A stretch of DNA of 50,196 bases. It comes from Candidatus Zipacnadia bacterium (lineage in GTDB: Bacteria > Armatimonadota > Zipacnadia > Zipacnadales > UBA5352). The notes beneath the pieces were generated by a model. It made no database searches and had not been told where the DNA came from. It saw only the letters and a list, made by a program, of their open reading frames with translations. Of this stretch, positions 1 through 50,196 are shown one piece after another (position 1 is the first letter of the stretch; each line of letters starts with the position of its first letter). The stretch is from the NCBI GenBank assembly GCA_029820045.1, contig JALGVE010000026.1, forward strand, positions 1-50,196, in the 5' to 3' direction. The translations under genes were made by a program, and so were the position numbers.

Positions 1-73
1 AAGGCTACGGGGGACAAACAGGTCCCCGCCCTACAGCGCAGCCCCAGGCTCCCCCGCAAAAACGATGCTCTTG
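1..73. mobile_element. End of a MITE-like element (copy E0), cut by the window edge
   Basis: These bases are the reverse complement of the left end of the element at 49691, matching with about five substitutions and no indels over 73 bases. The terminal repeat is at 58-73 and reads AAAAACGATGCTCTTG, a variant of the family right end AAAACCGATGCTCCTG. The rest of the element lies outside the window, so a target duplication cannot be tested; the candidate right copy would be 74-82. No coding content is visible. Family membership is seen directly; mobility is inferred from better copies elsewhere in the window. Confidence 0.7.
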
Positions 74-94
74 GTCCCGACCTCGTTTCTGCCG

Positions 95-937
95 TCAATC
101 AAACACCTCCGCCAGCGCCCTCAGGTAATCCGTGTCCCAGGCGAACTTCTCTTCGAGCGAATCGAACTGCGCGAAGTCCTCACAGGTTAAGTAGCCATCG
201 TAACCGACGGCCTTCAACTCCTGCGCGATCAGCGGCCAGTCCAGGACGCCCTCATCAATCCTGACGTTGCCGCCGGGCAGCCGCTCGTTCACGCCCGCCT
301 CACCCTTGTCCGTCATGCGGTTCTTCACGTGCACCGCCTTGATGCGGCTGCCCAACATCCGCACCTGTACCCACGGGCGCTCAAAGCCCTCACTGACCGC
401 GTTGCCCGGATCGAACACGATCCCCAGGCTGTCCCGCTCCAACCCGCGCATCAGGTCCAAGCACTGCCCTGCCGAGGCCGTCAGCCTCCCGCCATGCTGC
501 TCAACAGTCACGATCAGGCTCATCTCGTCAGCCATGTCGCCAACGCGCTGCCACTGCTCCCGAAACGCAGCCCGCGTCGCCTCGTAGCCCTTCTCCCTGT
601 CAATGTCCGGGCCCGACACGCGGACGAACTTCGCCCCAAGCGCCTGCGCCGTGTGCATCGAACGCTCAAGGCGCGCAAGCTGCTCCTGCGCGCTCTCGGG
701 CTCGATCAGCCCGATCTCCCAGTAGGTCGTCAGCCCCGATATGTGGATGCCCGCCTCCTCAACCCGCTTGGAGATCTTCTCGGCCTCATCGTCGGCGAGG
801 TCCGGCGTAATGTGGGCGCCGTCCTCGTGCTGGCGGATGTCCACAGCGTCGAAGCCCGCGCCCGCGGCCAGGTCAATTGCTTGTTCCAGCGGAACCTCAT
901 GCGCCAACAGCGTGTAAAGGGATATCTGAAGTGCCAT
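95..937 (-). CDS. Sugar phosphate isomerase/epimerase-like TIM-barrel protein
   Basis: This 280-residue protein has the AP-endonuclease-2/xylose-isomerase-like TIM-barrel pattern. An opening beta strand (ISLYTLL) is followed by AGFDAVDIR near residue 28. Acidic and His metal-ligand candidates occur in VTVEQHGG near 143-150, IVFDPGNA near 173, VHVKN near 205 and YLTCEDF near 250. Members isomerise or epimerise sugars or inositol derivatives in the cytoplasm; the substrate cannot be read from sequence. The start is supported by an AAGGAGG ribosome-binding site 8 bases upstream. It is a lone minus-strand gene, divergent from the next one. There is no signal peptide. Confidence 0.8.
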   Translation of the reverse strand: MALQISLYTLLAHEVPLEQAIDLAAGAGFDAVDIRQHEDGAHITPDLADDEAEKISKRVEEAGIHISGLTTYWEIGLIEPESAQEQLARLERSMHTAQALGAKFVRVSGPDIDREKGYEATRAAFREQWQRVGDMADEMSLIVTVEQHGGRLTASAGQCLDLMRGLERDSLGIVFDPGNAVSEGFERPWVQVRMLGSRIKAVHVKNRMTDKGEAGVNERLPGGNVRIDEGVLDWPLIAQELKAVGYDGYLTCEDFAQFDSLEEKFAWDTDYLRALAEVFD

Positions 938-1255
938 CGGTGTGCCTCCTTCGTTGAGGTGTGACTGTCGGGTGCTTCGCCGGGCTAGTCTCTTCGACCT
1001 TCCCGCGAGGCGAGCCGCCGCATTTGCGTGTGTGTAGGGATCGTCGGTGCGGGCAAAGGGCAGGCTGTCTGCGCGCCTGATCGGCCTGACGGTTCCACTG
1101 TAAGCCCAATCGTAGGTCAGAGCTCCTGCTCCGACCTACAAACAGCAGGGGAATGGGACTGCCACGGCGCAAACCGTTGGTGAGGAGGGCACCTCCCTTT
1201 CGCCCAGAAGCCGATATCACCACGGTTCCGGATGCTGACAGCGCTTTCGCCGAAA
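938..1255. other. Intergenic region without a gene
   Basis: This is part of the 527-base gap between the divergent isomerase-like and activase genes. Apart from the ribosome-binding site of the minus-strand gene and the palindrome at 1112-1139, I see no coding potential or recognisable RNA. Overlapping open frames on the minus strand have no family resemblance and no ribosome-binding site. The promoter of the plus-strand gene follows at 1256. Confidence 0.5.
1112..1139. repeat. Dispersed palindrome (GTAGGTC type)
   Basis: This is a 12-base stem with one mismatch around the loop TCCT. The arms start GTAGGTCAGAGC and end GCTCCGACCTAC. The same outer motif (GTAGGTC/GACCTAC) bounds the palindromes at 36989-37066, 39429-39580 and 28219-28344, so it belongs to a dispersed family rather than being a gene-specific terminator. 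There is no T-tract on either side. Confidence 0.6.
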
Positions 1256-1284
1256 TTGCGGGCGCGTGCGTTTAATGGTATACT
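1256..1284 (+). promoter_or_regulatory. Sigma-70-type promoter of the activase gene
   Basis: TTGCGG (1256-1261) and TATACT (1279-1284) are separated by exactly 17 bases. The -10 box is preceded by TGG, an extended -10. Transcription would begin near 1291, giving a leader of about 174 bases before the ATG at 1465. The leader contains a perfect 10-base-stem hairpin (1321-1330 with 1344-1353, 13-base loop). No other strong promoter is visible in this gap. Confidence 0.6.
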
Positions 1285-1320
1285 TACGCGTATGTTATGT
1301 ATGCCGGAACCTCGCACGGC

Positions 1321-1353
1321 TGCCTGCGGGAGAAGCAGTCCAACCCGCAGGCA
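1321..1353 (+). other. Leader hairpin upstream of the activase gene
   Basis: TGCCTGCGGG (1321-1330) pairs perfectly with CCCGCAGGCA (1344-1353) around a 13-base loop in the 5' leader of the activase mRNA. No T-run follows, so it is not a classical terminator. I do not recognise a known riboswitch class. A role in attenuation or mRNA stability is speculative. Confidence 0.4.
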
Positions 1354-1464
1354 AGCAAGACTCCGCTAAAACGAACCCCACAACACGCAGTCTCGCCATG
1401 CGCGGACACCCTTGAGCGCGCCAGGCTACGTTGGCTCTGAGTGGGTAAAGAGGTAAGTTTATCC

Positions 1465-4400
1465 ATGTCTGATAGCAAGCACTACCTGGGAATTGATGTC
1501 GGGTCCGTTAGCGTCAACTTCGTCGTGATGGACGAGCAGGGGGAGGTGCTCGAGGACAAGTACATCCGCCATCACGGGCGGCCGATTCAGACCGCCGGTC
1601 GCGCCCTGCGCGAAGCCGTCGAGAGGCTGGGCGAAGAGAACGTCATCGGCGTAGCGGCAACCGGCAATGCCGGCCGGCTGGTAGCCGAGATCATTAACGC
1701 CGAGTTTGTCAACGAGGTCGTGGCCCAAGCCACAGCCACGGGCACCTTCCATCCGCAGGCGCGCACCATCATCGAGATCGGCGGCGAGGACTCTAAGCTC
1801 ATCTTCCTGCGCCCACCGGCGGGCGAGGGCAAGGGGGGCGAGGTGGCTGACTTCGCTATGAACGCCATGTGCGCGGCGGGCACCGGCTCCTTCCTCGACC
1901 AGCAGGCAGTGCGCATGAACCTGTCCATCGAGGAGTTCGGCCACATGGCGCTGGAGAGCGAGACCCCGCCGCGCGTGGCGGGCCGCTGCTCGGTCTTCGC
2001 CAAGAGCGACATGATCCACCTCCAGCAGATGGCTACGCCTGTGAAGGACATCGTGGCGGGTCTCTGTTATGCGCTGGTGCGCAACTTTAAGAGCACGGTC
2101 GGCTCTGCCCGCGAGCTGGAACCGGTGGTATCCTTTCAGGGCGGGGTCGCGGCCAACCCGGCCATCGTGCGCGCCATCCGGGACGTGTACACACTCCACG
2201 ACGAGCAGCTCATTATCCCCGAGCACTTCGCCTCCATGGGCGCCATCGGCGCGGTGCTGCGAGCGATGGAGGACGGCTTCTCTCAGCCGGACCTGGCCCG
2301 TATTGCCGAGCTCGAGGGACACGTCAGCGCTGAGGTCCGCAAGCCACGTCTTGCGCCGCTAAAGTTGGAGAAGAGCGTCATCCATGAGTCCGAGATATAC
2401 CACCCCCAGGTCGCGCCCGGCGAGAAAGTCCCCGCGTATCTGGGCGTGGACGTCGGCTCCATCTCGACCAACCTCGTGGTCATGGACGAAGAGGGCCGGG
2501 TGCTGCATAAGGAGTACCTGATGACCGCCAGCCGCCCGCTCGAGGCGGTGGGCAAGGCCTTGCGGCTCACGGGGGAGGCGGTGGGCGACATCGTTGACGT
2601 GCGCAAGGTCTGCACGACCGGCTCAGGTCGGTATCTCACCGGCGACTTCATCGGGGCGGACGTGGTCAAGAACGAGATAACCGCCCAAGCCCGCGGCGCT
2701 ATCCACCTCGATCCAACCGTGGACACTATCTTCGAGATCGGCGGCCAGGACTCGAAATACATCAGCCTGGACAACGGTGTGGTCGTGGACTTCACCATGA
2801 ACAAGGTCTGTGCCGCCGGCACCGGCTCCTTCCTGGAGGAGCAGGCCGAGAAGCTGGGCATCTCCATCGAGGAGGAGTTCGCGGACCTGGCGCTGTCGGC
2901 GAAGGAGCCTCCTGACCTGGGCGAGCGCTGCACGGTCTTCATGGAGTCCGAGCTGCTCAAGCACCAGCAGGCCGGCGTGGAGACGCCGGACCTGGTGGCG
3001 GGTCTCGCCTACTCCATCGTCTACAACTACCTCAACCGCGTGGTAGAGAACCGCCGCGTGGGGGACAATATCTTCTTCCAGGGCGGCACGGCCTTCAACA
3101 AGGCCACCGTGGCGGCCTTCGAGATGGTCACCGGCAAGCGCATCACGGTGCCCCCGCACAACGAGAACACTGGCGCTATCGGCTGCGCGCTCATCGCACG
3201 CGAGCACGACGACGGTGAGGGCAGCAACTTCCGGGGCTTCAACCTGAGCGACATCAGTTACACTATCGAGACCTTCGAGTGCCAGGACTGCCCCAACCAC
3301 TGCGAGATTAACAAGGTGTCCATCGAGGGGCAGGAGCCCCTCTATTACGGCAGCCGCTGCGGCAAGTACGACGTGCGCCGCAAGCAGGAGGACTTCTCGC
3401 ACATCCCCGACCTGTTCCGCGAGCGCCAGCACATACTCGACACGGCTTACGAGCCAGCCGAGGAGCTGCCCGAGGACGCCCCGCGCGTCGGCCTCCCTCG
3501 CGCGCTGCTCTACTTCGAGCTTTACCCCTTCTGGAAGGCGTTCCTCAACGAGCTGGGCGCGCGCGTGGTCTTGTCCTCGCCGACCAACAAGCAGATTGTC
3601 CACGAGGGCGCCGAGCGTTCGGTGGCAGAGACCTGCTTCCCGCAGAAGGTCAATCTCGGCCACGTGCTCGACTTGCTGGAGAACAAGGAGATTGACTACC
3701 TCTTCCTGCCCAGTGTCATCAACCTGTCCTGCCCGGACGAGCGCATGACCGACAGCTTCGTCTGCCCTTACATCCAGAGCGTGCCCTATCACCTGAAGAG
3801 CGCGATCAACTTCGAGGACTATGACGTTGAGGTGCTGGAGCCTAAGATCTGGCTCGCTGAGGGCGAGAAGCACCGGGTGGACGCGCTGGCCGGGGTCGGC
3901 AAGAGGCTTGGCAAGAGCCGCCGCCAAGTCCGGCGCGCCCTACGCGTGGCCCAGGAAGCCCAGGACGAGTTCGAGCGCCGCATTGAGGAACGCGGGCGCG
4001 AGGTTCTCGAGAGCCTGCCCCCGGACCAGCGCGCTGTCGTCATCGTCAGCCGTTCCTACAACGGTTGCGATCCGGGCGCCAACCTTCAGATGCCGGAGAA
4101 GCTGCGCAAGATGGGCGTGCTCGCCATCCCCATGGATTTCCTGCCACTTGACGAGATCAGACTACCCACCGACTGGTTCAACATGTACTGGCGTTACGGC
4201 CAGAGGATCATGAGCGCGGGTGAGATCATTGCGCAGGACGACCGGCTGTTCGCGCTCTACCTGACCAACTTCGGTTGCGGGCCGGACTCGTTCATCATAC
4301 ACTTCTTCCGCGAGCGGATGGGTGCCAAGCCGGCGCTGATCATCGAGGTGGATGAACACTCCGCGGACGCCGGCATGATCACGCGCTGCGAGGCTTTCCT

Positions 4401-5700
4401 CGACTCGCTGGAGAGCACGCGGGGCCGCGCCTTCGCACCCGGTCGCTATCTACGGCCGCTTGGCATAGACGGGGATAGCCAGCGTATCATGCTCATCCCG
4501 AATATGAGTGACCATGCGTACGCGTTGGCCGCCGCCTTCGAGGCCTCCGGCATGCCCGCCGAGGTCCTGCCCGAGCCGGATCAGGAGACCCTTCTGTGGG
4601 GACGCCGCTACACCAGCGGCAAAGAGTGCTTCCCTGCCATCGTCACCACCGGCGACATGGTGAAGTTCACCAAGCGCCCCGAGTGGGACCCCGACAAGTA
4701 CGCCTTCTTCATGGGCGGCTCCGGCGGGCCCTGCCGCTTCGGCCAGTACAACACCCTTCAGCGCATGGTCCTGGACGACATCGGCTACGAGGACGTGCCT
4801 ATCTACGCCCCGCACCAGGGGGCGCAGTTCTTTGATGACCTCGGAATCGTGGGCCGCGATTTCCTGCGCAGGGGCTGGCGTGGCATGGTCGCGGTGGACC
4901 TGCTCTTCAAGGCATTGCTCGAAACCCGGCCCTACGAAGTCGAGCCAGGGGCCGCGGAAGCGGCCTACCAGGAGAGCTTGGACGAACTAATAGATACCAT
5001 CCGCTCCCGCGGCAACATCGTCGCCTCGCTGCAGGCGGCCCGCGTGCGCTTTGACAAGGTGGCGGTGGACCGGTCAGAGCCGAAGCCTGTCGTCGGCTTG
5101 GCCGGGGAGTTCTACATCCGCGCCAACCGCTTCAGCAACCAGGACCTGATCAGCAAGATAGAGGACTTGGGCGGTGAGGTGTGGATGTCGCCGGTCTTCG
5201 AGTGGTTCCTCTACCGCAACTTCCGCCGCGCGATGCGCGCCGGGCTGCAGTCCGACTACAAGCTGGTGGTCAAGAACGCCATCGAGGACTGGGTCATGAC
5301 CCGCGACGAACATGCCCTTACGAAGCCCTTCGAGGGCTACCTGCGCAACACGTACGAGCCGCCCACCCACGATGTGCTGAGGATGGCCGCGCCCTACGTG
5401 GACTCCAGCTTCGAGGGCGAGGCGATCATGACGGTGGGCAAGGCGGTGGACTTCATCGAGAAAGGTCTGCACGGCATCGTGGCGGTGATGCCCTTCACCT
5501 GCATGCCGGGGACGATCTCGTACGCCATCCTCAAGCGAACGCGTACCGACTACGGGGACTTCCCCTTCCTGAACATGGTCTACGACGGCGATGAGCAGGC
5601 AACGGATCAGACGCGGCTTGAAGCCTTCATGCACCAGGCCGCCGCGTTCATGAGGGAAAAGGGGGCGGTCGCGACAGAACCGGCCAGGGCGGGGCACTGA
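1465..5700 (+). CDS. Large 2-hydroxyacyl-CoA dehydratase activase-like ATPase (duplicated BadF/HgdC domains + DUF2229/HgdB-like)
   Basis: This 1411-residue protein contains two ASKHA ATPase domains. Each begins with a phosphate motif (GIDVGS near residue 9; GVDVGS near 326). Each keeps the two iron-sulfur-ligand Cys of activases: C136 and C175 in the first domain, C449 and C489 in the second. A cysteine cluster C606/C609/C613 precedes a DUF2229-like region and a C-terminal HgdB-like region. Small HgdC homologues use ATP to inject a high-energy electron into 2-hydroxyacyl-CoA dehydratases; the giant fused form is widespread in anaerobes but its substrate is generally unknown. No separate dehydratase subunit lies nearby. 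The ATG at 1465 is chosen over an upstream GTG at 1441 because GAGGT lies 10 bases ahead and the phosphate motif starts just after. It stands alone with its own promoter. Confidence 0.85.
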   Translation: MSDSKHYLGIDVGSVSVNFVVMDEQGEVLEDKYIRHHGRPIQTAGRALREAVERLGEENVIGVAATGNAGRLVAEIINAEFVNEVVAQATATGTFHPQARTIIEIGGEDSKLIFLRPPAGEGKGGEVADFAMNAMCAAGTGSFLDQQAVRMNLSIEEFGHMALESETPPRVAGRCSVFAKSDMIHLQQMATPVKDIVAGLCYALVRNFKSTVGSARELEPVVSFQGGVAANPAIVRAIRDVYTLHDEQLIIPEHFASMGAIGAVLRAMEDGFSQPDLARIAELEGHVSAEVRKPRLAPLKLEKSVIHESEIYHPQVAPGEKVPAYLGVDVGSISTNLVVMDEEGRVLHKEYLMTASRPLEAVGKALRLTGEAVGDIVDVRKVCTTGSGRYLTGDFIGADVVKNEITAQARGAIHLDPTVDTIFEIGGQDSKYISLDNGVVVDFTMNKVCAAGTGSFLEEQAEKLGISIEEEFADLALSAKEPPDLGERCTVFMESELLKHQQAGVETPDLVAGLAYSIVYNYLNRVVENRRVGDNIFFQGGTAFNKATVAAFEMVTGKRITVPPHNENTGAIGCALIAREHDDGEGSNFRGFNLSDISYTIETFECQDCPNHCEINKVSIEGQEPLYYGSRCGKYDVRRKQEDFSHIPDLFRERQHILDTAYEPAEELPEDAPRVGLPRALLYFELYPFWKAFLNELGARVVLSSPTNKQIVHEGAERSVAETCFPQKVNLGHVLDLLENKEIDYLFLPSVINLSCPDERMTDSFVCPYIQSVPYHLKSAINFEDYDVEVLEPKIWLAEGEKHRVDALAGVGKRLGKSRRQVRRALRVAQEAQDEFERRIEERGREVLESLPPDQRAVVIVSRSYNGCDPGANLQMPEKLRKMGVLAIPMDFLPLDEIRLPTDWFNMYWRYGQRIMSAGEIIAQDDRLFALYLTNFGCGPDSFIIHFFRERMGAKPALIIEVDEHSADAGMITRCEAFLDSLESTRGRAFAPGRYLRPLGIDGDSQRIMLIPNMSDHAYALAAAFEASGMPAEVLPEPDQETLLWGRRYTSGKECFPAIVTTGDMVKFTKRPEWDPDKYAFFMGGSGGPCRFGQYNTLQRMVLDDIGYEDVPIYAPHQGAQFFDDLGIVGRDFLRRGWRGMVAVDLLFKALLETRPYEVEPGAAEAAYQESLDELIDTIRSRGNIVASLQAARVRFDKVAVDRSEPKPVVGLAGEFYIRANRFSNQDLISKIEDLGGEVWMSPVFEWFLYRNFRRAMRAGLQSDYKLVVKNAIEDWVMTRDEHALTKPFEGYLRNTYEPPTHDVLRMAAPYVDSSFEGEAIMTVGKAVDFIEKGLHGIVAVMPFTCMPGTISYAILKRTRTDYGDFPFLNMVYDGDEQATDQTRLEAFMHQAAAFMREKGAVATEPARAGH

Positions 5701-5748
5701 GGCTCAGGGGACGACCTTCGCAGGGCAGGCCACCCGTGCCGGGTACCG

Positions 5749-6102
5749 TCACGTCTCCCGCCAGCCGAGCGTCTCTTCAAGCTGGCGCGTTCGTTCCTCC
5801 CGGCCCTCGCGGATGAGTTCAGCGCCGTACCCAGCGGGGAACGCTCTGCCCCGGCGCTTAAGAATCTGCTCCCGCAGTTCATCACAGCGCTCCAGGGCAT
5901 CCTGCCCGCGTTCGAGGTTCGTGCGGGCCCGTGGACTCAGCCACGCGTCCAACTCCGCCTTCAGTATGCGCCACTGGCCGTTGGGTAGCTTCGCACCGGG
6001 TATGCGTCCCTCGCGCAGCCAACGATAGAGCGTCCCGACGCTGACTTGCAGGTATTCAGCCGCCTGCTTGGCCGTCATGACAGGCGGTTGCTTGCTTGAC
6101 AT
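5749..6102 (-). CDS. Excisionase/MerR-like helix-turn-helix DNA-binding protein
   Basis: This 117-residue protein has an N-terminal HTH of the excisionase/BldC type: TAKQAAEYLQVSVGTLYRWL at residues 10-29, followed by the wing GRIPGAKLPNGQWRI and an ELDAWL helix. The C-terminal half is charged and helical. Proteins of this size are usually small transcriptional regulators, and no integrase or prophage is nearby. It starts two bases after the stop of the tRNA nucleotidyltransferase C-terminal frame at 6105, so the two are probably cotranscribed. The target is unknown. Confidence 0.8.
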   Translation of the reverse strand: MSSKQPPVMTAKQAAEYLQVSVGTLYRWLREGRIPGAKLPNGQWRILKAELDAWLSPRARTNLERGQDALERCDELREQILKRRGRAFPAGYGAELIREGREERTRQLEETLGWRET

Positions 6103-6104
6103 TG

Positions 6105-6599
6105 CTATCCACTCCTCGGCAGGCGTTCCTCGCGCTCCAGCACCCTCCGCGCTAGCGCCAGCGCCTCCTCGCGCGTCGAGACCTCGCCCTCGGCCTGCGC
6201 CTCGGCGATGTCGTCCAGCAACTCCCCTACGATGGGCCCCGGCTCGAGGCCAAGCGCCCGCATCAGGTCCCTCCCGTTGACCAGCCTCGGCATGTGCCGC
6301 TGTTCACGCTGCCAGCTCAGATAGCGCGTCAGCATGTCGTCAAGCATCTCCACCACGCGCCGACGATGCTCGAAGTCGCTGCCGGGCCCGCGGCAGGCGG
6401 CGCGGTCGGCCGCGGCCAACAGCATGAGGCCGACGCCGTAAGGTTCGGCTTTCCGCATGAGCCTGCGGATTGCGGTGAGGGTGATGGCCTCCTGCGGCGG
6501 CTTGCCCTCGGTGTCCTCCGCCCGGAGGCCGGCGTTGACCGCAGATGTAGCCTGGTCATCGTCGCGACGGCCTTTGTCACCTCGCCCGGCAGCGCCCAC
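6105..6599 (-). CDS. tRNA nucleotidyltransferase family protein, C-terminal fragment (frameshifted)
   Basis: This frame carries the C-terminal helical part of the enzyme whose N-terminal part is at 6329-7621. Authentic sequence begins near 6530 (AGLRAEDTEGKPPQEAITL) and runs to the stop at 6105. The first 20 or so residues are out-of-frame noise. The join with the upstream frame (MTRLHLR at its end) needs one extra base in the GGCC context near 6527-6532. No independent ribosome-binding site is visible, so it is not a separate gene. The frameshift may be real or a sequencing or assembly error. Confidence 0.65.
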   Translation of the reverse strand: MGAAGRGDKGRRDDDQATSAVNAGLRAEDTEGKPPQEAITLTAIRRLMRKAEPYGVGLMLLAAADRAACRGPGSDFEHRRRVVEMLDDMLTRYLSWQREQRHMPRLVNGRDLMRALGLEPGPIVGELLDDIAEAQAEGEVSTREEALALARRVLEREERLPRSG

Positions 6600-7621
6600 T
6601 GTCGCGCCATCCGCGACCAGATGCGCACACCCTCCTGCGCATGGCCAATGAAGCGGATACGACCGTCCTCCTCCACGCTCCGGCAGGCCGGCTTGCCCAG
6701 GTCATGCAGCAAGGCAGCCAGCCGCACCGCTGCGCGTCGGTGGTCATCGGCAAGATAGACGCGCAGCGCAGCCGCGGCGCCCGGGTAGATCCTCTCCGCC
6801 GCATTAATGGCCCGCTCGACCTCGTGCAGCGCGAGCAGGCTGTGCCCAAGCACATCGAGGTGGTGGTAGCCGCCCTGAGTGACACCGCGCATGGCGGCCA
6901 GCGGCGGAATGAACAGCTCCAGCACACCGACCTCCTCGGCCCTTTGAATCGCGTCCGCCGCATGAGGCGCTGCGAAGAGCTTGAGCATCTCCTGCCCAAC
7001 CCGCTCGCCGGCGACCTCTTTGATGCGCGGGCCGCACTCCCGCACCCACTCAGCCGTCTCCTCCTCCAGCGCGAAGCCAAGCTCCGCCGTCAGCCGAAAA
7101 GCCCGCAGAGTCCTGAGGGGGTCGTCCTCCAAGCAGGTCCGCGCAGACGCGCGTACCACTCGGCGCGTGAGGTCCGCCACGCCGCCGGTCGGGTCAACCA
7201 CGCTGTCGGCGCCTCGTATGTCCCAGGCGATGGCGTTGATGGTGAAGTCCCGCGCCCGCAGGTCATCCTCGATCGTGGGCGCTCGCAGTTCTGCGAAGTC
7301 AAGGAAGCCGGCCGGCGCGCCAGGCTCAACGATGACGCGGGCCGTCGGCATCTCCTCGTGCATCATCACCAGCCGGTAGCCCCGCTGGTCCGCGTAGGCC
7401 CAGGCCAGCTCGACCGCATCATGCCCAGCCAGGTCCCAGTCCCCAACCTCGCGGCCGAGGGCGACGTCCCGCACGGCTCCGCCAACCAGGTAGAGCGCCT
7501 GCCCCCACGAGCGCGCGAGCCCCGACAGCTCTCGGCGTGCCGCCTGTCTCAGCCAAGCGCTCTCAACCTTCGCGGCAAGCCTGGTCTTCATTGAGATGGA
7601 CTCATCACCCAGGTTGGTCAT
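6329..7621 (-). CDS. tRNA nucleotidyltransferase/poly(A) polymerase family with HD domain, N-terminal fragment (frameshifted)
   Basis: This is a class II nucleotidyltransferase. It has LVGGAVRD near residue 44, the metal-binding DWD in GDWDLAG near 60, EDDLRARDFTINAIA near 117-131, and EDDPLRTLRAFRLTAELGF near 165. An HD-type motif (LLHDLGKP) follows near 300. Residues after RLHLR (about 370) are out of frame; the true C-terminus is in the frame at 6105-6599. The loop between the catalytic DxD strand and EDDL is short compared with the second enzyme at 13701-14972, a feature known from CC-adding enzymes. The start may instead be the ATG at 7591. The upstream rluB-type gene overlaps by 17 bases. 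Confidence 0.75.
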   Translation of the reverse strand: MTNLGDESISMKTRLAAKVESAWLRQAARRELSGLARSWGQALYLVGGAVRDVALGREVGDWDLAGHDAVELAWAYADQRGYRLVMMHEEMPTARVIVEPGAPAGFLDFAELRAPTIEDDLRARDFTINAIAWDIRGADSVVDPTGGVADLTRRVVRASARTCLEDDPLRTLRAFRLTAELGFALEEETAEWVRECGPRIKEVAGERVGQEMLKLFAAPHAADAIQRAEEVGVLELFIPPLAAMRGVTQGGYHHLDVLGHSLLALHEVERAINAAERIYPGAAAALRVYLADDHRRAAVRLAALLHDLGKPACRSVEEDGRIRFIGHAQEGVRIWSRMARQWALPGEVTKAVATMTRLHLRSTPASGRRTPRASRRRRPSPSPQSAGSCGKPNLTASASCCWPRPTAPPAAGPAATSSIVGAWWRCLTTC

Positions 7622-8351
7622 GGTCCTCGGGGGGGAGCATCACGGCCTGGCGCAGCGCCGCTATCTGAGCGCGCCTCAGAGGGACAACCTCACCCAGCGA
7701 CAGCTCGCCGAGGCGCAGCGGCCCCATCGCCACCCGCCGCAGCCGTCGCACCGGGTACCCTATCGCCGCACACATCCTGCGCACCTGACGGTTGCGCCCC
7801 TCATGCAGCACGATCCTCAGCCGGCTCTCACCCTCGCCCGTGTGCAGCAGTTGGGCCTCAGCCGGCTGCGCGCGCCCGCCCTCGAGGCGCACACCGGAGC
7901 GCAGCTTCCTGAGCGCGGACTCGCTCGGCGTTCCCTCGACGTCAGCGACGTACTCGCGAGGCACATGGTAGCTCGGGTGCGTCAGGCGCTGAGTAAGCTC
8001 GCCATCGTCGGTGAAAAGCAGCAGACCGCTGGTGTCCTCGTCCAGCCGCCCCACGGGGTACACTCGCCGTCGCAGCTTCGCCGGCAGCAGTTCCATCACC
8101 GTCGGTCGGCCGTGCGGATCGCTACGCGTTGTCACATAGCCAGGGGGCTTGTTGAGGAGGAGGTACACATGGTCCGTCGGCAGGCTGATGGGCCTACCAT
8201 CAACGCGGATGTCGTCATCGGGCTTCGCACGCGCGCCTAGCTTCGTGACGACTTCGCCGTTGACACTGACACGGCCCTCACGAATGAACTGCTCACATTT
8301 GCGCCGACTGCCTACCCCGGCGCGCGCCATGAGCTTCTGAAGTCGCTGCAT
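7605..8351 (-). CDS. rluB: Pseudouridine synthase, RsuA/RluB family
   Basis: This 248-residue cytoplasmic RNA-modifying enzyme has an N-terminal S4 RNA-binding domain (RLQKLMARAGVGSRRKCEQF at residues 3-22). The catalytic motif is VGRLDEDTSGLLLFT near 100, with the Asp of GRLDEDT as nucleophile. RLRIVLHEGRNRQVRRMC lies near 177. It isomerises uridine in ribosomal RNA; RluB (23S) is the likeliest type but RsuA/RluE specificity cannot be excluded. The S4 start fits the ATG at 8351, so the gene overlaps the end of the carboxypeptidase gene by 59 bases and is probably translationally coupled to it. Confidence 0.88.
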   Translation of the reverse strand: MQRLQKLMARAGVGSRRKCEQFIREGRVSVNGEVVTKLGARAKPDDDIRVDGRPISLPTDHVYLLLNKPPGYVTTRSDPHGRPTVMELLPAKLRRRVYPVGRLDEDTSGLLLFTDDGELTQRLTHPSYHVPREYVADVEGTPSESALRKLRSGVRLEGGRAQPAEAQLLHTGEGESRLRIVLHEGRNRQVRRMCAAIGYPVRRLRRVAMGPLRLGELSLGEVVPLRRAQIAALRQAVMLPPEDHDQPG

Positions 8352-9477
8352 GTATCAGCGCCCCTATCGCCAGCGCTACCGTGGTCAGCATCACCGCAAG
8401 CATCCACGGCGTGCTGAGGACCTTCGCCCAGAGGGACTGCGCCACGTCCTCGACCGCTTTGACGGCCACGGACCGCCATCGTCCGTCGGGCATGGGCACC
8501 TGAAGTTGGCCGACTATCTCGCCCGCCTTCACCGGGGCCTCGCACCACTCGTTCACCAGTCTCGGCTCAGTCGGTCGCTCGGTGCGCGGCAGCACTGCCA
8601 CAACGTCCTCGACCGCGCTCGCCTCGACGGTGTCCACCACCCCCCCACGCACCTCAAGCGTGGCCCGTGTCACATCCTTCGCTATCAGCGCCACCTTGTA
8701 GAAGGACGCAAATCCGTATTCGAGCAGACTGCGCGCGTCTGTCCAGGCGTCCGTGGACCCGAGCACGACACAGATGAGGCGCCAGCCGTCCCGGGTGGCG
8801 CTCGCCGCCAGGCACCTGCCGGCCTCGCGCGTGTACCCGGTCTTGATGCCGTCGCACTCCTGCCACTGCGCCAGCAGACGGTTGCGATTGCGCAGCAGCC
8901 GATTGTAGGGTCTCCCCGGCCACGGCACCACCGCCTTCTGCATGCGCACGATGGGCCGCAGCTCTGCGCGTCCCATCGCCTGAATCGCAAGCAGCGACAG
9001 GTCGCGCGCCGTGGAGTAGTGGTCGGAATTGTGCAAGCCGGTGGGGTTGGTGAAGTGAGTATCCCTCATGCCGAGCTGCGCCGCACGTTCGTTCATCTTC
9101 TGCACAAAGGCTTCGACAGATCCCGCTACCGTCTCCGCGCAGGCCATGCTGGCGTCGTTGGCCGAGTTGAGCAGCATACCCATCAGCAGGTGTTGCAGCC
9201 TCAGCTTCTCTCCCGCCGCCAGGTTCATCGTGGTCTCGCCCACGGCGGCGGCACGCTTGCTCACTACGACCTCGCCCTCGAGGTTCCCGTGCTCCGCTAC
9301 GAGCAGGGCGGTCATCATCTTGGTGAGGCTGGCAGGGTAGCTGCGCTTGCCGCCGTTGTAATCGTAGAGGATCTGTCGAGTGCCGGGGTCTATCAGCACC
9401 GCCGCCCTGGCGGCCAGGGAGGGGGGCTGCGCGGCCGGAGCCACCAGCACGCGTAGCAGCAGACAGAGCGACAGCAC
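8293..9477 (-). CDS. dacF: D-alanyl-D-alanine carboxypeptidase (peptidase S11, PBP5/DacF type)
   Basis: This 394-residue exported peptidoglycan enzyme trims the terminal D-Ala from stem peptides. All three active-site motifs are present: S50-L-T-K53, S105-A-N107 and K212-T-G214. The N-terminus is hydrophobic (LSLCLLLRVLVAPA), consistent with a signal peptide. A predicted C-terminal membrane segment (PWMLAVMLTTVALAIGALI) would anchor it, unlike the amphipathic anchor of E. coli PBP5. The PBP5-C-like beta domain sits between. It follows scpB-scpA on the same strand, linking chromosome segregation and cell-wall genes. The exact start is less certain than the family call. Confidence 0.9.
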   Translation of the reverse strand: MLSLCLLLRVLVAPAAQPPSLAARAAVLIDPGTRQILYDYNGGKRSYPASLTKMMTALLVAEHGNLEGEVVVSKRAAAVGETTMNLAAGEKLRLQHLLMGMLLNSANDASMACAETVAGSVEAFVQKMNERAAQLGMRDTHFTNPTGLHNSDHYSTARDLSLLAIQAMGRAELRPIVRMQKAVVPWPGRPYNRLLRNRNRLLAQWQECDGIKTGYTREAGRCLAASATRDGWRLICVVLGSTDAWTDARSLLEYGFASFYKVALIAKDVTRATLEVRGGVVDTVEASAVEDVVAVLPRTERPTEPRLVNEWCEAPVKAGEIVGQLQVPMPDGRWRSVAVKAVEDVAQSLWAKVLSTPWMLAVMLTTVALAIGALIHAATSEAHGARRGRQSAQM

Positions 9478-9515
9478 GCCTGCCCTGCAAGCGGCGGGGC
9501 CGGGCCGGAAGGCGG

Positions 9516-10130
9516 CTATTGCTCCTCGTCGGAGGCTGATGGCGGTTGCGCCTCCTCTGCCTCTGTTTCCTCAAGCTGCAGGCCACGCACCGGCGCTCCC
9601 AGCGCGCCAGCCGTGGTCCGCTCAGCTTCGGGCAGGTTGGGTAGTTCGCTCAAGTCGTGGAGGCCGAACGTTGAAAGAAACTGCGGCGTGGTTGCCAGCA
9701 GGAACGGTCGCCCAGGCGCCTGTTTGCGGCCTGTGATCGCTATGAGGCCTTTCTCCAGCAAGCTGTTGATGACGCCGCTGGAGTCCACGCCCCGCACCTG
9801 GTCAATCTCCGGCCTGGTGATGGGCTGGCGATAGGCGATGATAGCAAGCGTCTCCAGCGCCTGCCGGGACAGCCGCTCGGGCGTGGGCTCTCGTAGGCGT
9901 TGCACGTAGTCGGCGTACCTGGGTCGCGTAGCAAGTTGAAAGCCGCCCGCCAGCCGCACTATCTGCAGGCCGGTGTCCTCGAGGCGCTCGCTGAGCTGCT
10001 CCACCAGCTCCATCACCTGTTCGTCGCTGACCTGCAGCACCGACGCGAGCAGGTTCACGTCGCACGGCTCGTCAGCGACGAACAGCACTGCGTGCAGCGC
10101 CTTGACCTTTTCAGTATGCTCTTCGCTCAC
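9516..10130 (-). CDS. scpB: Segregation and condensation protein B
   Basis: This 204-residue protein shows the ScpB winged-helix pattern: an N-terminal HAVLFVADEPCDVNLLASVL, central RLAGGFQLATRPRYADYV, and ALETLAIIAYRQPITRPEIDQVRGVDSSGVI with LLEKGLI and GRKQAPGRPFLLATT. ScpB dimers bind ScpA in the SMC condensin complex that compacts and segregates the chromosome. The C-terminal tail is acidic and low complexity. Its start overlaps the scpA stop by four bases (ATGA type), so the pair is translationally coupled. No smc gene is in the window. Confidence 0.92.
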   Translation of the reverse strand: MSEEHTEKVKALHAVLFVADEPCDVNLLASVLQVSDEQVMELVEQLSERLEDTGLQIVRLAGGFQLATRPRYADYVQRLREPTPERLSRQALETLAIIAYRQPITRPEIDQVRGVDSSGVINSLLEKGLIAITGRKQAPGRPFLLATTPQFLSTFGLHDLSELPNLPEAERTTAGALGAPVRGLQLEETEAEEAQPPSASDEEQ

Positions 10131-10927
10131 CCGTCATGGTCTCCCTGGGGGCTTGCGTTCTCGTCCGCGTCCGCCAGGCGCAGCCGGATACGGCCGAAGG
10201 CCCGCTCCTGGCTCACCCGCAGTTGCCCTCGGCGTATCAGCTCCAGCACTGCCAGGAAGGTCACAATGATGAACAGCCGCGTCGTGCGCAACGGCACCAG
10301 CTCGTCAAAGAAAGCTTCACGGCTCCCTTGAGCGTTAAGCTGCTCAATAATCTGCACTATCCTGTCCGCAACGCTGATCTCGTCGCGCTCGATGGTGGCC
10401 GGCGGCAGCTCCTGGGCGCGCGCCAGCATCTCCTGCATCGCCGCCACTATGTCGAAGACCGAGACCTCATCCAGGGGCACGATCCCGGCGCCGATGGCCT
10501 CGTCCGGCACCAACGGGCGCAGGTAGATTCGCTGCCTGGCCTCGCGCGCGCTGTCGAGTATCTCGGCTGCCTCCTTGAAGGTCCGGTATTCGGCCAGCCG
10601 CCGCGCGAGCTCGATCGTTGGGTCCTCAGTCGGCTCCTCGTCAACCTGGTGCGCTTCCTCGCGCGGCAGCAGGCTTCGGGACTTGACCAGCAGGAGCGTG
10701 GCCGCCATGACGATGAACTCCCCGGCCACCTCCATGTTTATCTCTTGCATGGTTCGCAAGTAACCGAGAAACTGATCGGTTATCCCGACGATGCTGACCT
10801 CGGAGGCCTCGATCTCCTCGCGCCTGACCAGGTGGACCAGGAGGTCCAGCGGCCCTTCGAAGATCTCGATCCTCACGGGGTAGCCGCGGAAGAACTCAAG
10901 CTGTCCGTCCTGCACCTGCGCTTGCAC
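10127..10927 (-). CDS. scpA: Segregation and condensation protein A (kleisin)
   Basis: This 266-residue kleisin bridges SMC heads. The diagnostic N-terminus is VRIEIFEGPLDLLVHLVRR near residues 18-36, followed by EVSIVGITDQFLGYL and EFIVMAATLLLVKSRSLLP. A winged-helix C-terminus follows (FDELVPLRTTRLFIIVTFLAVLELIRRGQLRV in two adjacent pieces near 208-240). Length is normal. It overlaps scpB and lies just after the sugar nucleotidyltransferase gene on the same strand. Confidence 0.93.
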   Translation of the reverse strand: MQAQVQDGQLEFFRGYPVRIEIFEGPLDLLVHLVRREEIEASEVSIVGITDQFLGYLRTMQEINMEVAGEFIVMAATLLLVKSRSLLPREEAHQVDEEPTEDPTIELARRLAEYRTFKEAAEILDSAREARQRIYLRPLVPDEAIGAGIVPLDEVSVFDIVAAMQEMLARAQELPPATIERDEISVADRIVQIIEQLNAQGSREAFFDELVPLRTTRLFIIVTFLAVLELIRRGQLRVSQERAFGRIRLRLADADENASPQGDHDG

Positions 10928-10936
10928 GGCAGGCGT

Positions 10937-12013
10937 TCACTCGCTCTCCGCTGCCACGATCACAGTGTTGTCAGCCGCCAGCATGCGCAGCGTCATTTCC
11001 GGCCGAACGGCCCGCGCACCTTGCACACATACGCCTCGGCCCAGCAACGAGTCCGTCAGCCCTCCCTCCGCATTCGCCACTGAGCAGCCCTCGTCTAACA
11101 TGCTGTTGGCGATCCGGCTGCGCACGATCTCGCACTCCGCGCACAGGGAGACGTTGGGCCCAAGCTCGCTCTCCTTGACGAGGCAGTCCTCCCCGATCAG
11201 GCACGGACCCATGATGTGCGAGCCTATCACCTTGGCGCCTGACCCGACCTGCACGTGTCCCTCTACCCTCGAGTCGCCATCCACCTCCCCATCAATCCTC
11301 CGCTCGATGCGACGCAAATAGAAGGCGTTCGCGCTGAGCAGTGACTCCGGCGAGCCGGCGTCCGCCCAGAAGCCCTGGGTCTCGTGGTAGCTAACCCGGC
11401 CTCTCTGTGCCAACAGGTCAATCGCATCGGTTATCTCAAGCTCACCGCGCTTGGAGGGCTCGGTGTTCTCGATGGCGTCGAAGATCTCCGGCCCGAAGCC
11501 GTAGACGCCGACGATTGCGAGATTGCTCGGCGGCTCGGCAGGCTTCTCCACCAGCTTCACCACGCGGTCTCCCTCAACGACGGCGACCCCGAACTGCCGC
11601 GGGTCCTCCACTCGCTTGACGATCAGGCTCCCCTGCACGTGCGAATCCGCGAAGCCGGAGACGAACTCTGTAACACCGTCGCCCAGCAGGTCATCGCCGA
11701 GGTAGACGATGAACCGCTCCCCCTCGACCTCAGCTCGCGCGCACCGTACCGCATCCGCCAGACCTCGCGGCGGATACTGAACCACGTACTCCGCCCTCAT
11801 CCCCCAACGCGACCCGTCGCCGACGAACTCCTTGAGATGCTCTCCCTGGCGTCCGACGACGAACACTGCTCCCTCGATCCCCGCCTCGGCCAGGGCCTCC
11901 AGCACGTGGTCGAGTACGGCTCGCCCCGCCACGGGCATGAGGTGCTTGGGCCGGGCGAAGGTCAGGGGCTGAACTCGCGTGCCCTCACCGGCGCACAGTA
12001 CTACTGCCTTCAT
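10937..12013 (-). CDS. Sugar-1-phosphate nucleotidylyltransferase with left-handed beta-helix domain
   Basis: This 358-residue enzyme transfers an NMP to a sugar-1-phosphate. The nucleotide loop is AGEGTRVQPLTFARPKHLMP at residues 8-27, the metal-binding YLGDDLL lies near 106, and VEKP near 175. GFWADAGSPESLLSAN near 222 marks the glucose-1-phosphate thymidylyltransferase-like fold. From about residue 245 the hexapeptide-like pattern (VEGHVQVGSGAKVIGS, IGEDCLVKESELG) indicates a left-handed beta-helix, as in long RmlA-type and archaeal bifunctional enzymes. The sugar is not decidable from sequence; cell-surface glycan precursor supply is likely. The start has GGGAGGTG 7 bases upstream. Confidence 0.85.
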   Translation of the reverse strand: MKAVVLCAGEGTRVQPLTFARPKHLMPVAGRAVLDHVLEALAEAGIEGAVFVVGRQGEHLKEFVGDGSRWGMRAEYVVQYPPRGLADAVRCARAEVEGERFIVYLGDDLLGDGVTEFVSGFADSHVQGSLIVKRVEDPRQFGVAVVEGDRVVKLVEKPAEPPSNLAIVGVYGFGPEIFDAIENTEPSKRGELEITDAIDLLAQRGRVSYHETQGFWADAGSPESLLSANAFYLRRIERRIDGEVDGDSRVEGHVQVGSGAKVIGSHIMGPCLIGEDCLVKESELGPNVSLCAECEIVRSRIANSMLDEGCSVANAEGGLTDSLLGRGVCVQGARAVRPEMTLRMLAADNTVIVAAESE

Positions 12014-12044
12014 CCACGAGCACCTCCCGAGCTTCGTGCGCGTT

Positions 12045-13031
12045 TCAAAGGTGCATCACCTCGCGCACTTCGCGCATGGTCTCCGCCGCGACCGCTTGCG
12101 CTCGCTCCGCGCCGTCGGCCAGTACGGCCCGGACGTGATCGAGGTTGTCAGCTAGCTCGGCGCGCCGCTGCATGACTGGCTCCATGGTCTCCAACAGGCG
12201 CTCCGTGACCTCGGCCTTGCACGCCACGCAGCCAAGCTCGCCGGACTCACATTCCTCGCGAATCTCCTCTACCCGGCTCTCTTCATTGTATATCTGCTGA
12301 TAGGCGAACACCGCGCACTTGTCCGGGTGTCCGGCATCACCCATGCGCAGCTTCTCGGGGTCCGTGAACATGGTCTTGATCTTCTGCGTGATCTCGTCGG
12401 GCGTGTCAGAGAGGTTGATGGCATTGTCATAGGTCTTGCTCATCTTGCGCCCGTCCACGCCGGGCACGGCCGGGAACTCGGCGAGCAGCGCCTGCGGCTC
12501 CGGGAAGACCTCGCCGTAGAAGTTGTTGAAGCGCCGCGCGATCTCCCGCGATAGCTCAAGATGCGGAAGCTGATCCTCGCCCACCGGCACCACGTTCGCC
12601 TTGTAGATGATGATGTCCGCCGCCTGCAGCACCGGATAGCCCAGCAGCCCGTAGCCCGGCGAGCCCTCGTCGCCGAGCTGCTGAAGGCGGTCCTTGTAGG
12701 TGGGACATCGCTCCAACCACGACACCGGAGTGATCATGCTCAGCAGCAGATGAAGCTCCGCGTGCTCCATTACATCCGACTGCACGAAGAGCACACTGCG
12801 CTCGGGGTCCAGCCCCGAGGCCAGCCAGTCAATGGCAAGCTGCTCGATCAGGAAGGGCAGGTCGCTGGTCTCCTCGTACTCGGTGGTCAGCGCGTGCCAG
12901 TCGGCTATCTCAAAGAAGCACTCATAGTCATCCTGAAGCGCCCTCCAGTTGCGCAGCGTCCCCTCATAGTGCCCAATGTGCAGCAGCCCCGAGGGGCGAT
13001 GGCCGCTCAGGATACGACCCTTCTTCGCCAT
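12045..13031 (-). CDS. trpS: Tryptophanyl-tRNA synthetase
   Basis: This class I aminoacyl-tRNA synthetase charges tRNA-Trp. The HIGH-type motif is HRPSGLLHIGHYEG near residue 10, ADWHALTT follows near 43, and the KMSKS loop is GRKMSKTYDNAI near 195. At 328 residues its length is normal. The ATG at 13031 is chosen because GGGAG lies 8 bases upstream; two in-frame starts at 13040 and 13037 leave no usable spacing. No T-box or trp attenuator is visible in the short gap to the protease gene. Confidence 0.95.
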   Translation of the reverse strand: MAKKGRILSGHRPSGLLHIGHYEGTLRNWRALQDDYECFFEIADWHALTTEYEETSDLPFLIEQLAIDWLASGLDPERSVLFVQSDVMEHAELHLLLSMITPVSWLERCPTYKDRLQQLGDEGSPGYGLLGYPVLQAADIIIYKANVVPVGEDQLPHLELSREIARRFNNFYGEVFPEPQALLAEFPAVPGVDGRKMSKTYDNAINLSDTPDEITQKIKTMFTDPEKLRMGDAGHPDKCAVFAYQQIYNEESRVEEIREECESGELGCVACKAEVTERLLETMEPVMQRRAELADNLDHVRAVLADGAERAQAVAAETMREVREVMHL

Positions 13032-13049
13032 CAGCATCACTCCCGGCTC

Positions 13050-13688
13050 TCAGTAGAGCGAATACCCGGTCAGCAAGCTGGCAAGTAACCTCACGGGTGT
13101 CCAGATCAGGGCCCTGCCCAGCGGCCTGATGAAGATGATTGCCATCAGTAGTATCATGCCCCACCGGGCTGAAAACTCGTCAAAGCGCCGGGCCTTGTCG
13201 GCCGGCAGCAGTCCGGACAGTACTGCCGCGCCATCGAGCGGCCCCACGGGCAATAGATTGAAGAACGCCAGTATCAGGTTCAGGATGACGATGAGTGCCA
13301 GCGGCAGAGCATAGGCCCCGGCCAGCCCCAACCGCAGCGGGATCGCGAACACCACGGCGGTGATGAGGTTGGCGAGCGCGCCCCACAGGGCCACCATGAT
13401 CCCGTCCCGCCGCGGGTTCCTGAACATCCGCGGATTGATCTCCACCGGCTTGCCCCAGCCGATGCCGAAGAGCAGTATCATGGTTGTCCCGATCGGATCG
13501 TAGTGGTCTATCGGGTTCAGCGAGATACGCCCCTGACTGCGCGGAGTCGGGTCGCCTGCCGCGTCGGCCCGCTTGGCATGCGCGAACTCGTGGACGGTCA
13601 GCGCAATGGCGATCGCGATGAGCCAGCTCAGCACAAAGGGAAGCTTGCTCTCCAGGCTTCCGTGCGACAGCAGCACATCCAACAGCAT
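13050..13688 (-). CDS. Site-2 protease family (M50) membrane metalloprotease
   Basis: This 212-residue polytopic membrane protein has the zinc motif H33-E-F-A-H37 in a hydrophobic segment (AIAIALTVHEFAHA). A second motif, FFNLLPVGPLDGAAVL near residue 140-155, supplies the third ligand Asp of the (N)PxDG type. About five hydrophobic segments are apparent. Members cleave substrates within the membrane; the short form lacking PDZ or CBS domains has no defined substrate. It lies between trpS and a tRNA nucleotidyltransferase gene, 12 bases after the latter. Confidence 0.88.
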   Translation of the reverse strand: MLLDVLLSHGSLESKLPFVLSWLIAIAIALTVHEFAHAKRADAAGDPTPRSQGRISLNPIDHYDPIGTTMILLFGIGWGKPVEINPRMFRNPRRDGIMVALWGALANLITAVVFAIPLRLGLAGAYALPLALIVILNLILAFFNLLPVGPLDGAAVLSGLLPADKARRFDEFSARWGMILLMAIIFIRPLGRALIWTPVRLLASLLTGYSLY

Positions 13689-13700
13689 CGCGGCCTCAGC

Positions 13701-14972
13701 TCACCTTTCGCCGGTCCCCCGGCCAGCACCCAGTATACGGCCCGCCTCCCGGAGTTGGTCATCCCTGTGCGCGTCTCGGTCAATCTTCGCAGCCAGCGCC
13801 GCTCTCAGGGCCTCCGCGAAGTCCGGCCCCGGCTCATAGCCCGCCGCGATCAAGTCCGCGCCATCAATGTCAGCCGTCATCGAACGAAGCTCTCGCCAGT
13901 AGCGTTCCAACCGCTGGTGAGCCTCATCTAACACCGCCACCCAGCAGGCCAGGGCCCCGGCCGCCCCGATTCCCTCGAGCGCGAAGTAAAGCTCGCTGTC
14001 GGGGTCCTCGGTGGTCAGCACCGGTGGCGGGTCCGAAGCAAGCTGGGCCGCCTGGCTCAGGTCCTTTCGCTCCGCAGCGTCCAGCATCAACCGCTCGCCC
14101 AACTCATCCGCGTCCATCCCTGCCTCGCCGGCGTAAAGCCCCAGGCAGACTGAGATGGGCCGTGCCTCCTCAAGCTCTATCCTCAGGGCCTGCGCAGCGA
14201 GGGGCAGTCGCCGCGCTCGCTCTATCGCACTCCGCCCTGCTGGTGGCAAGTCCATGGCTTCCAGCAGATGCAGCTCCTGGAGGGCGGCGAGGGCGTCACT
14301 TGGCCCCTCAAGAAAGATCGTTCGCAACTCGTGCCGCAGCCGCGCCCCGGATAGCGTACTCAGGGCCTGTTCGCCTGCGGCCCGCAGAAGCAGGTCCTTC
14401 GTGTGGGGCTCAAGCTCGAAGCCGAGGCGCCGCCGGAACCGCACCGCCCGCAGCATCCGGGTCGGGTCCTCCTGGAAGCTTCGATCGTGCAGTACGCGAA
14501 GCAGACTCGCCGCCAGGTCTGCCCGTCCCCCGTGCGGGTCAATCAGCTCGCCGAACTGCCGCGGGGCCAGCGCCAGCGCCATCGCGTTCACAGTGAAGTC
14601 CCGGCGCCGGAGGTCGTCCTCCAGTGGGGCCGGCGACACGACGGGCAGCGCACCCGGCTCCGGATAGGTCTCCGTGCGCGTGTGAGCCACGTCAACCTCG
14701 CGCCCATCATCAAGGACAACGGTCGCCGTGAGGAAGTCCGTGGTCTTCTTGATCCGGCCGCCGAACTCCTGCACAAGGCCCGCGGCCACCACCTCGACGG
14801 AACCCTCCACGGCCAGGTCGGTGTCGGGCGAAGCCCGCCCCAGGAGCAGGTCACGCACCGGACCGCCCACCAGGTATGCCTTCGCTCCCGCCTGCTCCGC
14901 GACCTCGCCCAGCCGCCGCAGCCACGCCTGCTCCTCGTTGCTCAGGCGCCCTTCAAGCGGCAGCCGCCTCAC
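13701..14972 (-). CDS. tRNA nucleotidyltransferase/poly(A) polymerase family (second copy, long-loop type)
   Basis: This 423-residue class II nucleotidyltransferase has AYLVGGPVRDLLLG near residue 34, the catalytic DTD in SPDTDLAVEG near 50, LEDDLRRRDFTVNAMA near 118-133, and EDPTRMLRAVRFRRRLGFEL near 167. Unlike the enzyme at 6105-7621 it has no evident HD motif. It has a long flexible loop (HTRTETYPEPGALPVVSPAP) between the catalytic strand and EDDL. That loop is typical of CCA- and A-adding enzymes, so it may add the terminal A, or all of CCA, to tRNAs. The start is a GTG with GGGGAG 6 bases ahead. Confidence 0.85.
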   Translation of the reverse strand: MRRLPLEGRLSNEEQAWLRRLGEVAEQAGAKAYLVGGPVRDLLLGRASPDTDLAVEGSVEVVAAGLVQEFGGRIKKTTDFLTATVVLDDGREVDVAHTRTETYPEPGALPVVSPAPLEDDLRRRDFTVNAMALALAPRQFGELIDPHGGRADLAASLLRVLHDRSFQEDPTRMLRAVRFRRRLGFELEPHTKDLLLRAAGEQALSTLSGARLRHELRTIFLEGPSDALAALQELHLLEAMDLPPAGRSAIERARRLPLAAQALRIELEEARPISVCLGLYAGEAGMDADELGERLMLDAAERKDLSQAAQLASDPPPVLTTEDPDSELYFALEGIGAAGALACWVAVLDEAHQRLERYWRELRSMTADIDGADLIAAGYEPGPDFAEALRAALAAKIDRDAHRDDQLREAGRILGAGRGTGER

Positions 14973-14993
14973 TGCTCTCCCCTCTCTCCCGCC

Positions 14994-16304
14994 CTACCTC
15001 AGATGCTCGGGGATAACGTCGTGCCTGACCAGGTCCTCGAGGGTCTCGCGCTCGACGATGACGTGGTCCGCGCCTCCAGAGCATAGGACTACGGGCGGTC
15101 GCAGGAACTGATTGTAGTTCGACGCCATCGCGTAGTTGTATGCGCCCGTGCAAAAGACGGCGAGCAGGTCGCCCGCCTCGACGGGCTGGACCAGCGTATC
15201 ATCTATCAGCGTATCGGTCTCACAGTGCTTGCCAGCCACGCGCACCCACTGCGTCGCCTCCTGGTCGGCCTTGTTGGCGACGATGGCCTCGTAGACGGCT
15301 CCGTAGAGCGCCGGCCGCGGGTTGTCCGAAAGCCCCCCGTCAACCGAAACGTAGGTGCGAATGCCGGGTATCTCCTTGACCACGCCGACGGTGTAGACAG
15401 TTACTCCGGCCTCGCCCACGATGGAGCGACCGGGCTCCAGAATCAACCGCGGTTCGGGCAGGGCGTAGTCAGACAGGTTCTCTTGCAGCGTCGAACACAT
15501 CGCCTCCGCCAACTCAGCAATGGAGGGCGGATCATCATCCTCGGTGTAGCGGACGCCCAACCCTCCGCCCAGGTCCAGGTCCTCGGCGACAAAGCCATCT
15601 CGGTCGCGCAGCTCAGCCAGGAACTCCAGCATCAGGTCAATAGCGCGCTCGAAGCCCACAACGTCAAGCAGTTGCGAGCCGATATGGCAGTGTATCCCGC
15701 GCAGCCGCAGGCGCGGTAGCTCGAGCGCTCGTTGGACGCCCTTCTCCGCCTCGCCGCTGTAGATGCCCAGCCCGAACTTGCTGTCCACCTGCCCGGTCTG
15801 GATCTTCTCCTGCGTGTGTGTGTCAACTCCGGGCCGCACGCGAATGAGGATGTCGGCGTGGGTGCCCATCTCCTGGGCGATCGCGTTCAGGTGCTCAAGC
15901 TCTATGAGGCTGTCCACGACGATTCGCCCCACGCCTGCGTCGAGCGCGCGCCGCATCTCTGACTCAGACTTGAAGTTCCCGTGCAGCTTTATGCGCCCGG
16001 GTGGGAAGCCTGCCTCCAGAGCCGTGTACAGCTCACCCTCGGACGCCACATCCAGGCCCATCCCCTCCTGCTCCATCACGCGGCAGATGGCGACGGTCAG
16101 CAGCGCCTTGCCCGCGTATGCCACCTCAACTTGAGGGTAGCGGGCCTCGAACTCCCGGTGGTACTGGCGGCAGCGATCCCGGACGACCTCCTCATCCAGC
16201 AGATACATAGGCGTGCCGTGCCGCGCCGCGAGTTCGACTACGTCGCACCCTCCCACAACGAGATGACCAGCCTCATTGACTATCTTCATCGCGTTCTCGG
16301 ACAT
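14994..16304 (-). CDS. lysA: Diaminopimelate decarboxylase
   Basis: This fold-III PLP enzyme makes L-lysine from meso-diaminopimelate. Evidence includes VAYAGKALLTVAICR near residue 55 (PLP Lys), IHCHIGSQL near 195, DLGGGLGVRY near 236, LILEPGRSIVGEAG near 282, and the C-terminal GKHCETDTL and GAYNYAMASNYNQFLRP. The ATG at 16304 is preferred over an upstream start because conserved sequence begins just after it and AAGGG sits 10 bases ahead. A terminator hairpin at 16400-16422 separates it from the next upstream gene. Length (436) is normal. Confidence 0.93.
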   Translation of the reverse strand: MSENAMKIVNEAGHLVVGGCDVVELAARHGTPMYLLDEEVVRDRCRQYHREFEARYPQVEVAYAGKALLTVAICRVMEQEGMGLDVASEGELYTALEAGFPPGRIKLHGNFKSESEMRRALDAGVGRIVVDSLIELEHLNAIAQEMGTHADILIRVRPGVDTHTQEKIQTGQVDSKFGLGIYSGEAEKGVQRALELPRLRLRGIHCHIGSQLLDVVGFERAIDLMLEFLAELRDRDGFVAEDLDLGGGLGVRYTEDDDPPSIAELAEAMCSTLQENLSDYALPEPRLILEPGRSIVGEAGVTVYTVGVVKEIPGIRTYVSVDGGLSDNPRPALYGAVYEAIVANKADQEATQWVRVAGKHCETDTLIDDTLVQPVEAGDLLAVFCTGAYNYAMASNYNQFLRPPVVLCSGGADHVIVERETLEDLVRHDVIPEHLR

Positions 16305-16399
16305 GCCTGAGTGACCCTTCTTGGGTATTTCGCGTGTGGCGGTTGCAGCCTCGCCGCTCGACCCGCAGCGTGCGCGCGTCCCATCTGCTAGTAGCAAAC

Positions 16400-16422
16400 C
16401 AGCCCCAAAGAGATTGGGGCTG
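16400..16422 (-). terminator. Hairpin terminator after the Ig/CuAO-N protein gene
   Basis: CAGCCCCAA (16400-16408) pairs perfectly with TTGGGGCTG (16414-16422) around AGAGA. On the minus strand it lies about 50 bases beyond the stop at 16474 and upstream of lysA. The minus-strand trailer is GTTTGC, so the U-tract is poor, but the 9-base perfect stem and its position fit intrinsic termination. Confidence 0.55.
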
Positions 16423-16473
16423 GGTGACCTTCTTACGCTAACTCCGCCCTGAGGCGGTCGGCCATATGTGAGC

Positions 16474-18477
16474 CTAGAACTTGTTCGAGGTGATGCGTAT
16501 CTGCCCGCTGTCGGGATTGACGGTCACGGTCACGTCCAGGGTGTCCGCGATGAATTGCAGCGGCACCATGGTGCGTCCGCGCTTGATATATGGCGCCACC
16601 TGCACCTGCCTCGCCTGCCGGTTCACATAAAGCGTCGGGTCCCCGATCTGCAGGCGGACGCTGATGTCAGCATTGGCCGCCCACACTTTCTTCTGGATCG
16701 GGAACCAGTAGAGCACACCATCGGTGTGCTCGAAGATCTCGCGCAGCGGTGCAATGGAGATGCCATCCTTCAACTCCGGTTGTGCCCTGAGCTGCAGGAC
16801 TTCATCGTCAAAGACTATCTGTATGTCCTCGAAGGGCGTAGCGGCGACCGGCGCTATCTCCGCCCCGCTCGCCGTGCTGAGTCGTCGGTCCGCAGGGATC
16901 CCCGCATCTGCCGCCGCTGCCGGCAGCACCGCGACCTCCTCGCCAGCCTTGGCCCCTTCCAGCAAAGCCGGCCTCGTCGTGCGCTGCTCGAAGTGCGCGA
17001 CCGTGGAGCCCAGTCCCTCGCTATCCGGCATCTTCACCATGATGGCGTCAGCCTGGGCGGCGAGCGCGGCGCTCAGCACCGGAGGCTCCGGCAATACTTC
17101 CTTAGCCACCGCTGGCGCGGTCGTTCGCTGCGCGGGAGCGCTGTAGCTGTCCGGCGTTATCGCCAGCGCGGGCGAGAGCCGGGCCCATCCGTCGGCATCA
17201 GTATTGGCAACCCCCGCAATCAGACTGGATTCGAGCCCTGACCGCGGGACCGTGATGCGCGGCGCCATCCCCAGAGCCGCGATCTCAGGCCCGACCGGCC
17301 CGACTGTCCTGCGACCCACTTCAGTAGACACCGCGCTGCGCATGAGCATCGGCGTCAGTTGGCGCGGCGTAGTGACTCTGGGCTGGACGTCGAGCGCCGC
17401 GTGCATTGTGCCATCGAACTCAAGGCAAGCCTCGGCGGTATGCCGCGGTAGTGCCGCAGATCCGGGAAGTGACTCCTCCGCCGGCCCCGGGGGCAGTTGC
17501 GTCCTCGGCAGCGCCGCCAGCATCGTGCGCGGCGCGGAAGTGCGCGGCCGGTCGCTTGAGTTCGTCGCCGCCGGCACATACCCGACGGTGCTCAGCGAAA
17601 CCACGCTCTCCGCGCGCTGCACCTGGCGCGATGCGCTCATCGCCGAGGACTCACCTATGCCGAACTGCGTCCGGGTCAGGGCCGGCTGCGCACCGGCGCC
17701 TTCCTGGGGCTCAAGTATCTGTGGAGGCGGCCCTGCGATGGTCGTATCCGAGGCCGTAGTTGTCGGCGGCGTCAGAGCGCCGGCCCCCGCGCTGGTCATC
17801 GCATGGTTCTCCACGAAGACCGTGACTTCCGCAGACCGTGCGACGTTATCCGAAGCGTCCCACGCCTCCGCCATGAGCACGTGAGGTCCGTCCCCGGACT
17901 TGGTGGTGTCCCAGCTCGCCACGTGAGGGGGGGCGTTACCTATCATCGTGTGGAACTGCCCGTCCACGTAGAAGTTGACCCACTTGACGCCCACGTTGTC
18001 GGTGGCCTCCGCCCGCACCTCGATCTCACCGGATACGTGGGCCCCCTGGGCGGGGTAGTAGATACTGATGACCGGCGGGACGCGGTCACGACCCGGGCCC
18101 GCGTCGGCTCTCGCTGTGGTCACAATGATCTCGGCCGACCCGGCCTCGCCTGCGGAGTCTATTGCCTTTACGGTTATCGTGTGTTTGCTGCCGCTGGAGA
18201 ATGAGAAGTCCCAGTTAAGGGATTGCACACCCTTGAGCCTTGGAGACACCAGGTCCCACTTGCGCTCGGCACGGCCATCAATGAAGAGGTCCAGCCGCAC
18301 GATGGGTTTGTCCGAATTGCTGCTGAAAGCCACAGTGATATCTATGTCGCCCGACACCACGTCGCCGTGGCGTGGGTGCGTGATATTCACCGAGGGTGCA
18401 GCCACCGCCCCAACTACCATGGCCATCACAGCTAGCGCTGTAAGCATGCTGTATGACAGTGACCGTAGCCTCTCCAT
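16474..18477 (-). CDS. Exported protein with Ig-like domains and C-terminal copper-amine-oxidase-N domain
   Basis: This 667-residue predicted secreted protein starts with a signal peptide (LTALAVMAMVVGAVAAP near residues 12-28). Two Ig-like domains follow: VNITHPRHGDVVSGDIDITV near 30 and VISIYYPAQGAHVSGEIEVR near 130. A long low-complexity region rich in Pro, Ala, Thr and Arg lies in the middle. The last 110 residues form a copper-amine-oxidase N-terminal-type domain (IAPLREIF, YVNRQARQVQVAPYIKRGRTM, VPLQFIADTL). That domain is a common extracellular module without oxidase activity on its own. The ATG at 18477 has GGGAGGGG 7 bases upstream; its promoter is at 18653-18681. A surface role is inferred. 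Confidence 0.82.
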   Translation of the reverse strand: MERLRSLSYSMLTALAVMAMVVGAVAAPSVNITHPRHGDVVSGDIDITVAFSSNSDKPIVRLDLFIDGRAERKWDLVSPRLKGVQSLNWDFSFSSGSKHTITVKAIDSAGEAGSAEIIVTTARADAGPGRDRVPPVISIYYPAQGAHVSGEIEVRAEATDNVGVKWVNFYVDGQFHTMIGNAPPHVASWDTTKSGDGPHVLMAEAWDASDNVARSAEVTVFVENHAMTSAGAGALTPPTTTASDTTIAGPPPQILEPQEGAGAQPALTRTQFGIGESSAMSASRQVQRAESVVSLSTVGYVPAATNSSDRPRTSAPRTMLAALPRTQLPPGPAEESLPGSAALPRHTAEACLEFDGTMHAALDVQPRVTTPRQLTPMLMRSAVSTEVGRRTVGPVGPEIAALGMAPRITVPRSGLESSLIAGVANTDADGWARLSPALAITPDSYSAPAQRTTAPAVAKEVLPEPPVLSAALAAQADAIMVKMPDSEGLGSTVAHFEQRTTRPALLEGAKAGEEVAVLPAAAADAGIPADRRLSTASGAEIAPVAATPFEDIQIVFDDEVLQLRAQPELKDGISIAPLREIFEHTDGVLYWFPIQKKVWAANADISVRLQIGDPTLYVNRQARQVQVAPYIKRGRTMVPLQFIADTLDVTVTVNPDSGQIRITSNKF

Positions 18478-18652
18478 GCTCGGTCCCCTCCCTAGGCGTC
18501 CCATGTTTGCGCCAATCACTAGGGCTAATCTATGCAAGCACACGACCTCCGGCCTGACACATGAAGTATCCCCCCCCTGCCCGTTACCAGGCCCCGTCAG
18601 GTCTGAGATCCGCGCTATTCGAATGCTGGCTTTCCCTCTCAAACTTGAGCGG
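18478..18652 (-). other. Long 5' leader of the Ig/CuAO-N gene
   Basis: About 170 bases lie between the predicted transcription start near 18646 and the ATG at 18477. The stretch contains several G-rich and C-rich runs, but I recognise no known riboswitch. Only the strong ribosome-binding site near 18485-18492 is assigned. Confidence 0.35.
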
Positions 18653-18681
18653 ACGTTAGCACAATCATGGCTAAGAGTCAA
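18653..18681 (-). promoter_or_regulatory. Sigma-70-type promoter of the Ig/CuAO-N gene
   Basis: Read on the minus strand, TTGACT (18681-18676) and TAACGT (18658-18653) are separated by 17 bases. The left end of the mobile element E1, including its target duplication, begins at 18691, only 9 bases upstream of the -35 box. Sequence beyond that on the upstream side is therefore element DNA. Confidence 0.55.
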
Positions 18682-18699
18682 GCTGGCTATGCGCGGCGG

Positions 18700-18909
18700 C
18701 AGGAGCATCGGTTTTCTTACCGGTGGGGCCGACATTCTTGTCGGCCAGTTCCGCGCGGTCAGACAGCATAGCGCGACAGGAATGTCGCGCCTCCTGATAG
18801 GGCAGGCATCTGCGCTCAAGCGACATCGCCCGAAAGCCCCCAAATGCGGGCCTTTCTCAACCGGAGGAAAACCTGCATGCACGCCCCGCAGCCAAGACCG
18901 ATGCTCCTG
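18700..18909. mobile_element. MITE-like element E1 with 16-bp terminal inverted repeats and imperfect 9-bp target duplication
   Basis: The left end CAGGAGCATCGGTTTT (18700-18715) and right end AAGACCGATGCTCCTG (18894-18909) are inverted repeats with one mismatch. The flanks GCGCGGCGG (18691-18699) and GCGCGGCGC (18910-18918) agree at 8 of 9 bases, as an aged target duplication would. Inside are two perfect palindromes with 8-base stems, GGCCGACA/TGTCGGCC and GCGCGACA/TGTCGCGC. There is no transposase gene. The element occupies most of the gap between two minus-strand genes. Confidence 0.8.
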
Positions 18910-18931
18910 GCGCGGCGCCACACAGCCGCCC

Positions 18932-20224
18932 TCAGGTCTTCCGCTCCTTCGTCTTGGCTGCCGGGAACAGGATGTTGTTGAGAATAAGGCGGTAGCCGGG
19001 CGAGTGCCTGTGCAGCGCGAGGTCCGTCGGCTGCTCCCCGATGATGTGCGCGTAGTCCTCCGGATCGTGCCCGGCCAGGAAGGTGAAAGTGCCCTCCCCG
19101 TAGTTCCCGTGGATGTACTTCACCTTGTTCGCCCCTGGGAAGTCGCCCATCACCACCACGCTGTCCTTGAGGCAATCCCGGCGGAACGCCGTGGTCTGAC
19201 CCAGGAAGTCCGGGACCTCTCCCACGTGGCACTGCGTCAGCATGGTCGGGATGGGGTCCTGTTTGGCCGAAAACTCGAAGAGCTGGAAGACCTCCCCCTG
19301 AGACACGAACGCCGTCGGCCCAGGGGACACATCAATGTCGGCAATCTCAGGACTCATCGGGTCCGTGATGAGGTGGAAGTTCTTGAAGGCCATGGTCGGC
19401 TCGAATTCCAGCTTCTCCTGGGCGGCCGGCTCCATCGGCGTGCCGTCAATCGGCGCGCAGACGATGTCAACGCCCTGCGAGGCAAGCGCGATGTCCAGCG
19501 TGTCTGTCGCACAGCACATCGCGAACAGGAACTTGCCTTTCGCGACCCACTGGGCAATCGCGGCGGCGACCGCCTTCTTGCACGCCTGCACGCTGGGAAA
19601 GCCCAGCTCCTCGGCGGCCCTCCGCGACTCGATCACCTGGCGCCGATACCAGGGCTCGTTGGCGAAGCTGGAGAAGAACTTGCCGTAGTTGCCGGTGAAG
19701 TCCTCGTGGTGAAGGTGCAACCAGTCATAGTCACGCAGGCCGTCGCGCATAATCTCGCGGTCCCAGACCTTGTCGTACTCTATCTGCGCATAGGTAAGCG
19801 CCAGCGTCACCGCGTCATCCCACGGCTCCGTGTACTCCGGCGTGTAGACCGCGACCTTGGGGGCCTTGCTCAGGTGGATGCGCTGCATGTTCTCGGCGGC
19901 GATAGTGGCGAAGATCCCCTGGGTGTCGGCCTCGCTGACAGGCTCGACGCTCACGTCCATCTCGGCCGCGTGCGCGCGCACGTCAGGCCGGTCCGGCAGG
20001 AGGAAGGAGCCGTAGCGGTAGTTGAGCAGCCACTCGCACTCGTAGACGCGCGGCTCCTCCAGGCACCAGTAGGTCAGCCCGTAGGCGCGCAGATGGTCCG
20101 TCTGCGTCCGGTCCATCGGCACGAGCAGATGCTGAGCCGCCGCCGGCATGTCTGCGAGAGCGAGCAGCACTCCGGCAGTCAGTAGATAGACGATGCGATT
20201 GTGCAGGGCAGCCAGGTTCCTCAC
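18932..20224 (-). CDS. Exported conserved protein of unknown function (family often labelled asparagine synthetase B)
   Basis: This 430-residue protein has a signal peptide (RIVYLLTAGVLLALADMPAAAQ, residues 10-31). The mature start, LLVPMDRTQTDHLRAYGLTYWCL, continues into WLLNYRYGSFLLPD. I recall similar proteins in Bacteroidetes and relatives annotated as asparagine synthetase B, but no glutaminase or ATP-pyrophosphatase motif of true AsnB is visible, so that label is not supported. Conserved-looking blocks include YDWLHLHHEDFTGNYGKF and CHVGEVPDFLGQTTAF. Function unknown. It is divergent from the methyltransferase gene. Confidence 0.65.
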   Translation of the reverse strand: MRNLAALHNRIVYLLTAGVLLALADMPAAAQHLLVPMDRTQTDHLRAYGLTYWCLEEPRVYECEWLLNYRYGSFLLPDRPDVRAHAAEMDVSVEPVSEADTQGIFATIAAENMQRIHLSKAPKVAVYTPEYTEPWDDAVTLALTYAQIEYDKVWDREIMRDGLRDYDWLHLHHEDFTGNYGKFFSSFANEPWYRRQVIESRRAAEELGFPSVQACKKAVAAAIAQWVAKGKFLFAMCCATDTLDIALASQGVDIVCAPIDGTPMEPAAQEKLEFEPTMAFKNFHLITDPMSPEIADIDVSPGPTAFVSQGEVFQLFEFSAKQDPIPTMLTQCHVGEVPDFLGQTTAFRRDCLKDSVVVMGDFPGANKVKYIHGNYGEGTFTFLAGHDPEDYAHIIGEQPTDLALHRHSPGYRLILNNILFPAAKTKERKT

Positions 20225-20382
20225 GCTGCACCTCTGCCTGTGCTTTTCGCGCTGGCCGGTGCCCAGACCTGCATCAGGTCGGGGATGTTAGGCTTAGAGG
20301 AAGGGAGTGTCGCGCGTCCCGTCGAAGTTTTCATGGCAGTGACGTTCGCACCAGTCGCGAGGGAAGCAGAGGTAGGCACGGC

Positions 20383-21978
20383 ATGGAAGGCAACACGCTC
20401 TACTACGGCGACAACCTGGACATCCTGCGGCGGTACATCCCCGACGAGAGCGTGGACCTCATCTACCTCGACCCGCCCTTCAACTCCCAGCAGGCCTACA
20501 ACGTGATCTTCGAGGAGGACAACGGCACCGGCTCCGCCTCCCAGATAGAGGCATTCGACGACACCTGGCACTGGACCACCGAGGCGATGGACGCCTACGA
20601 GCAGGTTCTCGACCACGGCGGCCAACCCGCCGAGACCATGCGCGCCTTCCGTGCGATGCTCGACGACACGGACATGATGGCATATCTCGCGATGATGGCC
20701 CCGCGCCTTATCGAGCTGCGCCGCGTGCTCAAGGAGACCGGCTCGATCTACCTGCACTGCGACCCGACGGCCAGCCATTACTTGAAGGTGCTGATGGACG
20801 GTATCTTCGACGGGCGGAACTTTCTAAACGAAATAATCTGGCGGTACGAAGGTCCGCAGTCTCCTAGCCCAACACGCTTCGCAACCAAGCACGACGTGTG
20901 CTTGCGATACGCCAGGGACGCCCGCGAAGTATACGCCGGGGAACTCTACCACCTGGAACCCGTTGCGGCAGAGGACCTGCGCCGCCGCTACCGCAAGGAC
21001 GAAGACGGAAGGTATTTCTACACGACCCCAAAGGGCGACTACACCGATGAGAGCATTCAGCGACTGGAGCAAGAAGGGCGCGTCTTGCGAACGCGAACTG
21101 GAAAGGTCCGCATCAAGTACTTTCTCACCAGGGACGAGGCAGGCAACGTCGTCAGGAGAAAGAAGCTCGCCGACGTGTGGGACGACATCCCCTCGTTGGG
21201 CCTCGCGGCGCAGGCGGAAGAGAAACTCGGTTACCCAACCCAGAAGCCCGAGGCCCTCCTTGAGCGCATCATCGAGGCCTCCAGCAACGAGGGCGACCTC
21301 GTGCTGGACCCCTTCTGCGGCTGCGGCACCACCATCGCCGTCGCCCACCGCCTCAAGCGTCGCTGGATCGGCATTGACATCACCCATATCGCGGTCAATC
21401 TCATGAAGACGCGCCTGCGCGACACCTTCGGCGAAGAGGTCGAGAGCGAGTACGAGGTCATCGGCGAGCCCACCGACCTGGCCGGCGCGCGGCAGCTTGC
21501 CGGGGAGGACCGCCTCCAGTTCGAGTCCTGGGCCCTGGGCCTGGTGGGAGCGCGCCAGACCCAGAAGAAGCCCGGCGCCGACCGGGGCATTGACGGCCGC
21601 CTCTACTTCCACGACGCCTCGGTGGACAGCCCCACGCGCCAGATCATCCTCTCGGTCAAGTCCGGCGGCGTGGGCGTTTCGTTCGTGCGCGACCTGCGCG
21701 GGGTTGTGGACCGCGAGGAGGCCGCGCTGGGCGTGCTCATCACCCTGGAGCCACCGACGAAGCCGATGGTCAAGGAGGCGGCCTCCGGCGGCTTCTACCA
21801 CCCGCCGCACGACCCGGACAAGAAGTATCCGAAGATACAGATACTCACCATCGAGGATCTGCTGGAGGGCGCGAAGATAGACTGCCCGTATGCGTACCGC
21901 GCCTCGGCGACCTTCAAGCGGGCGCCCAGGGCCAAGCGGGCGAAGGCCAAGAACCAGAAGATGAACCTGGACGAGTAG
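20383..21978 (+). CDS. DNA methyltransferase (N6-A/N4-C, beta class) fused to a restriction-endonuclease-like domain
   Basis: This 531-residue protein has catalytic motif IV (D30-P-P-F33) near its N-terminus and the AdoMet motif I (D309-P-F-C-G-C-G315-T) after it, the beta-class order. The region between, about 140-280, is probably target recognition. After residue 380 a second domain appears with G-A-D400-R-G-I-D404-G and I-L-S-V-K426-S-G, resembling the D...(E/Q)xK core of Mrr-like nucleases, although the E/Q position here is Ser424. A single protein that methylates and perhaps cuts would act like a compact restriction-modification system. No separate restriction or specificity gene is adjacent. 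The start has AGAGGT about 11 bases upstream. Confidence 0.85.
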   Translation: MEGNTLYYGDNLDILRRYIPDESVDLIYLDPPFNSQQAYNVIFEEDNGTGSASQIEAFDDTWHWTTEAMDAYEQVLDHGGQPAETMRAFRAMLDDTDMMAYLAMMAPRLIELRRVLKETGSIYLHCDPTASHYLKVLMDGIFDGRNFLNEIIWRYEGPQSPSPTRFATKHDVCLRYARDAREVYAGELYHLEPVAAEDLRRRYRKDEDGRYFYTTPKGDYTDESIQRLEQEGRVLRTRTGKVRIKYFLTRDEAGNVVRRKKLADVWDDIPSLGLAAQAEEKLGYPTQKPEALLERIIEASSNEGDLVLDPFCGCGTTIAVAHRLKRRWIGIDITHIAVNLMKTRLRDTFGEEVESEYEVIGEPTDLAGARQLAGEDRLQFESWALGLVGARQTQKKPGADRGIDGRLYFHDASVDSPTRQIILSVKSGGVGVSFVRDLRGVVDREEAALGVLITLEPPTKPMVKEAASGGFYHPPHDPDKKYPKIQILTIEDLLEGAKIDCPYAYRASATFKRAPRAKRAKAKNQKMNLDE

Positions 21979-22043
21979 AGGGCGGCGTGCCGGGGCATCA
22001 GCGCCGTGCAGGCGAGGGCGCCTGCACTACCATCCCGAGTTAG

Positions 22044-22134
22044 CGCCGCTATGGTAGGACAGGCGCCCTCGCCTGTCCGAATGGCCGCGACGGGAGGACA
22101 CGCCAAGGCCGCAGGCTGGAAGCCTGCGCCACGA
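22044..22134. repeat. 91-bp direct repeat, copy 1, with two internal palindromes
   Basis: This copy matches 22270-22360 at 87 of 91 bases. Inside are a perfect 9-base-stem palindrome at 22057-22078 (GGACAGGCG/CGCCTGTCC, loop CCCT) and an 8-base-stem palindrome at 22110-22128 (CGCAGGCT/AGCCTGCG, loop GGA). The 135-base spacer between copies is unique. No obvious target duplication flanks the unit. Confidence 0.8.
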
Positions 22135-22269
22135 TAGGGACAAGGCACCACGGGCGGCGGGCGTTTCCGCACAGGCTCTCTAGCTTGAGCCAGGTCGTCG
22201 GACATGGGCCGTCAGTTCCCTCGTGCTCGGCGGCCTGCGCAGCGGCTCCGTACGACACGACAATGGCAC

Positions 22270-22360
22270 CGCCGCTATGGTAGGACAGGCGCCCTCGCCT
22301 GTCCGAATGGCCGCGACGCGAGGACACGCCAAGGCCGCAGGCTCGAAGCCCCCGCCACGA
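22270..22360. repeat. 91-bp direct repeat, copy 2
   Basis: This is the second copy of the unit at 22044-22134, shifted by exactly 226 bases with four substitutions. Three of the substitutions fall in the second palindrome and destroy part of its pairing, while the first palindrome is intact. The repeat ends eight bases before the stop of the arabinofuranosidase gene at 22369. Confidence 0.8.
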
Positions 22361-22368
22361 ACAACCTC

Positions 22369-24291
22369 TCAGTTCGTCCGCAGGCTGATCACGGTCGCCG
22401 AGTGCGCCGGGAAGGTGTACTCGAAGCTGTCCCCCGCAACCTCGATCTCTGCCGCGCTGATGCTCACCGCCTCCGGCAAGTGCTCGCTCCCCGCCGCCCG
22501 TTCGCTCTCGCCGCACAGGAGGGCCACCTCCGCCGACTGCACCGGGCCGATGCCCGCCAGGCTTATCTCCGCCCGTAGATCGTCGGTGCGATGCCGGTTC
22601 ACGACCGCGAGCGCCAGCCGGTCCCCCTCCTCGTTCATGGTCGCGCTCGCGTCAAGGTACGGGACCTCCGATAGCGCCGGGATGTTCCCGAACTCCGCCG
22701 CGTCGAAGGTCGGTGCCTCACACTCGCAGCCCACGACCACCGGTAGACATCGCCCAGCGTAGAGCTTGAACGCATGATACAGCGGCGTCCCCCACACGCC
22801 GGTTGACGAGGTCGCGATGGCCGGCAGCACGTTCACGAGCTGCGCCAGGTTCGCCATGGTCACGGAATCGGCCAGCCGGTGCAGCGCGTTGAACACGCCC
22901 GCCGCGAACACGGCATCGCGCAGCTCATACCTCTCCGCAATCCCCTCTGAGGCGCCGGCTTGCAGCCAGACGTTCCACTCGTCGAAGGCGATCTTGACCT
23001 GGTTGTCCGGTCCCAGCGCCTCATCAATCGTCTCCCGCACCATGCGCAGCCGCGACTCGATGTCCACCGGCGCGGCAACGATTGCCGCGTACTGCTTCTC
23101 GCGCTGCTCATCATCGCGCGTATGCGGCACGTAGCGATGCACCGACAGGTAGTCCATCTTGTCTCCCACTATCTCCAGAACGGTGCGGTTCCACTCAGGC
23201 AATTGCACCGGGTCGGCGCCCACGGCGATGAGCTTGATGCTCGGGTCCTGCTCGCGCATCTTTTCCGCGAACTCCAGGAAGAGGCGGCCGTACTCGTCGG
23301 CGGGGACATTCCCAATCTCCCAGCCGCCGTAGGTCTCATTGCCAATGCCCCAGTACCTGACCCCGTACGGCTGCGGGTGGCCGCCCTCCGCGCGCCGGTC
23401 ACCCCACTGGGTCCCGGGCGACCCGTTGCAGTATTGCACCCAGGCCGCGGCGTCCTCCGCGCTCGCCGAGCCGGTGTTGACGCAGATGTAGGGCTCCGCG
23501 CCGACGACCCCGCACCACTCCATGAACTCGTCAGTGCCGAAGTCGTTAGGCTCGTACTGCTGCCATGCCGCGTCGAACACAACGGGCCGGCTGTCCCGCT
23601 CGCCGATGCCGTCCCGCCACTGATAAGCATCCGCAAAGCAGCCTCCAGGCCAGCGCACGATGGGCGCCTCAATCGCCCGGGTCAACTCCACCACTTCCGG
23701 CCTGAATCCGCCGCCTTGGCGCGTGACCTTGGGCATCAGGCTCGGAGCGTGCACCCACAGTTCTCCCTCGCCGCGTCCGCCGGTAAGCAGCCTGGCGTCC
23801 GCGGCATCCCAGCGAGCCGTCAACTCGAGGTCCCAGTGCTCCCATTGCTCGCCTGGCGCGGGCCGGCGCACCCTCTCTCCGCCCAGAGACACTTCTACCT
23901 CTCGCAGCGCGCCCTCCGAACGCACCCACACCTGCAGGCTGTAGGTGGCGCCCGCCCGCAGCGCAAGCCCCGGTTGCGCCACACCGTGCATCCTATCGTC
24001 GTCGCGCAGCACGCGCATCCGCAGACAGGGCACACCACTGCCCGCCTGCGTCTCGTCTACAGAGACCACCAACTGTGGATCGCGAGCCACGGGCAGCGTC
24101 CATGGGTCCGGCAGTCCGTCACAGTTGCTGTCTGCGCCGACGAACTTGCGTGATTTGAGCATCTCGCCCCAGATGCCATCATTGATGCACCGGCCCAGGT
24201 GCTCGATGAAGTGCCCGTAGAGGTTGCGGTCCACCATGCCCAGTCGCCTGGACGCATCAACGGCTATTCTTGCGGTCGCCACGCCTGTCAT
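22369..24291 (-). CDS. Alpha-L-arabinofuranosidase, glycoside hydrolase family 51
   Basis: This 640-residue retaining glycosidase releases terminal arabinofuranose from arabinan or arabinoxylan. The N-terminal signature is NLYGHFIEHLGRCINDGIWG near residue 23. The acid/base Glu is E319 in GIGNETYGGW and the nucleophile Glu is E438 in IAFDEWNVW. A carbohydrate-binding-like insertion (residues 60-190) precedes the barrel, and the GH51 C-terminal beta domain ends the protein. There is no signal peptide, so it probably acts inside the cell on imported oligosaccharides. The start overlaps the comF stop by four bases. Confidence 0.92.
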   Translation of the reverse strand: MTGVATARIAVDASRRLGMVDRNLYGHFIEHLGRCINDGIWGEMLKSRKFVGADSNCDGLPDPWTLPVARDPQLVVSVDETQAGSGVPCLRMRVLRDDDRMHGVAQPGLALRAGATYSLQVWVRSEGALREVEVSLGGERVRRPAPGEQWEHWDLELTARWDAADARLLTGGRGEGELWVHAPSLMPKVTRQGGGFRPEVVELTRAIEAPIVRWPGGCFADAYQWRDGIGERDSRPVVFDAAWQQYEPNDFGTDEFMEWCGVVGAEPYICVNTGSASAEDAAAWVQYCNGSPGTQWGDRRAEGGHPQPYGVRYWGIGNETYGGWEIGNVPADEYGRLFLEFAEKMREQDPSIKLIAVGADPVQLPEWNRTVLEIVGDKMDYLSVHRYVPHTRDDEQREKQYAAIVAAPVDIESRLRMVRETIDEALGPDNQVKIAFDEWNVWLQAGASEGIAERYELRDAVFAAGVFNALHRLADSVTMANLAQLVNVLPAIATSSTGVWGTPLYHAFKLYAGRCLPVVVGCECEAPTFDAAEFGNIPALSEVPYLDASATMNEEGDRLALAVVNRHRTDDLRAEISLAGIGPVQSAEVALLCGESERAAGSEHLPEAVSISAAEIEVAGDSFEYTFPAHSATVISLRTN

Positions 24292-25097
24292 CTCCCTCTT
24301 GCCCGGTCATCGCCTGGCTCGGCCTGAAGCGCCGCCGGATGCCACGACGGCACGCCACGAGTCACGGTCAGCGCGTAGACCGCCGTCGCCCCCGCCTTCC
24401 GCAACATGCGCGCACATGCGCTGAGCGTGGCCCCGGTCGTGAACACATCGTCCACAAGTATCAGCGACTTCCCTTTCAGGCGATAGCGATGGCGGGCCTC
24501 GAATGCGCCTCGGACGTTTTCCCGTCGTTCCCGTCCCGACAACTCCACCTGCGGCTGGGTGTCGCGGATTCGCGCCAGCACGTCCGTCCACACGGGCAGC
24601 TCGACTATCTCAGACAGACGCCGGCACAGTAGCTCGGCCTGGTCGAAGCCTCTCCAGGCCCGCCGCGCCGGGTAGAGCGGGACCGGGACCAGCGCGGCGC
24701 AACCCGACAGCGGCAGTCCCCCAGACGTCTCAGCCTCAAAGACGCTCGCCAGCATCTCCGCGAGCGGCTTTGCCAGCCGTCGTCGCCTCTGGAACTTGTA
24801 GCGCAACACCGCCTGCCTCAGGCTACCCGTGTGCAGACCGACCGACCGCGCCCCACTGAAGTCGCGCCCTTGCCGGCACTCGGCGCAGAGGTTCGGGCCG
24901 GCAGGCGTCGGCGGCAGGGGAACCCCGCAGTGCACGCAGCGCGGGGCGGCTATGAGGACCATGTCCTCCCGGCACGAGCTGCATATCAGGTCATCCCCCA
25001 GCTCGCCGCAGACCTGGCAGCGCGGCGGGAAGAGCAGCCCGGCGATTTCATCAGCCAACCGACCCAGAGTCATCATCTCTGCGGCTGCAACTTCCAC
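24288..25097 (-). CDS. comF: ComF-family phosphoribosyltransferase-like protein
   Basis: This 269-residue protein has an N-terminal double zinc finger (Cys at 27, 30, 39, 42, 54, 57, 71 and 74). A type I phosphoribosyltransferase domain follows, with LVPVPLYPARRAWRGFDQAE near 137 and the PRPP loop LILVDDVFTTGATL at 212-225. ComF proteins support DNA uptake in competent bacteria, but many orthologues have no demonstrated function. The start is a GTG with a weak ribosome-binding site. Its stop overlaps the GH51 start, an unusual pairing. Confidence 0.9.
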   Translation of the reverse strand: MEVAAAEMMTLGRLADEIAGLLFPPRCQVCGELGDDLICSSCREDMVLIAAPRCVHCGVPLPPTPAGPNLCAECRQGRDFSGARSVGLHTGSLRQAVLRYKFQRRRRLAKPLAEMLASVFEAETSGGLPLSGCAALVPVPLYPARRAWRGFDQAELLCRRLSEIVELPVWTDVLARIRDTQPQVELSGRERRENVRGAFEARHRYRLKGKSLILVDDVFTTGATLSACARMLRKAGATAVYALTVTRGVPSWHPAALQAEPGDDRARGR

Positions 25098-25116
25098 GAC
25101 CTGCCATCAATTCCTG

Positions 25117-25154
25117 CTATCCCACCTGACGCCGTTAGCCCGGCGCTGGGATAG
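25117..25154 (-). other. Hairpin just upstream of comF
   Basis: CTATCCCA (25117-25124) pairs with TGGGATAG (25147-25154), and an inner CGCCG/CGGCG pairing extends the stem. It lies in the short region between the comF start and the end of the upstream exported-protein gene. No T-tract is present. It may be a leader structure or a dispersed palindrome; function unknown. Confidence 0.35.
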
Positions 25155-25216
25155 GAGGTGTCGGCCGTTTCCCTTCACGTGAACCGTATTCGCGACCCAT
25201 GGCCCGTTCACTGAAC

Positions 25217-25245
25217 GGGGCGGGCGCCTCTGTGGCGCCCGCCCC
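25217..25245 (-). terminator. Strong hairpin after the exported repeat-protein gene
   Basis: GGGGCGGGCGCC (25217-25228) pairs perfectly with GGCGCCCGCCCC (25234-25245), 12 bases with loop TCTGT. It begins 30 bases past the minus-strand stop at 25275. There is no T-run, but the very stable stem and its position suggest a terminator or a 3'-end stabiliser for the minus-strand transcript. Confidence 0.55.
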
Positions 25246-25274
25246 TTGGCTTTCTGCAAACGCGTCGCTGCTCG

Positions 25275-26519
25275 CTACTTGATGACCCCGAGGATGCGCA
25301 GTGCCTGGTCAAGATGCTGCTCGCAAGCGTCAAACTGCTGGGCGTTGAACTCGCGGCCAGCGGTGTGTAGCAGCTCGCGGATCGGCTTTGCGGCCATGGG
25401 GTCCGTAGACCTGAGTTCGTCGTAAGGCTTCTTCGCGAGCTCGAACTTCTTCTTTATGCGCCGCTTCTGCGGCACCTTGGCCCACGCTGGATCGCCTTCA
25501 ATGACGCCCTCGTAGAGTTCCTCCTCGCTGATGAACTCGGATATGTCGGCAGGCCCGCTAGTGGTAGTGGGCGTGGTGGCTGGGATCTCGACCGTCACCT
25601 CGCTCGTCGGCGTCACGGGAGGCTGCACAGGAGCGTAGCCGCCTTCCGAGCCCTCCACCTCGCCTGTCGGCTGCTCCACCGAGACTACGACGCTCTCGGC
25701 GCCAGCGCCCAGTTGGGCGAGATAGCTGAGCAGGTTGGCGGCCAGGGTATCGCGCTGAACCAGGTAGCTGTCCTCGCTCAGTGCGCGGACCTTGTTGAAG
25801 GTATCCACGATGAGCAGCTTGGCGCCCTCGGTTCGGACGAAGGTCGGCTGCTTCGCGGGTGCTGGCATCGTCACCGTCTCCGTACCCTCGGTGCCGACGT
25901 TAGTCGCGGCCTCAGTCACCGGCTCCTCGACAACCACCGCGGTCTCGGGTCGTCCAGTCACCGGCTCCTCGACAACCACCGCGGTCTCGGGTCGTCCGGT
26001 GACCGGCTCCTCGACAACCACCGTGCTCTCGGGCCGTCCGGTGACCGGCTCCTCGACTGCGACGGTGCTCTCGGGCCGTCCGGTGGCCGGCTCCTCAGCG
26101 ACTGGCGCGGTCACTACCGCTATCTCACTGACCGCCACCCTGGCGGCCTTCGGCAGTTGGGTCTTGAAGTTCTCGTACCATTCAGCGGCGAGAGTCGCAA
26201 GCTCCTTGCCGTGAGCCGCCGCGTCCCCCGGATAGACCGACATCACCTTCGTGCCGCCCACGCTGATTGTCCACAGCCCATCTCCTTGCTCGAGTGTGAC
26301 CTCGGCCTTCTCCATGTCCTGGCTCGCTACGACGCCGTTTATCGCCTTTTCGATGGCTACCCGGCGGTCAGCAACGGAGTCGTAGGGGCCCTTGGCGTAG
26401 ATGCGCGCGACGCGTTCTGCGCCTACCCAGATCTCCTCACCCTCTTGGGCGACGGCCACCCCAAGACCAAGTAGTAGCAGTACTCCTGCAAGCTGTCTCC
26501 AGGACTTCGCACGGGCCAT
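25275..26519 (-). CDS. Exported protein with tandem 14-residue repeats, function unknown
   Basis: This 414-residue protein has a signal peptide (WRQLAGVLLLLGLGVAVAQ, residues 6-24). A globular region of about 120 residues contains IWVGAERVARIYAKGPYDS. Four near-identical 14-residue repeats (EEPVTGRPESTVVV type) follow, then further low-complexity Thr/Val/Pro sequence. A Lys-rich C-terminal domain includes KRRIKKKFELAKKPYDELR. The ATG at 26519 is supported by AAGGAG 10 bases upstream; longer upstream frames run into the repeat at 26553. I do not recognise a family. The repeats look like a flexible linker in a cell-envelope protein. Confidence 0.7.
   Translation of the reverse strand: MARAKSWRQLAGVLLLLGLGVAVAQEGEEIWVGAERVARIYAKGPYDSVADRRVAIEKAINGVVASQDMEKAEVTLEQGDGLWTISVGGTKVMSVYPGDAAAHGKELATLAAEWYENFKTQLPKAARVAVSEIAVVTAPVAEEPATGRPESTVAVEEPVTGRPESTVVVEEPVTGRPETAVVVEEPVTGRPETAVVVEEPVTEAATNVGTEGTETVTMPAPAKQPTFVRTEGAKLLIVDTFNKVRALSEDSYLVQRDTLAANLLSYLAQLGAGAESVVVSVEQPTGEVEGSEGGYAPVQPPVTPTSEVTVEIPATTPTTTSGPADISEFISEEELYEGVIEGDPAWAKVPQKRRIKKKFELAKKPYDELRSTDPMAAKPIRELLHTAGREFNAQQFDACEQHLDQALRILGVIK
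25915..26100. repeat. 42-bp tandem repeats inside the exported-protein gene
   Basis: Four complete 42-base units start at 25915, 25957, 25999 and 26041, with a partial fifth from 26083. Units differ by a few bases, mostly silent or conservative. Because 42 is 14 codons, copy-number changes keep the frame, so this locus is likely to vary in length between strains. Confidence 0.85.
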
Positions 26520-26552
26520 GCTAGCTACGCTCCTTGTGCGGCAGTCGGCGTC

Positions 26553-26645
26553 GGGAAAAAGGGGACACTCACCCATTTCCCCGTCACGAATGCTGACGAC
26601 CAAGACCCAGGGAAGCGAAATAGGTGACTGTCTCCCTTTTCCCCC
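26553..26645. repeat. REP-like imperfect inverted repeat
   Basis: The left arm at 26553-26581 (starting GGGAAAAAGGGGACACTCAC) and right arm at 26617-26645 (ending GACTGTCTCCCTTTTCCCCC) are imperfect inverted repeats around 35 bases. Arms of the GGGAAAAAGGGGACA type resemble palindromes mobilised by REP-associated tyrosine transposases in many genomes; that link is from memory. It sits between the exported-protein gene and the promoter of the Trm112-like gene. Confidence 0.55.
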
Positions 26646-26779
26646 TTCGTGGGCCAAACCTGACAATACTATCCTATAACAGTACACGGGGAGCGTCAAG
26701 ACGAATCACGAACGACAGGCAGAGGGAAACGAGAGAGGACGGAGAGGGGGAGCGGGAGGCGAAGGCGGGCGAGCGCCGT

Positions 26780-26809
26780 TTGACAGCGTACGCGAGCCGG
26801 TGATACAAT
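26780..26809 (+). promoter_or_regulatory. Sigma-70-type promoter of the Trm112-like gene
   Basis: TTGACA (26780-26785) and TACAAT (26804-26809) are separated by 18 bases, close to consensus. Initiation near 26816 would give a leader of about 35 bases before the ATG at 26851. This is probably the start of the transcript that continues into the glycosyltransferase gene. Confidence 0.7.
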
Positions 26810-26850
26810 CCATGCAATCCGAGGCGCACGCCCTTCACGGGGAGATACTG

Positions 26851-27030
26851 ATGATAGACAAGCGACTGCTGGAGATACTGGTCTGCCCAGCCTGCAAACA
26901 GGACCTTGAGCTCAAGGGCGACAGACTAGTCTGCGTGGGCTGCGGGAAGCGCTACCCGATACGTGACGGCATACCGATTATGCTCATTGACGAAGCAGAG
27001 GATCCCGAGGACAGCAGCAACGACAGCTAA
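26851..27030 (+). CDS. Trm112-family small zinc-ribbon-like protein
   Basis: This 59-residue protein reads MIDKRLLEILVCPACKQDLE then LVCVGCGKRYPIRDGIPIML, the Trm112/YcaR pattern with cysteine pairs at 12/15 and 28/31. Eukaryotic and archaeal Trm112 activates methyltransferases; bacterial versions (UPF0434) are poorly understood. The ATG at 26851 is chosen over an upstream start because GGGGAG lies 6 bases ahead and the family begins there. It has its own promoter and leads into the glycosyltransferase gene. Confidence 0.88.
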   Translation: MIDKRLLEILVCPACKQDLELKGDRLVCVGCGKRYPIRDGIPIMLIDEAEDPEDSSNDS

Positions 27031-27140
27031 CCACCAGATAGCAGCGATGGGCCTCGCGAAGGGCTGAGCGCCTTGTTGATCTTCGCATCGCGCCTCGAGT
27101 CTCCCTCCTTCGCGGCTCGCCGCACAGGCGCCTCCATGCA

Positions 27141-28064
27141 ATGACCCCCAACCTCAAGCCTGAGGTGAGCATCTGTATCGTCAGTTGGAACGTGGCTGAT
27201 GACCTGCGCGCGTGTCTCGCATCGCTACAGCGCCAGGATAACAGCCCGACCGCTGAGATCATTGTCGTGGACAATAACTCCAGCGACGACACCATGACGA
27301 TGCTGGAGAATGAGTTCCGCGAGGTTATCACCATCGCCAACCCCGAAAACCGGGGCTTCGCGGCGGCCACGAACCAGGCCCTGCAGCGCAGCCGTGGACG
27401 TTACCTGTTGATGCTGAATCCCGATACGCTCGTTCCGGCCGACGGGCTCAGCTCTCTTGTGCAGTTCGCAGACACTCACCCCAAGGCAGGCATCATCGCG
27501 CCGAAGCTGCTGAACCCGGATGGTTCGCTGCAATACTCCTGCCGGCGCTTGCCGACCCTGACCGCCGCCATCTTCCGCAATACCCTGTTCGGCAAGCTTT
27601 TCCCCAGGGCCCGCTCGGCGGCTGACTACGTCATGTCCGAATGGGACCACGACTCCGTGCGGGAGGTTGACTGGGCGTCAGGCGCCTGCCTCCTGATCCG
27701 ACGCGAGACCTACGAGCAGCTTGGGCCGCTCGACGAGGGCTTCAGGTGGGGCTCCGAGGACGTGGACTACTGCGTGCGCGCGCACAAGGCCGGCTGGCAG
27801 GTGCTGTACACCCCGCAGCCAGCCATCACCCACGCCATCGGTCGCAGCTCCGACCAGGCCGTGGTGCGCACCATCATCACCGCCCACCGGAGCATGTACC
27901 GGCTTCATGCGAAGCACTTCGCGCGTAACCCACTCATCAAACCGGCGATATGGGGCGGGCTGTGGCTGCGCGCGGGATTGCTCATCGCGGACTGGCGCGT
28001 CCGGCAGGCTATCAGTGTTGTGCGCGCCTGGTTCAAGCGTCTGGGGCGAGGCGTTGGACCGTGA
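27141..28064 (+). CDS. Family 2 glycosyltransferase (rhamnosyltransferase-like)
   Basis: This 307-residue cytoplasmic or membrane-associated enzyme transfers a sugar from a nucleotide donor to a growing surface glycan. The GT-A fold is clear: VSICIVSWNVADDLRACLAS near residue 8, EIIVVDNNSSDDT near 39, ENRGFAAATNQAL near 70, the DxD-equivalent LLMLNPDTLVP near 91, and WASGACLLIRRE near 175 with DEGF and ED(V)DYC further on. It overlaps the following O-antigen ligase-type gene by four bases (GTGA), so the two belong to one polysaccharide operon. Confidence 0.9.
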   Translation: MTPNLKPEVSICIVSWNVADDLRACLASLQRQDNSPTAEIIVVDNNSSDDTMTMLENEFREVITIANPENRGFAAATNQALQRSRGRYLLMLNPDTLVPADGLSSLVQFADTHPKAGIIAPKLLNPDGSLQYSCRRLPTLTAAIFRNTLFGKLFPRARSAADYVMSEWDHDSVREVDWASGACLLIRRETYEQLGPLDEGFRWGSEDVDYCVRAHKAGWQVLYTPQPAITHAIGRSSDQAVVRTIITAHRSMYRLHAKHFARNPLIKPAIWGGLWLRAGLLIADWRVRQAISVVRAWFKRLGRGVGP

Positions 28065-28375
28065 GCAAGGGCAAGGCGCTCGGCCTCGAGTCTGCCGCGC
28101 GAGTCTTGATCCTGGGTCTGCTAGCGGCGCTGCCGGTGTTTGCGGGGCACTTGCAGATGTGGGAGACGCTGGCGGCAGCGGGGGCGGTGGCGTTGTGCGC
28201 GGTGCTCGCGCTGGCAGAGGCGAGTCGGGCTGGAAAGCCCGACCTACCCACGACTTCTACGGCGAGTCGGGCTGCAAAGCCCGACCTACACACGACTTCT
28301 ACGGCGAGTCGGGCTGCAAAGCCCGACCTACACACGACTTCTCCGAGGGGCGGGGGCGGCCCCTGCCACGAATGA
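28061..28375 (+). pseudogene. O-antigen ligase/polymerase-like protein, N-terminal fragment broken by repeat
   Basis: The fragment starts at a GTG overlapping the glycosyltransferase stop and reads SKGKALGLESAARVLILGLL, then a hydrophobic segment to CAVLALAEA. It enters a three-unit 42-bp palindromic repeat at 28219-28344 and stops at 28375. The continuing membrane protein lies in another frame from about 28398, so the repeat insertion (net length 3n+1) appears to have split the gene. The first roughly 55 residues look authentic; the rest is repeat-encoded. Confidence 0.65.
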
Positions 28376-30347
28376 CAAGGGCAGGAGCGTCGGAGGAGGG
28401 GCGAGATGGGCTGACCTGCTGCTGGTTGCGTTCCTGCTGTTGATGGGTCTCGCCAGCACGAAATCGGTCTACCTGCACGCCAGCCTGGTGCAACTGCTGC
28501 AAGTCGGCAGTTACGTTGCGCTCATCTGGCTGTGCCGGTCACTGTTTCGTGATGATACCCGGCGGCGCTGGGCCTGGCTGGCGATCGCGGTGGGCGGAGC
28601 GCTGGCGGCGCTGCTGGGCCTGCGGGAGTACGCGCATACCGCGCTTCTCCAGGGCGACAGAAGCTGGCGCATATTCGGGAGCTTCTACAACCCGAACTGC
28701 CTGGCCGGATACCTCCTCGCGGCAATGCCTGCCGCCGCGGTGTTGCTGGCATCCGCCTGGGCAAAGACGCGGCACGCAGAGGCCCAAGAGCGGCCACGCT
28801 TCGGCGTAATCCTTGCGGGCTTTGCGCTGCTGCTGCCAGCCGTGGCTTTGCTGCTGACGGCTTCGCGCGCGGGAATCCTGGGTGCCCTCCTGGGTGCCAC
28901 GGTCTTCGTCGTCATCCGGCCCAGTCGAATCAGCAAGCGCTGGCTGGCGGTGGCGGCGCTGGCGCTGGTGGCGCTGACTATCGCCGCTCCTCCGCTCAGG
29001 CAGCGGTTCGTGGAGGCCGCGAGTCAGTCTCACTCGGCGGCCTTCCGCTGGTACACCTGGAAGGGCGCGGTGCGGATGATCGAGGCGCGCCCACTTCTCG
29101 GCTTCGGGCCGGGCGGCTTTGAGTTCGCCTATCAGCAGTTCGCCGAAGCCGGCTTCACGCGCATGGCCCACGAGACGCCTCTGCAGATAGGCGCGGAGGC
29201 CGGTCTACCGGCGCTGCTGGCGCTGCTGGCAGCGCTCGGATTGATCGGGAAAGACCTGCTGGCAGCAGGCAGGGCCGAGGGCATCGCGGGCGTGGAGGCG
29301 GCAGCGGGCCTGGCCGCGCTGGGGGCCGTAGGCTTTCAGAATCTGCTGGACTACACCTGGTACGTGACGGCCGTGGGCCTGACGCTGGCGGCGGTGGTGG
29401 GCCTGGCGCTCGCGGCCGCCCGAACGGAAGAGGCCCGAACGGAGGCTGCCCATCGCGCGCCGTCCAAGCCGCCCAAGACTAGAGAGGGCAAGCCCTCGGG
29501 TGGCAATGACCCAGGCGAAAAGCACCGGACAGCCGGACGAACCTGGTTGCTGCCCCGACTGCAGGCGCTTCGCTGGGCGGGGCTCGCGATATCGCTGATC
29601 GCGCTCCTGGCGGGGAGCTGGGGGCTGCGTGCGCAGTCCCTGGCGGCGCGGGGCCGGGCGCTGCTGGCGCAGGACCGCCGCAGCATGGCGTACGGCTGGC
29701 TGCAGAAGGCGGCAAGGGTTGACCCGCTGGATGCGGCGATCTTTGAGGACATGGCGAATGCCGCCATCGGCCTGGCGGTCACTTCCTACGATCTTCAGCG
29801 CGCGGTGCAGGCCCGTGAGCGCGCGGCTGAGCTGTGTCCGCTCAAGGCCGGCAACTATCTGGCGCTGGCGCAGCTCTACGAGCGCATTGAGGACTTCGCG
29901 TCAGCCCTGGCCGCGGCGCAAAGAGCCGTCGAGCTCGGACCCAACTACCCGCGCGCCTACGTGGCGCTTGCGCGTCTGTTCGAACGCACCGGCAATCGTG
30001 AGGAAGCGTTGGCTACCTACCGCCGCCTGGAGGACGTCTTTGAGTCGCCCGTGGGCAGGTACCAGGCCATGGAGCAGGTCAACGACTACTCCTACGCATA
30101 CGCGTGGCTGGCGTTGGGCGAGGCGGCCAGGGATGAAGGGAAACCGGAGGCGGCCGCGCAATACTTCCACCGGGCGCATGACCTCGCGTACGAGTACGCG
30201 CGGCTGCAGCGCAATCGGGAGCAGGCGCTGAGGCTGCTGGGGACCTGGGACGAGGCTGACGTTGCTGAGGCCGAGCGCCTGGCTGTGCAGGCAGAGCTGG
30301 CCGCGGAAAAGACGCAGCTCAAGCACGAAGGGCCGGGCAAACCATGA
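28140..30347 (+). CDS. O-antigen ligase/polymerase (Wzy-like) with C-terminal TPR domain; 5' part disrupted
   Basis: The authentic frame begins near 28398 (ARWADLLLVAFLLLMG); the upstream 85 or so codons are shadow and repeat sequence. About ten membrane segments follow, with the Wzy_C-type loop (NPNCLAGYLLAAMP, TASRAGILGALLGA, GFGPGGFEFAYQQFAEAGF, HETPLQIGAEAGL). Such proteins polymerise or ligate surface glycans. A linker near residues 440-465 carries a short palindrome (AGGGCAAGCCCT). The last 200 residues have TPR-like helices (AGNYLALAQLYERIEDFASA). No convincing start with a ribosome-binding site exists in this frame after the repeat, so expression without frameshifting is doubtful. The stop overlaps aroQ. 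Confidence 0.75.
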   Translation: MRGTCRCGRRWRQRGRWRCARCSRWQRRVGLESPTYPRLLRRVGLQSPTYTRLLRRVGLQSPTYTRLLRGAGAAPATNDKGRSVGGGARWADLLLVAFLLLMGLASTKSVYLHASLVQLLQVGSYVALIWLCRSLFRDDTRRRWAWLAIAVGGALAALLGLREYAHTALLQGDRSWRIFGSFYNPNCLAGYLLAAMPAAAVLLASAWAKTRHAEAQERPRFGVILAGFALLLPAVALLLTASRAGILGALLGATVFVVIRPSRISKRWLAVAALALVALTIAAPPLRQRFVEAASQSHSAAFRWYTWKGAVRMIEARPLLGFGPGGFEFAYQQFAEAGFTRMAHETPLQIGAEAGLPALLALLAALGLIGKDLLAAGRAEGIAGVEAAAGLAALGAVGFQNLLDYTWYVTAVGLTLAAVVGLALAAARTEEARTEAAHRAPSKPPKTREGKPSGGNDPGEKHRTAGRTWLLPRLQALRWAGLAISLIALLAGSWGLRAQSLAARGRALLAQDRRSMAYGWLQKAARVDPLDAAIFEDMANAAIGLAVTSYDLQRAVQARERAAELCPLKAGNYLALAQLYERIEDFASALAAAQRAVELGPNYPRAYVALARLFERTGNREEALATYRRLEDVFESPVGRYQAMEQVNDYSYAYAWLALGEAARDEGKPEAAAQYFHRAHDLAYEYARLQRNREQALRLLGTWDEADVAEAERLAVQAELAAEKTQLKHEGPGKP
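28219..28344. repeat. Three tandem 42-bp palindrome-bearing units inside the O-antigen ligase gene
   Basis: The units start at 28219, 28261 and 28303 and are nearly identical. Each contains the inverted repeat GTCGGGCT/AGCCCGAC-type palindrome followed by CTAC and a shared 13-base spacer. The same palindrome occurs between xseA and xseB (36989-37066) and inside the element near the window end. There are no unique spacers, so this is not CRISPR. It lies where the reading frame of the host gene breaks. Confidence 0.85.
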
Positions 30348-30787
30348 GGATAGTGGTCATCCACGGACCGAACCTGAATCTACTGGGCGTACGAGAGCCG
30401 GACATCTACGGCAAGCTGACCCTGGAAGAGGTGAATCAGCGGATCCTCGACCTGGCGCAGGAGCTGGGCATAGAGGTGGAGATCGTCCAGGACAACAGCG
30501 AGGGCGCGCTCATTGACGCCATCCAGCGGGCAGGCGCCGAGGCCGATGGGATTGTCATCAACCCCGGCGGTTACACGCACACCTCGGTCGCGCTGGCCGA
30601 CGCGCTCAAAGGCGTGAGCCTGCCCGCCATCGAGGTGCACCTGAGCAATATCCAGGCCCGGGAGCAGTGGCGACAGAAGTCCATGACCGCGACCGCCTGC
30701 CTGGGAGTCATCAGCGGCCTGGGCGCGGACAGCTACCTGCTGGCACTGCGCGGGCTGGTCTCTCACCTGGAAGGACGCGGCACATGA
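30344..30787 (+). CDS. aroQ: 3-dehydroquinate dehydratase, type II
   Basis: This 147-residue shikimate-pathway enzyme dehydrates 3-dehydroquinate. Family motifs are HGPNLNLLGVREPDIYG at residues 6-22 (with the catalytic Tyr), QDNSEGALIDAIQ near 50, INPGGYTHTSVALADAL near 72, and EVHLSNIQAREQWRQKS near 97 (catalytic His). Type II enzymes are dodecameric. Its ATG overlaps the stop of the preceding gene and its own stop overlaps the next start, indicating a tightly coupled operon. Confidence 0.95.
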   Translation: MRIVVIHGPNLNLLGVREPDIYGKLTLEEVNQRILDLAQELGIEVEIVQDNSEGALIDAIQRAGAEADGIVINPGGYTHTSVALADALKGVSLPAIEVHLSNIQAREQWRQKSMTATACLGVISGLGADSYLLALRGLVSHLEGRGT

Positions 30788-31839
30788 GCGATCAGCGGCG
30801 CAAGCAGTTGCGCGCCCGGATGGGCGAGGAGAACCTCGACGCCTTCGTGGTCAGCAAGCCGGCGAACGTGCGCTATCTCACGGGCTTCACCGGCGAGGGC
30901 CTGGTGGTCGTTGACGCGGAGGTCGCCATCTGCACCGACAGCCGCTTCACCGTGCAGGCGGCGGAGGAGGCGCCCGGGATCGAGTGCCTGTCGGGTGAAG
31001 GCGGACACCTGGGCCAGGCCGCCGAGCGGCTGGTCTCGGTCGGGGCCCGGCGGGCAGGCTTCGAGGCCGATGCCATGACCTACGCGGGCTTCGAGACGCT
31101 ACAGGAGAAGGCGCCGGAGGTCGAGCTGGTCTCGACGAGGCAGACGCTGGAGAGACAGCGGATCGTGAAGGAGCCGGAGGAGGTAGAACTGGTGGCGGCA
31201 GCGGCTGCAATCGCCGACCAGGCCTTCGAGACGGTCAGACCGCAGATCCAGCCGGGCATGACGGAACGAGAGGTCGCCATCGAGCTGGAGCGGCAGATGC
31301 TGCTGGGCGGGGCCGAGAAGCCATCGTTCCCGAGCATCGTCGCGAGCGGTCCGAACGGCGCCAAGCCCCACGCCACGCCCGGCGAGCGCAAGCTCGAGGC
31401 GGGAGACCTGGTGGTCGTGGACTTCGGCGCGCAGGCCAACGGGTACTGCTCAGACTGCACCCGCACGCTTGCGCTGGGAGAGCTGGATGAGCGGCAACGT
31501 GAAGTCTGGCACGCCGTGCGCGAGGCGCAGCTCGCCGGCCTGGGCGTCGTTGCGCCCGGGTGCCCGGCCGCTGACGTGGACGCCGCGGCGCGCGAGCTCC
31601 TGCGCAAGCGCGGCTTCGTCGAGGAGTTCAGCCACAGCGTGGGCCACGGCGTGGGCCTGGAGGTGCATGAACTGCCCGGGGTCAGTGCCAGGAGCGAGGA
31701 GGTGCTGGCAGCGGGTATGATCATCACCGTGGAGCCAGGGGTGTACATCAAGGGCTGGGGCGGGGTGCGGCTCGAGGAGCTTGTGCTGGTCACCGAGGAC
31801 GGCCCGCAGGCGCTCACACGCGCGGCGTACGACCTTTGA
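30784..31839 (+). CDS. pepP: M24 metallopeptidase, Xaa-Pro aminopeptidase type
   Basis: This 351-residue cytosolic peptidase removes N-terminal residues preceding proline. The creatinase-like N-domain (RARMGEENLDAFVVSKPANV) is followed by a pita-bread catalytic domain. The five metal ligands are visible: VVDFGAQANGYCSDCTRTLA (two Asp), the His in SHSVGHGVGLEVHE, and the two Glu in ITVEPGVYI and GVRLEELVLVT. The ATG at 30784 overlaps the aroQ stop and is preferred over an upstream in-frame start. The gene just before efp is often of this family in other bacteria, which fits the call. Confidence 0.9.
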   Translation: MSDQRRKQLRARMGEENLDAFVVSKPANVRYLTGFTGEGLVVVDAEVAICTDSRFTVQAAEEAPGIECLSGEGGHLGQAAERLVSVGARRAGFEADAMTYAGFETLQEKAPEVELVSTRQTLERQRIVKEPEEVELVAAAAAIADQAFETVRPQIQPGMTEREVAIELERQMLLGGAEKPSFPSIVASGPNGAKPHATPGERKLEAGDLVVVDFGAQANGYCSDCTRTLALGELDERQREVWHAVREAQLAGLGVVAPGCPAADVDAAARELLRKRGFVEEFSHSVGHGVGLEVHELPGVSARSEEVLAAGMIITVEPGVYIKGWGGVRLEELVLVTEDGPQALTRAAYDL

Positions 31840-31864
31840 CTTTTGCGGGGGCATTTAGTACACT
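31836..31864 (+). promoter_or_regulatory. Sigma-70-type promoter of efp
   Basis: TTGACT (31836-31841) and TACACT (31859-31864) are separated by exactly 17 bases, starting in the stop codon region of the peptidase gene. Transcription from near 31871 would give a leader of about 57 bases to the efp start. It probably drives the efp-accB-accC-nusB-xseA string. Confidence 0.7.
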
Positions 31865-31927
31865 TTTAGCCCCTTCCCTAACGTGTGCCGCACCAAGCCG
31901 ATTGTGCTTGCGAGGAGGCCGGAACAG

Positions 31928-32491
31928 TTGATCTCGCCCAATGACTTCAAGCCAGGCCTGACTATTGAGATGGACGGCCGGGTGCTTCAAGTGCTCTCCG
32001 CTGACCATCATAAGCCCGGCCGCGGCCAGGCCGTCATACGCACCCAACTCCGAGACATCGCCACCGGTGAAGTCTTCTCCAAGACCTTCCGCCCCAGCGA
32101 GAACGTCGAGCCGGCCCACGTAGAGCGCCGCGAGAAGCAGCTCCTCTACACGTCAGGTGACAATTACGTGTTCATGGATACGGAGGACTACGACCAACAG
32201 GAGATCTCCACCCATGTGCTTGGTGACAAAGCCCAGTGGCTCAAGGAGGGCGAGACCGTTACCATAGCCAGCTACAAGGGCAACTTCGTGGACATCGTCG
32301 TGCCCAAGACCGTGGACCGGAAGGTCACTCGCACGGACCCGGGCCTGCGCGGGGACACCGCTCAGGGAGGCACGAAGCCGGCGGTCATAGAAGGTGGCGC
32401 GACCGTTCAGGTTCCGCTCTTCGTGCAGGTGGACGACATCGTTCGCGTGGATACCGAGACCGGCGAGTACGTGAGCCGGGTAAGCAGCTAG
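31928..32491 (+). CDS. efp: Translation elongation factor P
   Basis: This 187-residue factor relieves ribosome stalling at polyproline. It shows ISPNDFKPGLTIEMDGRVLQ at the start and the modification loop SADHHKPGRGQAV with a Lys near residue 32. EPAHVERREKQLLY and the C-terminal domain ending near GEYVSRVS follow. The start is a TTG with GAGGAGG 9 bases upstream, giving the canonical N-terminus; an earlier ATG has no such support. The Lys-type loop could be modified by EpmA-like, hypusine-like or 5-aminopentanol systems, none of which is in the window. Confidence 0.95.
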   Translation: MISPNDFKPGLTIEMDGRVLQVLSADHHKPGRGQAVIRTQLRDIATGEVFSKTFRPSENVEPAHVERREKQLLYTSGDNYVFMDTEDYDQQEISTHVLGDKAQWLKEGETVTIASYKGNFVDIVVPKTVDRKVTRTDPGLRGDTAQGGTKPAVIEGGATVQVPLFVQVDDIVRVDTETGEYVSRVSS

Positions 32492-32511
32492 CGAAGGGCG
32501 CGTGGCCCAAG

Positions 32512-32982
32512 TTGAGGCTGGACAGAGACGCGGTGCGCAGAGTCGTGGCGCTGCTGAAAGAGTCGAGCGCTGAGGAGTTGGCTATTCAGGACGGCGACAG
32601 CTATATCCGGGCAAGGCGCCAGGTGGCGCGTGTCGCAGCGTCGGCAACGCCCCAGGTGGTGACCGAGAACAGCGCGCTCCCGGCCCTCGAGGGCGCCCCG
32701 GATGCGAGCACTGAGCCGTCCAGCGCACATCTGCATCTTGTCAGGGCTACAATGGTCGGCCTGTTTCATCGCGGCCGGGAGTTTGACGCCGAGCCGCTGG
32801 TCGAGGTCGGAGACCGCGTCAGCGAGGGACAGGTGATAGGGACCATCGAGGCGCTCCGCAAGCTCACCGACGTCGTCTGCGACGTGGACGGTGAGCTGGT
32901 GGAGGTACTTCATGATGATGGCGACCCAATCGAGTACGGCCAGGCTCTGTTTGCCGTCCGGCTGGAGGAGGGCGATGGGTGA
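32512..32982 (+). CDS. accB: Biotin carboxyl carrier protein of acetyl-CoA carboxylase, atypical biotin site
   Basis: This roughly 156-residue protein has an N-terminal helical region (VRRVVALLKESSAEELAIQD), a Ser/Ala/Pro linker, and a biotinyl-like domain from HLVRATMVGLFHRGREF to IEYGQALFAV. The carrier motif normally reads EAMKM; here it is EALRK, so Arg occupies the biotinyl-Lys position and Lys follows one residue later. The protein may be biotinylated at the shifted Lys or not at all. The start is uncertain: TTG at 32512 has only a distant GAAGGG. It is followed by a pilin-like gene and accC. Confidence 0.82.
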   Translation: MRLDRDAVRRVVALLKESSAEELAIQDGDSYIRARRQVARVAASATPQVVTENSALPALEGAPDASTEPSSAHLHLVRATMVGLFHRGREFDAEPLVEVGDRVSEGQVIGTIEALRKLTDVVCDVDGELVEVLHDDGDPIEYGQALFAVRLEEGDG

Positions 32983-33353
32983 TGCATAGCTGGAGAAGAC
33001 ATCAGCCTGCCGGCTTCGTGCTCGTCGAGATACTACTTGTCATCGTCATCATGGGGCTGCTGGTGGGAGCGTACTTCGGTTTGCGAGGCGGCAGTGACAA
33101 GACTGGCGAGGGAGCTCAGACCACGCCCGGACAGGCCATCGAGAAGGGCCACGAAGTAGACTGCATGAATAACCTCAAGCAACTGCGCATGGCCATACAG
33201 ATGGACACGGACCCCGTCGAGGGCACGCCGCCGCCCAAGCTGAGTGAGAAGTGGGGCGTCCCGCTCCGCTGTCCGGTAAGCGGTAAGCCCTACGTCTACG
33301 ACCCCAAGACCGGTCAGGTCCACTGTACCACGCCCGGACACGAGAAGTTCTGA
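32982..33353 (+). CDS. Prepilin-like (type IV pilin/pseudopilin N-terminal methylation) protein
   Basis: This 123-residue protein has a prepilin leader: a basic N-terminus (HSWRRHQPAG) then FVLVEILLVIVIMGLLVGAY, with the G/F cleavage site near residue 10-11 and the Glu at +5. A short soluble domain contains MNNLKQLRMAIQ and two late Cys (RCPVSGKPYVY, HCTTPGHEKF). The size fits a minor pseudopilin. Its ATG overlaps the accB stop (TGATG), so the two are coupled. A pilin between accB and accC is unexpected, and no secretion or pilus machinery is nearby. Confidence 0.8.
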   Translation: MHSWRRHQPAGFVLVEILLVIVIMGLLVGAYFGLRGGSDKTGEGAQTTPGQAIEKGHEVDCMNNLKQLRMAIQMDTDPVEGTPPPKLSEKWGVPLRCPVSGKPYVYDPKTGQVHCTTPGHEKF

Positions 33354-33410
33354 GCCAACGAACCCCGGATGGCCGGGCAACAGGCCCGGCGCGTAAACGG
33401 AGCGCGCGCG

Positions 33411-34769
33411 ATGTTTGACAAGGTTCTGGTGGCAAATCGCGGCGAGATCGCCTGCCGAATCATGCAGGCCTGCCGCGAGCTGCATATCGCCACGGTTGCG
33501 GTGTACTCGGAGGCGGACCGCGATGCGCTGCATGTGCGCATGGCGGACGAAGCCGTCTGCATCGGCCCGCCGGCGAATGTTGATAGCTACCTGAACGCCG
33601 CCAGCATCCTCAGCGCCGCGGTCATCACCGGAGCCGATGCCCTCCACCCCGGCTACGGGAACCTCTCCGAGGACGCGCACTTCGCCGAGGCCTGCGAGGC
33701 CTGCAAGATCACCTTCATCGGGCCGCCCGCCCACGCCATCGCGCGCATGGGCAACAAGGCGCAGGCCCGCGCCACTGTGCGCGAGGCTGGCGTCCCCGTC
33801 GTGCCCGGAAGCTCCGATGGCGTGCGCGATGCCGCCGAGGCGCGTGAGATAGCACGCGAGATAGGCTATCCGGTGATGATCAAGGCCGCGGGCGGCGGAG
33901 GCGGACGTGGCATACGCGTCGTGCACAACGACGAGCAGATCAAGCCCGCCGTGGAGGCGGCCGGCTCCGAGGCCAAGAGCGCCTTCGGCAACGGCGACCT
34001 GTACGTCGAGAAGTACCTGGAGGACTTGCGCCACGTCGAGGTGCAGATCCTGGCGGACGAGCAGGGCAACGTGATCCACCTCGGTGAGCGCGACTGCTCC
34101 ATCCAACACCGCAGGCAGAAGCTGCTGGAAGAGGCCCCCTCTATCGCGGTGAGCAGCTCGCTCAGACGTAGGATCGGTGAGGCCGCGGTGCGAGCGGCCC
34201 AGGCGGTCGGCTACACCAACGCCGGTACCGTCGAGTTCCTGCTGGACCCCAAGGGGCGGTTCTACTTCATCGAAATGAACACCCGCATCCAGGTCGAGCA
34301 TCCGGTCACCGAGATGCTGACCGGCATTGACATCGTGCGCGAGCAGATCCTCATCGCCGCGGGCAATGCCCTGAAACACGAGCAGGGCGGTATCTGGTTC
34401 AACGGGCACGCCATCGAGTGCCGCATCCTCGCCGCCGACGGCGAGCGCGGCTTCCAGCCCTCGCCAGGGATCATCACGGGCTGGGAGGTGCCCAGCGGTC
34501 CGGGAGTGCGGGTGGACAGCGGCGTGTGCCAGGGCTCAGAGGTCACGAGCCACTACGATCCGTTGATCGCTAAGGTCATCTGCTGGGACGCGAACCGCCC
34601 CGCCGCCATCGAACGCATGGTGGCAACGCTCCGAGGGATGCGCGTGGAGGGCGTCAATACCACTATCCCGTATCACCTGAAGCTCCTGGGGAACGCGTAC
34701 TTCCGGCGGGGAGAGGTAACGACACAGTTTGTCGAGAGACGCGTGCCCATCCCGGAGGTGGGAACTTGA
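33411..34769 (+). CDS. accC: Biotin carboxylase subunit of acetyl-CoA carboxylase
   Basis: This 452-residue ATP-grasp enzyme carboxylates biotin on the carrier protein. It starts MFDKVLVANRGEIACRI, with IKAAGGGGGRGIRVV near residue 160 (ATP Gly-rich loop), ERDCSIQHRRQKLLEEAP near 228, and the catalytic FIEMNTRIQVEHPVTEM near 286. Length and motifs are normal. The ATG at 33411 is the conserved start. A 7-base-stem hairpin (33372-33378 with 33384-33390) precedes it. accA and accD are not in the window. Its stop overlaps the next start. Confidence 0.95.
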   Translation: MFDKVLVANRGEIACRIMQACRELHIATVAVYSEADRDALHVRMADEAVCIGPPANVDSYLNAASILSAAVITGADALHPGYGNLSEDAHFAEACEACKITFIGPPAHAIARMGNKAQARATVREAGVPVVPGSSDGVRDAAEAREIAREIGYPVMIKAAGGGGGRGIRVVHNDEQIKPAVEAAGSEAKSAFGNGDLYVEKYLEDLRHVEVQILADEQGNVIHLGERDCSIQHRRQKLLEEAPSIAVSSSLRRRIGEAAVRAAQAVGYTNAGTVEFLLDPKGRFYFIEMNTRIQVEHPVTEMLTGIDIVREQILIAAGNALKHEQGGIWFNGHAIECRILAADGERGFQPSPGIITGWEVPSGPGVRVDSGVCQGSEVTSHYDPLIAKVICWDANRPAAIERMVATLRGMRVEGVNTTIPYHLKLLGNAYFRRGEVTTQFVERRVPIPEVGT

Positions 34770-34942
34770 TGAATTATGCGAACACAGATACGGGCTTTTG
34801 GCGAAGCGTGGTGGGAGGAGCCTTCGGTCTGGCACTCGCGGCCGTGTGGCTGCGCTTCGGCTTCCTGGCCTTCCTGCTGGCTCTGGTGTTCACCGTGCTT
34901 GGCGCGCTGATAGCACGGAGCTTCATGAGCGACTGGAGCTAA
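34769..34942 (+). CDS. Small two-helix membrane protein, DUF2273-like
   Basis: This 57-residue protein (start MNYANTDTGFWRSVVGG) has two hydrophobic segments, AFGLALAAVWLRFGFLAFLL and ALVFTVLGALIA, with a charged tail. The ATG shares bases with the accC stop (TGATG). In Firmicutes the accC-nusB interval carries Asp23-family and DUF2273 membrane proteins; this one has the same position and form, so I call it DUF2273-like with moderate confidence. Function unknown; a role in envelope stress has been suggested for relatives. Confidence 0.6.
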   Translation: MNYANTDTGFWRSVVGGAFGLALAAVWLRFGFLAFLLALVFTVLGALIARSFMSDWS

Positions 34943-35023
34943 CTGAACACAGTACCGCGGAGACGCAGAGCGCGCGGAGAACGACAACGATATGGCTAGG
35001 TGAACGGCTAGCGAGGTACGCCA

Positions 35024-35497
35024 TTGGCTGAGGGAGCGCGACGAAGAGGACGCGAGTTGGCGCTGGCCGTGTTGTTTCAGGCAGACCTGGCTGAACTGCG
35101 GCCAGCGCGGACGGTTGAGGCTGTCGGGCCTACACTCCTGCTGCTCGGCGAGACCTGGGAGATGTCAGCGCGCGAGCTGGAAAAGCTGGGGCCGGAGATC
35201 GAGGAGTTCGCGCTGCGGCTGGTGGAGGCTTACCTGGCTCGCGCCGAGGAGATTGACGCCGAGATCGAACGCCTCGCCCAGGACTGGACGCTGGAGCGGA
35301 TGCCGGCTACCGACCGCAATGTGCTGCGGCTGGCCGCGGCAGAGCTGCTGGGCGTCGGCGATACGCCCGCTAGCGTAGCGCTGGACGAGGCCGTAGAACT
35401 GGCCAAGCTCTACGGCACGTCGGCCTCCGGGAAGTTCGTTAACGGCGTCCTGGGAGCTCTCGCGCGCGAACAGGGCCTGGTCCCGGAGAAGGCGTGA
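35024..35497 (+). CDS. nusB: Transcription antitermination factor NusB
   Basis: This 157-residue helical RNA-binding protein works with NusE/S10 in rRNA antitermination. It shows GARRRGRELALAVLFQADL at the start, LAQDWTLERMPATDRNVLRL near 85, and VALDEAVELAKLYGTSASGK followed by FVNGVLGAL near 118-145, all family hallmarks. The start is TTG with GAGGT 7 bases upstream. It is followed by xseA after six bases, as in many Gram-positive-type genomes. Confidence 0.95.
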   Translation: MAEGARRRGRELALAVLFQADLAELRPARTVEAVGPTLLLLGETWEMSARELEKLGPEIEEFALRLVEAYLARAEEIDAEIERLAQDWTLERMPATDRNVLRLAAAELLGVGDTPASVALDEAVELAKLYGTSASGKFVNGVLGALAREQGLVPEKA

Positions 35498-35503
35498 GCG
35501 GCG

Positions 35504-36751
35504 GTGAACACCACCTCCCGCAATGCGCGCGCACCCGTTTTCACGGTCTCCGAGATCACGGCCTACGTGAAGCGGCTGCTTGACCGAGATGAACTGCTGA
35601 ATGAGGTGGCGGTGCGCGGGGAGATATCGAACTTCACCCGCCACCGCTCCGGTCACCTCTACTTTTCGCTCAAGGACGAGGGGAGCCAGCTTAGCTGCGT
35701 CTGCTTCCGCGGCGATGCGGCGAGGCTGAGCTTCGCGCCCGAAGATGGTCAACGCGTGGTGGCGTGGGGCAACGTCAGCGTATACGAACCGGCGGGCAAG
35801 TATCAACTGATCGTGCGCGCCATGCAGCCGGACGGGGCCGGCGAGTTGGCGGAGGCGCTCGCGAAGCTGCGAGCGCGCCTGCAAGCCGAGGGCCTGTTCG
35901 AAGAGGCGCGCAAGCGGCCGCTGCCGCCTTTCCCGCGGCGCATTGCCCTCGTCACCTCGCCGACCGGCGCGGCGGTCAGGGACCTGGTGAGCGTCATCTC
36001 GCGGCGTTTCCCGCTGGCAGAGCTGTTGGTCGTTCCCACCGTCGTTCAGGGTGAGGCCGCGCCGGACAGCATCGTGGAGGCGCTCAGACGCGTGGCGGCG
36101 CTCGGCGACGCGGACCTGGTCATCGTCGCCCGCGGGGGAGGGTCGCTGGAGGACCTCTGGGCCTTCAATGACGAGCGGGTGGTGAGGGCGATCTTCGCCT
36201 GCCCGGCGCCGGTCATCAGCGCCGTCGGTCATGAGACCGACTTCACGCTCGCTGACGAGGTCGCGGACGTGCGCGCGCCGACGCCCTCCGCCGCCGGCGA
36301 GATGGCAGTGCCCGATACGCGGGAGTTGCTGGCGCAGCTTGCAGGTTACGCCGACCGCGCGCGCGGCGCGTTGAGCCGCCTCGCCGAGGTCATGTCCAGC
36401 CGGCTTCGTGCGCTGAGCGAAAGGACCCCGCTGCGGCGGCCGCTGTCGCTCCTGGAGCCCACCTCGCAGCGCCTTGATGACGCATCTGAGCGCGCACTCC
36501 GGGCGACGACCACGCGGTTAGAGAGGCTAACGAACCGGGCCAGCACGGCGGCAACCGCGCTGCGGGGGCTGGACCCGAAAAGAGTTCTAGAGCGTGGCTA
36601 TGCCTTGTGCCAGCGGCAGCGCGACGGGGCCTTGGTGCGCAGCGTCGCGCAGGCGCCGCCAGATGAGCTCCTGAATGTGACCGTCGCAGACGGCAGCTTC
36701 GGCGCGCGTGTGATGGGACCGAACCAAGACGCTGCCGATAGGACACGCTAA
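35504..36751 (+). CDS. xseA: Exodeoxyribonuclease VII large subunit
   Basis: This 415-residue nuclease subunit has an N-terminal OB fold (FTVSEITAYVKRLLDRDELL, GEISNFTRHRSGHLYFSLKD) and a catalytic core (PPFPRRIALVTSPTGAAVRD, IVARGGGSLEDLWAFNDE, SAVGHETDFTLADEVAD). Coiled-coil sequence follows. With XseB it degrades single-stranded DNA. The GTG start gives the normal N-terminus. It is immediately downstream of nusB; xseB follows after a 425-base repeat-rich gap, which is unusual because the pair is normally adjacent. Confidence 0.94.
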   Translation: MNTTSRNARAPVFTVSEITAYVKRLLDRDELLNEVAVRGEISNFTRHRSGHLYFSLKDEGSQLSCVCFRGDAARLSFAPEDGQRVVAWGNVSVYEPAGKYQLIVRAMQPDGAGELAEALAKLRARLQAEGLFEEARKRPLPPFPRRIALVTSPTGAAVRDLVSVISRRFPLAELLVVPTVVQGEAAPDSIVEALRRVAALGDADLVIVARGGGSLEDLWAFNDERVVRAIFACPAPVISAVGHETDFTLADEVADVRAPTPSAAGEMAVPDTRELLAQLAGYADRARGALSRLAEVMSSRLRALSERTPLRRPLSLLEPTSQRLDDASERALRATTTRLERLTNRASTAATALRGLDPKRVLERGYALCQRQRDGALVRSVAQAPPDELLNVTVADGSFGARVMGPNQDAADRTR

Positions 36752-37176
36752 CCACGAACGCCAGGGCAGACCGCGCAGTCTGCTGTGTCGGGTTTTGCTT
36801 TGCCGAGCAGGCTCACGTCCCGCAGGCTACGGCGGCGGACAAGCCTGGAGGCTGAGGGCCCTGGAAGACGGGTTTTCACCCGCGCCTGGCGGTTCCGGGC
36901 GGGCGCAGGGGGACCTACGGGGCAAGAGGCGCTAGTGCTGTTTCTCGATACTGTTGTTGTATTCGGGAACAGACATGGAGTGTTGTTCGTAGGTCGGGCT
37001 TTCTAGCCCGACGCGTCAATCACTTGCGCGAGGGTCAACGGAGTCGGGCTAGAAAGCCCGACCTACGCGCATGCAGGTGGGTTCGGGTGCCCGGGCGCGA
37101 GCAGGAGTGCCTGGGGCCCAGCGGCGCAGAGCCGCCGCACACTGGTCTGCCACTAGGAATGTACGCAGCGGGGAGA
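36752..37176. other. Intergenic region between xseA and xseB with a palindromic element
   Basis: No gene is supported here. The open frames have no family resemblance. The main structure is the inverted repeat at 36989-37066. The first 230 bases contain short self-complementary stretches such as GACGGGTTTTCACCCGCG but nothing I can name. Confidence 0.55.
36989..37066. repeat. 78-bp palindromic element with 24-base perfect arms
   Basis: The left arm 36989-37012 (starts GTAGGTCGGGC, ends AGCCCGAC) and right arm 37043-37066 are perfect inverted repeats around a 30-base centre. Each arm is itself a palindrome. The same motif forms the tandem array at 28219-28344. It lies between xseA and xseB and probably separates what was a contiguous gene pair. 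Confidence 0.8.
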
Positions 37177-37434
37177 ATGGCTGAGACGATGACTCAGATC
37201 GAAGAACTCAACTTCGAGCAGGCGCTGCAGGAGTTGGAAGCGATCGTCGCTGAGCTCGAGAGCGGCGAGCTGGCCCTGGATGACATGCTGGCGCGCTTCG
37301 AGCGCGCTACGAAGCTCAAGGAGCACTGTGTCGCCATGCTGGAGAAGGCTGAGGCGAGAATCCGAGAACTCATCAACCATGAAGGAGATACAGAACCGTT
37401 CACGGCTCGCGATAGCAATGAGGAAAATGCTTGA
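37177..37434 (+). CDS. xseB: Exodeoxyribonuclease VII small subunit
   Basis: This protein of about 85 residues has the family core LNFEQALQELEAIVAELESG, ELALDDMLARFERATKLKEH, then CVAMLEKAEARI, a helical pair that caps XseA. Start choice is open: ATG 37177 (MAETMTQIEE) has GGGGAGA too close, whereas ATG 37189 has better spacing. The C-terminus overlaps the dxs start by eight bases. Confidence 0.9.
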   Translation: MAETMTQIEELNFEQALQELEAIVAELESGELALDDMLARFERATKLKEHCVAMLEKAEARIRELINHEGDTEPFTARDSNEENA

Positions 37435-39325
37435 GAGTATCAGAAGCCCCGCGGATCTGAAGAAGCTCTCGCTGCGTGATTTGCGCTCGCTGGCGGATGA
37501 GGTCCGCCACAAGATCATCGCGACGACGGCGCACACCGGCGGCCATCTCGCCTCGAACCTGGGGGTGGTCGAGCTTACGCTGGCGCTGCACTACGTCCTG
37601 GATACGCCCAAGGACAAGATCATCTGGGATGTCAGCCACCAGTGTTACACGCACAAGCTGCTCACCGGCCGCCAGGAGGGGTTCGACAGCCTCCGGCAGT
37701 TGGGCGGATTGTCAGGCTTCGCCGTGCGCGAGGAGAGCGACTACGACCCCTTCGGAGCGGGCCATGGGAGCACCTCCATCTCGGCGGCGCTGGGCTTCGC
37801 GGTCGCTCGCGTCCTTTCGGGAGCCTCGGATCACATCGTGGCCGTGATCGGCGACGGGGCCCTTACCGGCGGGCTGGCCCTCGAGGGGCTGAACCAGGCC
37901 GTTGAGACCGGGGCGGACATCACTGTGGTGCTCAACGACAACGAGATGAGCATCTCAAAGAACGTGGGGGGCCTCTCTGCGTATCTGTCGAGAATACGGG
38001 CCAACTTCACTCCTGCGATGCGCAAGGCGCGCGCGGACGTAAACAGGGTGATAGAGCGACTCCCCATGGGTGAGGACCTGGTCGTCGCCCTGGACCGCTT
38101 CCGTAACGGCGTGAAGGGGCTGATGATACCGGGGATGTTCTTCGAGCACCTGGGCTTCACATACTTCGGCCCGATTGATGGGCACGACCTCCAGGCTCTC
38201 ACGGAGATGCTCCGCGACGCCATCGAACTGCCCGGCCCGGTGCTGGTGCATGTGCTCACGACCAAGGGCAAAGGTTACACACCGGCGGAGAGCAACCCCC
38301 GTAAGTTCCATGGCACTCCGCCGTTCGATGTCGGCAACGGCGAAGCCAACAGACACGCCAGCCGACCCAGCTACAGCCGCGTGTTCGGCGAGACGCTCAC
38401 CAAGATCGCTGAGAACGACCGGCGCATCGTGGCCATCACGGCGGCCATGATAGACGGCACCGGCCTGGAGGGTTTCGATCACAAGTTCCCGGGCCGCTGC
38501 TTCGACGTGGGACTCTGCGAGGAACATGCGGTGACCTTCGCGGCGGGCCTGGCGGCGGCCGGTATGAGGCCTGTGGTGGCCGTCTACTCCACCTTCCTCC
38601 AGCGCACCTATGACCAGATTATCCACGACGTGTGTCTCCAGGACCTGCCCGTCATCTTCGCCATGGATCGCGCAGGGCTGGTCGGTGACGACGGCCCGAC
38701 CCATCACGGCGTCTTCGACATGAGCTACATGCGGCAACCGCCCAATATGACGGTGATGGCGCCCAAGGACGCAGCCGAGCTGACCGACATGCTGGTGACC
38801 GCCCTGTCGCTGGATGGGCCCGCAAGCATGCGCTATCCGCGCGGCGAGGCCGAAGGCGTGCAGCCGGGGCGGGAGCCGGAGGTCCTGCCGGTCGGCAAGG
38901 CCGAGGTGCTTCGAGAGGGCGGGGACGTGGCGATAATCGCCATCGGCAGCATGGTCGCCGAGGCGCTAGCCGCAGCCGAGGAGCTGGCGAAGCAGGGCAC
39001 TGAGGCGACCGTGGTCAATGCTCGCTTCATCAAGCCGCTGGACCAGGAGCTGGTCTGCTCGCTGGCGCGGTCCACCGGGCGACTCATCACCGTAGAGGAA
39101 GGAATCCTGGCCGGTGGCTTCGGAGCGGCGGTAGCCGAGACCCTCGTGGACGAGGGGATCACCGGGGTCGCGCTCGTGCGGCTGGGGATCGGCGACAGCT
39201 TCGTACCCTACGGCGCGCGGGAGGCGCTGCTCGCCGAGTGGCGGCTGAACCGGGAAGGAATCGCGCAGGCCGCCGCTGAGTTGTGTGAGCGGAGTGCGAC
39301 CTCCGCGCCCCCGCCAGCGTTGTGA
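37427..39325 (+). CDS. dxs: 1-deoxy-D-xylulose-5-phosphate synthase
   Basis: This 632-residue TPP enzyme joins pyruvate and glyceraldehyde-3-phosphate in the first step of the MEP isoprenoid pathway. It begins MLESIRSPADLKKLSLRDL, with TGGHLASNLGVVELTLALHY near 40, the TPP motif GDGALTGG near 142 with VVLNDNEMSIS, and EEHAVTFAAGLAAAGMRPVV and GDDGPTHHGVFDMSY in the C-terminal half. ATG 37427 is chosen because it gives the canonical N-terminus; GAGG is unusually close (3 bases), and 37418 is an alternative. It overlaps xseB by eight bases. Confidence 0.95.
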   Translation: MLESIRSPADLKKLSLRDLRSLADEVRHKIIATTAHTGGHLASNLGVVELTLALHYVLDTPKDKIIWDVSHQCYTHKLLTGRQEGFDSLRQLGGLSGFAVREESDYDPFGAGHGSTSISAALGFAVARVLSGASDHIVAVIGDGALTGGLALEGLNQAVETGADITVVLNDNEMSISKNVGGLSAYLSRIRANFTPAMRKARADVNRVIERLPMGEDLVVALDRFRNGVKGLMIPGMFFEHLGFTYFGPIDGHDLQALTEMLRDAIELPGPVLVHVLTTKGKGYTPAESNPRKFHGTPPFDVGNGEANRHASRPSYSRVFGETLTKIAENDRRIVAITAAMIDGTGLEGFDHKFPGRCFDVGLCEEHAVTFAAGLAAAGMRPVVAVYSTFLQRTYDQIIHDVCLQDLPVIFAMDRAGLVGDDGPTHHGVFDMSYMRQPPNMTVMAPKDAAELTDMLVTALSLDGPASMRYPRGEAEGVQPGREPEVLPVGKAEVLREGGDVAIIAIGSMVAEALAAAEELAKQGTEATVVNARFIKPLDQELVCSLARSTGRLITVEEGILAGGFGAAVAETLVDEGITGVALVRLGIGDSFVPYGAREALLAEWRLNREGIAQAAAELCERSATSAPPPAL

Positions 39326-39668
39326 CCTTGGGCAAGCATTCTGCTCGGGGTGTCCCGAGGTCGTGGGTATCTGCCATGAGGACACGGCTTGACCTGGTGG
39401 CAGCACTATCCCTGTCAGCGCACAACGCAGGTCGGAGCTCCTTGCCCGCCTGCCGTAGCTTCAGCGGAGGTGAGTCCCAACCCGTCCGCCGCAGTCCCTC
39501 GAAGCGGGACGAAGGCAGACGCCGTTGCTGCATAGCTGGGAATGCTAACGACCACACAGTCGAAGCTGGAGCTCCGACCTACAAGCGGAAACCACGGTCT
39601 TTTGCTGTTGATCTGCCGCGGCGGTGAAGGCCGCGGAACATCCGATGTACCAAGGAGTGGGTGAGAAG
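39326..39668. other. Intergenic region with an inverted-repeat element, no gene
   Basis: This 343-base gap after dxs holds the inverted repeat at 39429-39580 and, just before the next gene, a 7-base-stem hairpin (39616-39622 with 39630-39636). No open frame here has coding character. Confidence 0.5.
39429..39580. repeat. Inverted-repeat element with AGGTCGGAGCTCC ends
   Basis: AGGTCGGAGCTCC (39429-39441) and its exact inverse GGAGCTCCGACCT (39568-39580) bound about 126 bases. The outer GGTC/GACC motif matches the palindrome at 1112-1139, so it is likely the same dispersed family in a stretched form. No target duplication or gene is seen. Confidence 0.6.
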
Positions 39669-41186
39669 ATGACAAGCGAAGCGCTGAGGCGCCCGAGGGC
39701 AGCGGCGCTCATACTGACCGTGGCGCTGATCCTGTGCGCCGGTGCGGTTGCGCAGGAGGAAGACGAGGCCACGAAGGCCTTCGACCAGGGCGTCGAGTTC
39801 TACCAGAAGGGCGAGCTTGAGAAGGCGCAAGAGGCCTTTCTCGCCGCCCTCAAGCAGCGGCCCGACGACGCCACGGTCCTCTGCTGGCTCGGCTCGGTCG
39901 CCCTGAAGCTCAACGACCCTGACAAGGCTATCGAGCACCTGACCAAGGCCGCAGAGCTGGACCCTGACTACGCCGTCACCTACAACAACCTGGGCAACGC
40001 CTATTTGGCCAAGAACGACTTCCAGAACGCGGAAGCGCAGTACAAGCTTGCGCTGGAGAAGAACGATGAGTACTTCGACGCCCACTACAACCTCGCGAAC
40101 TTGTACGCCCGCCAGACTGACTGGGAGAAGGCCTTCAACGAGTACAGCCGGGCGCTGACCATAGACCCGAACGACTTCGAAGCCCATATGAGCTTCGGCA
40201 GTGCCTTGCGTACGGCGAAGGTACCGGACAAGGCGATCCGGGAGTTCGAGGCGGCACGGCAGTTGCAGCCCGATGACGCCACGGTGCTGACGATCCTCGG
40301 TTCCCTGTATCTGGAGACAAGCCAGTCGGACAAGGCAATCGAGGCCTACGAGGCCGCGCTCGCGCAAGACACCGATAACGTGGAGGCGCGCGTGGGGCTA
40401 GGGCTGGCGATGTACAACACCGCGAACTACGCCAAGGCGGTCGAACATCTGACCAAGGCCGTGGAGCTGGACAGCACGAGCTTCGCCGCCTGCTACAACC
40501 TGGGCCTGGCGTACGGAGCCATGAATGAGCACGCCCAGGCAGCCGAGGCCTACCGGGAAGCGCTGAAGATCAAGCCCGATGACGCCAACTGCCTGAACAA
40601 CCTGGGCTGGGTGCTGTACAAGCAGAACCAGCCGGCAGAGGCAGCCGACTACTTCCGCCGAGCTATCGAGGCCAACCCGGATTTGCTCAAGGCGCATGTC
40701 AACCTCGCCCTCGCGCTCGAGAGGTCCAATAAACCCGACGAGGCCCTGGCGCAATGGCAAGCCGCAGTGGCGAAGTTCCCCGACTCGGCGGAGGTGCACT
40801 GTGGGCTGGGGAACACGTACTATGACCGCAAGCAGCGCGATGAGGCGCTCGCCGAGTACGAACGCACGCTGGCCCTGCCGATGGATGCGGCCAACGCGCA
40901 GGCGCACCTGGAAGCGCATAACAACGCGGGCCTCATCTACATGAAGCGCAACAACCTCACGGAGGCGGTCGTGCACTTCCGCGCCGCGCTGAAGTTGCAT
41001 CCCGACTACGTCTACTCGCTCAACAACCTGGGCGTGGCGCTGGAGAAGCAAGGCAACCGCGAATCGGCCCTGAAGTACTACACCAAGGCGCTGGAGGTCC
41101 GCCCGGACTACGAGCCAGCGCGCAAGAACAAGGAGCGCCTGGAGAAGCTGCTGCAGCAAGAGGGCGGGGGCACCGCGACCGGCTGA
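39669..41186 (+). CDS. Exported tetratricopeptide-repeat protein
   Basis: This 505-residue protein has a signal peptide (AAALILTVALILCAGAVAQ near residues 11-29) and about a dozen TPR units from AFDQGVEFYQKGELEKAQEA to the end (for example YNNLGNAYLAKNDFQNAEAQ, CYNLGLAYGAMNEHAQAAEA, LNNLGWVLYKQNQPAEAADY). TPR arrays scaffold protein complexes; partners are unknown. The ATG at 39669 is chosen because the signal peptide follows directly and AAGGAG lies 12 bases ahead. It could be a periplasmic scaffold for envelope assembly. Confidence 0.88.
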   Translation: MTSEALRRPRAAALILTVALILCAGAVAQEEDEATKAFDQGVEFYQKGELEKAQEAFLAALKQRPDDATVLCWLGSVALKLNDPDKAIEHLTKAAELDPDYAVTYNNLGNAYLAKNDFQNAEAQYKLALEKNDEYFDAHYNLANLYARQTDWEKAFNEYSRALTIDPNDFEAHMSFGSALRTAKVPDKAIREFEAARQLQPDDATVLTILGSLYLETSQSDKAIEAYEAALAQDTDNVEARVGLGLAMYNTANYAKAVEHLTKAVELDSTSFAACYNLGLAYGAMNEHAQAAEAYREALKIKPDDANCLNNLGWVLYKQNQPAEAADYFRRAIEANPDLLKAHVNLALALERSNKPDEALAQWQAAVAKFPDSAEVHCGLGNTYYDRKQRDEALAEYERTLALPMDAANAQAHLEAHNNAGLIYMKRNNLTEAVVHFRAALKLHPDYVYSLNNLGVALEKQGNRESALKYYTKALEVRPDYEPARKNKERLEKLLQQEGGGTATG

Positions 41187-41228
41187 ACGGCAACGGCACG
41201 TCTCACCGCAGAGAGCCCGGAGAACGAC

Positions 41229-42107
41229 ATGGGTGGACCGATGCATCGCGCAGGCATAACGACGGCACTGCACAAGCCGCGCGCGAGGGAGCTTACGTGC
41301 GAGGTGGCGCAGGCGTTTGAGGCCGCCGGCGTGAGTGTGTACACTCGCCCGGAACTCGCCGAGGCCTGCCAGCTCGACTGCCAGGTGAGCGAGGACCTCG
41401 GGGGCGAGGGCCTGGACCTGATGCTGGTCATGGGCGGAGATGGCACCTTCCTGTCGGCGGCGCGTCAGATGGCGCCGGTGGGGACTCCACTGCTGGGCGT
41501 GGACCTGGGCGGCTTCGGGTTCCTGGCGGAGGAGAAGCCGGAGCGCGTGCTGGATCAGATCGAACGGCTCGTGACCGGCGACTTCGAGATCGAGGAGCGC
41601 CTCATGATCCGCGTGGGGCTCCGCCGCGGCGGCGAGATCATCGAGGAGTTCCTGGGGCTGAATGATGCGGTGGTCGCCACGGCCAGCTTCCGGCGGGTGG
41701 CACGGTTGCGCGTGCATGTTGGCAGCCAGGATGTCGCGACCTTCGTGGCGGACGGGCTGATCGTGGCAACCCCTACCGGCTCAACCGCGTACTCCCTCTC
41801 GGCCGGCGGCCCCATCGTCGAGCCGTCGGTGCAAGCGCTGATACTGACCGCCATCTGCCCGCACACCCTCCACGACGCCTCCTTGGTGGTCTCCGCCGAG
41901 GCTGAGGTGACCATCACGGTCGAGCCCGCCGAGCCTCGGCAAGACCCGCTCGCGTTGACCGTGGACGGGCAGCAGGGAGTGCAACTGCGCGGCGGGGACG
42001 AGGTGCTAGTCTCACGAGCGGAGCACTCGGCGCGGCTCATCCAGCTCGGCCGGCGGACCTTCTATGACCGGCTCAAGATGAAGCTCAACTGGGGGAGCGG
42101 GCGGTGA
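41229..42107 (+). CDS. nadK: NAD kinase
   Basis: This 292-residue enzyme phosphorylates NAD to NADP. The GGDGT motif is VMGGDGTFLSAAR near residue 75. GLNDAVV near 144 and DGLIVATPTGSTAYSLSAGG near 177 complete the nucleotide site. The N-terminus (AGITTALHKPRARELTCEVA) is typical. CGGAG 6 bases upstream supports the ATG at 41229. A hairpin at 42160-42181 separates it from recN, a common neighbour of nadK. Confidence 0.93.
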   Translation: MGGPMHRAGITTALHKPRARELTCEVAQAFEAAGVSVYTRPELAEACQLDCQVSEDLGGEGLDLMLVMGGDGTFLSAARQMAPVGTPLLGVDLGGFGFLAEEKPERVLDQIERLVTGDFEIEERLMIRVGLRRGGEIIEEFLGLNDAVVATASFRRVARLRVHVGSQDVATFVADGLIVATPTGSTAYSLSAGGPIVEPSVQALILTAICPHTLHDASLVVSAEAEVTITVEPAEPRQDPLALTVDGQQGVQLRGGDEVLVSRAEHSARLIQLGRRTFYDRLKMKLNWGSGR

Positions 42108-42159
42108 AGGGGCGTCCGACCAGGGACATCCGACATCAGACTGACGACTGACGGCTCGC

Positions 42160-42181
42160 GGGCCGGATAGGCATCCGGCCC
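42160..42181 (+). terminator. Hairpin between nadK and recN
   Basis: GGGCCGGAT (42160-42168) pairs perfectly with ATCCGGCCC (42173-42181) around AGGC. It lies 53 bases after the nadK stop. The trailing sequence CTCCTGTAA is weak as a U-tract, so full termination is uncertain. Confidence 0.45.
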
Positions 42182-42215
42182 CTCCTGTAAGGCCAAGACG
42201 TCGGGTTGGAGGCTT

Positions 42216-43961
42216 ATGCTGCGCGAACTACGCATCGAGGATTTCGCGCTTATTGACCGGCTCGCGATAGCGCTCGGGCCCGGGTTCACGGCATTCACCG
42301 GAGAGACCGGGGCCGGCAAGTCAATCATCATTGACGCACTCAACGCCGCGTTGGGGGAGCGTATGGGCGCCGACGCCATCCGCGACGGCGCCGACAGCGC
42401 CTACGTCGAAGGCGCCTTCGACCTCTCGGCATCGGAACATATCCTCGCGGCGGTGCGAGAGGCGGGTCTTGAAAGCAATGACGCAACTGTGACGCTCAGC
42501 CGCACCATCGCACCCGGCCGCAGCACCTACCGTCTCAACGGCCAGACAAGGAGCCTGGCTGCCCTCCGGGCCATCAGCGCAGGCCTGGCCGACATCCACG
42601 GCCAGCATGAGCATCAGACGCTCATACACGAGGAGAACCATCTGCGCTTTCTCGACACCTACGGCGGCCCCGAGCACTTGGAGCTGGTAGAGAAGTATCG
42701 GTCGGCCTACGCGGAACTCAGCGAGGCAAGGCGCGCGTTGGAGAGGTTGGTCATGGATGAGCGCACGCGCGCTCAGCGGCTGGACCTGCTCCGCTTCCAG
42801 GTGCAGGAGATAGAGGAGGCGGGGCTGGCGCCGGACGAGGAGGAGCGGCTTGCCGCGGAACGCGAGCGTCTGATGCACACAGAGAAGCTGCGCGGCGGTG
42901 TCGGGGAGGCCTACGCGGCGCTTGAGGGCGAGATGGACGAGGAGGGCGGTGCGCTGCACGCGCTGCAAGGGGCCTCAGAGACCGTCACGGAGTTAGCTGA
43001 GATTGACGCGGAGCTGGCGCCCAGCGCTCAGGGCCTGCGCGAAGCGGCCTACCAGGCGGAGGAGGCAAGCCGGGCGCTGCGAGAGTATGCCGAGGCCCTT
43101 GAGGCCGACCCTCAGCGTCTGGAGCAGATTGAGGCGAGGCTCAATTCGATTGCGGGCCTCAAGCGCAAGTACGGCGACAGTGTGCGCGACATTCTCGAGT
43201 ACCTGGACGAGGCCGCGGCGGAGCTGGAGGCCCTGGAAGGCGCCCAGCAGAGCGCGGAGGAGCTTGAGGGGCGGATCGGACAGCTTGCCCAGGTGGCGGG
43301 CCAGGCGGCGCAGGAGCTTTCCGCGGCGCGCCGCGAGCTGGCAGATCGCCTCGCAGGGCACGTTGAGAAGGAGCTGCGGCCGCTGGGGATGGACAGGGCC
43401 CGCTTCGAGGTGCAGATCGAGGCGGACGCCGACGAGGCCGGACTGCCCGATGACCAAGGCCGTCGCTGGGCCGCGGACGCGACCGGCATTGACCGGGTCA
43501 GGTTCATGCTGAGCGCCAACCTGGGAGAGCCGCTCCGGCCGCTGGCGAAGGTTGCCTCGGGCGGCGAGCTGTCGCGCCTGATGCTGGTCTTCAAGTCCAT
43601 CTGCGCGCGCGGCGCCGAGATACCAACCATCGTCTTCGACGAGATTGACGTGAACATCGGCGGTCATACGGCGCACACCGTGGCCGAGAAGCTGGTGGCG
43701 GTGTCTAAGTACGCGCAGGTGCTCTGCGTCACCCACCTCCCGCAGATCGCCAGGATGGCGGACCGACAGATAAAGGTTGAGAAGACCGTGCAGGACGGGC
43801 GCACCGTGGTTCGTGCCACGGAATTGAGTGAGACCGAGCGCGTGCAGGAGTTGGCTCGTATGCTGGGCGACAAGGAAGCCGCGACCGCCGCGCGCCAGCA
43901 CGCCGAGGAAATGCTCAGAGAAGCCAGCACTGTGCGCGAGCGCATAAGGGCGTTGGCCTGA
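42216..43961 (+). CDS. recN: DNA repair protein RecN
   Basis: This 581-residue SMC-like ATPase acts in double-strand-break repair. It has LRELRIEDFALIDRLAIALG at the start, Walker A FTGETGAGKSIIIDALNAAL near residue 27, and ADIHGQHEHQTL near 125. A central coiled coil precedes signature KVASGGELSRLMLVFKS near 445 and Walker B PTIVFDEIDVNIGG near 468, then VLCVTHLPQIARMAD. Length is normal. It follows nadK on the same strand. Confidence 0.95.
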   Translation: MLRELRIEDFALIDRLAIALGPGFTAFTGETGAGKSIIIDALNAALGERMGADAIRDGADSAYVEGAFDLSASEHILAAVREAGLESNDATVTLSRTIAPGRSTYRLNGQTRSLAALRAISAGLADIHGQHEHQTLIHEENHLRFLDTYGGPEHLELVEKYRSAYAELSEARRALERLVMDERTRAQRLDLLRFQVQEIEEAGLAPDEEERLAAERERLMHTEKLRGGVGEAYAALEGEMDEEGGALHALQGASETVTELAEIDAELAPSAQGLREAAYQAEEASRALREYAEALEADPQRLEQIEARLNSIAGLKRKYGDSVRDILEYLDEAAAELEALEGAQQSAEELEGRIGQLAQVAGQAAQELSAARRELADRLAGHVEKELRPLGMDRARFEVQIEADADEAGLPDDQGRRWAADATGIDRVRFMLSANLGEPLRPLAKVASGGELSRLMLVFKSICARGAEIPTIVFDEIDVNIGGHTAHTVAEKLVAVSKYAQVLCVTHLPQIARMADRQIKVEKTVQDGRTVVRATELSETERVQELARMLGDKEAATAARQHAEEMLREASTVRERIRALA

Positions 43962-43994
43962 AGGCCTCGCCCGCAACGCACCGAGTGATAGAAT

Positions 43995-44198
43995 ATGGGC
44001 AAGGTTGTCATAGACCAGGAACGCTGCAAGGGCTGCATGTTGTGCGTCGAGTTCTGCCCCAAGGGGATTCTGGCTCCCGCCAAGGAGGTCAACTCGAAGG
44101 GCTATCACCCCATCGAGTGCAATGACGAGGACGAGTGCACCGGTTGCGCGACGTGCGCGCTGATGTGCCCGAGCGTGTGCATAGAGGTGTACCGATGA
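43995..44198 (+). CDS. korD: 2-oxoacid:ferredoxin oxidoreductase delta subunit (2x4Fe-4S ferredoxin)
   Basis: This 67-residue protein has two CxxCxxCxxxCP clusters (CKGCMLCVEFCPKG and CTGCATCALMCPSV), binding two 4Fe-4S centres that pass electrons from the catalytic subunits. Its stop overlaps the korA start by four bases. There is no strong ribosome-binding site. A TAGAAT directly before the ATG could be mistaken for a -10 box but is too close to serve this start. Confidence 0.9.
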   Translation: MGKVVIDQERCKGCMLCVEFCPKGILAPAKEVNSKGYHPIECNDEDECTGCATCALMCPSVCIEVYR

Positions 44199-45262
44199 GC
44201 GAGACGCAGCGCACGAGGGAGTTCATAACCGGGAACGAGGCGACCGCGAGGGGCGCCATCGCCGGCGGCTGCCGGTACTTCTTCGGGTACCCGATCACGC
44301 CGCAGAACAAGATCCCCGAGTACATGTCCGCACACCTGCCGGAGGTGGGCGGGGTGTTTCTCCAGGCCGAGAGTGAGGTCGCGGCGATCAACATGGTCTA
44401 CGGCGCCTCGGCGGCAGGAGCGCGGGTGATGACGACCTCCTCGTCGCCGGGCATTTCGCTGATGCAGGAGGGGCTCTCGTATATGATCGGCTCGGAGTTG
44501 CCGTGCGTGTTGGTCAACATGGTCCGCGGGGGGCCGGGCCTGGGCAACATCGGGCCGGCGCAGTCGGACTACTGGCTGGCGACGCGCGGCTGCGGGCACG
44601 GGGACGGGCAATGCATCACGCTGACGCCCAACAGCGTGCAGGAACTGCATGACTTCACCGCGCGCGCCTTCGAGATCGCGGACCGCTACCGCAACCCGAC
44701 GATGGTGCTGGCCGATGCGATCCTGGCGAATATGATGGAGCCGTGCGATGTCCTGCCGCCCACCGAGATGCCGCCGGCCGACAGGCCCTATGCAGTGGGT
44801 CCCCACGGCCAGGAACGCGAGCGCAATATCGTCAACTCCCTCTGGGTGGACTTCGATGAGATGGAGGAGGTGAACCTCCGCATCCAGGAGCGTTACCGAC
44901 AGGCGGCGGAGGAGATCACTGACTGGGAGGAGTACGGCAGCGACGAGCCAGAGGTCCTGGTGTGCGCCTACGGCATTTCCTCGCGGGTGTGCGAGAGCGC
45001 CGTGGATGAGGCGGGGAAGGCGGGAGTGCAGGCGCGGCTGGTGAGGCCGAAGACGGTCTTCCCGTTCCCGAGCGAGCCCATCGCGAAGTGGGCGGAGCAG
45101 GCGAAGTGTGCGGTGGTCGTGGAGGCCTCGATGGGGCAGTTCGTCGAGGACGTGCGGCTGGCGGTCGAGGGACGCTGCCCGGTGGAGCTTGTCGGCCACG
45201 CGGGTGGAAACATCCCTGCCGTCAGCGAAGTGGTGGCGCGAATCCTGGAGATGACCTCGTGA
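44195..45262 (+). CDS. korA: 2-oxoacid:ferredoxin oxidoreductase alpha subunit
   Basis: This 355-residue subunit carries pyrimidine-binding and transketolase-C-like domains: TGNEATARGAIAGGCRYFFG, GYPITPQNKIPEYM near 33, AESEVAAINMVYGASAAGAR near 60, TSSSPGISLMQEGLSYMIGS near 87, and VEASMGQFVEDVRLAVEG at the end. The complex oxidatively decarboxylates a 2-oxoacid to the acyl-CoA with reduction of ferredoxin; 2-oxoglutarate is most likely given the KorDABC layout, but a branched-chain substrate cannot be excluded. The ATG at 44195 overlaps korD. Confidence 0.9.
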   Translation: MSETQRTREFITGNEATARGAIAGGCRYFFGYPITPQNKIPEYMSAHLPEVGGVFLQAESEVAAINMVYGASAAGARVMTTSSSPGISLMQEGLSYMIGSELPCVLVNMVRGGPGLGNIGPAQSDYWLATRGCGHGDGQCITLTPNSVQELHDFTARAFEIADRYRNPTMVLADAILANMMEPCDVLPPTEMPPADRPYAVGPHGQERERNIVNSLWVDFDEMEEVNLRIQERYRQAAEEITDWEEYGSDEPEVLVCAYGISSRVCESAVDEAGKAGVQARLVRPKTVFPFPSEPIAKWAEQAKCAVVVEASMGQFVEDVRLAVEGRCPVELVGHAGGNIPAVSEVVARILEMTS

Positions 45263-45307
45263 GCAGCGGAGCGCAAGAGCAGCCACGAATCAGGTGGGCT
45301 TGATCAA

Positions 45308-46108
45308 ATGACCACGGACATGAAGCAGGTCTACGCATACCCGGACGCACTGACCGAGGTGGAGATGCGCTACTGCCCCGGCTGCACACACGGGACGGCA
45401 CATCGCCTGGTGGCAGAGGTCATTGATGAGCTAGGCATCAAGGACCGAACGGTGACGTTGGCGACGGTGGGCTGCTCAGTTTACGCCTACGAGTACTTCG
45501 ACACCGACGCGGTGCAGTGCTCCCATGGACGAGCGCCGGCGGTCGCCACCGGCATCAAACGCGTGCAGCCCGATACTATCGTGTTCGCCTACCAGGGCGA
45601 CGGGGACCTGGCCTCCATCGGGATGGCGGAGATAGTGCATGCAGCCGCGCGCGGGGAGAACTTCACGGTCATCTTCCTCAACAACGCCGTCTACGGCATG
45701 ACGCAGGGGCAGATGGCGCCCACCACGCTGCTTGGGCAGAAGACCACGACCTCACCACGGGGGCGAACCGCGCCCGAGGCAGGCTTCCCCATCAGGGTCT
45801 GCGAGCTGCTTGACACCCTGGACGGCCCGGCCTTCCTGGCGCGGGAGGCGCTGAGCACACCGCCGCACGTGCGCAACGCGAAGCGAGCGATCAAGCGGGC
45901 CTTCGAGACCCAGGTGGCAGGCCTGGGCTTCTCGTTGGTTGAACTGCTTAGCACCTGCCCCACGTGGTGGGGTATGACGCCGCTGGAGGCCATCAAGCAC
46001 GTGGATGAACAGATGACCAAGTGCTACCCCATCGCGGTTTTCCGGGACCGCTTGGCGGCGCAAGAGGGCGAGCAATCCGCCGAGTCGGCGCCGGGTGAGG
46101 GAGAATGA
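45308..46108 (+). CDS. korB: 2-oxoacid:ferredoxin oxidoreductase beta subunit (TPP-binding)
   Basis: This 266-residue subunit binds thiamine diphosphate. It shows RYCPGCTHGTAHRLVAEVID near residue 20, ATVGCSVYAYEYFDTDAVQC near 52, HGRAPAVATGIKR near 73, and the TPP motif YQGDGDLASIGMAEIVHAAA near 96-115 with VIFLNNAVYGMTQGQMAPTT following. It lies 45 bases after korA with GGTGG as ribosome-binding site. The korDABC order matches anaerobe and archaeal operons. Confidence 0.92.
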   Translation: MTTDMKQVYAYPDALTEVEMRYCPGCTHGTAHRLVAEVIDELGIKDRTVTLATVGCSVYAYEYFDTDAVQCSHGRAPAVATGIKRVQPDTIVFAYQGDGDLASIGMAEIVHAAARGENFTVIFLNNAVYGMTQGQMAPTTLLGQKTTTSPRGRTAPEAGFPIRVCELLDTLDGPAFLAREALSTPPHVRNAKRAIKRAFETQVAGLGFSLVELLSTCPTWWGMTPLEAIKHVDEQMTKCYPIAVFRDRLAAQEGEQSAESAPGEGE

Positions 46109-46114
46109 GGGAAG

Positions 46115-46672
46115 ATGCGTGAGGAGATATTCCTGGGCGGGCTCGGCGGGCAGGGCGTGCTGCTCGGCGGGCAGATGATGGCGCGGGCGGGGATGGACGC
46201 AGGGCTGAACGTGTCGTGGTTCCCCATCTACAGCCCGGAGGTGCGCGGCGGCTCAACGACCTGCACCATCGTCATCACCGATGGCCGCGTGGGTAGCCCG
46301 ATATGCGAGCGTCCGGAGACCATGATTCTCATGGACCCGGTCGCCGCGAACACCTTCGCGCCGCAGGTGGCCGAGGGCGGTCTGCTTGTGCTCAACAGCT
46401 CGATGATCGAACAGCCGCCGGGCCACGAGGACTGCGAGACGCTCTGGGTGCCGGCCAACGACATCGCGGTGGAGATCGGCAACGAGCGCACGGTGAACAT
46501 GGTCATGATCGGCGCGTGGGCGGGCAGGACCTCGGCGCTGAGCATCGAGGGCATCGCCGAGGCGCTCCAGCACATGCTGCCGGAACGCCATCACAAGCAC
46601 ATGCCGGCCAACATCGCGGCGCTGGAGCGTGGGGCGGAGATCGGGGCGGAAAGCAGACAACCGGGAGGTTGA
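46115..46672 (+). CDS. korC: 2-oxoacid:ferredoxin oxidoreductase gamma subunit
   Basis: This 185-residue subunit shows the gamma-domain pattern EIFLGGLGGQGVLLGGQMMA at residues 3-22, SWFPIYSPEVRGGSTTCTIV near 32-52, and VNMVMIGAWAGRT near 128. It completes the four-subunit enzyme. It lies six bases after korB. Downstream, in the same frame, a translin-family gene begins right after the stop. Confidence 0.92.
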   Translation: MREEIFLGGLGGQGVLLGGQMMARAGMDAGLNVSWFPIYSPEVRGGSTTCTIVITDGRVGSPICERPETMILMDPVAANTFAPQVAEGGLLVLNSSMIEQPPGHEDCETLWVPANDIAVEIGNERTVNMVMIGAWAGRTSALSIEGIAEALQHMLPERHHKHMPANIAALERGAEIGAESRQPGG

Positions 46673-46675
46673 GGA

Positions 46676-47314
46676 ATCATTCTCGAGGGCATTGATGAGT
46701 ACGCGAGCCTCGCGCGTGAGCACCTGGAGAGAATCCACCAGGCACGCGAGAAGGCCTACGCCGCCTCGCGCAAGGTTGTGCAGTCCGCATCTACAACTAT
46801 CAAGCAGGTTCACCGCGGCGAGTTCGAGGAGGCCCGGCGTTCGCTGGCCGAGACGGCGCGGCTCAACGCGCAGATGAGGGATGCCGTGGCGGCGAGCCCG
46901 GAGATCGGCTACGGCGGCTTCGTCGCTGATGGCAGCCGGGAGTACGCTGAGGCCGCCATCGTCCTGGCGCTCATCGGCGGTGAGGCCCTCCCCGGCCCTG
47001 ATGACCTGGGCGTGGACCCAACGGCCTGGCTCAACGGGCTGGCTGACGTGGCGGGCGAGCTTCGCCGGCACGTGCTTGACCTCATCCGCCAGGCGCAGGT
47101 GGACGAGGCAGAGAGCTTCCTGAACGCGATGGACGAGGTGTATCAGACCATCATGGGCTTCGACTACCCCAACGCAGTGACCTATGGCTTGCGCGGGCGT
47201 TCGGACGCAGTGCGCGGCATGGTGGAACGCACGCGCGGGGACCTGACCAACGCCCTGCGGCAGGCGCGCCTCGAACAGCGCATGGCGGAGATGGAGGAAA
47301 AGCTGAGCGAGTGA
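46676..47314 (+). CDS. Translin-family protein, possible AUC/AUU start
   Basis: The C-terminal half (FLNAMDEVYQTIMGFDYPNA, VTYGLRGRSDAVRGMVERTR, GDLTNALRQ) is characteristic of the translin family of RNA- and single-stranded-DNA-binding helical proteins known from archaea and eukaryotes. Conserved-looking N-terminal helix sequence (ILEGIDEYASLAREHLERIH) runs right back to the korC stop, yet no ATG, GTG or TTG occurs in frame before the GTG at 46778. GGGAGGT (46663-46669) and GAGGA (46671-46675) precede ATC at 46676 and ATT at 46679, so a rare start codon is plausible. The conservative alternative is 46778-47314 (178 residues). The function next to kor genes is unknown. Confidence 0.7.
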   Translation: MILEGIDEYASLAREHLERIHQAREKAYAASRKVVQSASTTIKQVHRGEFEEARRSLAETARLNAQMRDAVAASPEIGYGGFVADGSREYAEAAIVLALIGGEALPGPDDLGVDPTAWLNGLADVAGELRRHVLDLIRQAQVDEAESFLNAMDEVYQTIMGFDYPNAVTYGLRGRSDAVRGMVERTRGDLTNALRQARLEQRMAEMEEKLSE

Positions 47315-47701
47315 GCATGCTCGCCAGGCGACCACGAAGAGAGGCTGTCCCGCCCCTTCCACGTTATTGCAGTGCCCTCGGAACCTTGCCCGCTCGCTCC
47401 CTGTCTAAAGCAACAATTGCAGCTTGCGGATGCGTGCAGGGGATGATAGTAGGAGTGACGTGCAGATGAGCCGTGCAGGCCAGATTGCCGAGTTGGCCCG
47501 GTCCCAATGGGCTGTAGTTGAGAGCCTCGCCGTGAAAGATCGCACCAAGCTTCACGCACTCGCGGGTCTGACGGCTCTGGCGCTGGCTCGGCCGTGCGAC
47601 CCGTGGGACCTGGTTGGCATCCCCTTGATAGTGGCGAGCCTGCTTCTGCGCACGTGGGCACTGGGCTGCGTCTCCAAGAATCGAGTGCTGTGCACATGGG
47701 G

Positions 47702-48170
47702 CAGGAGCATCGGTTTTAGAGTAAGTCGGCTTGTGAGTAGTAAGGCTGGGTATTGGCAGGGTCTGAGCGGGCGGGTACCGAGGCAGCCGTCAGGGCGCAG
47801 GTCTGCTAACAAAGCGAAGGTCTGCTAACAAAGCGATAGCGTACGGAGGGCAGGACTTCAGTCCTGCCGGGCGTTGCCGTTCTGAGGCGTGTCTGCCTGG
47901 CGGGGCTGAAGCCCCGCCCTCCGTACGGCGCTCACATTGCGTCTCGCGGGCCGGGCTGCCACCTTCGCCAAGGCTTCGCCGCCCAGGAAAGCCCGGCCCC
48001 TCCAACGGCTCCCGGCCCGCGTAGGTCGCGCTTCCTAGCCCGACTCTCAATGCGGCGCGCCACGGGTGCGCGCCCTACATACGACAGCGGCGCCTGCGGT
48101 CCCGCCGAGGCGCGATCGGCGCAATACCCCGGCGAGGCCGTCGACCGACAGGGCAAAACCGATGCTCCTG
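47702..48170. mobile_element. MITE-like element E2 with perfect 9-bp target duplication
   Basis: Termini are CAGGAGCATCGGTTTT (47702-47717) and its perfect inverse AAAACCGATGCTCCTG (48155-48170). CACATGGGG flanks both sides (47693-47701 and 48171-48179). Deleting the element and one flank copy (478 bases) rejoins the reading frame of the host gene. The interior holds a 19-base tandem duplication (47799-47836), a 98-base module bounded by inverted CGTACGGAGGGC (47840-47937) that contains two palindromes, and further palindromes to the right. The last 117 bases match E3 (49792-49908). No transposase is encoded, so mobilisation must be in trans. Confidence 0.92.
47840..47937. repeat. 98-bp palindromic module inside E2
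   Basis: CGTACGGAGGGC (from 47840) and its inverse GCCCTCCGTACG (to 47937) enclose two further hairpins, AGGACTTCAGTCCT and GGGGCTGAAGCCCC. Most of the same module recurs in inverted orientation near 50110-50196. It resembles the dispersed hairpins elsewhere in the window: paired palindromes with related cores. Confidence 0.8.
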
Positions 48171-48999
48171 CACATGGGGACCTTACCGTTACACGCGCAA
48201 CCCGCTCTATGTGGCGAACCTGATCGGGGCGATGGGTCTGTGTGTGGGCTAACCACTGGGTGGTCACTCTCCTGTGCGTGGGGGTCTTCGTCCTATGTTA
48301 CCCGCCTACCATGCGGTTCGAGGAGAAGAAGTTGGCCGGCATCTTCGGGGAGGAGTACACGCGATATTGCGCCGTGACACCGCGGTTTATTCCGCGCCTG
48401 CCTCGAACCTCGAATGGGCGCGGCAGGCGCTTTGGTCTCTCTCACGCGGTCGGAGAGGGGCTCGTCTCGCACGTGCTCCTTATCATCGTCCTGATAGGAG
48501 CGGTGGAGGTCAAGGAGGAGTACCTGGAGGCAGGGGGAGTGGTCACACCGCCCACGTATGGCATTCTGCCGCTTGGCATGATCAACGAGGCCAGCGCGGC
48601 GCAGCCTGGAGGCGATGAGGTGGGGACGCCCGGGCACAGCATGGAGGCTGGCCCAGGCTTGCTGACGGAATGGAAGCACGTGTGCCGGGGCGGTCAACCC
48701 GATCCGCTAGGGGCACATCCCTTCCTTCCGGCGGAGCGTCGGCTGTCGCTTCCCTTGGTGGCGAGAGCTGGGCCTGATCGTGCAGCTCGTGCCTCCAGGA
48801 CAGGTGCTGGGGCCTGCCTGTGTTATTGCGGTCTCGGCGCCCCTGGTGCGGTGCCTCTGTCGTGAGGTGGTTGCACACGCCCGAACTCCTCAGCAGGTCT
48901 TGGAGGTGCGCGGGCCTGATAGCACTCTTGGCCAGGCAAAGGGAATCTGGTCCCACGCCGCCCTCAAGAGCCGCGTTGTCGCACGGGGGATATCTGCAA

Positions 49000-49935
49000 A
49001 TGACGGCGCCCTACGAGAGTATGCACCGTCTGCGACTCGCGTGGGCCACGGTCAGTGCCCTCGCAGCGAAGCACCGCACGAAGCTTCACGTCGTCGCAGG
49101 CCTCAGCAGCCTTGCCCTGGCGCGTCCGAATGACTCGCAGGACCTGCTCTGTGCTGTGCTGATCCTGTTGGGTGTGGCCTTGAGAACCTGGGCGCTGGGA
49201 TGTATCTCCAAGAACGAGACCTTGTGCACGTGGGGACCTTACCGTTACACGCGCAATCCGCTTTATCTGGCGAATGGCCTGCTCGGGGCTGGTCTCTGCG
49301 TTCTCGTTAATCACTGGGTGGCTACCCTGGTGTGGGCGGCCGTCTTCACTCTGAGCTATGTCGCGACCGTGCGTGCGGAGGAGAAGCGACTTTCTGCGAC
49401 CTTCGGCCGGGAGTACGCGGAATACTGCGCTGTTACGCCACGTTTCGTCGGTAGACGCCGGCCGGGTTCGATGCGAGCCGGAGGCGGCTTCCGCCTCTCT
49501 CATGCGCTGCGGCAGGGCCTGCTTCGCCAGGGCCTGGCCTTCATGGCGCTCCTGGCAGTCGTGGAAGCCAAGGAGGCGTACCTGCAAGGACAGGGCGTGG
49601 TGACGCCGCCCACCTACGGCGTGCTGCCCCTCAGCGTGGCCCGTGCGCTAACCCCGATGCGAGATGGCGACTACGTGCGCCCGTCGAGGACAGGAGCATC
49701 GTTCTTGCGGGGGAGCCTGGGGCTGTGGTGTAGGGCGGGGACCTGTTTGTCCGCCGTAGCCTTGGCGAAGGGGGGCGCCCCGCCCGCCTGGGGCGCGCCA
49801 CGGGTGCGCGCCCTACATACGACAGCGGCGCCCGCGGCCCCACCAAGGCGCGATCGGCGGAATACCGCGGCGAGGCCGTGGAGCGACAGGGCAAAACCGA
49901 TGCTCCTGGGCCCCGGACAGGAGCATCGTTTTTAG
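49000..49935 (+). CDS. Isoprenylcysteine/phospholipid methyltransferase-like membrane protein, 3' end replaced by element sequence
   Basis: This is the paralogue of the pseudogene at 47466, intact through its core. It has KHRTKLHVVAGLSSLALARP near residue 24, LRTWALGCISKNETLCTWGP near 62, YRYTRNPLYLANG near 82, and EEKRLSATFGREYAEYCAVT near 127-146. These are AdoMet-dependent membrane methyltransferase hallmarks; the substrate is unknown. From residue 231 or so (RTG at 49691) the sequence is element E3 read through, and the stop at 49933-49935 (TAG) begins at the last base of the terminal repeat of E4. The start ATG has GGGGGA about 8 bases ahead. The native C-terminus is lost. Confidence 0.82.
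   Translation: MTAPYESMHRLRLAWATVSALAAKHRTKLHVVAGLSSLALARPNDSQDLLCAVLILLGVALRTWALGCISKNETLCTWGPYRYTRNPLYLANGLLGAGLCVLVNHWVATLVWAAVFTLSYVATVRAEEKRLSATFGREYAEYCAVTPRFVGRRRPGSMRAGGGFRLSHALRQGLLRQGLAFMALLAVVEAKEAYLQGQGVVTPPTYGVLPLSVARALTPMRDGDYVRPSRTGASFLRGSLGLWCRAGTCLSAVALAKGGAPPAWGAPRVRALHTTAAPAAPPRRDRRNTAARPWSDRAKPMLLGPGQEHRF
49691..49908. mobile_element. MITE-like element E3
   Basis: The left end CAGGAGCATCGTTCTT (49691-49706) and right end AAAACCGATGCTCCTG (49893-49908) are inverted repeats with two mismatches. The left 80 bases match the inverse of 1-73, and the right 117 bases match E2. The flanks CGTCGAGGA (49682-49690) and GGCCCCGGA (49909-49917) agree at only 5 of 9 bases, so a simple insertion is not proven. 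The element truncates the methyltransferase gene. E4 follows after exactly 9 bases. Confidence 0.8.
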
Positions 49936-50196
49936 CTGGCTGGTGGGTGTGAAGTCTTCTGAGTAGGGCCGGGAGCTGTGTCGCGCCGCATTGAGAGTCG
50001 GGCTAGGAAGCGCGACTTACGCGGGCCGGGAGCCGTTGGAGGGGCCGGGCTTTCCTGGCCGCCGAAGCCTTGGCGAAGGTGGCAGCCCGGCCCGCGACCC
50101 CCGAGACGCGATGGGAACGCCGTACGGAGGGCGGGGCTTCAGCCCCGCCAGGCAGAGACGCCTCAGAACGGCAACGCCCGGCAGGACTGAAGTCCT
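49918..50196. mobile_element. MITE-like element E4, cut by the window end
   Basis: It begins with CAGGAGCATCGTTTTT (49918-49933). From about 49982 to the window end it is the reverse complement of E2 interior 47852-48059 with a few substitutions and a small insertion. The right terminus lies outside the window. The 9 bases between E3 and E4 equal the target-duplication length of the family, consistent with insertion side by side. Confidence 0.75.

Follow-up and report, generated by a model that had tools for sequence, protein, structure and literature searches.

We found that a PEMT/ICMT-like methyltransferase gene in the window (the whole stretch of DNA analysed, 50,196 nucleotides long) is split by E2, a 469-bp chimeric MITE at positions 47702–48170, which an IS4-like transposase would have moved in trans by its 16-bp TIRs, a staggered cut duplicating the target CACATGGGG; we put the probability of this reading at about 0.93. 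In the mechanism that we propose, one end of a gamma-type MITE would have been replaced by a 120-bp alpha right arm at a 9-nt overlap, before movement. The transposase of an IS4-like insertion sequence (IS) with the same ends would then have acted in trans on the TIRs of E2, and the staggered cut at insertion, which would duplicate 9–10 bp of target, would have fallen on CACATGGGG within the methyltransferase gene, thereby splitting it. Mobilisation in trans, the cut-and-paste mechanism and the order of events are what we infer. The initial annotation had described the insertion itself; the identity of E2 as a MITE, its chimeric make-up and its likely IS4-like partner are additions to it.

Firstly, the ends of E2 are those of a transposed element. 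The perfect 16-bp TIR CAGGAGCATCGGTTTT stands at the left end (47702–47717, forward strand) and recurs on the reverse strand at the right end (48155–48170) as its exact reverse complement, and the element is bordered on both sides by the 9-bp target-site duplication CACATGGGG (47693–47701 and 48171–48179). An exact 9-bp direct repeat surrounded a random 469-bp stretch of the window in 10 of 200,000 draws (~5 in 100,000). Secondly, cutting out 478 bp (the 469 bp of E2 and one 9-bp copy) yields LCTWGPYRYTRNPLY, the same as in a paralogue 1.5 kb downstream (49000–49690, forward strand), and the pre-insertion site is predicted to read GTGCACATGGGGACC. The joined flanks give ...SKNRVLCTWGPYRYTRNPLYVANLIGAMGLCVG* against ...SKNETLCTWGPYRYTRNPLYLANGLLGAGLCVLVNHW in the paralogue, and the rejoined reading frame SKNRVLCTWGPYRYTRNPLY against SKNETLCTWGPYRYTRNPLY. 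Thirdly, E2 has 63 matches in its own genome, mostly partial, and its longest open reading frame (ORF) is 86 aa; no transposase gene lies within it, and the fused ORF (47424–47828) had no match in Pfam. With its TIRs, its target-site duplication, its many copies, its lack of a transposase gene and a partner IS that shares both the TIR and the duplication length, E2 is a MITE. The TIRs, the duplications and the paralogue match thus bear out what had been annotated at this locus, an insertion of E2 into a methyltransferase gene and a paralogue-like sequence once 478 bases are deleted; together with the genome-wide family they support a clean MITE insertion into a methyltransferase-like gene, a clean case of a commonplace type of event.

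The 5' part of the disrupted gene (47466–47701, forward strand) runs to the end of the left 9-bp duplication and aligns with the paralogue at 56% nucleotide identity over 78 codons; the 3' part lies at 48180–48619 on the same strand. In Pfam, the paralogue matches PEMT (PF04191, E=1.8e-8, above the cut-off) and, slightly under the cut-off, ICMT (PF04140). Removal of the element had been said to restore the frame, and it does so up to ~48,245; there, at GTGTGTGGGCTAACCAC, ~60 bp beyond the rejoined site, the frame is lost again (~48239–48253). This second frameshift is real, but its description as a 2-base deletion holds if the length equals that of the paralogue, and a one-base gain (GGG for GG) in a gene shorter by a codon fits equally well. 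The 'near-exact before/after picture' drawn in the initial annotation is overstated: outside a conserved stretch of 50 bp at the site, the DNA of the two genes is only 56–59% identical. Comparison with the paralogue does polarise the insertion, as had been claimed, and makes it a well-polarised example of gene disruption; the accompanying claim that it can be dated goes too far. dN/dS relative to the paralogue is ~0.21 for the 5' part and ~0.27 for the 3' part, and dS is saturated (1.5–2.2), so no insertion age is obtainable. An empty site was sought in 60 relatives, whose best homologues are 41–46% identical, with no locus close enough to compare. The disrupted gene itself probably matters little, since a paralogue with an open frame adjoins it. 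The frame of the paralogue is open to an alpha MITE of 218 bp at its 3' end (49691–49908, forward strand) and reads through this element to a stop at 49933–49935; either the tail of the protein is MITE-encoded or the gene is truncated.

E2 belongs to a multicopy family. Its TIR occurs exactly at 142 sites (76+66) in its own genome and, with at most one mismatch, at 212 (106+106), while a reversed control pattern occurs at none. From retrieved stretches covering most of the TIR copies listed for this genome we drew 39 full-length elements, 138–469 bp long, of which 24 have target duplications of 8–11 bp, mostly 9–10. Clustering of the 50 bp inside each TIR defined five subfamilies that have the TIR alone in common and differ in their interiors: alpha (ends E02-E01, 16 copies), beta (E03-E04, 7 copies), gamma (E09/E10-E05, 3 copies), delta (E07-E11, 2 copies) and epsilon (E06-E12, 2 copies). 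Chimeras that join the ends of two subfamilies account for five of the 39 elements, E2 included, and the ends of four further elements are variant or unclassified. This population is unusually abundant and mosaic, and as a combinatorial pool it is mildly unusual. The window also holds a beta MITE of 210 bp (18700–18909; duplications GCGCGGCGG/GCGCGGCGC), an alpha MITE truncated where the contig begins (1–73, reverse strand) and a gamma MITE truncated where it ends (49918–50196, forward strand), the last lying 9 bp from the alpha MITE 3' of the paralogue (49691–50196 for the pair). MITE copies thus form both ends of the window's contig (1–73; 50196), and a start ~98 bp inside a TIR is seen in many further contigs, which suggests that MITE repeats at contig ends would break up the assembly of the bin.

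E2 itself joins two of these subfamilies. Its gamma part (47702–48059; end type E05 and a gamma interior with palindromic modules) is 98–99% identical to other copies over the first 111–116 bp, and its alpha right arm (end type E01, 120 bp, 48051–48170) is 95–99% identical to other copies; on the reverse strand the element reads as the first 117–120 bp of the alpha right arm followed by gamma sequence. The two parts meet in a 9-nt overlap common to both parents, TGCGGCGCG (CGCGCCGCA on the other strand), at 48051–48059. Among the other chimeras, the overlap is 25 nt for alpha/epsilon and 9 nt for both delta/alpha and beta/alpha, and is less clean for alpha/gamma. Recognisable target duplications are kept in three of the five chimeras (E2, L054 and L055). 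This suggests that chimeras formed ahead of their movement, and the perfect duplications around E2 make that order the most likely one for E2 itself. It is rather improbable, if still worth weighing, that a gamma MITE already in place became chimeric when gene conversion by an alpha copy rewrote one of its ends: the duplication would likewise stay intact and the 95–99% identity of the arms to other copies would allow conversion tracts, but the boundaries would be forced into the 16-bp TIR and the 9-nt overlap, since the subfamilies share the TIR and short stretches only. We consider it unlikely that the outer insertion is real and the chimera an assembly artefact fusing two MITE copies. The genome has more than 140 near-identical TIR ends, many contigs, that of the window included, stop within MITEs, and the chimeric junction was met once, in one fragmented assembly; however, a 9-nt overlap is far below the usual k-mer of an assembler, so that chimeric reads would presumably be needed, the identical 9-bp duplication stands at both outer junctions, and two further chimeras (L054 and L055) also have target duplications. 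That E2 is not a transposable element but a structured RNA or a regulatory repeat of REP/BIME type is very improbable, despite a strong predicted fold (z = -5.75) and the palindromic modules of its interior, given the TIRs and 9–10-bp target duplications at many loci, the lack of any Rfam match at gathering thresholds and a TIR that is kept while interiors vary among subfamilies.

We tentatively raise the possibility, which we hold to be well short of probable, that a single lineage of IS4-like transposases maintains a combinatorial pool of MITEs with only the 16-bp TIR in common, and that their arms are recombined over and over at short overlaps (9 nt in E2, 9–25 nt in the other cleanly mapped chimeras), yielding new mobile chimeras such as E2. 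If true, such reshuffling of arms would resemble modular exchange, in bacteria and at the level of MITEs. How new MITEs form can be tested on these chimeras.

An IS with the same TIR is found in sister genera. This TIR occurs at 2–6 sites in each of four genomes from the same family or order; almost every site is at a contig end, which is what a collapsed longer IS would give, and long elements with identical TIRs are present in the sister genomes. When contig ends are paired, exact 10-bp duplications emerge in three cases (CCCGAGGGGG and TCGCCCGGGG in G014, CCGCCGCTGC in G007). A 243-bp IS end of G014 codes for a C-terminal peptide with a conserved counterpart in G007, and a search with this peptide led to a DDE transposase of 339 aa, 5'-truncated, in G008. 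In the genome of E2 itself, the edge of contig C77 carries a C-terminal transposase fragment (the last 40 residues), 67% identical over 39 aa, which adjoins a TIR with one mismatch. The G008 transposase matches PF01609 over the cut-off (E=1e-13), and its top NCBIfam match is NF033592 (IS4; E=5e-17), at 61.9 of 115 bits and hence under the curated cut-off for this 5'-truncated protein. IS4Sa elements have ends of the form CA------T, duplications of 8–10 bp, a length of 1150–1750 bp and a full YREK motif (PMC2266710). The partner resembles them in its 5'-CA ends, its ~10-bp duplications (both as set out in PMC2266710) and its DDE_Tnp_1 domain; the ends CAGGAGCAT fit CA------T, and the duplications of the family are 9–10 bp. 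It differs from them in its score under the family cut-off and in its YREK motif, which is incomplete, reading F..R...E......S/N (Y to F, K to S/N) in place of Y-(2)-R-(3)-E-(6)-K. As its ends and duplications are of the IS4Sa type but YREK is incomplete, we call the partner IS4-like, apparently nearest to IS4Sa and unconfirmed as a member of IS4. A kinship of the TIR with IS231, first suspected, was dropped, the IS4Sa-type ends fitting better (PMC2266710). The PF01609 matches in five genomes are other IS4/IS1634-like genes, with no TIR of E2 nearby. No complete autonomous copy was recovered in the own genome or the sister genomes, because the bins break off within repeats and completeness of the own genome is 60%; a DNA search from the G014 contig ends did not find the interior of the IS in the bin.

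Mobile insertion cassettes related to IS231 have IS4-family ends and ~10-bp duplications, are moved in trans and carry passenger genes, whereas no gene is apparent in E2. Bacterial MITEs are multicopy elements of ~30–300 bp with IS-like TIRs and without a transposase (PMC4133298). The E2 family is like them in being multicopy and non-coding, with an IS-shared TIR and target duplications, in and between genes; it is unlike them in the 469-bp length of E2 and in that one genome holds, with a single TIR, five subfamilies with unrelated interiors as well as recombinants. Tn3-derived TIMEs are short, non-autonomous, usually single-copy and form mosaic elements (PMC4133298); the E2 family is likewise short, non-autonomous and mosaic with IS/Tn-like ends, but its transposase would be of another superfamily and it is high in copy number.

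The source bin is an uncultured Armatimonadota MAG of 2.6 Mb, 60% complete, and the window is its contig 128. MAGs of Candidatus Zipacnadia, an Armatimonadota class (PMC10290634), also carry the IS-end sequence seen in the sister genomes, and we therefore place the window's family in this class. A literature search gave no report of MITEs in Armatimonadota; the present family and its probable transposase type are supplied for a little-known lineage. Single TIR matches in IMG/VR were taken as chance, with the exception of L135 (contig 3300033150_002614), which has a 404-bp gamma MITE at 4371–4774 (duplications ATGTACTGA/ACGTACTGA), ~160 bp upstream of a portal gene (2958–4208 of L135). L135 probably comes from the chromosome of a close relative and not from a phage.

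A phage-like cluster recurs in this class, with genes for large terminase, portal, head protease and capsid (L248, L249, L250, L251, L252 and L135) and, where the stretch reaches them, for head-tail adaptor and tail tube. Of 61 relatives, 29 have the portal, almost always as a single copy, its identity within the class is mostly 56–77% and tends to drop with kinship, and the gene order of the cluster is kept in all five cases examined. The cluster looks like a vertically inherited element, domesticated or gene-transfer-agent-like; a literature search gave no report of a gene-transfer-agent-like cluster in Armatimonadota. The window further contains 42-bp direct-repeat arrays at 28219–28344 and 25873–26124, one made of palindromic GTCGGGCTGNAAAGCCCGACCTAC units and the other of units starting GTCACCGGCTCCTCGAC. 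At 1837–2874, two 99-bp stretches that are 72% alike encode similar peptides, which suggests tandem related domains or genes, perhaps of activator-type ATPases.
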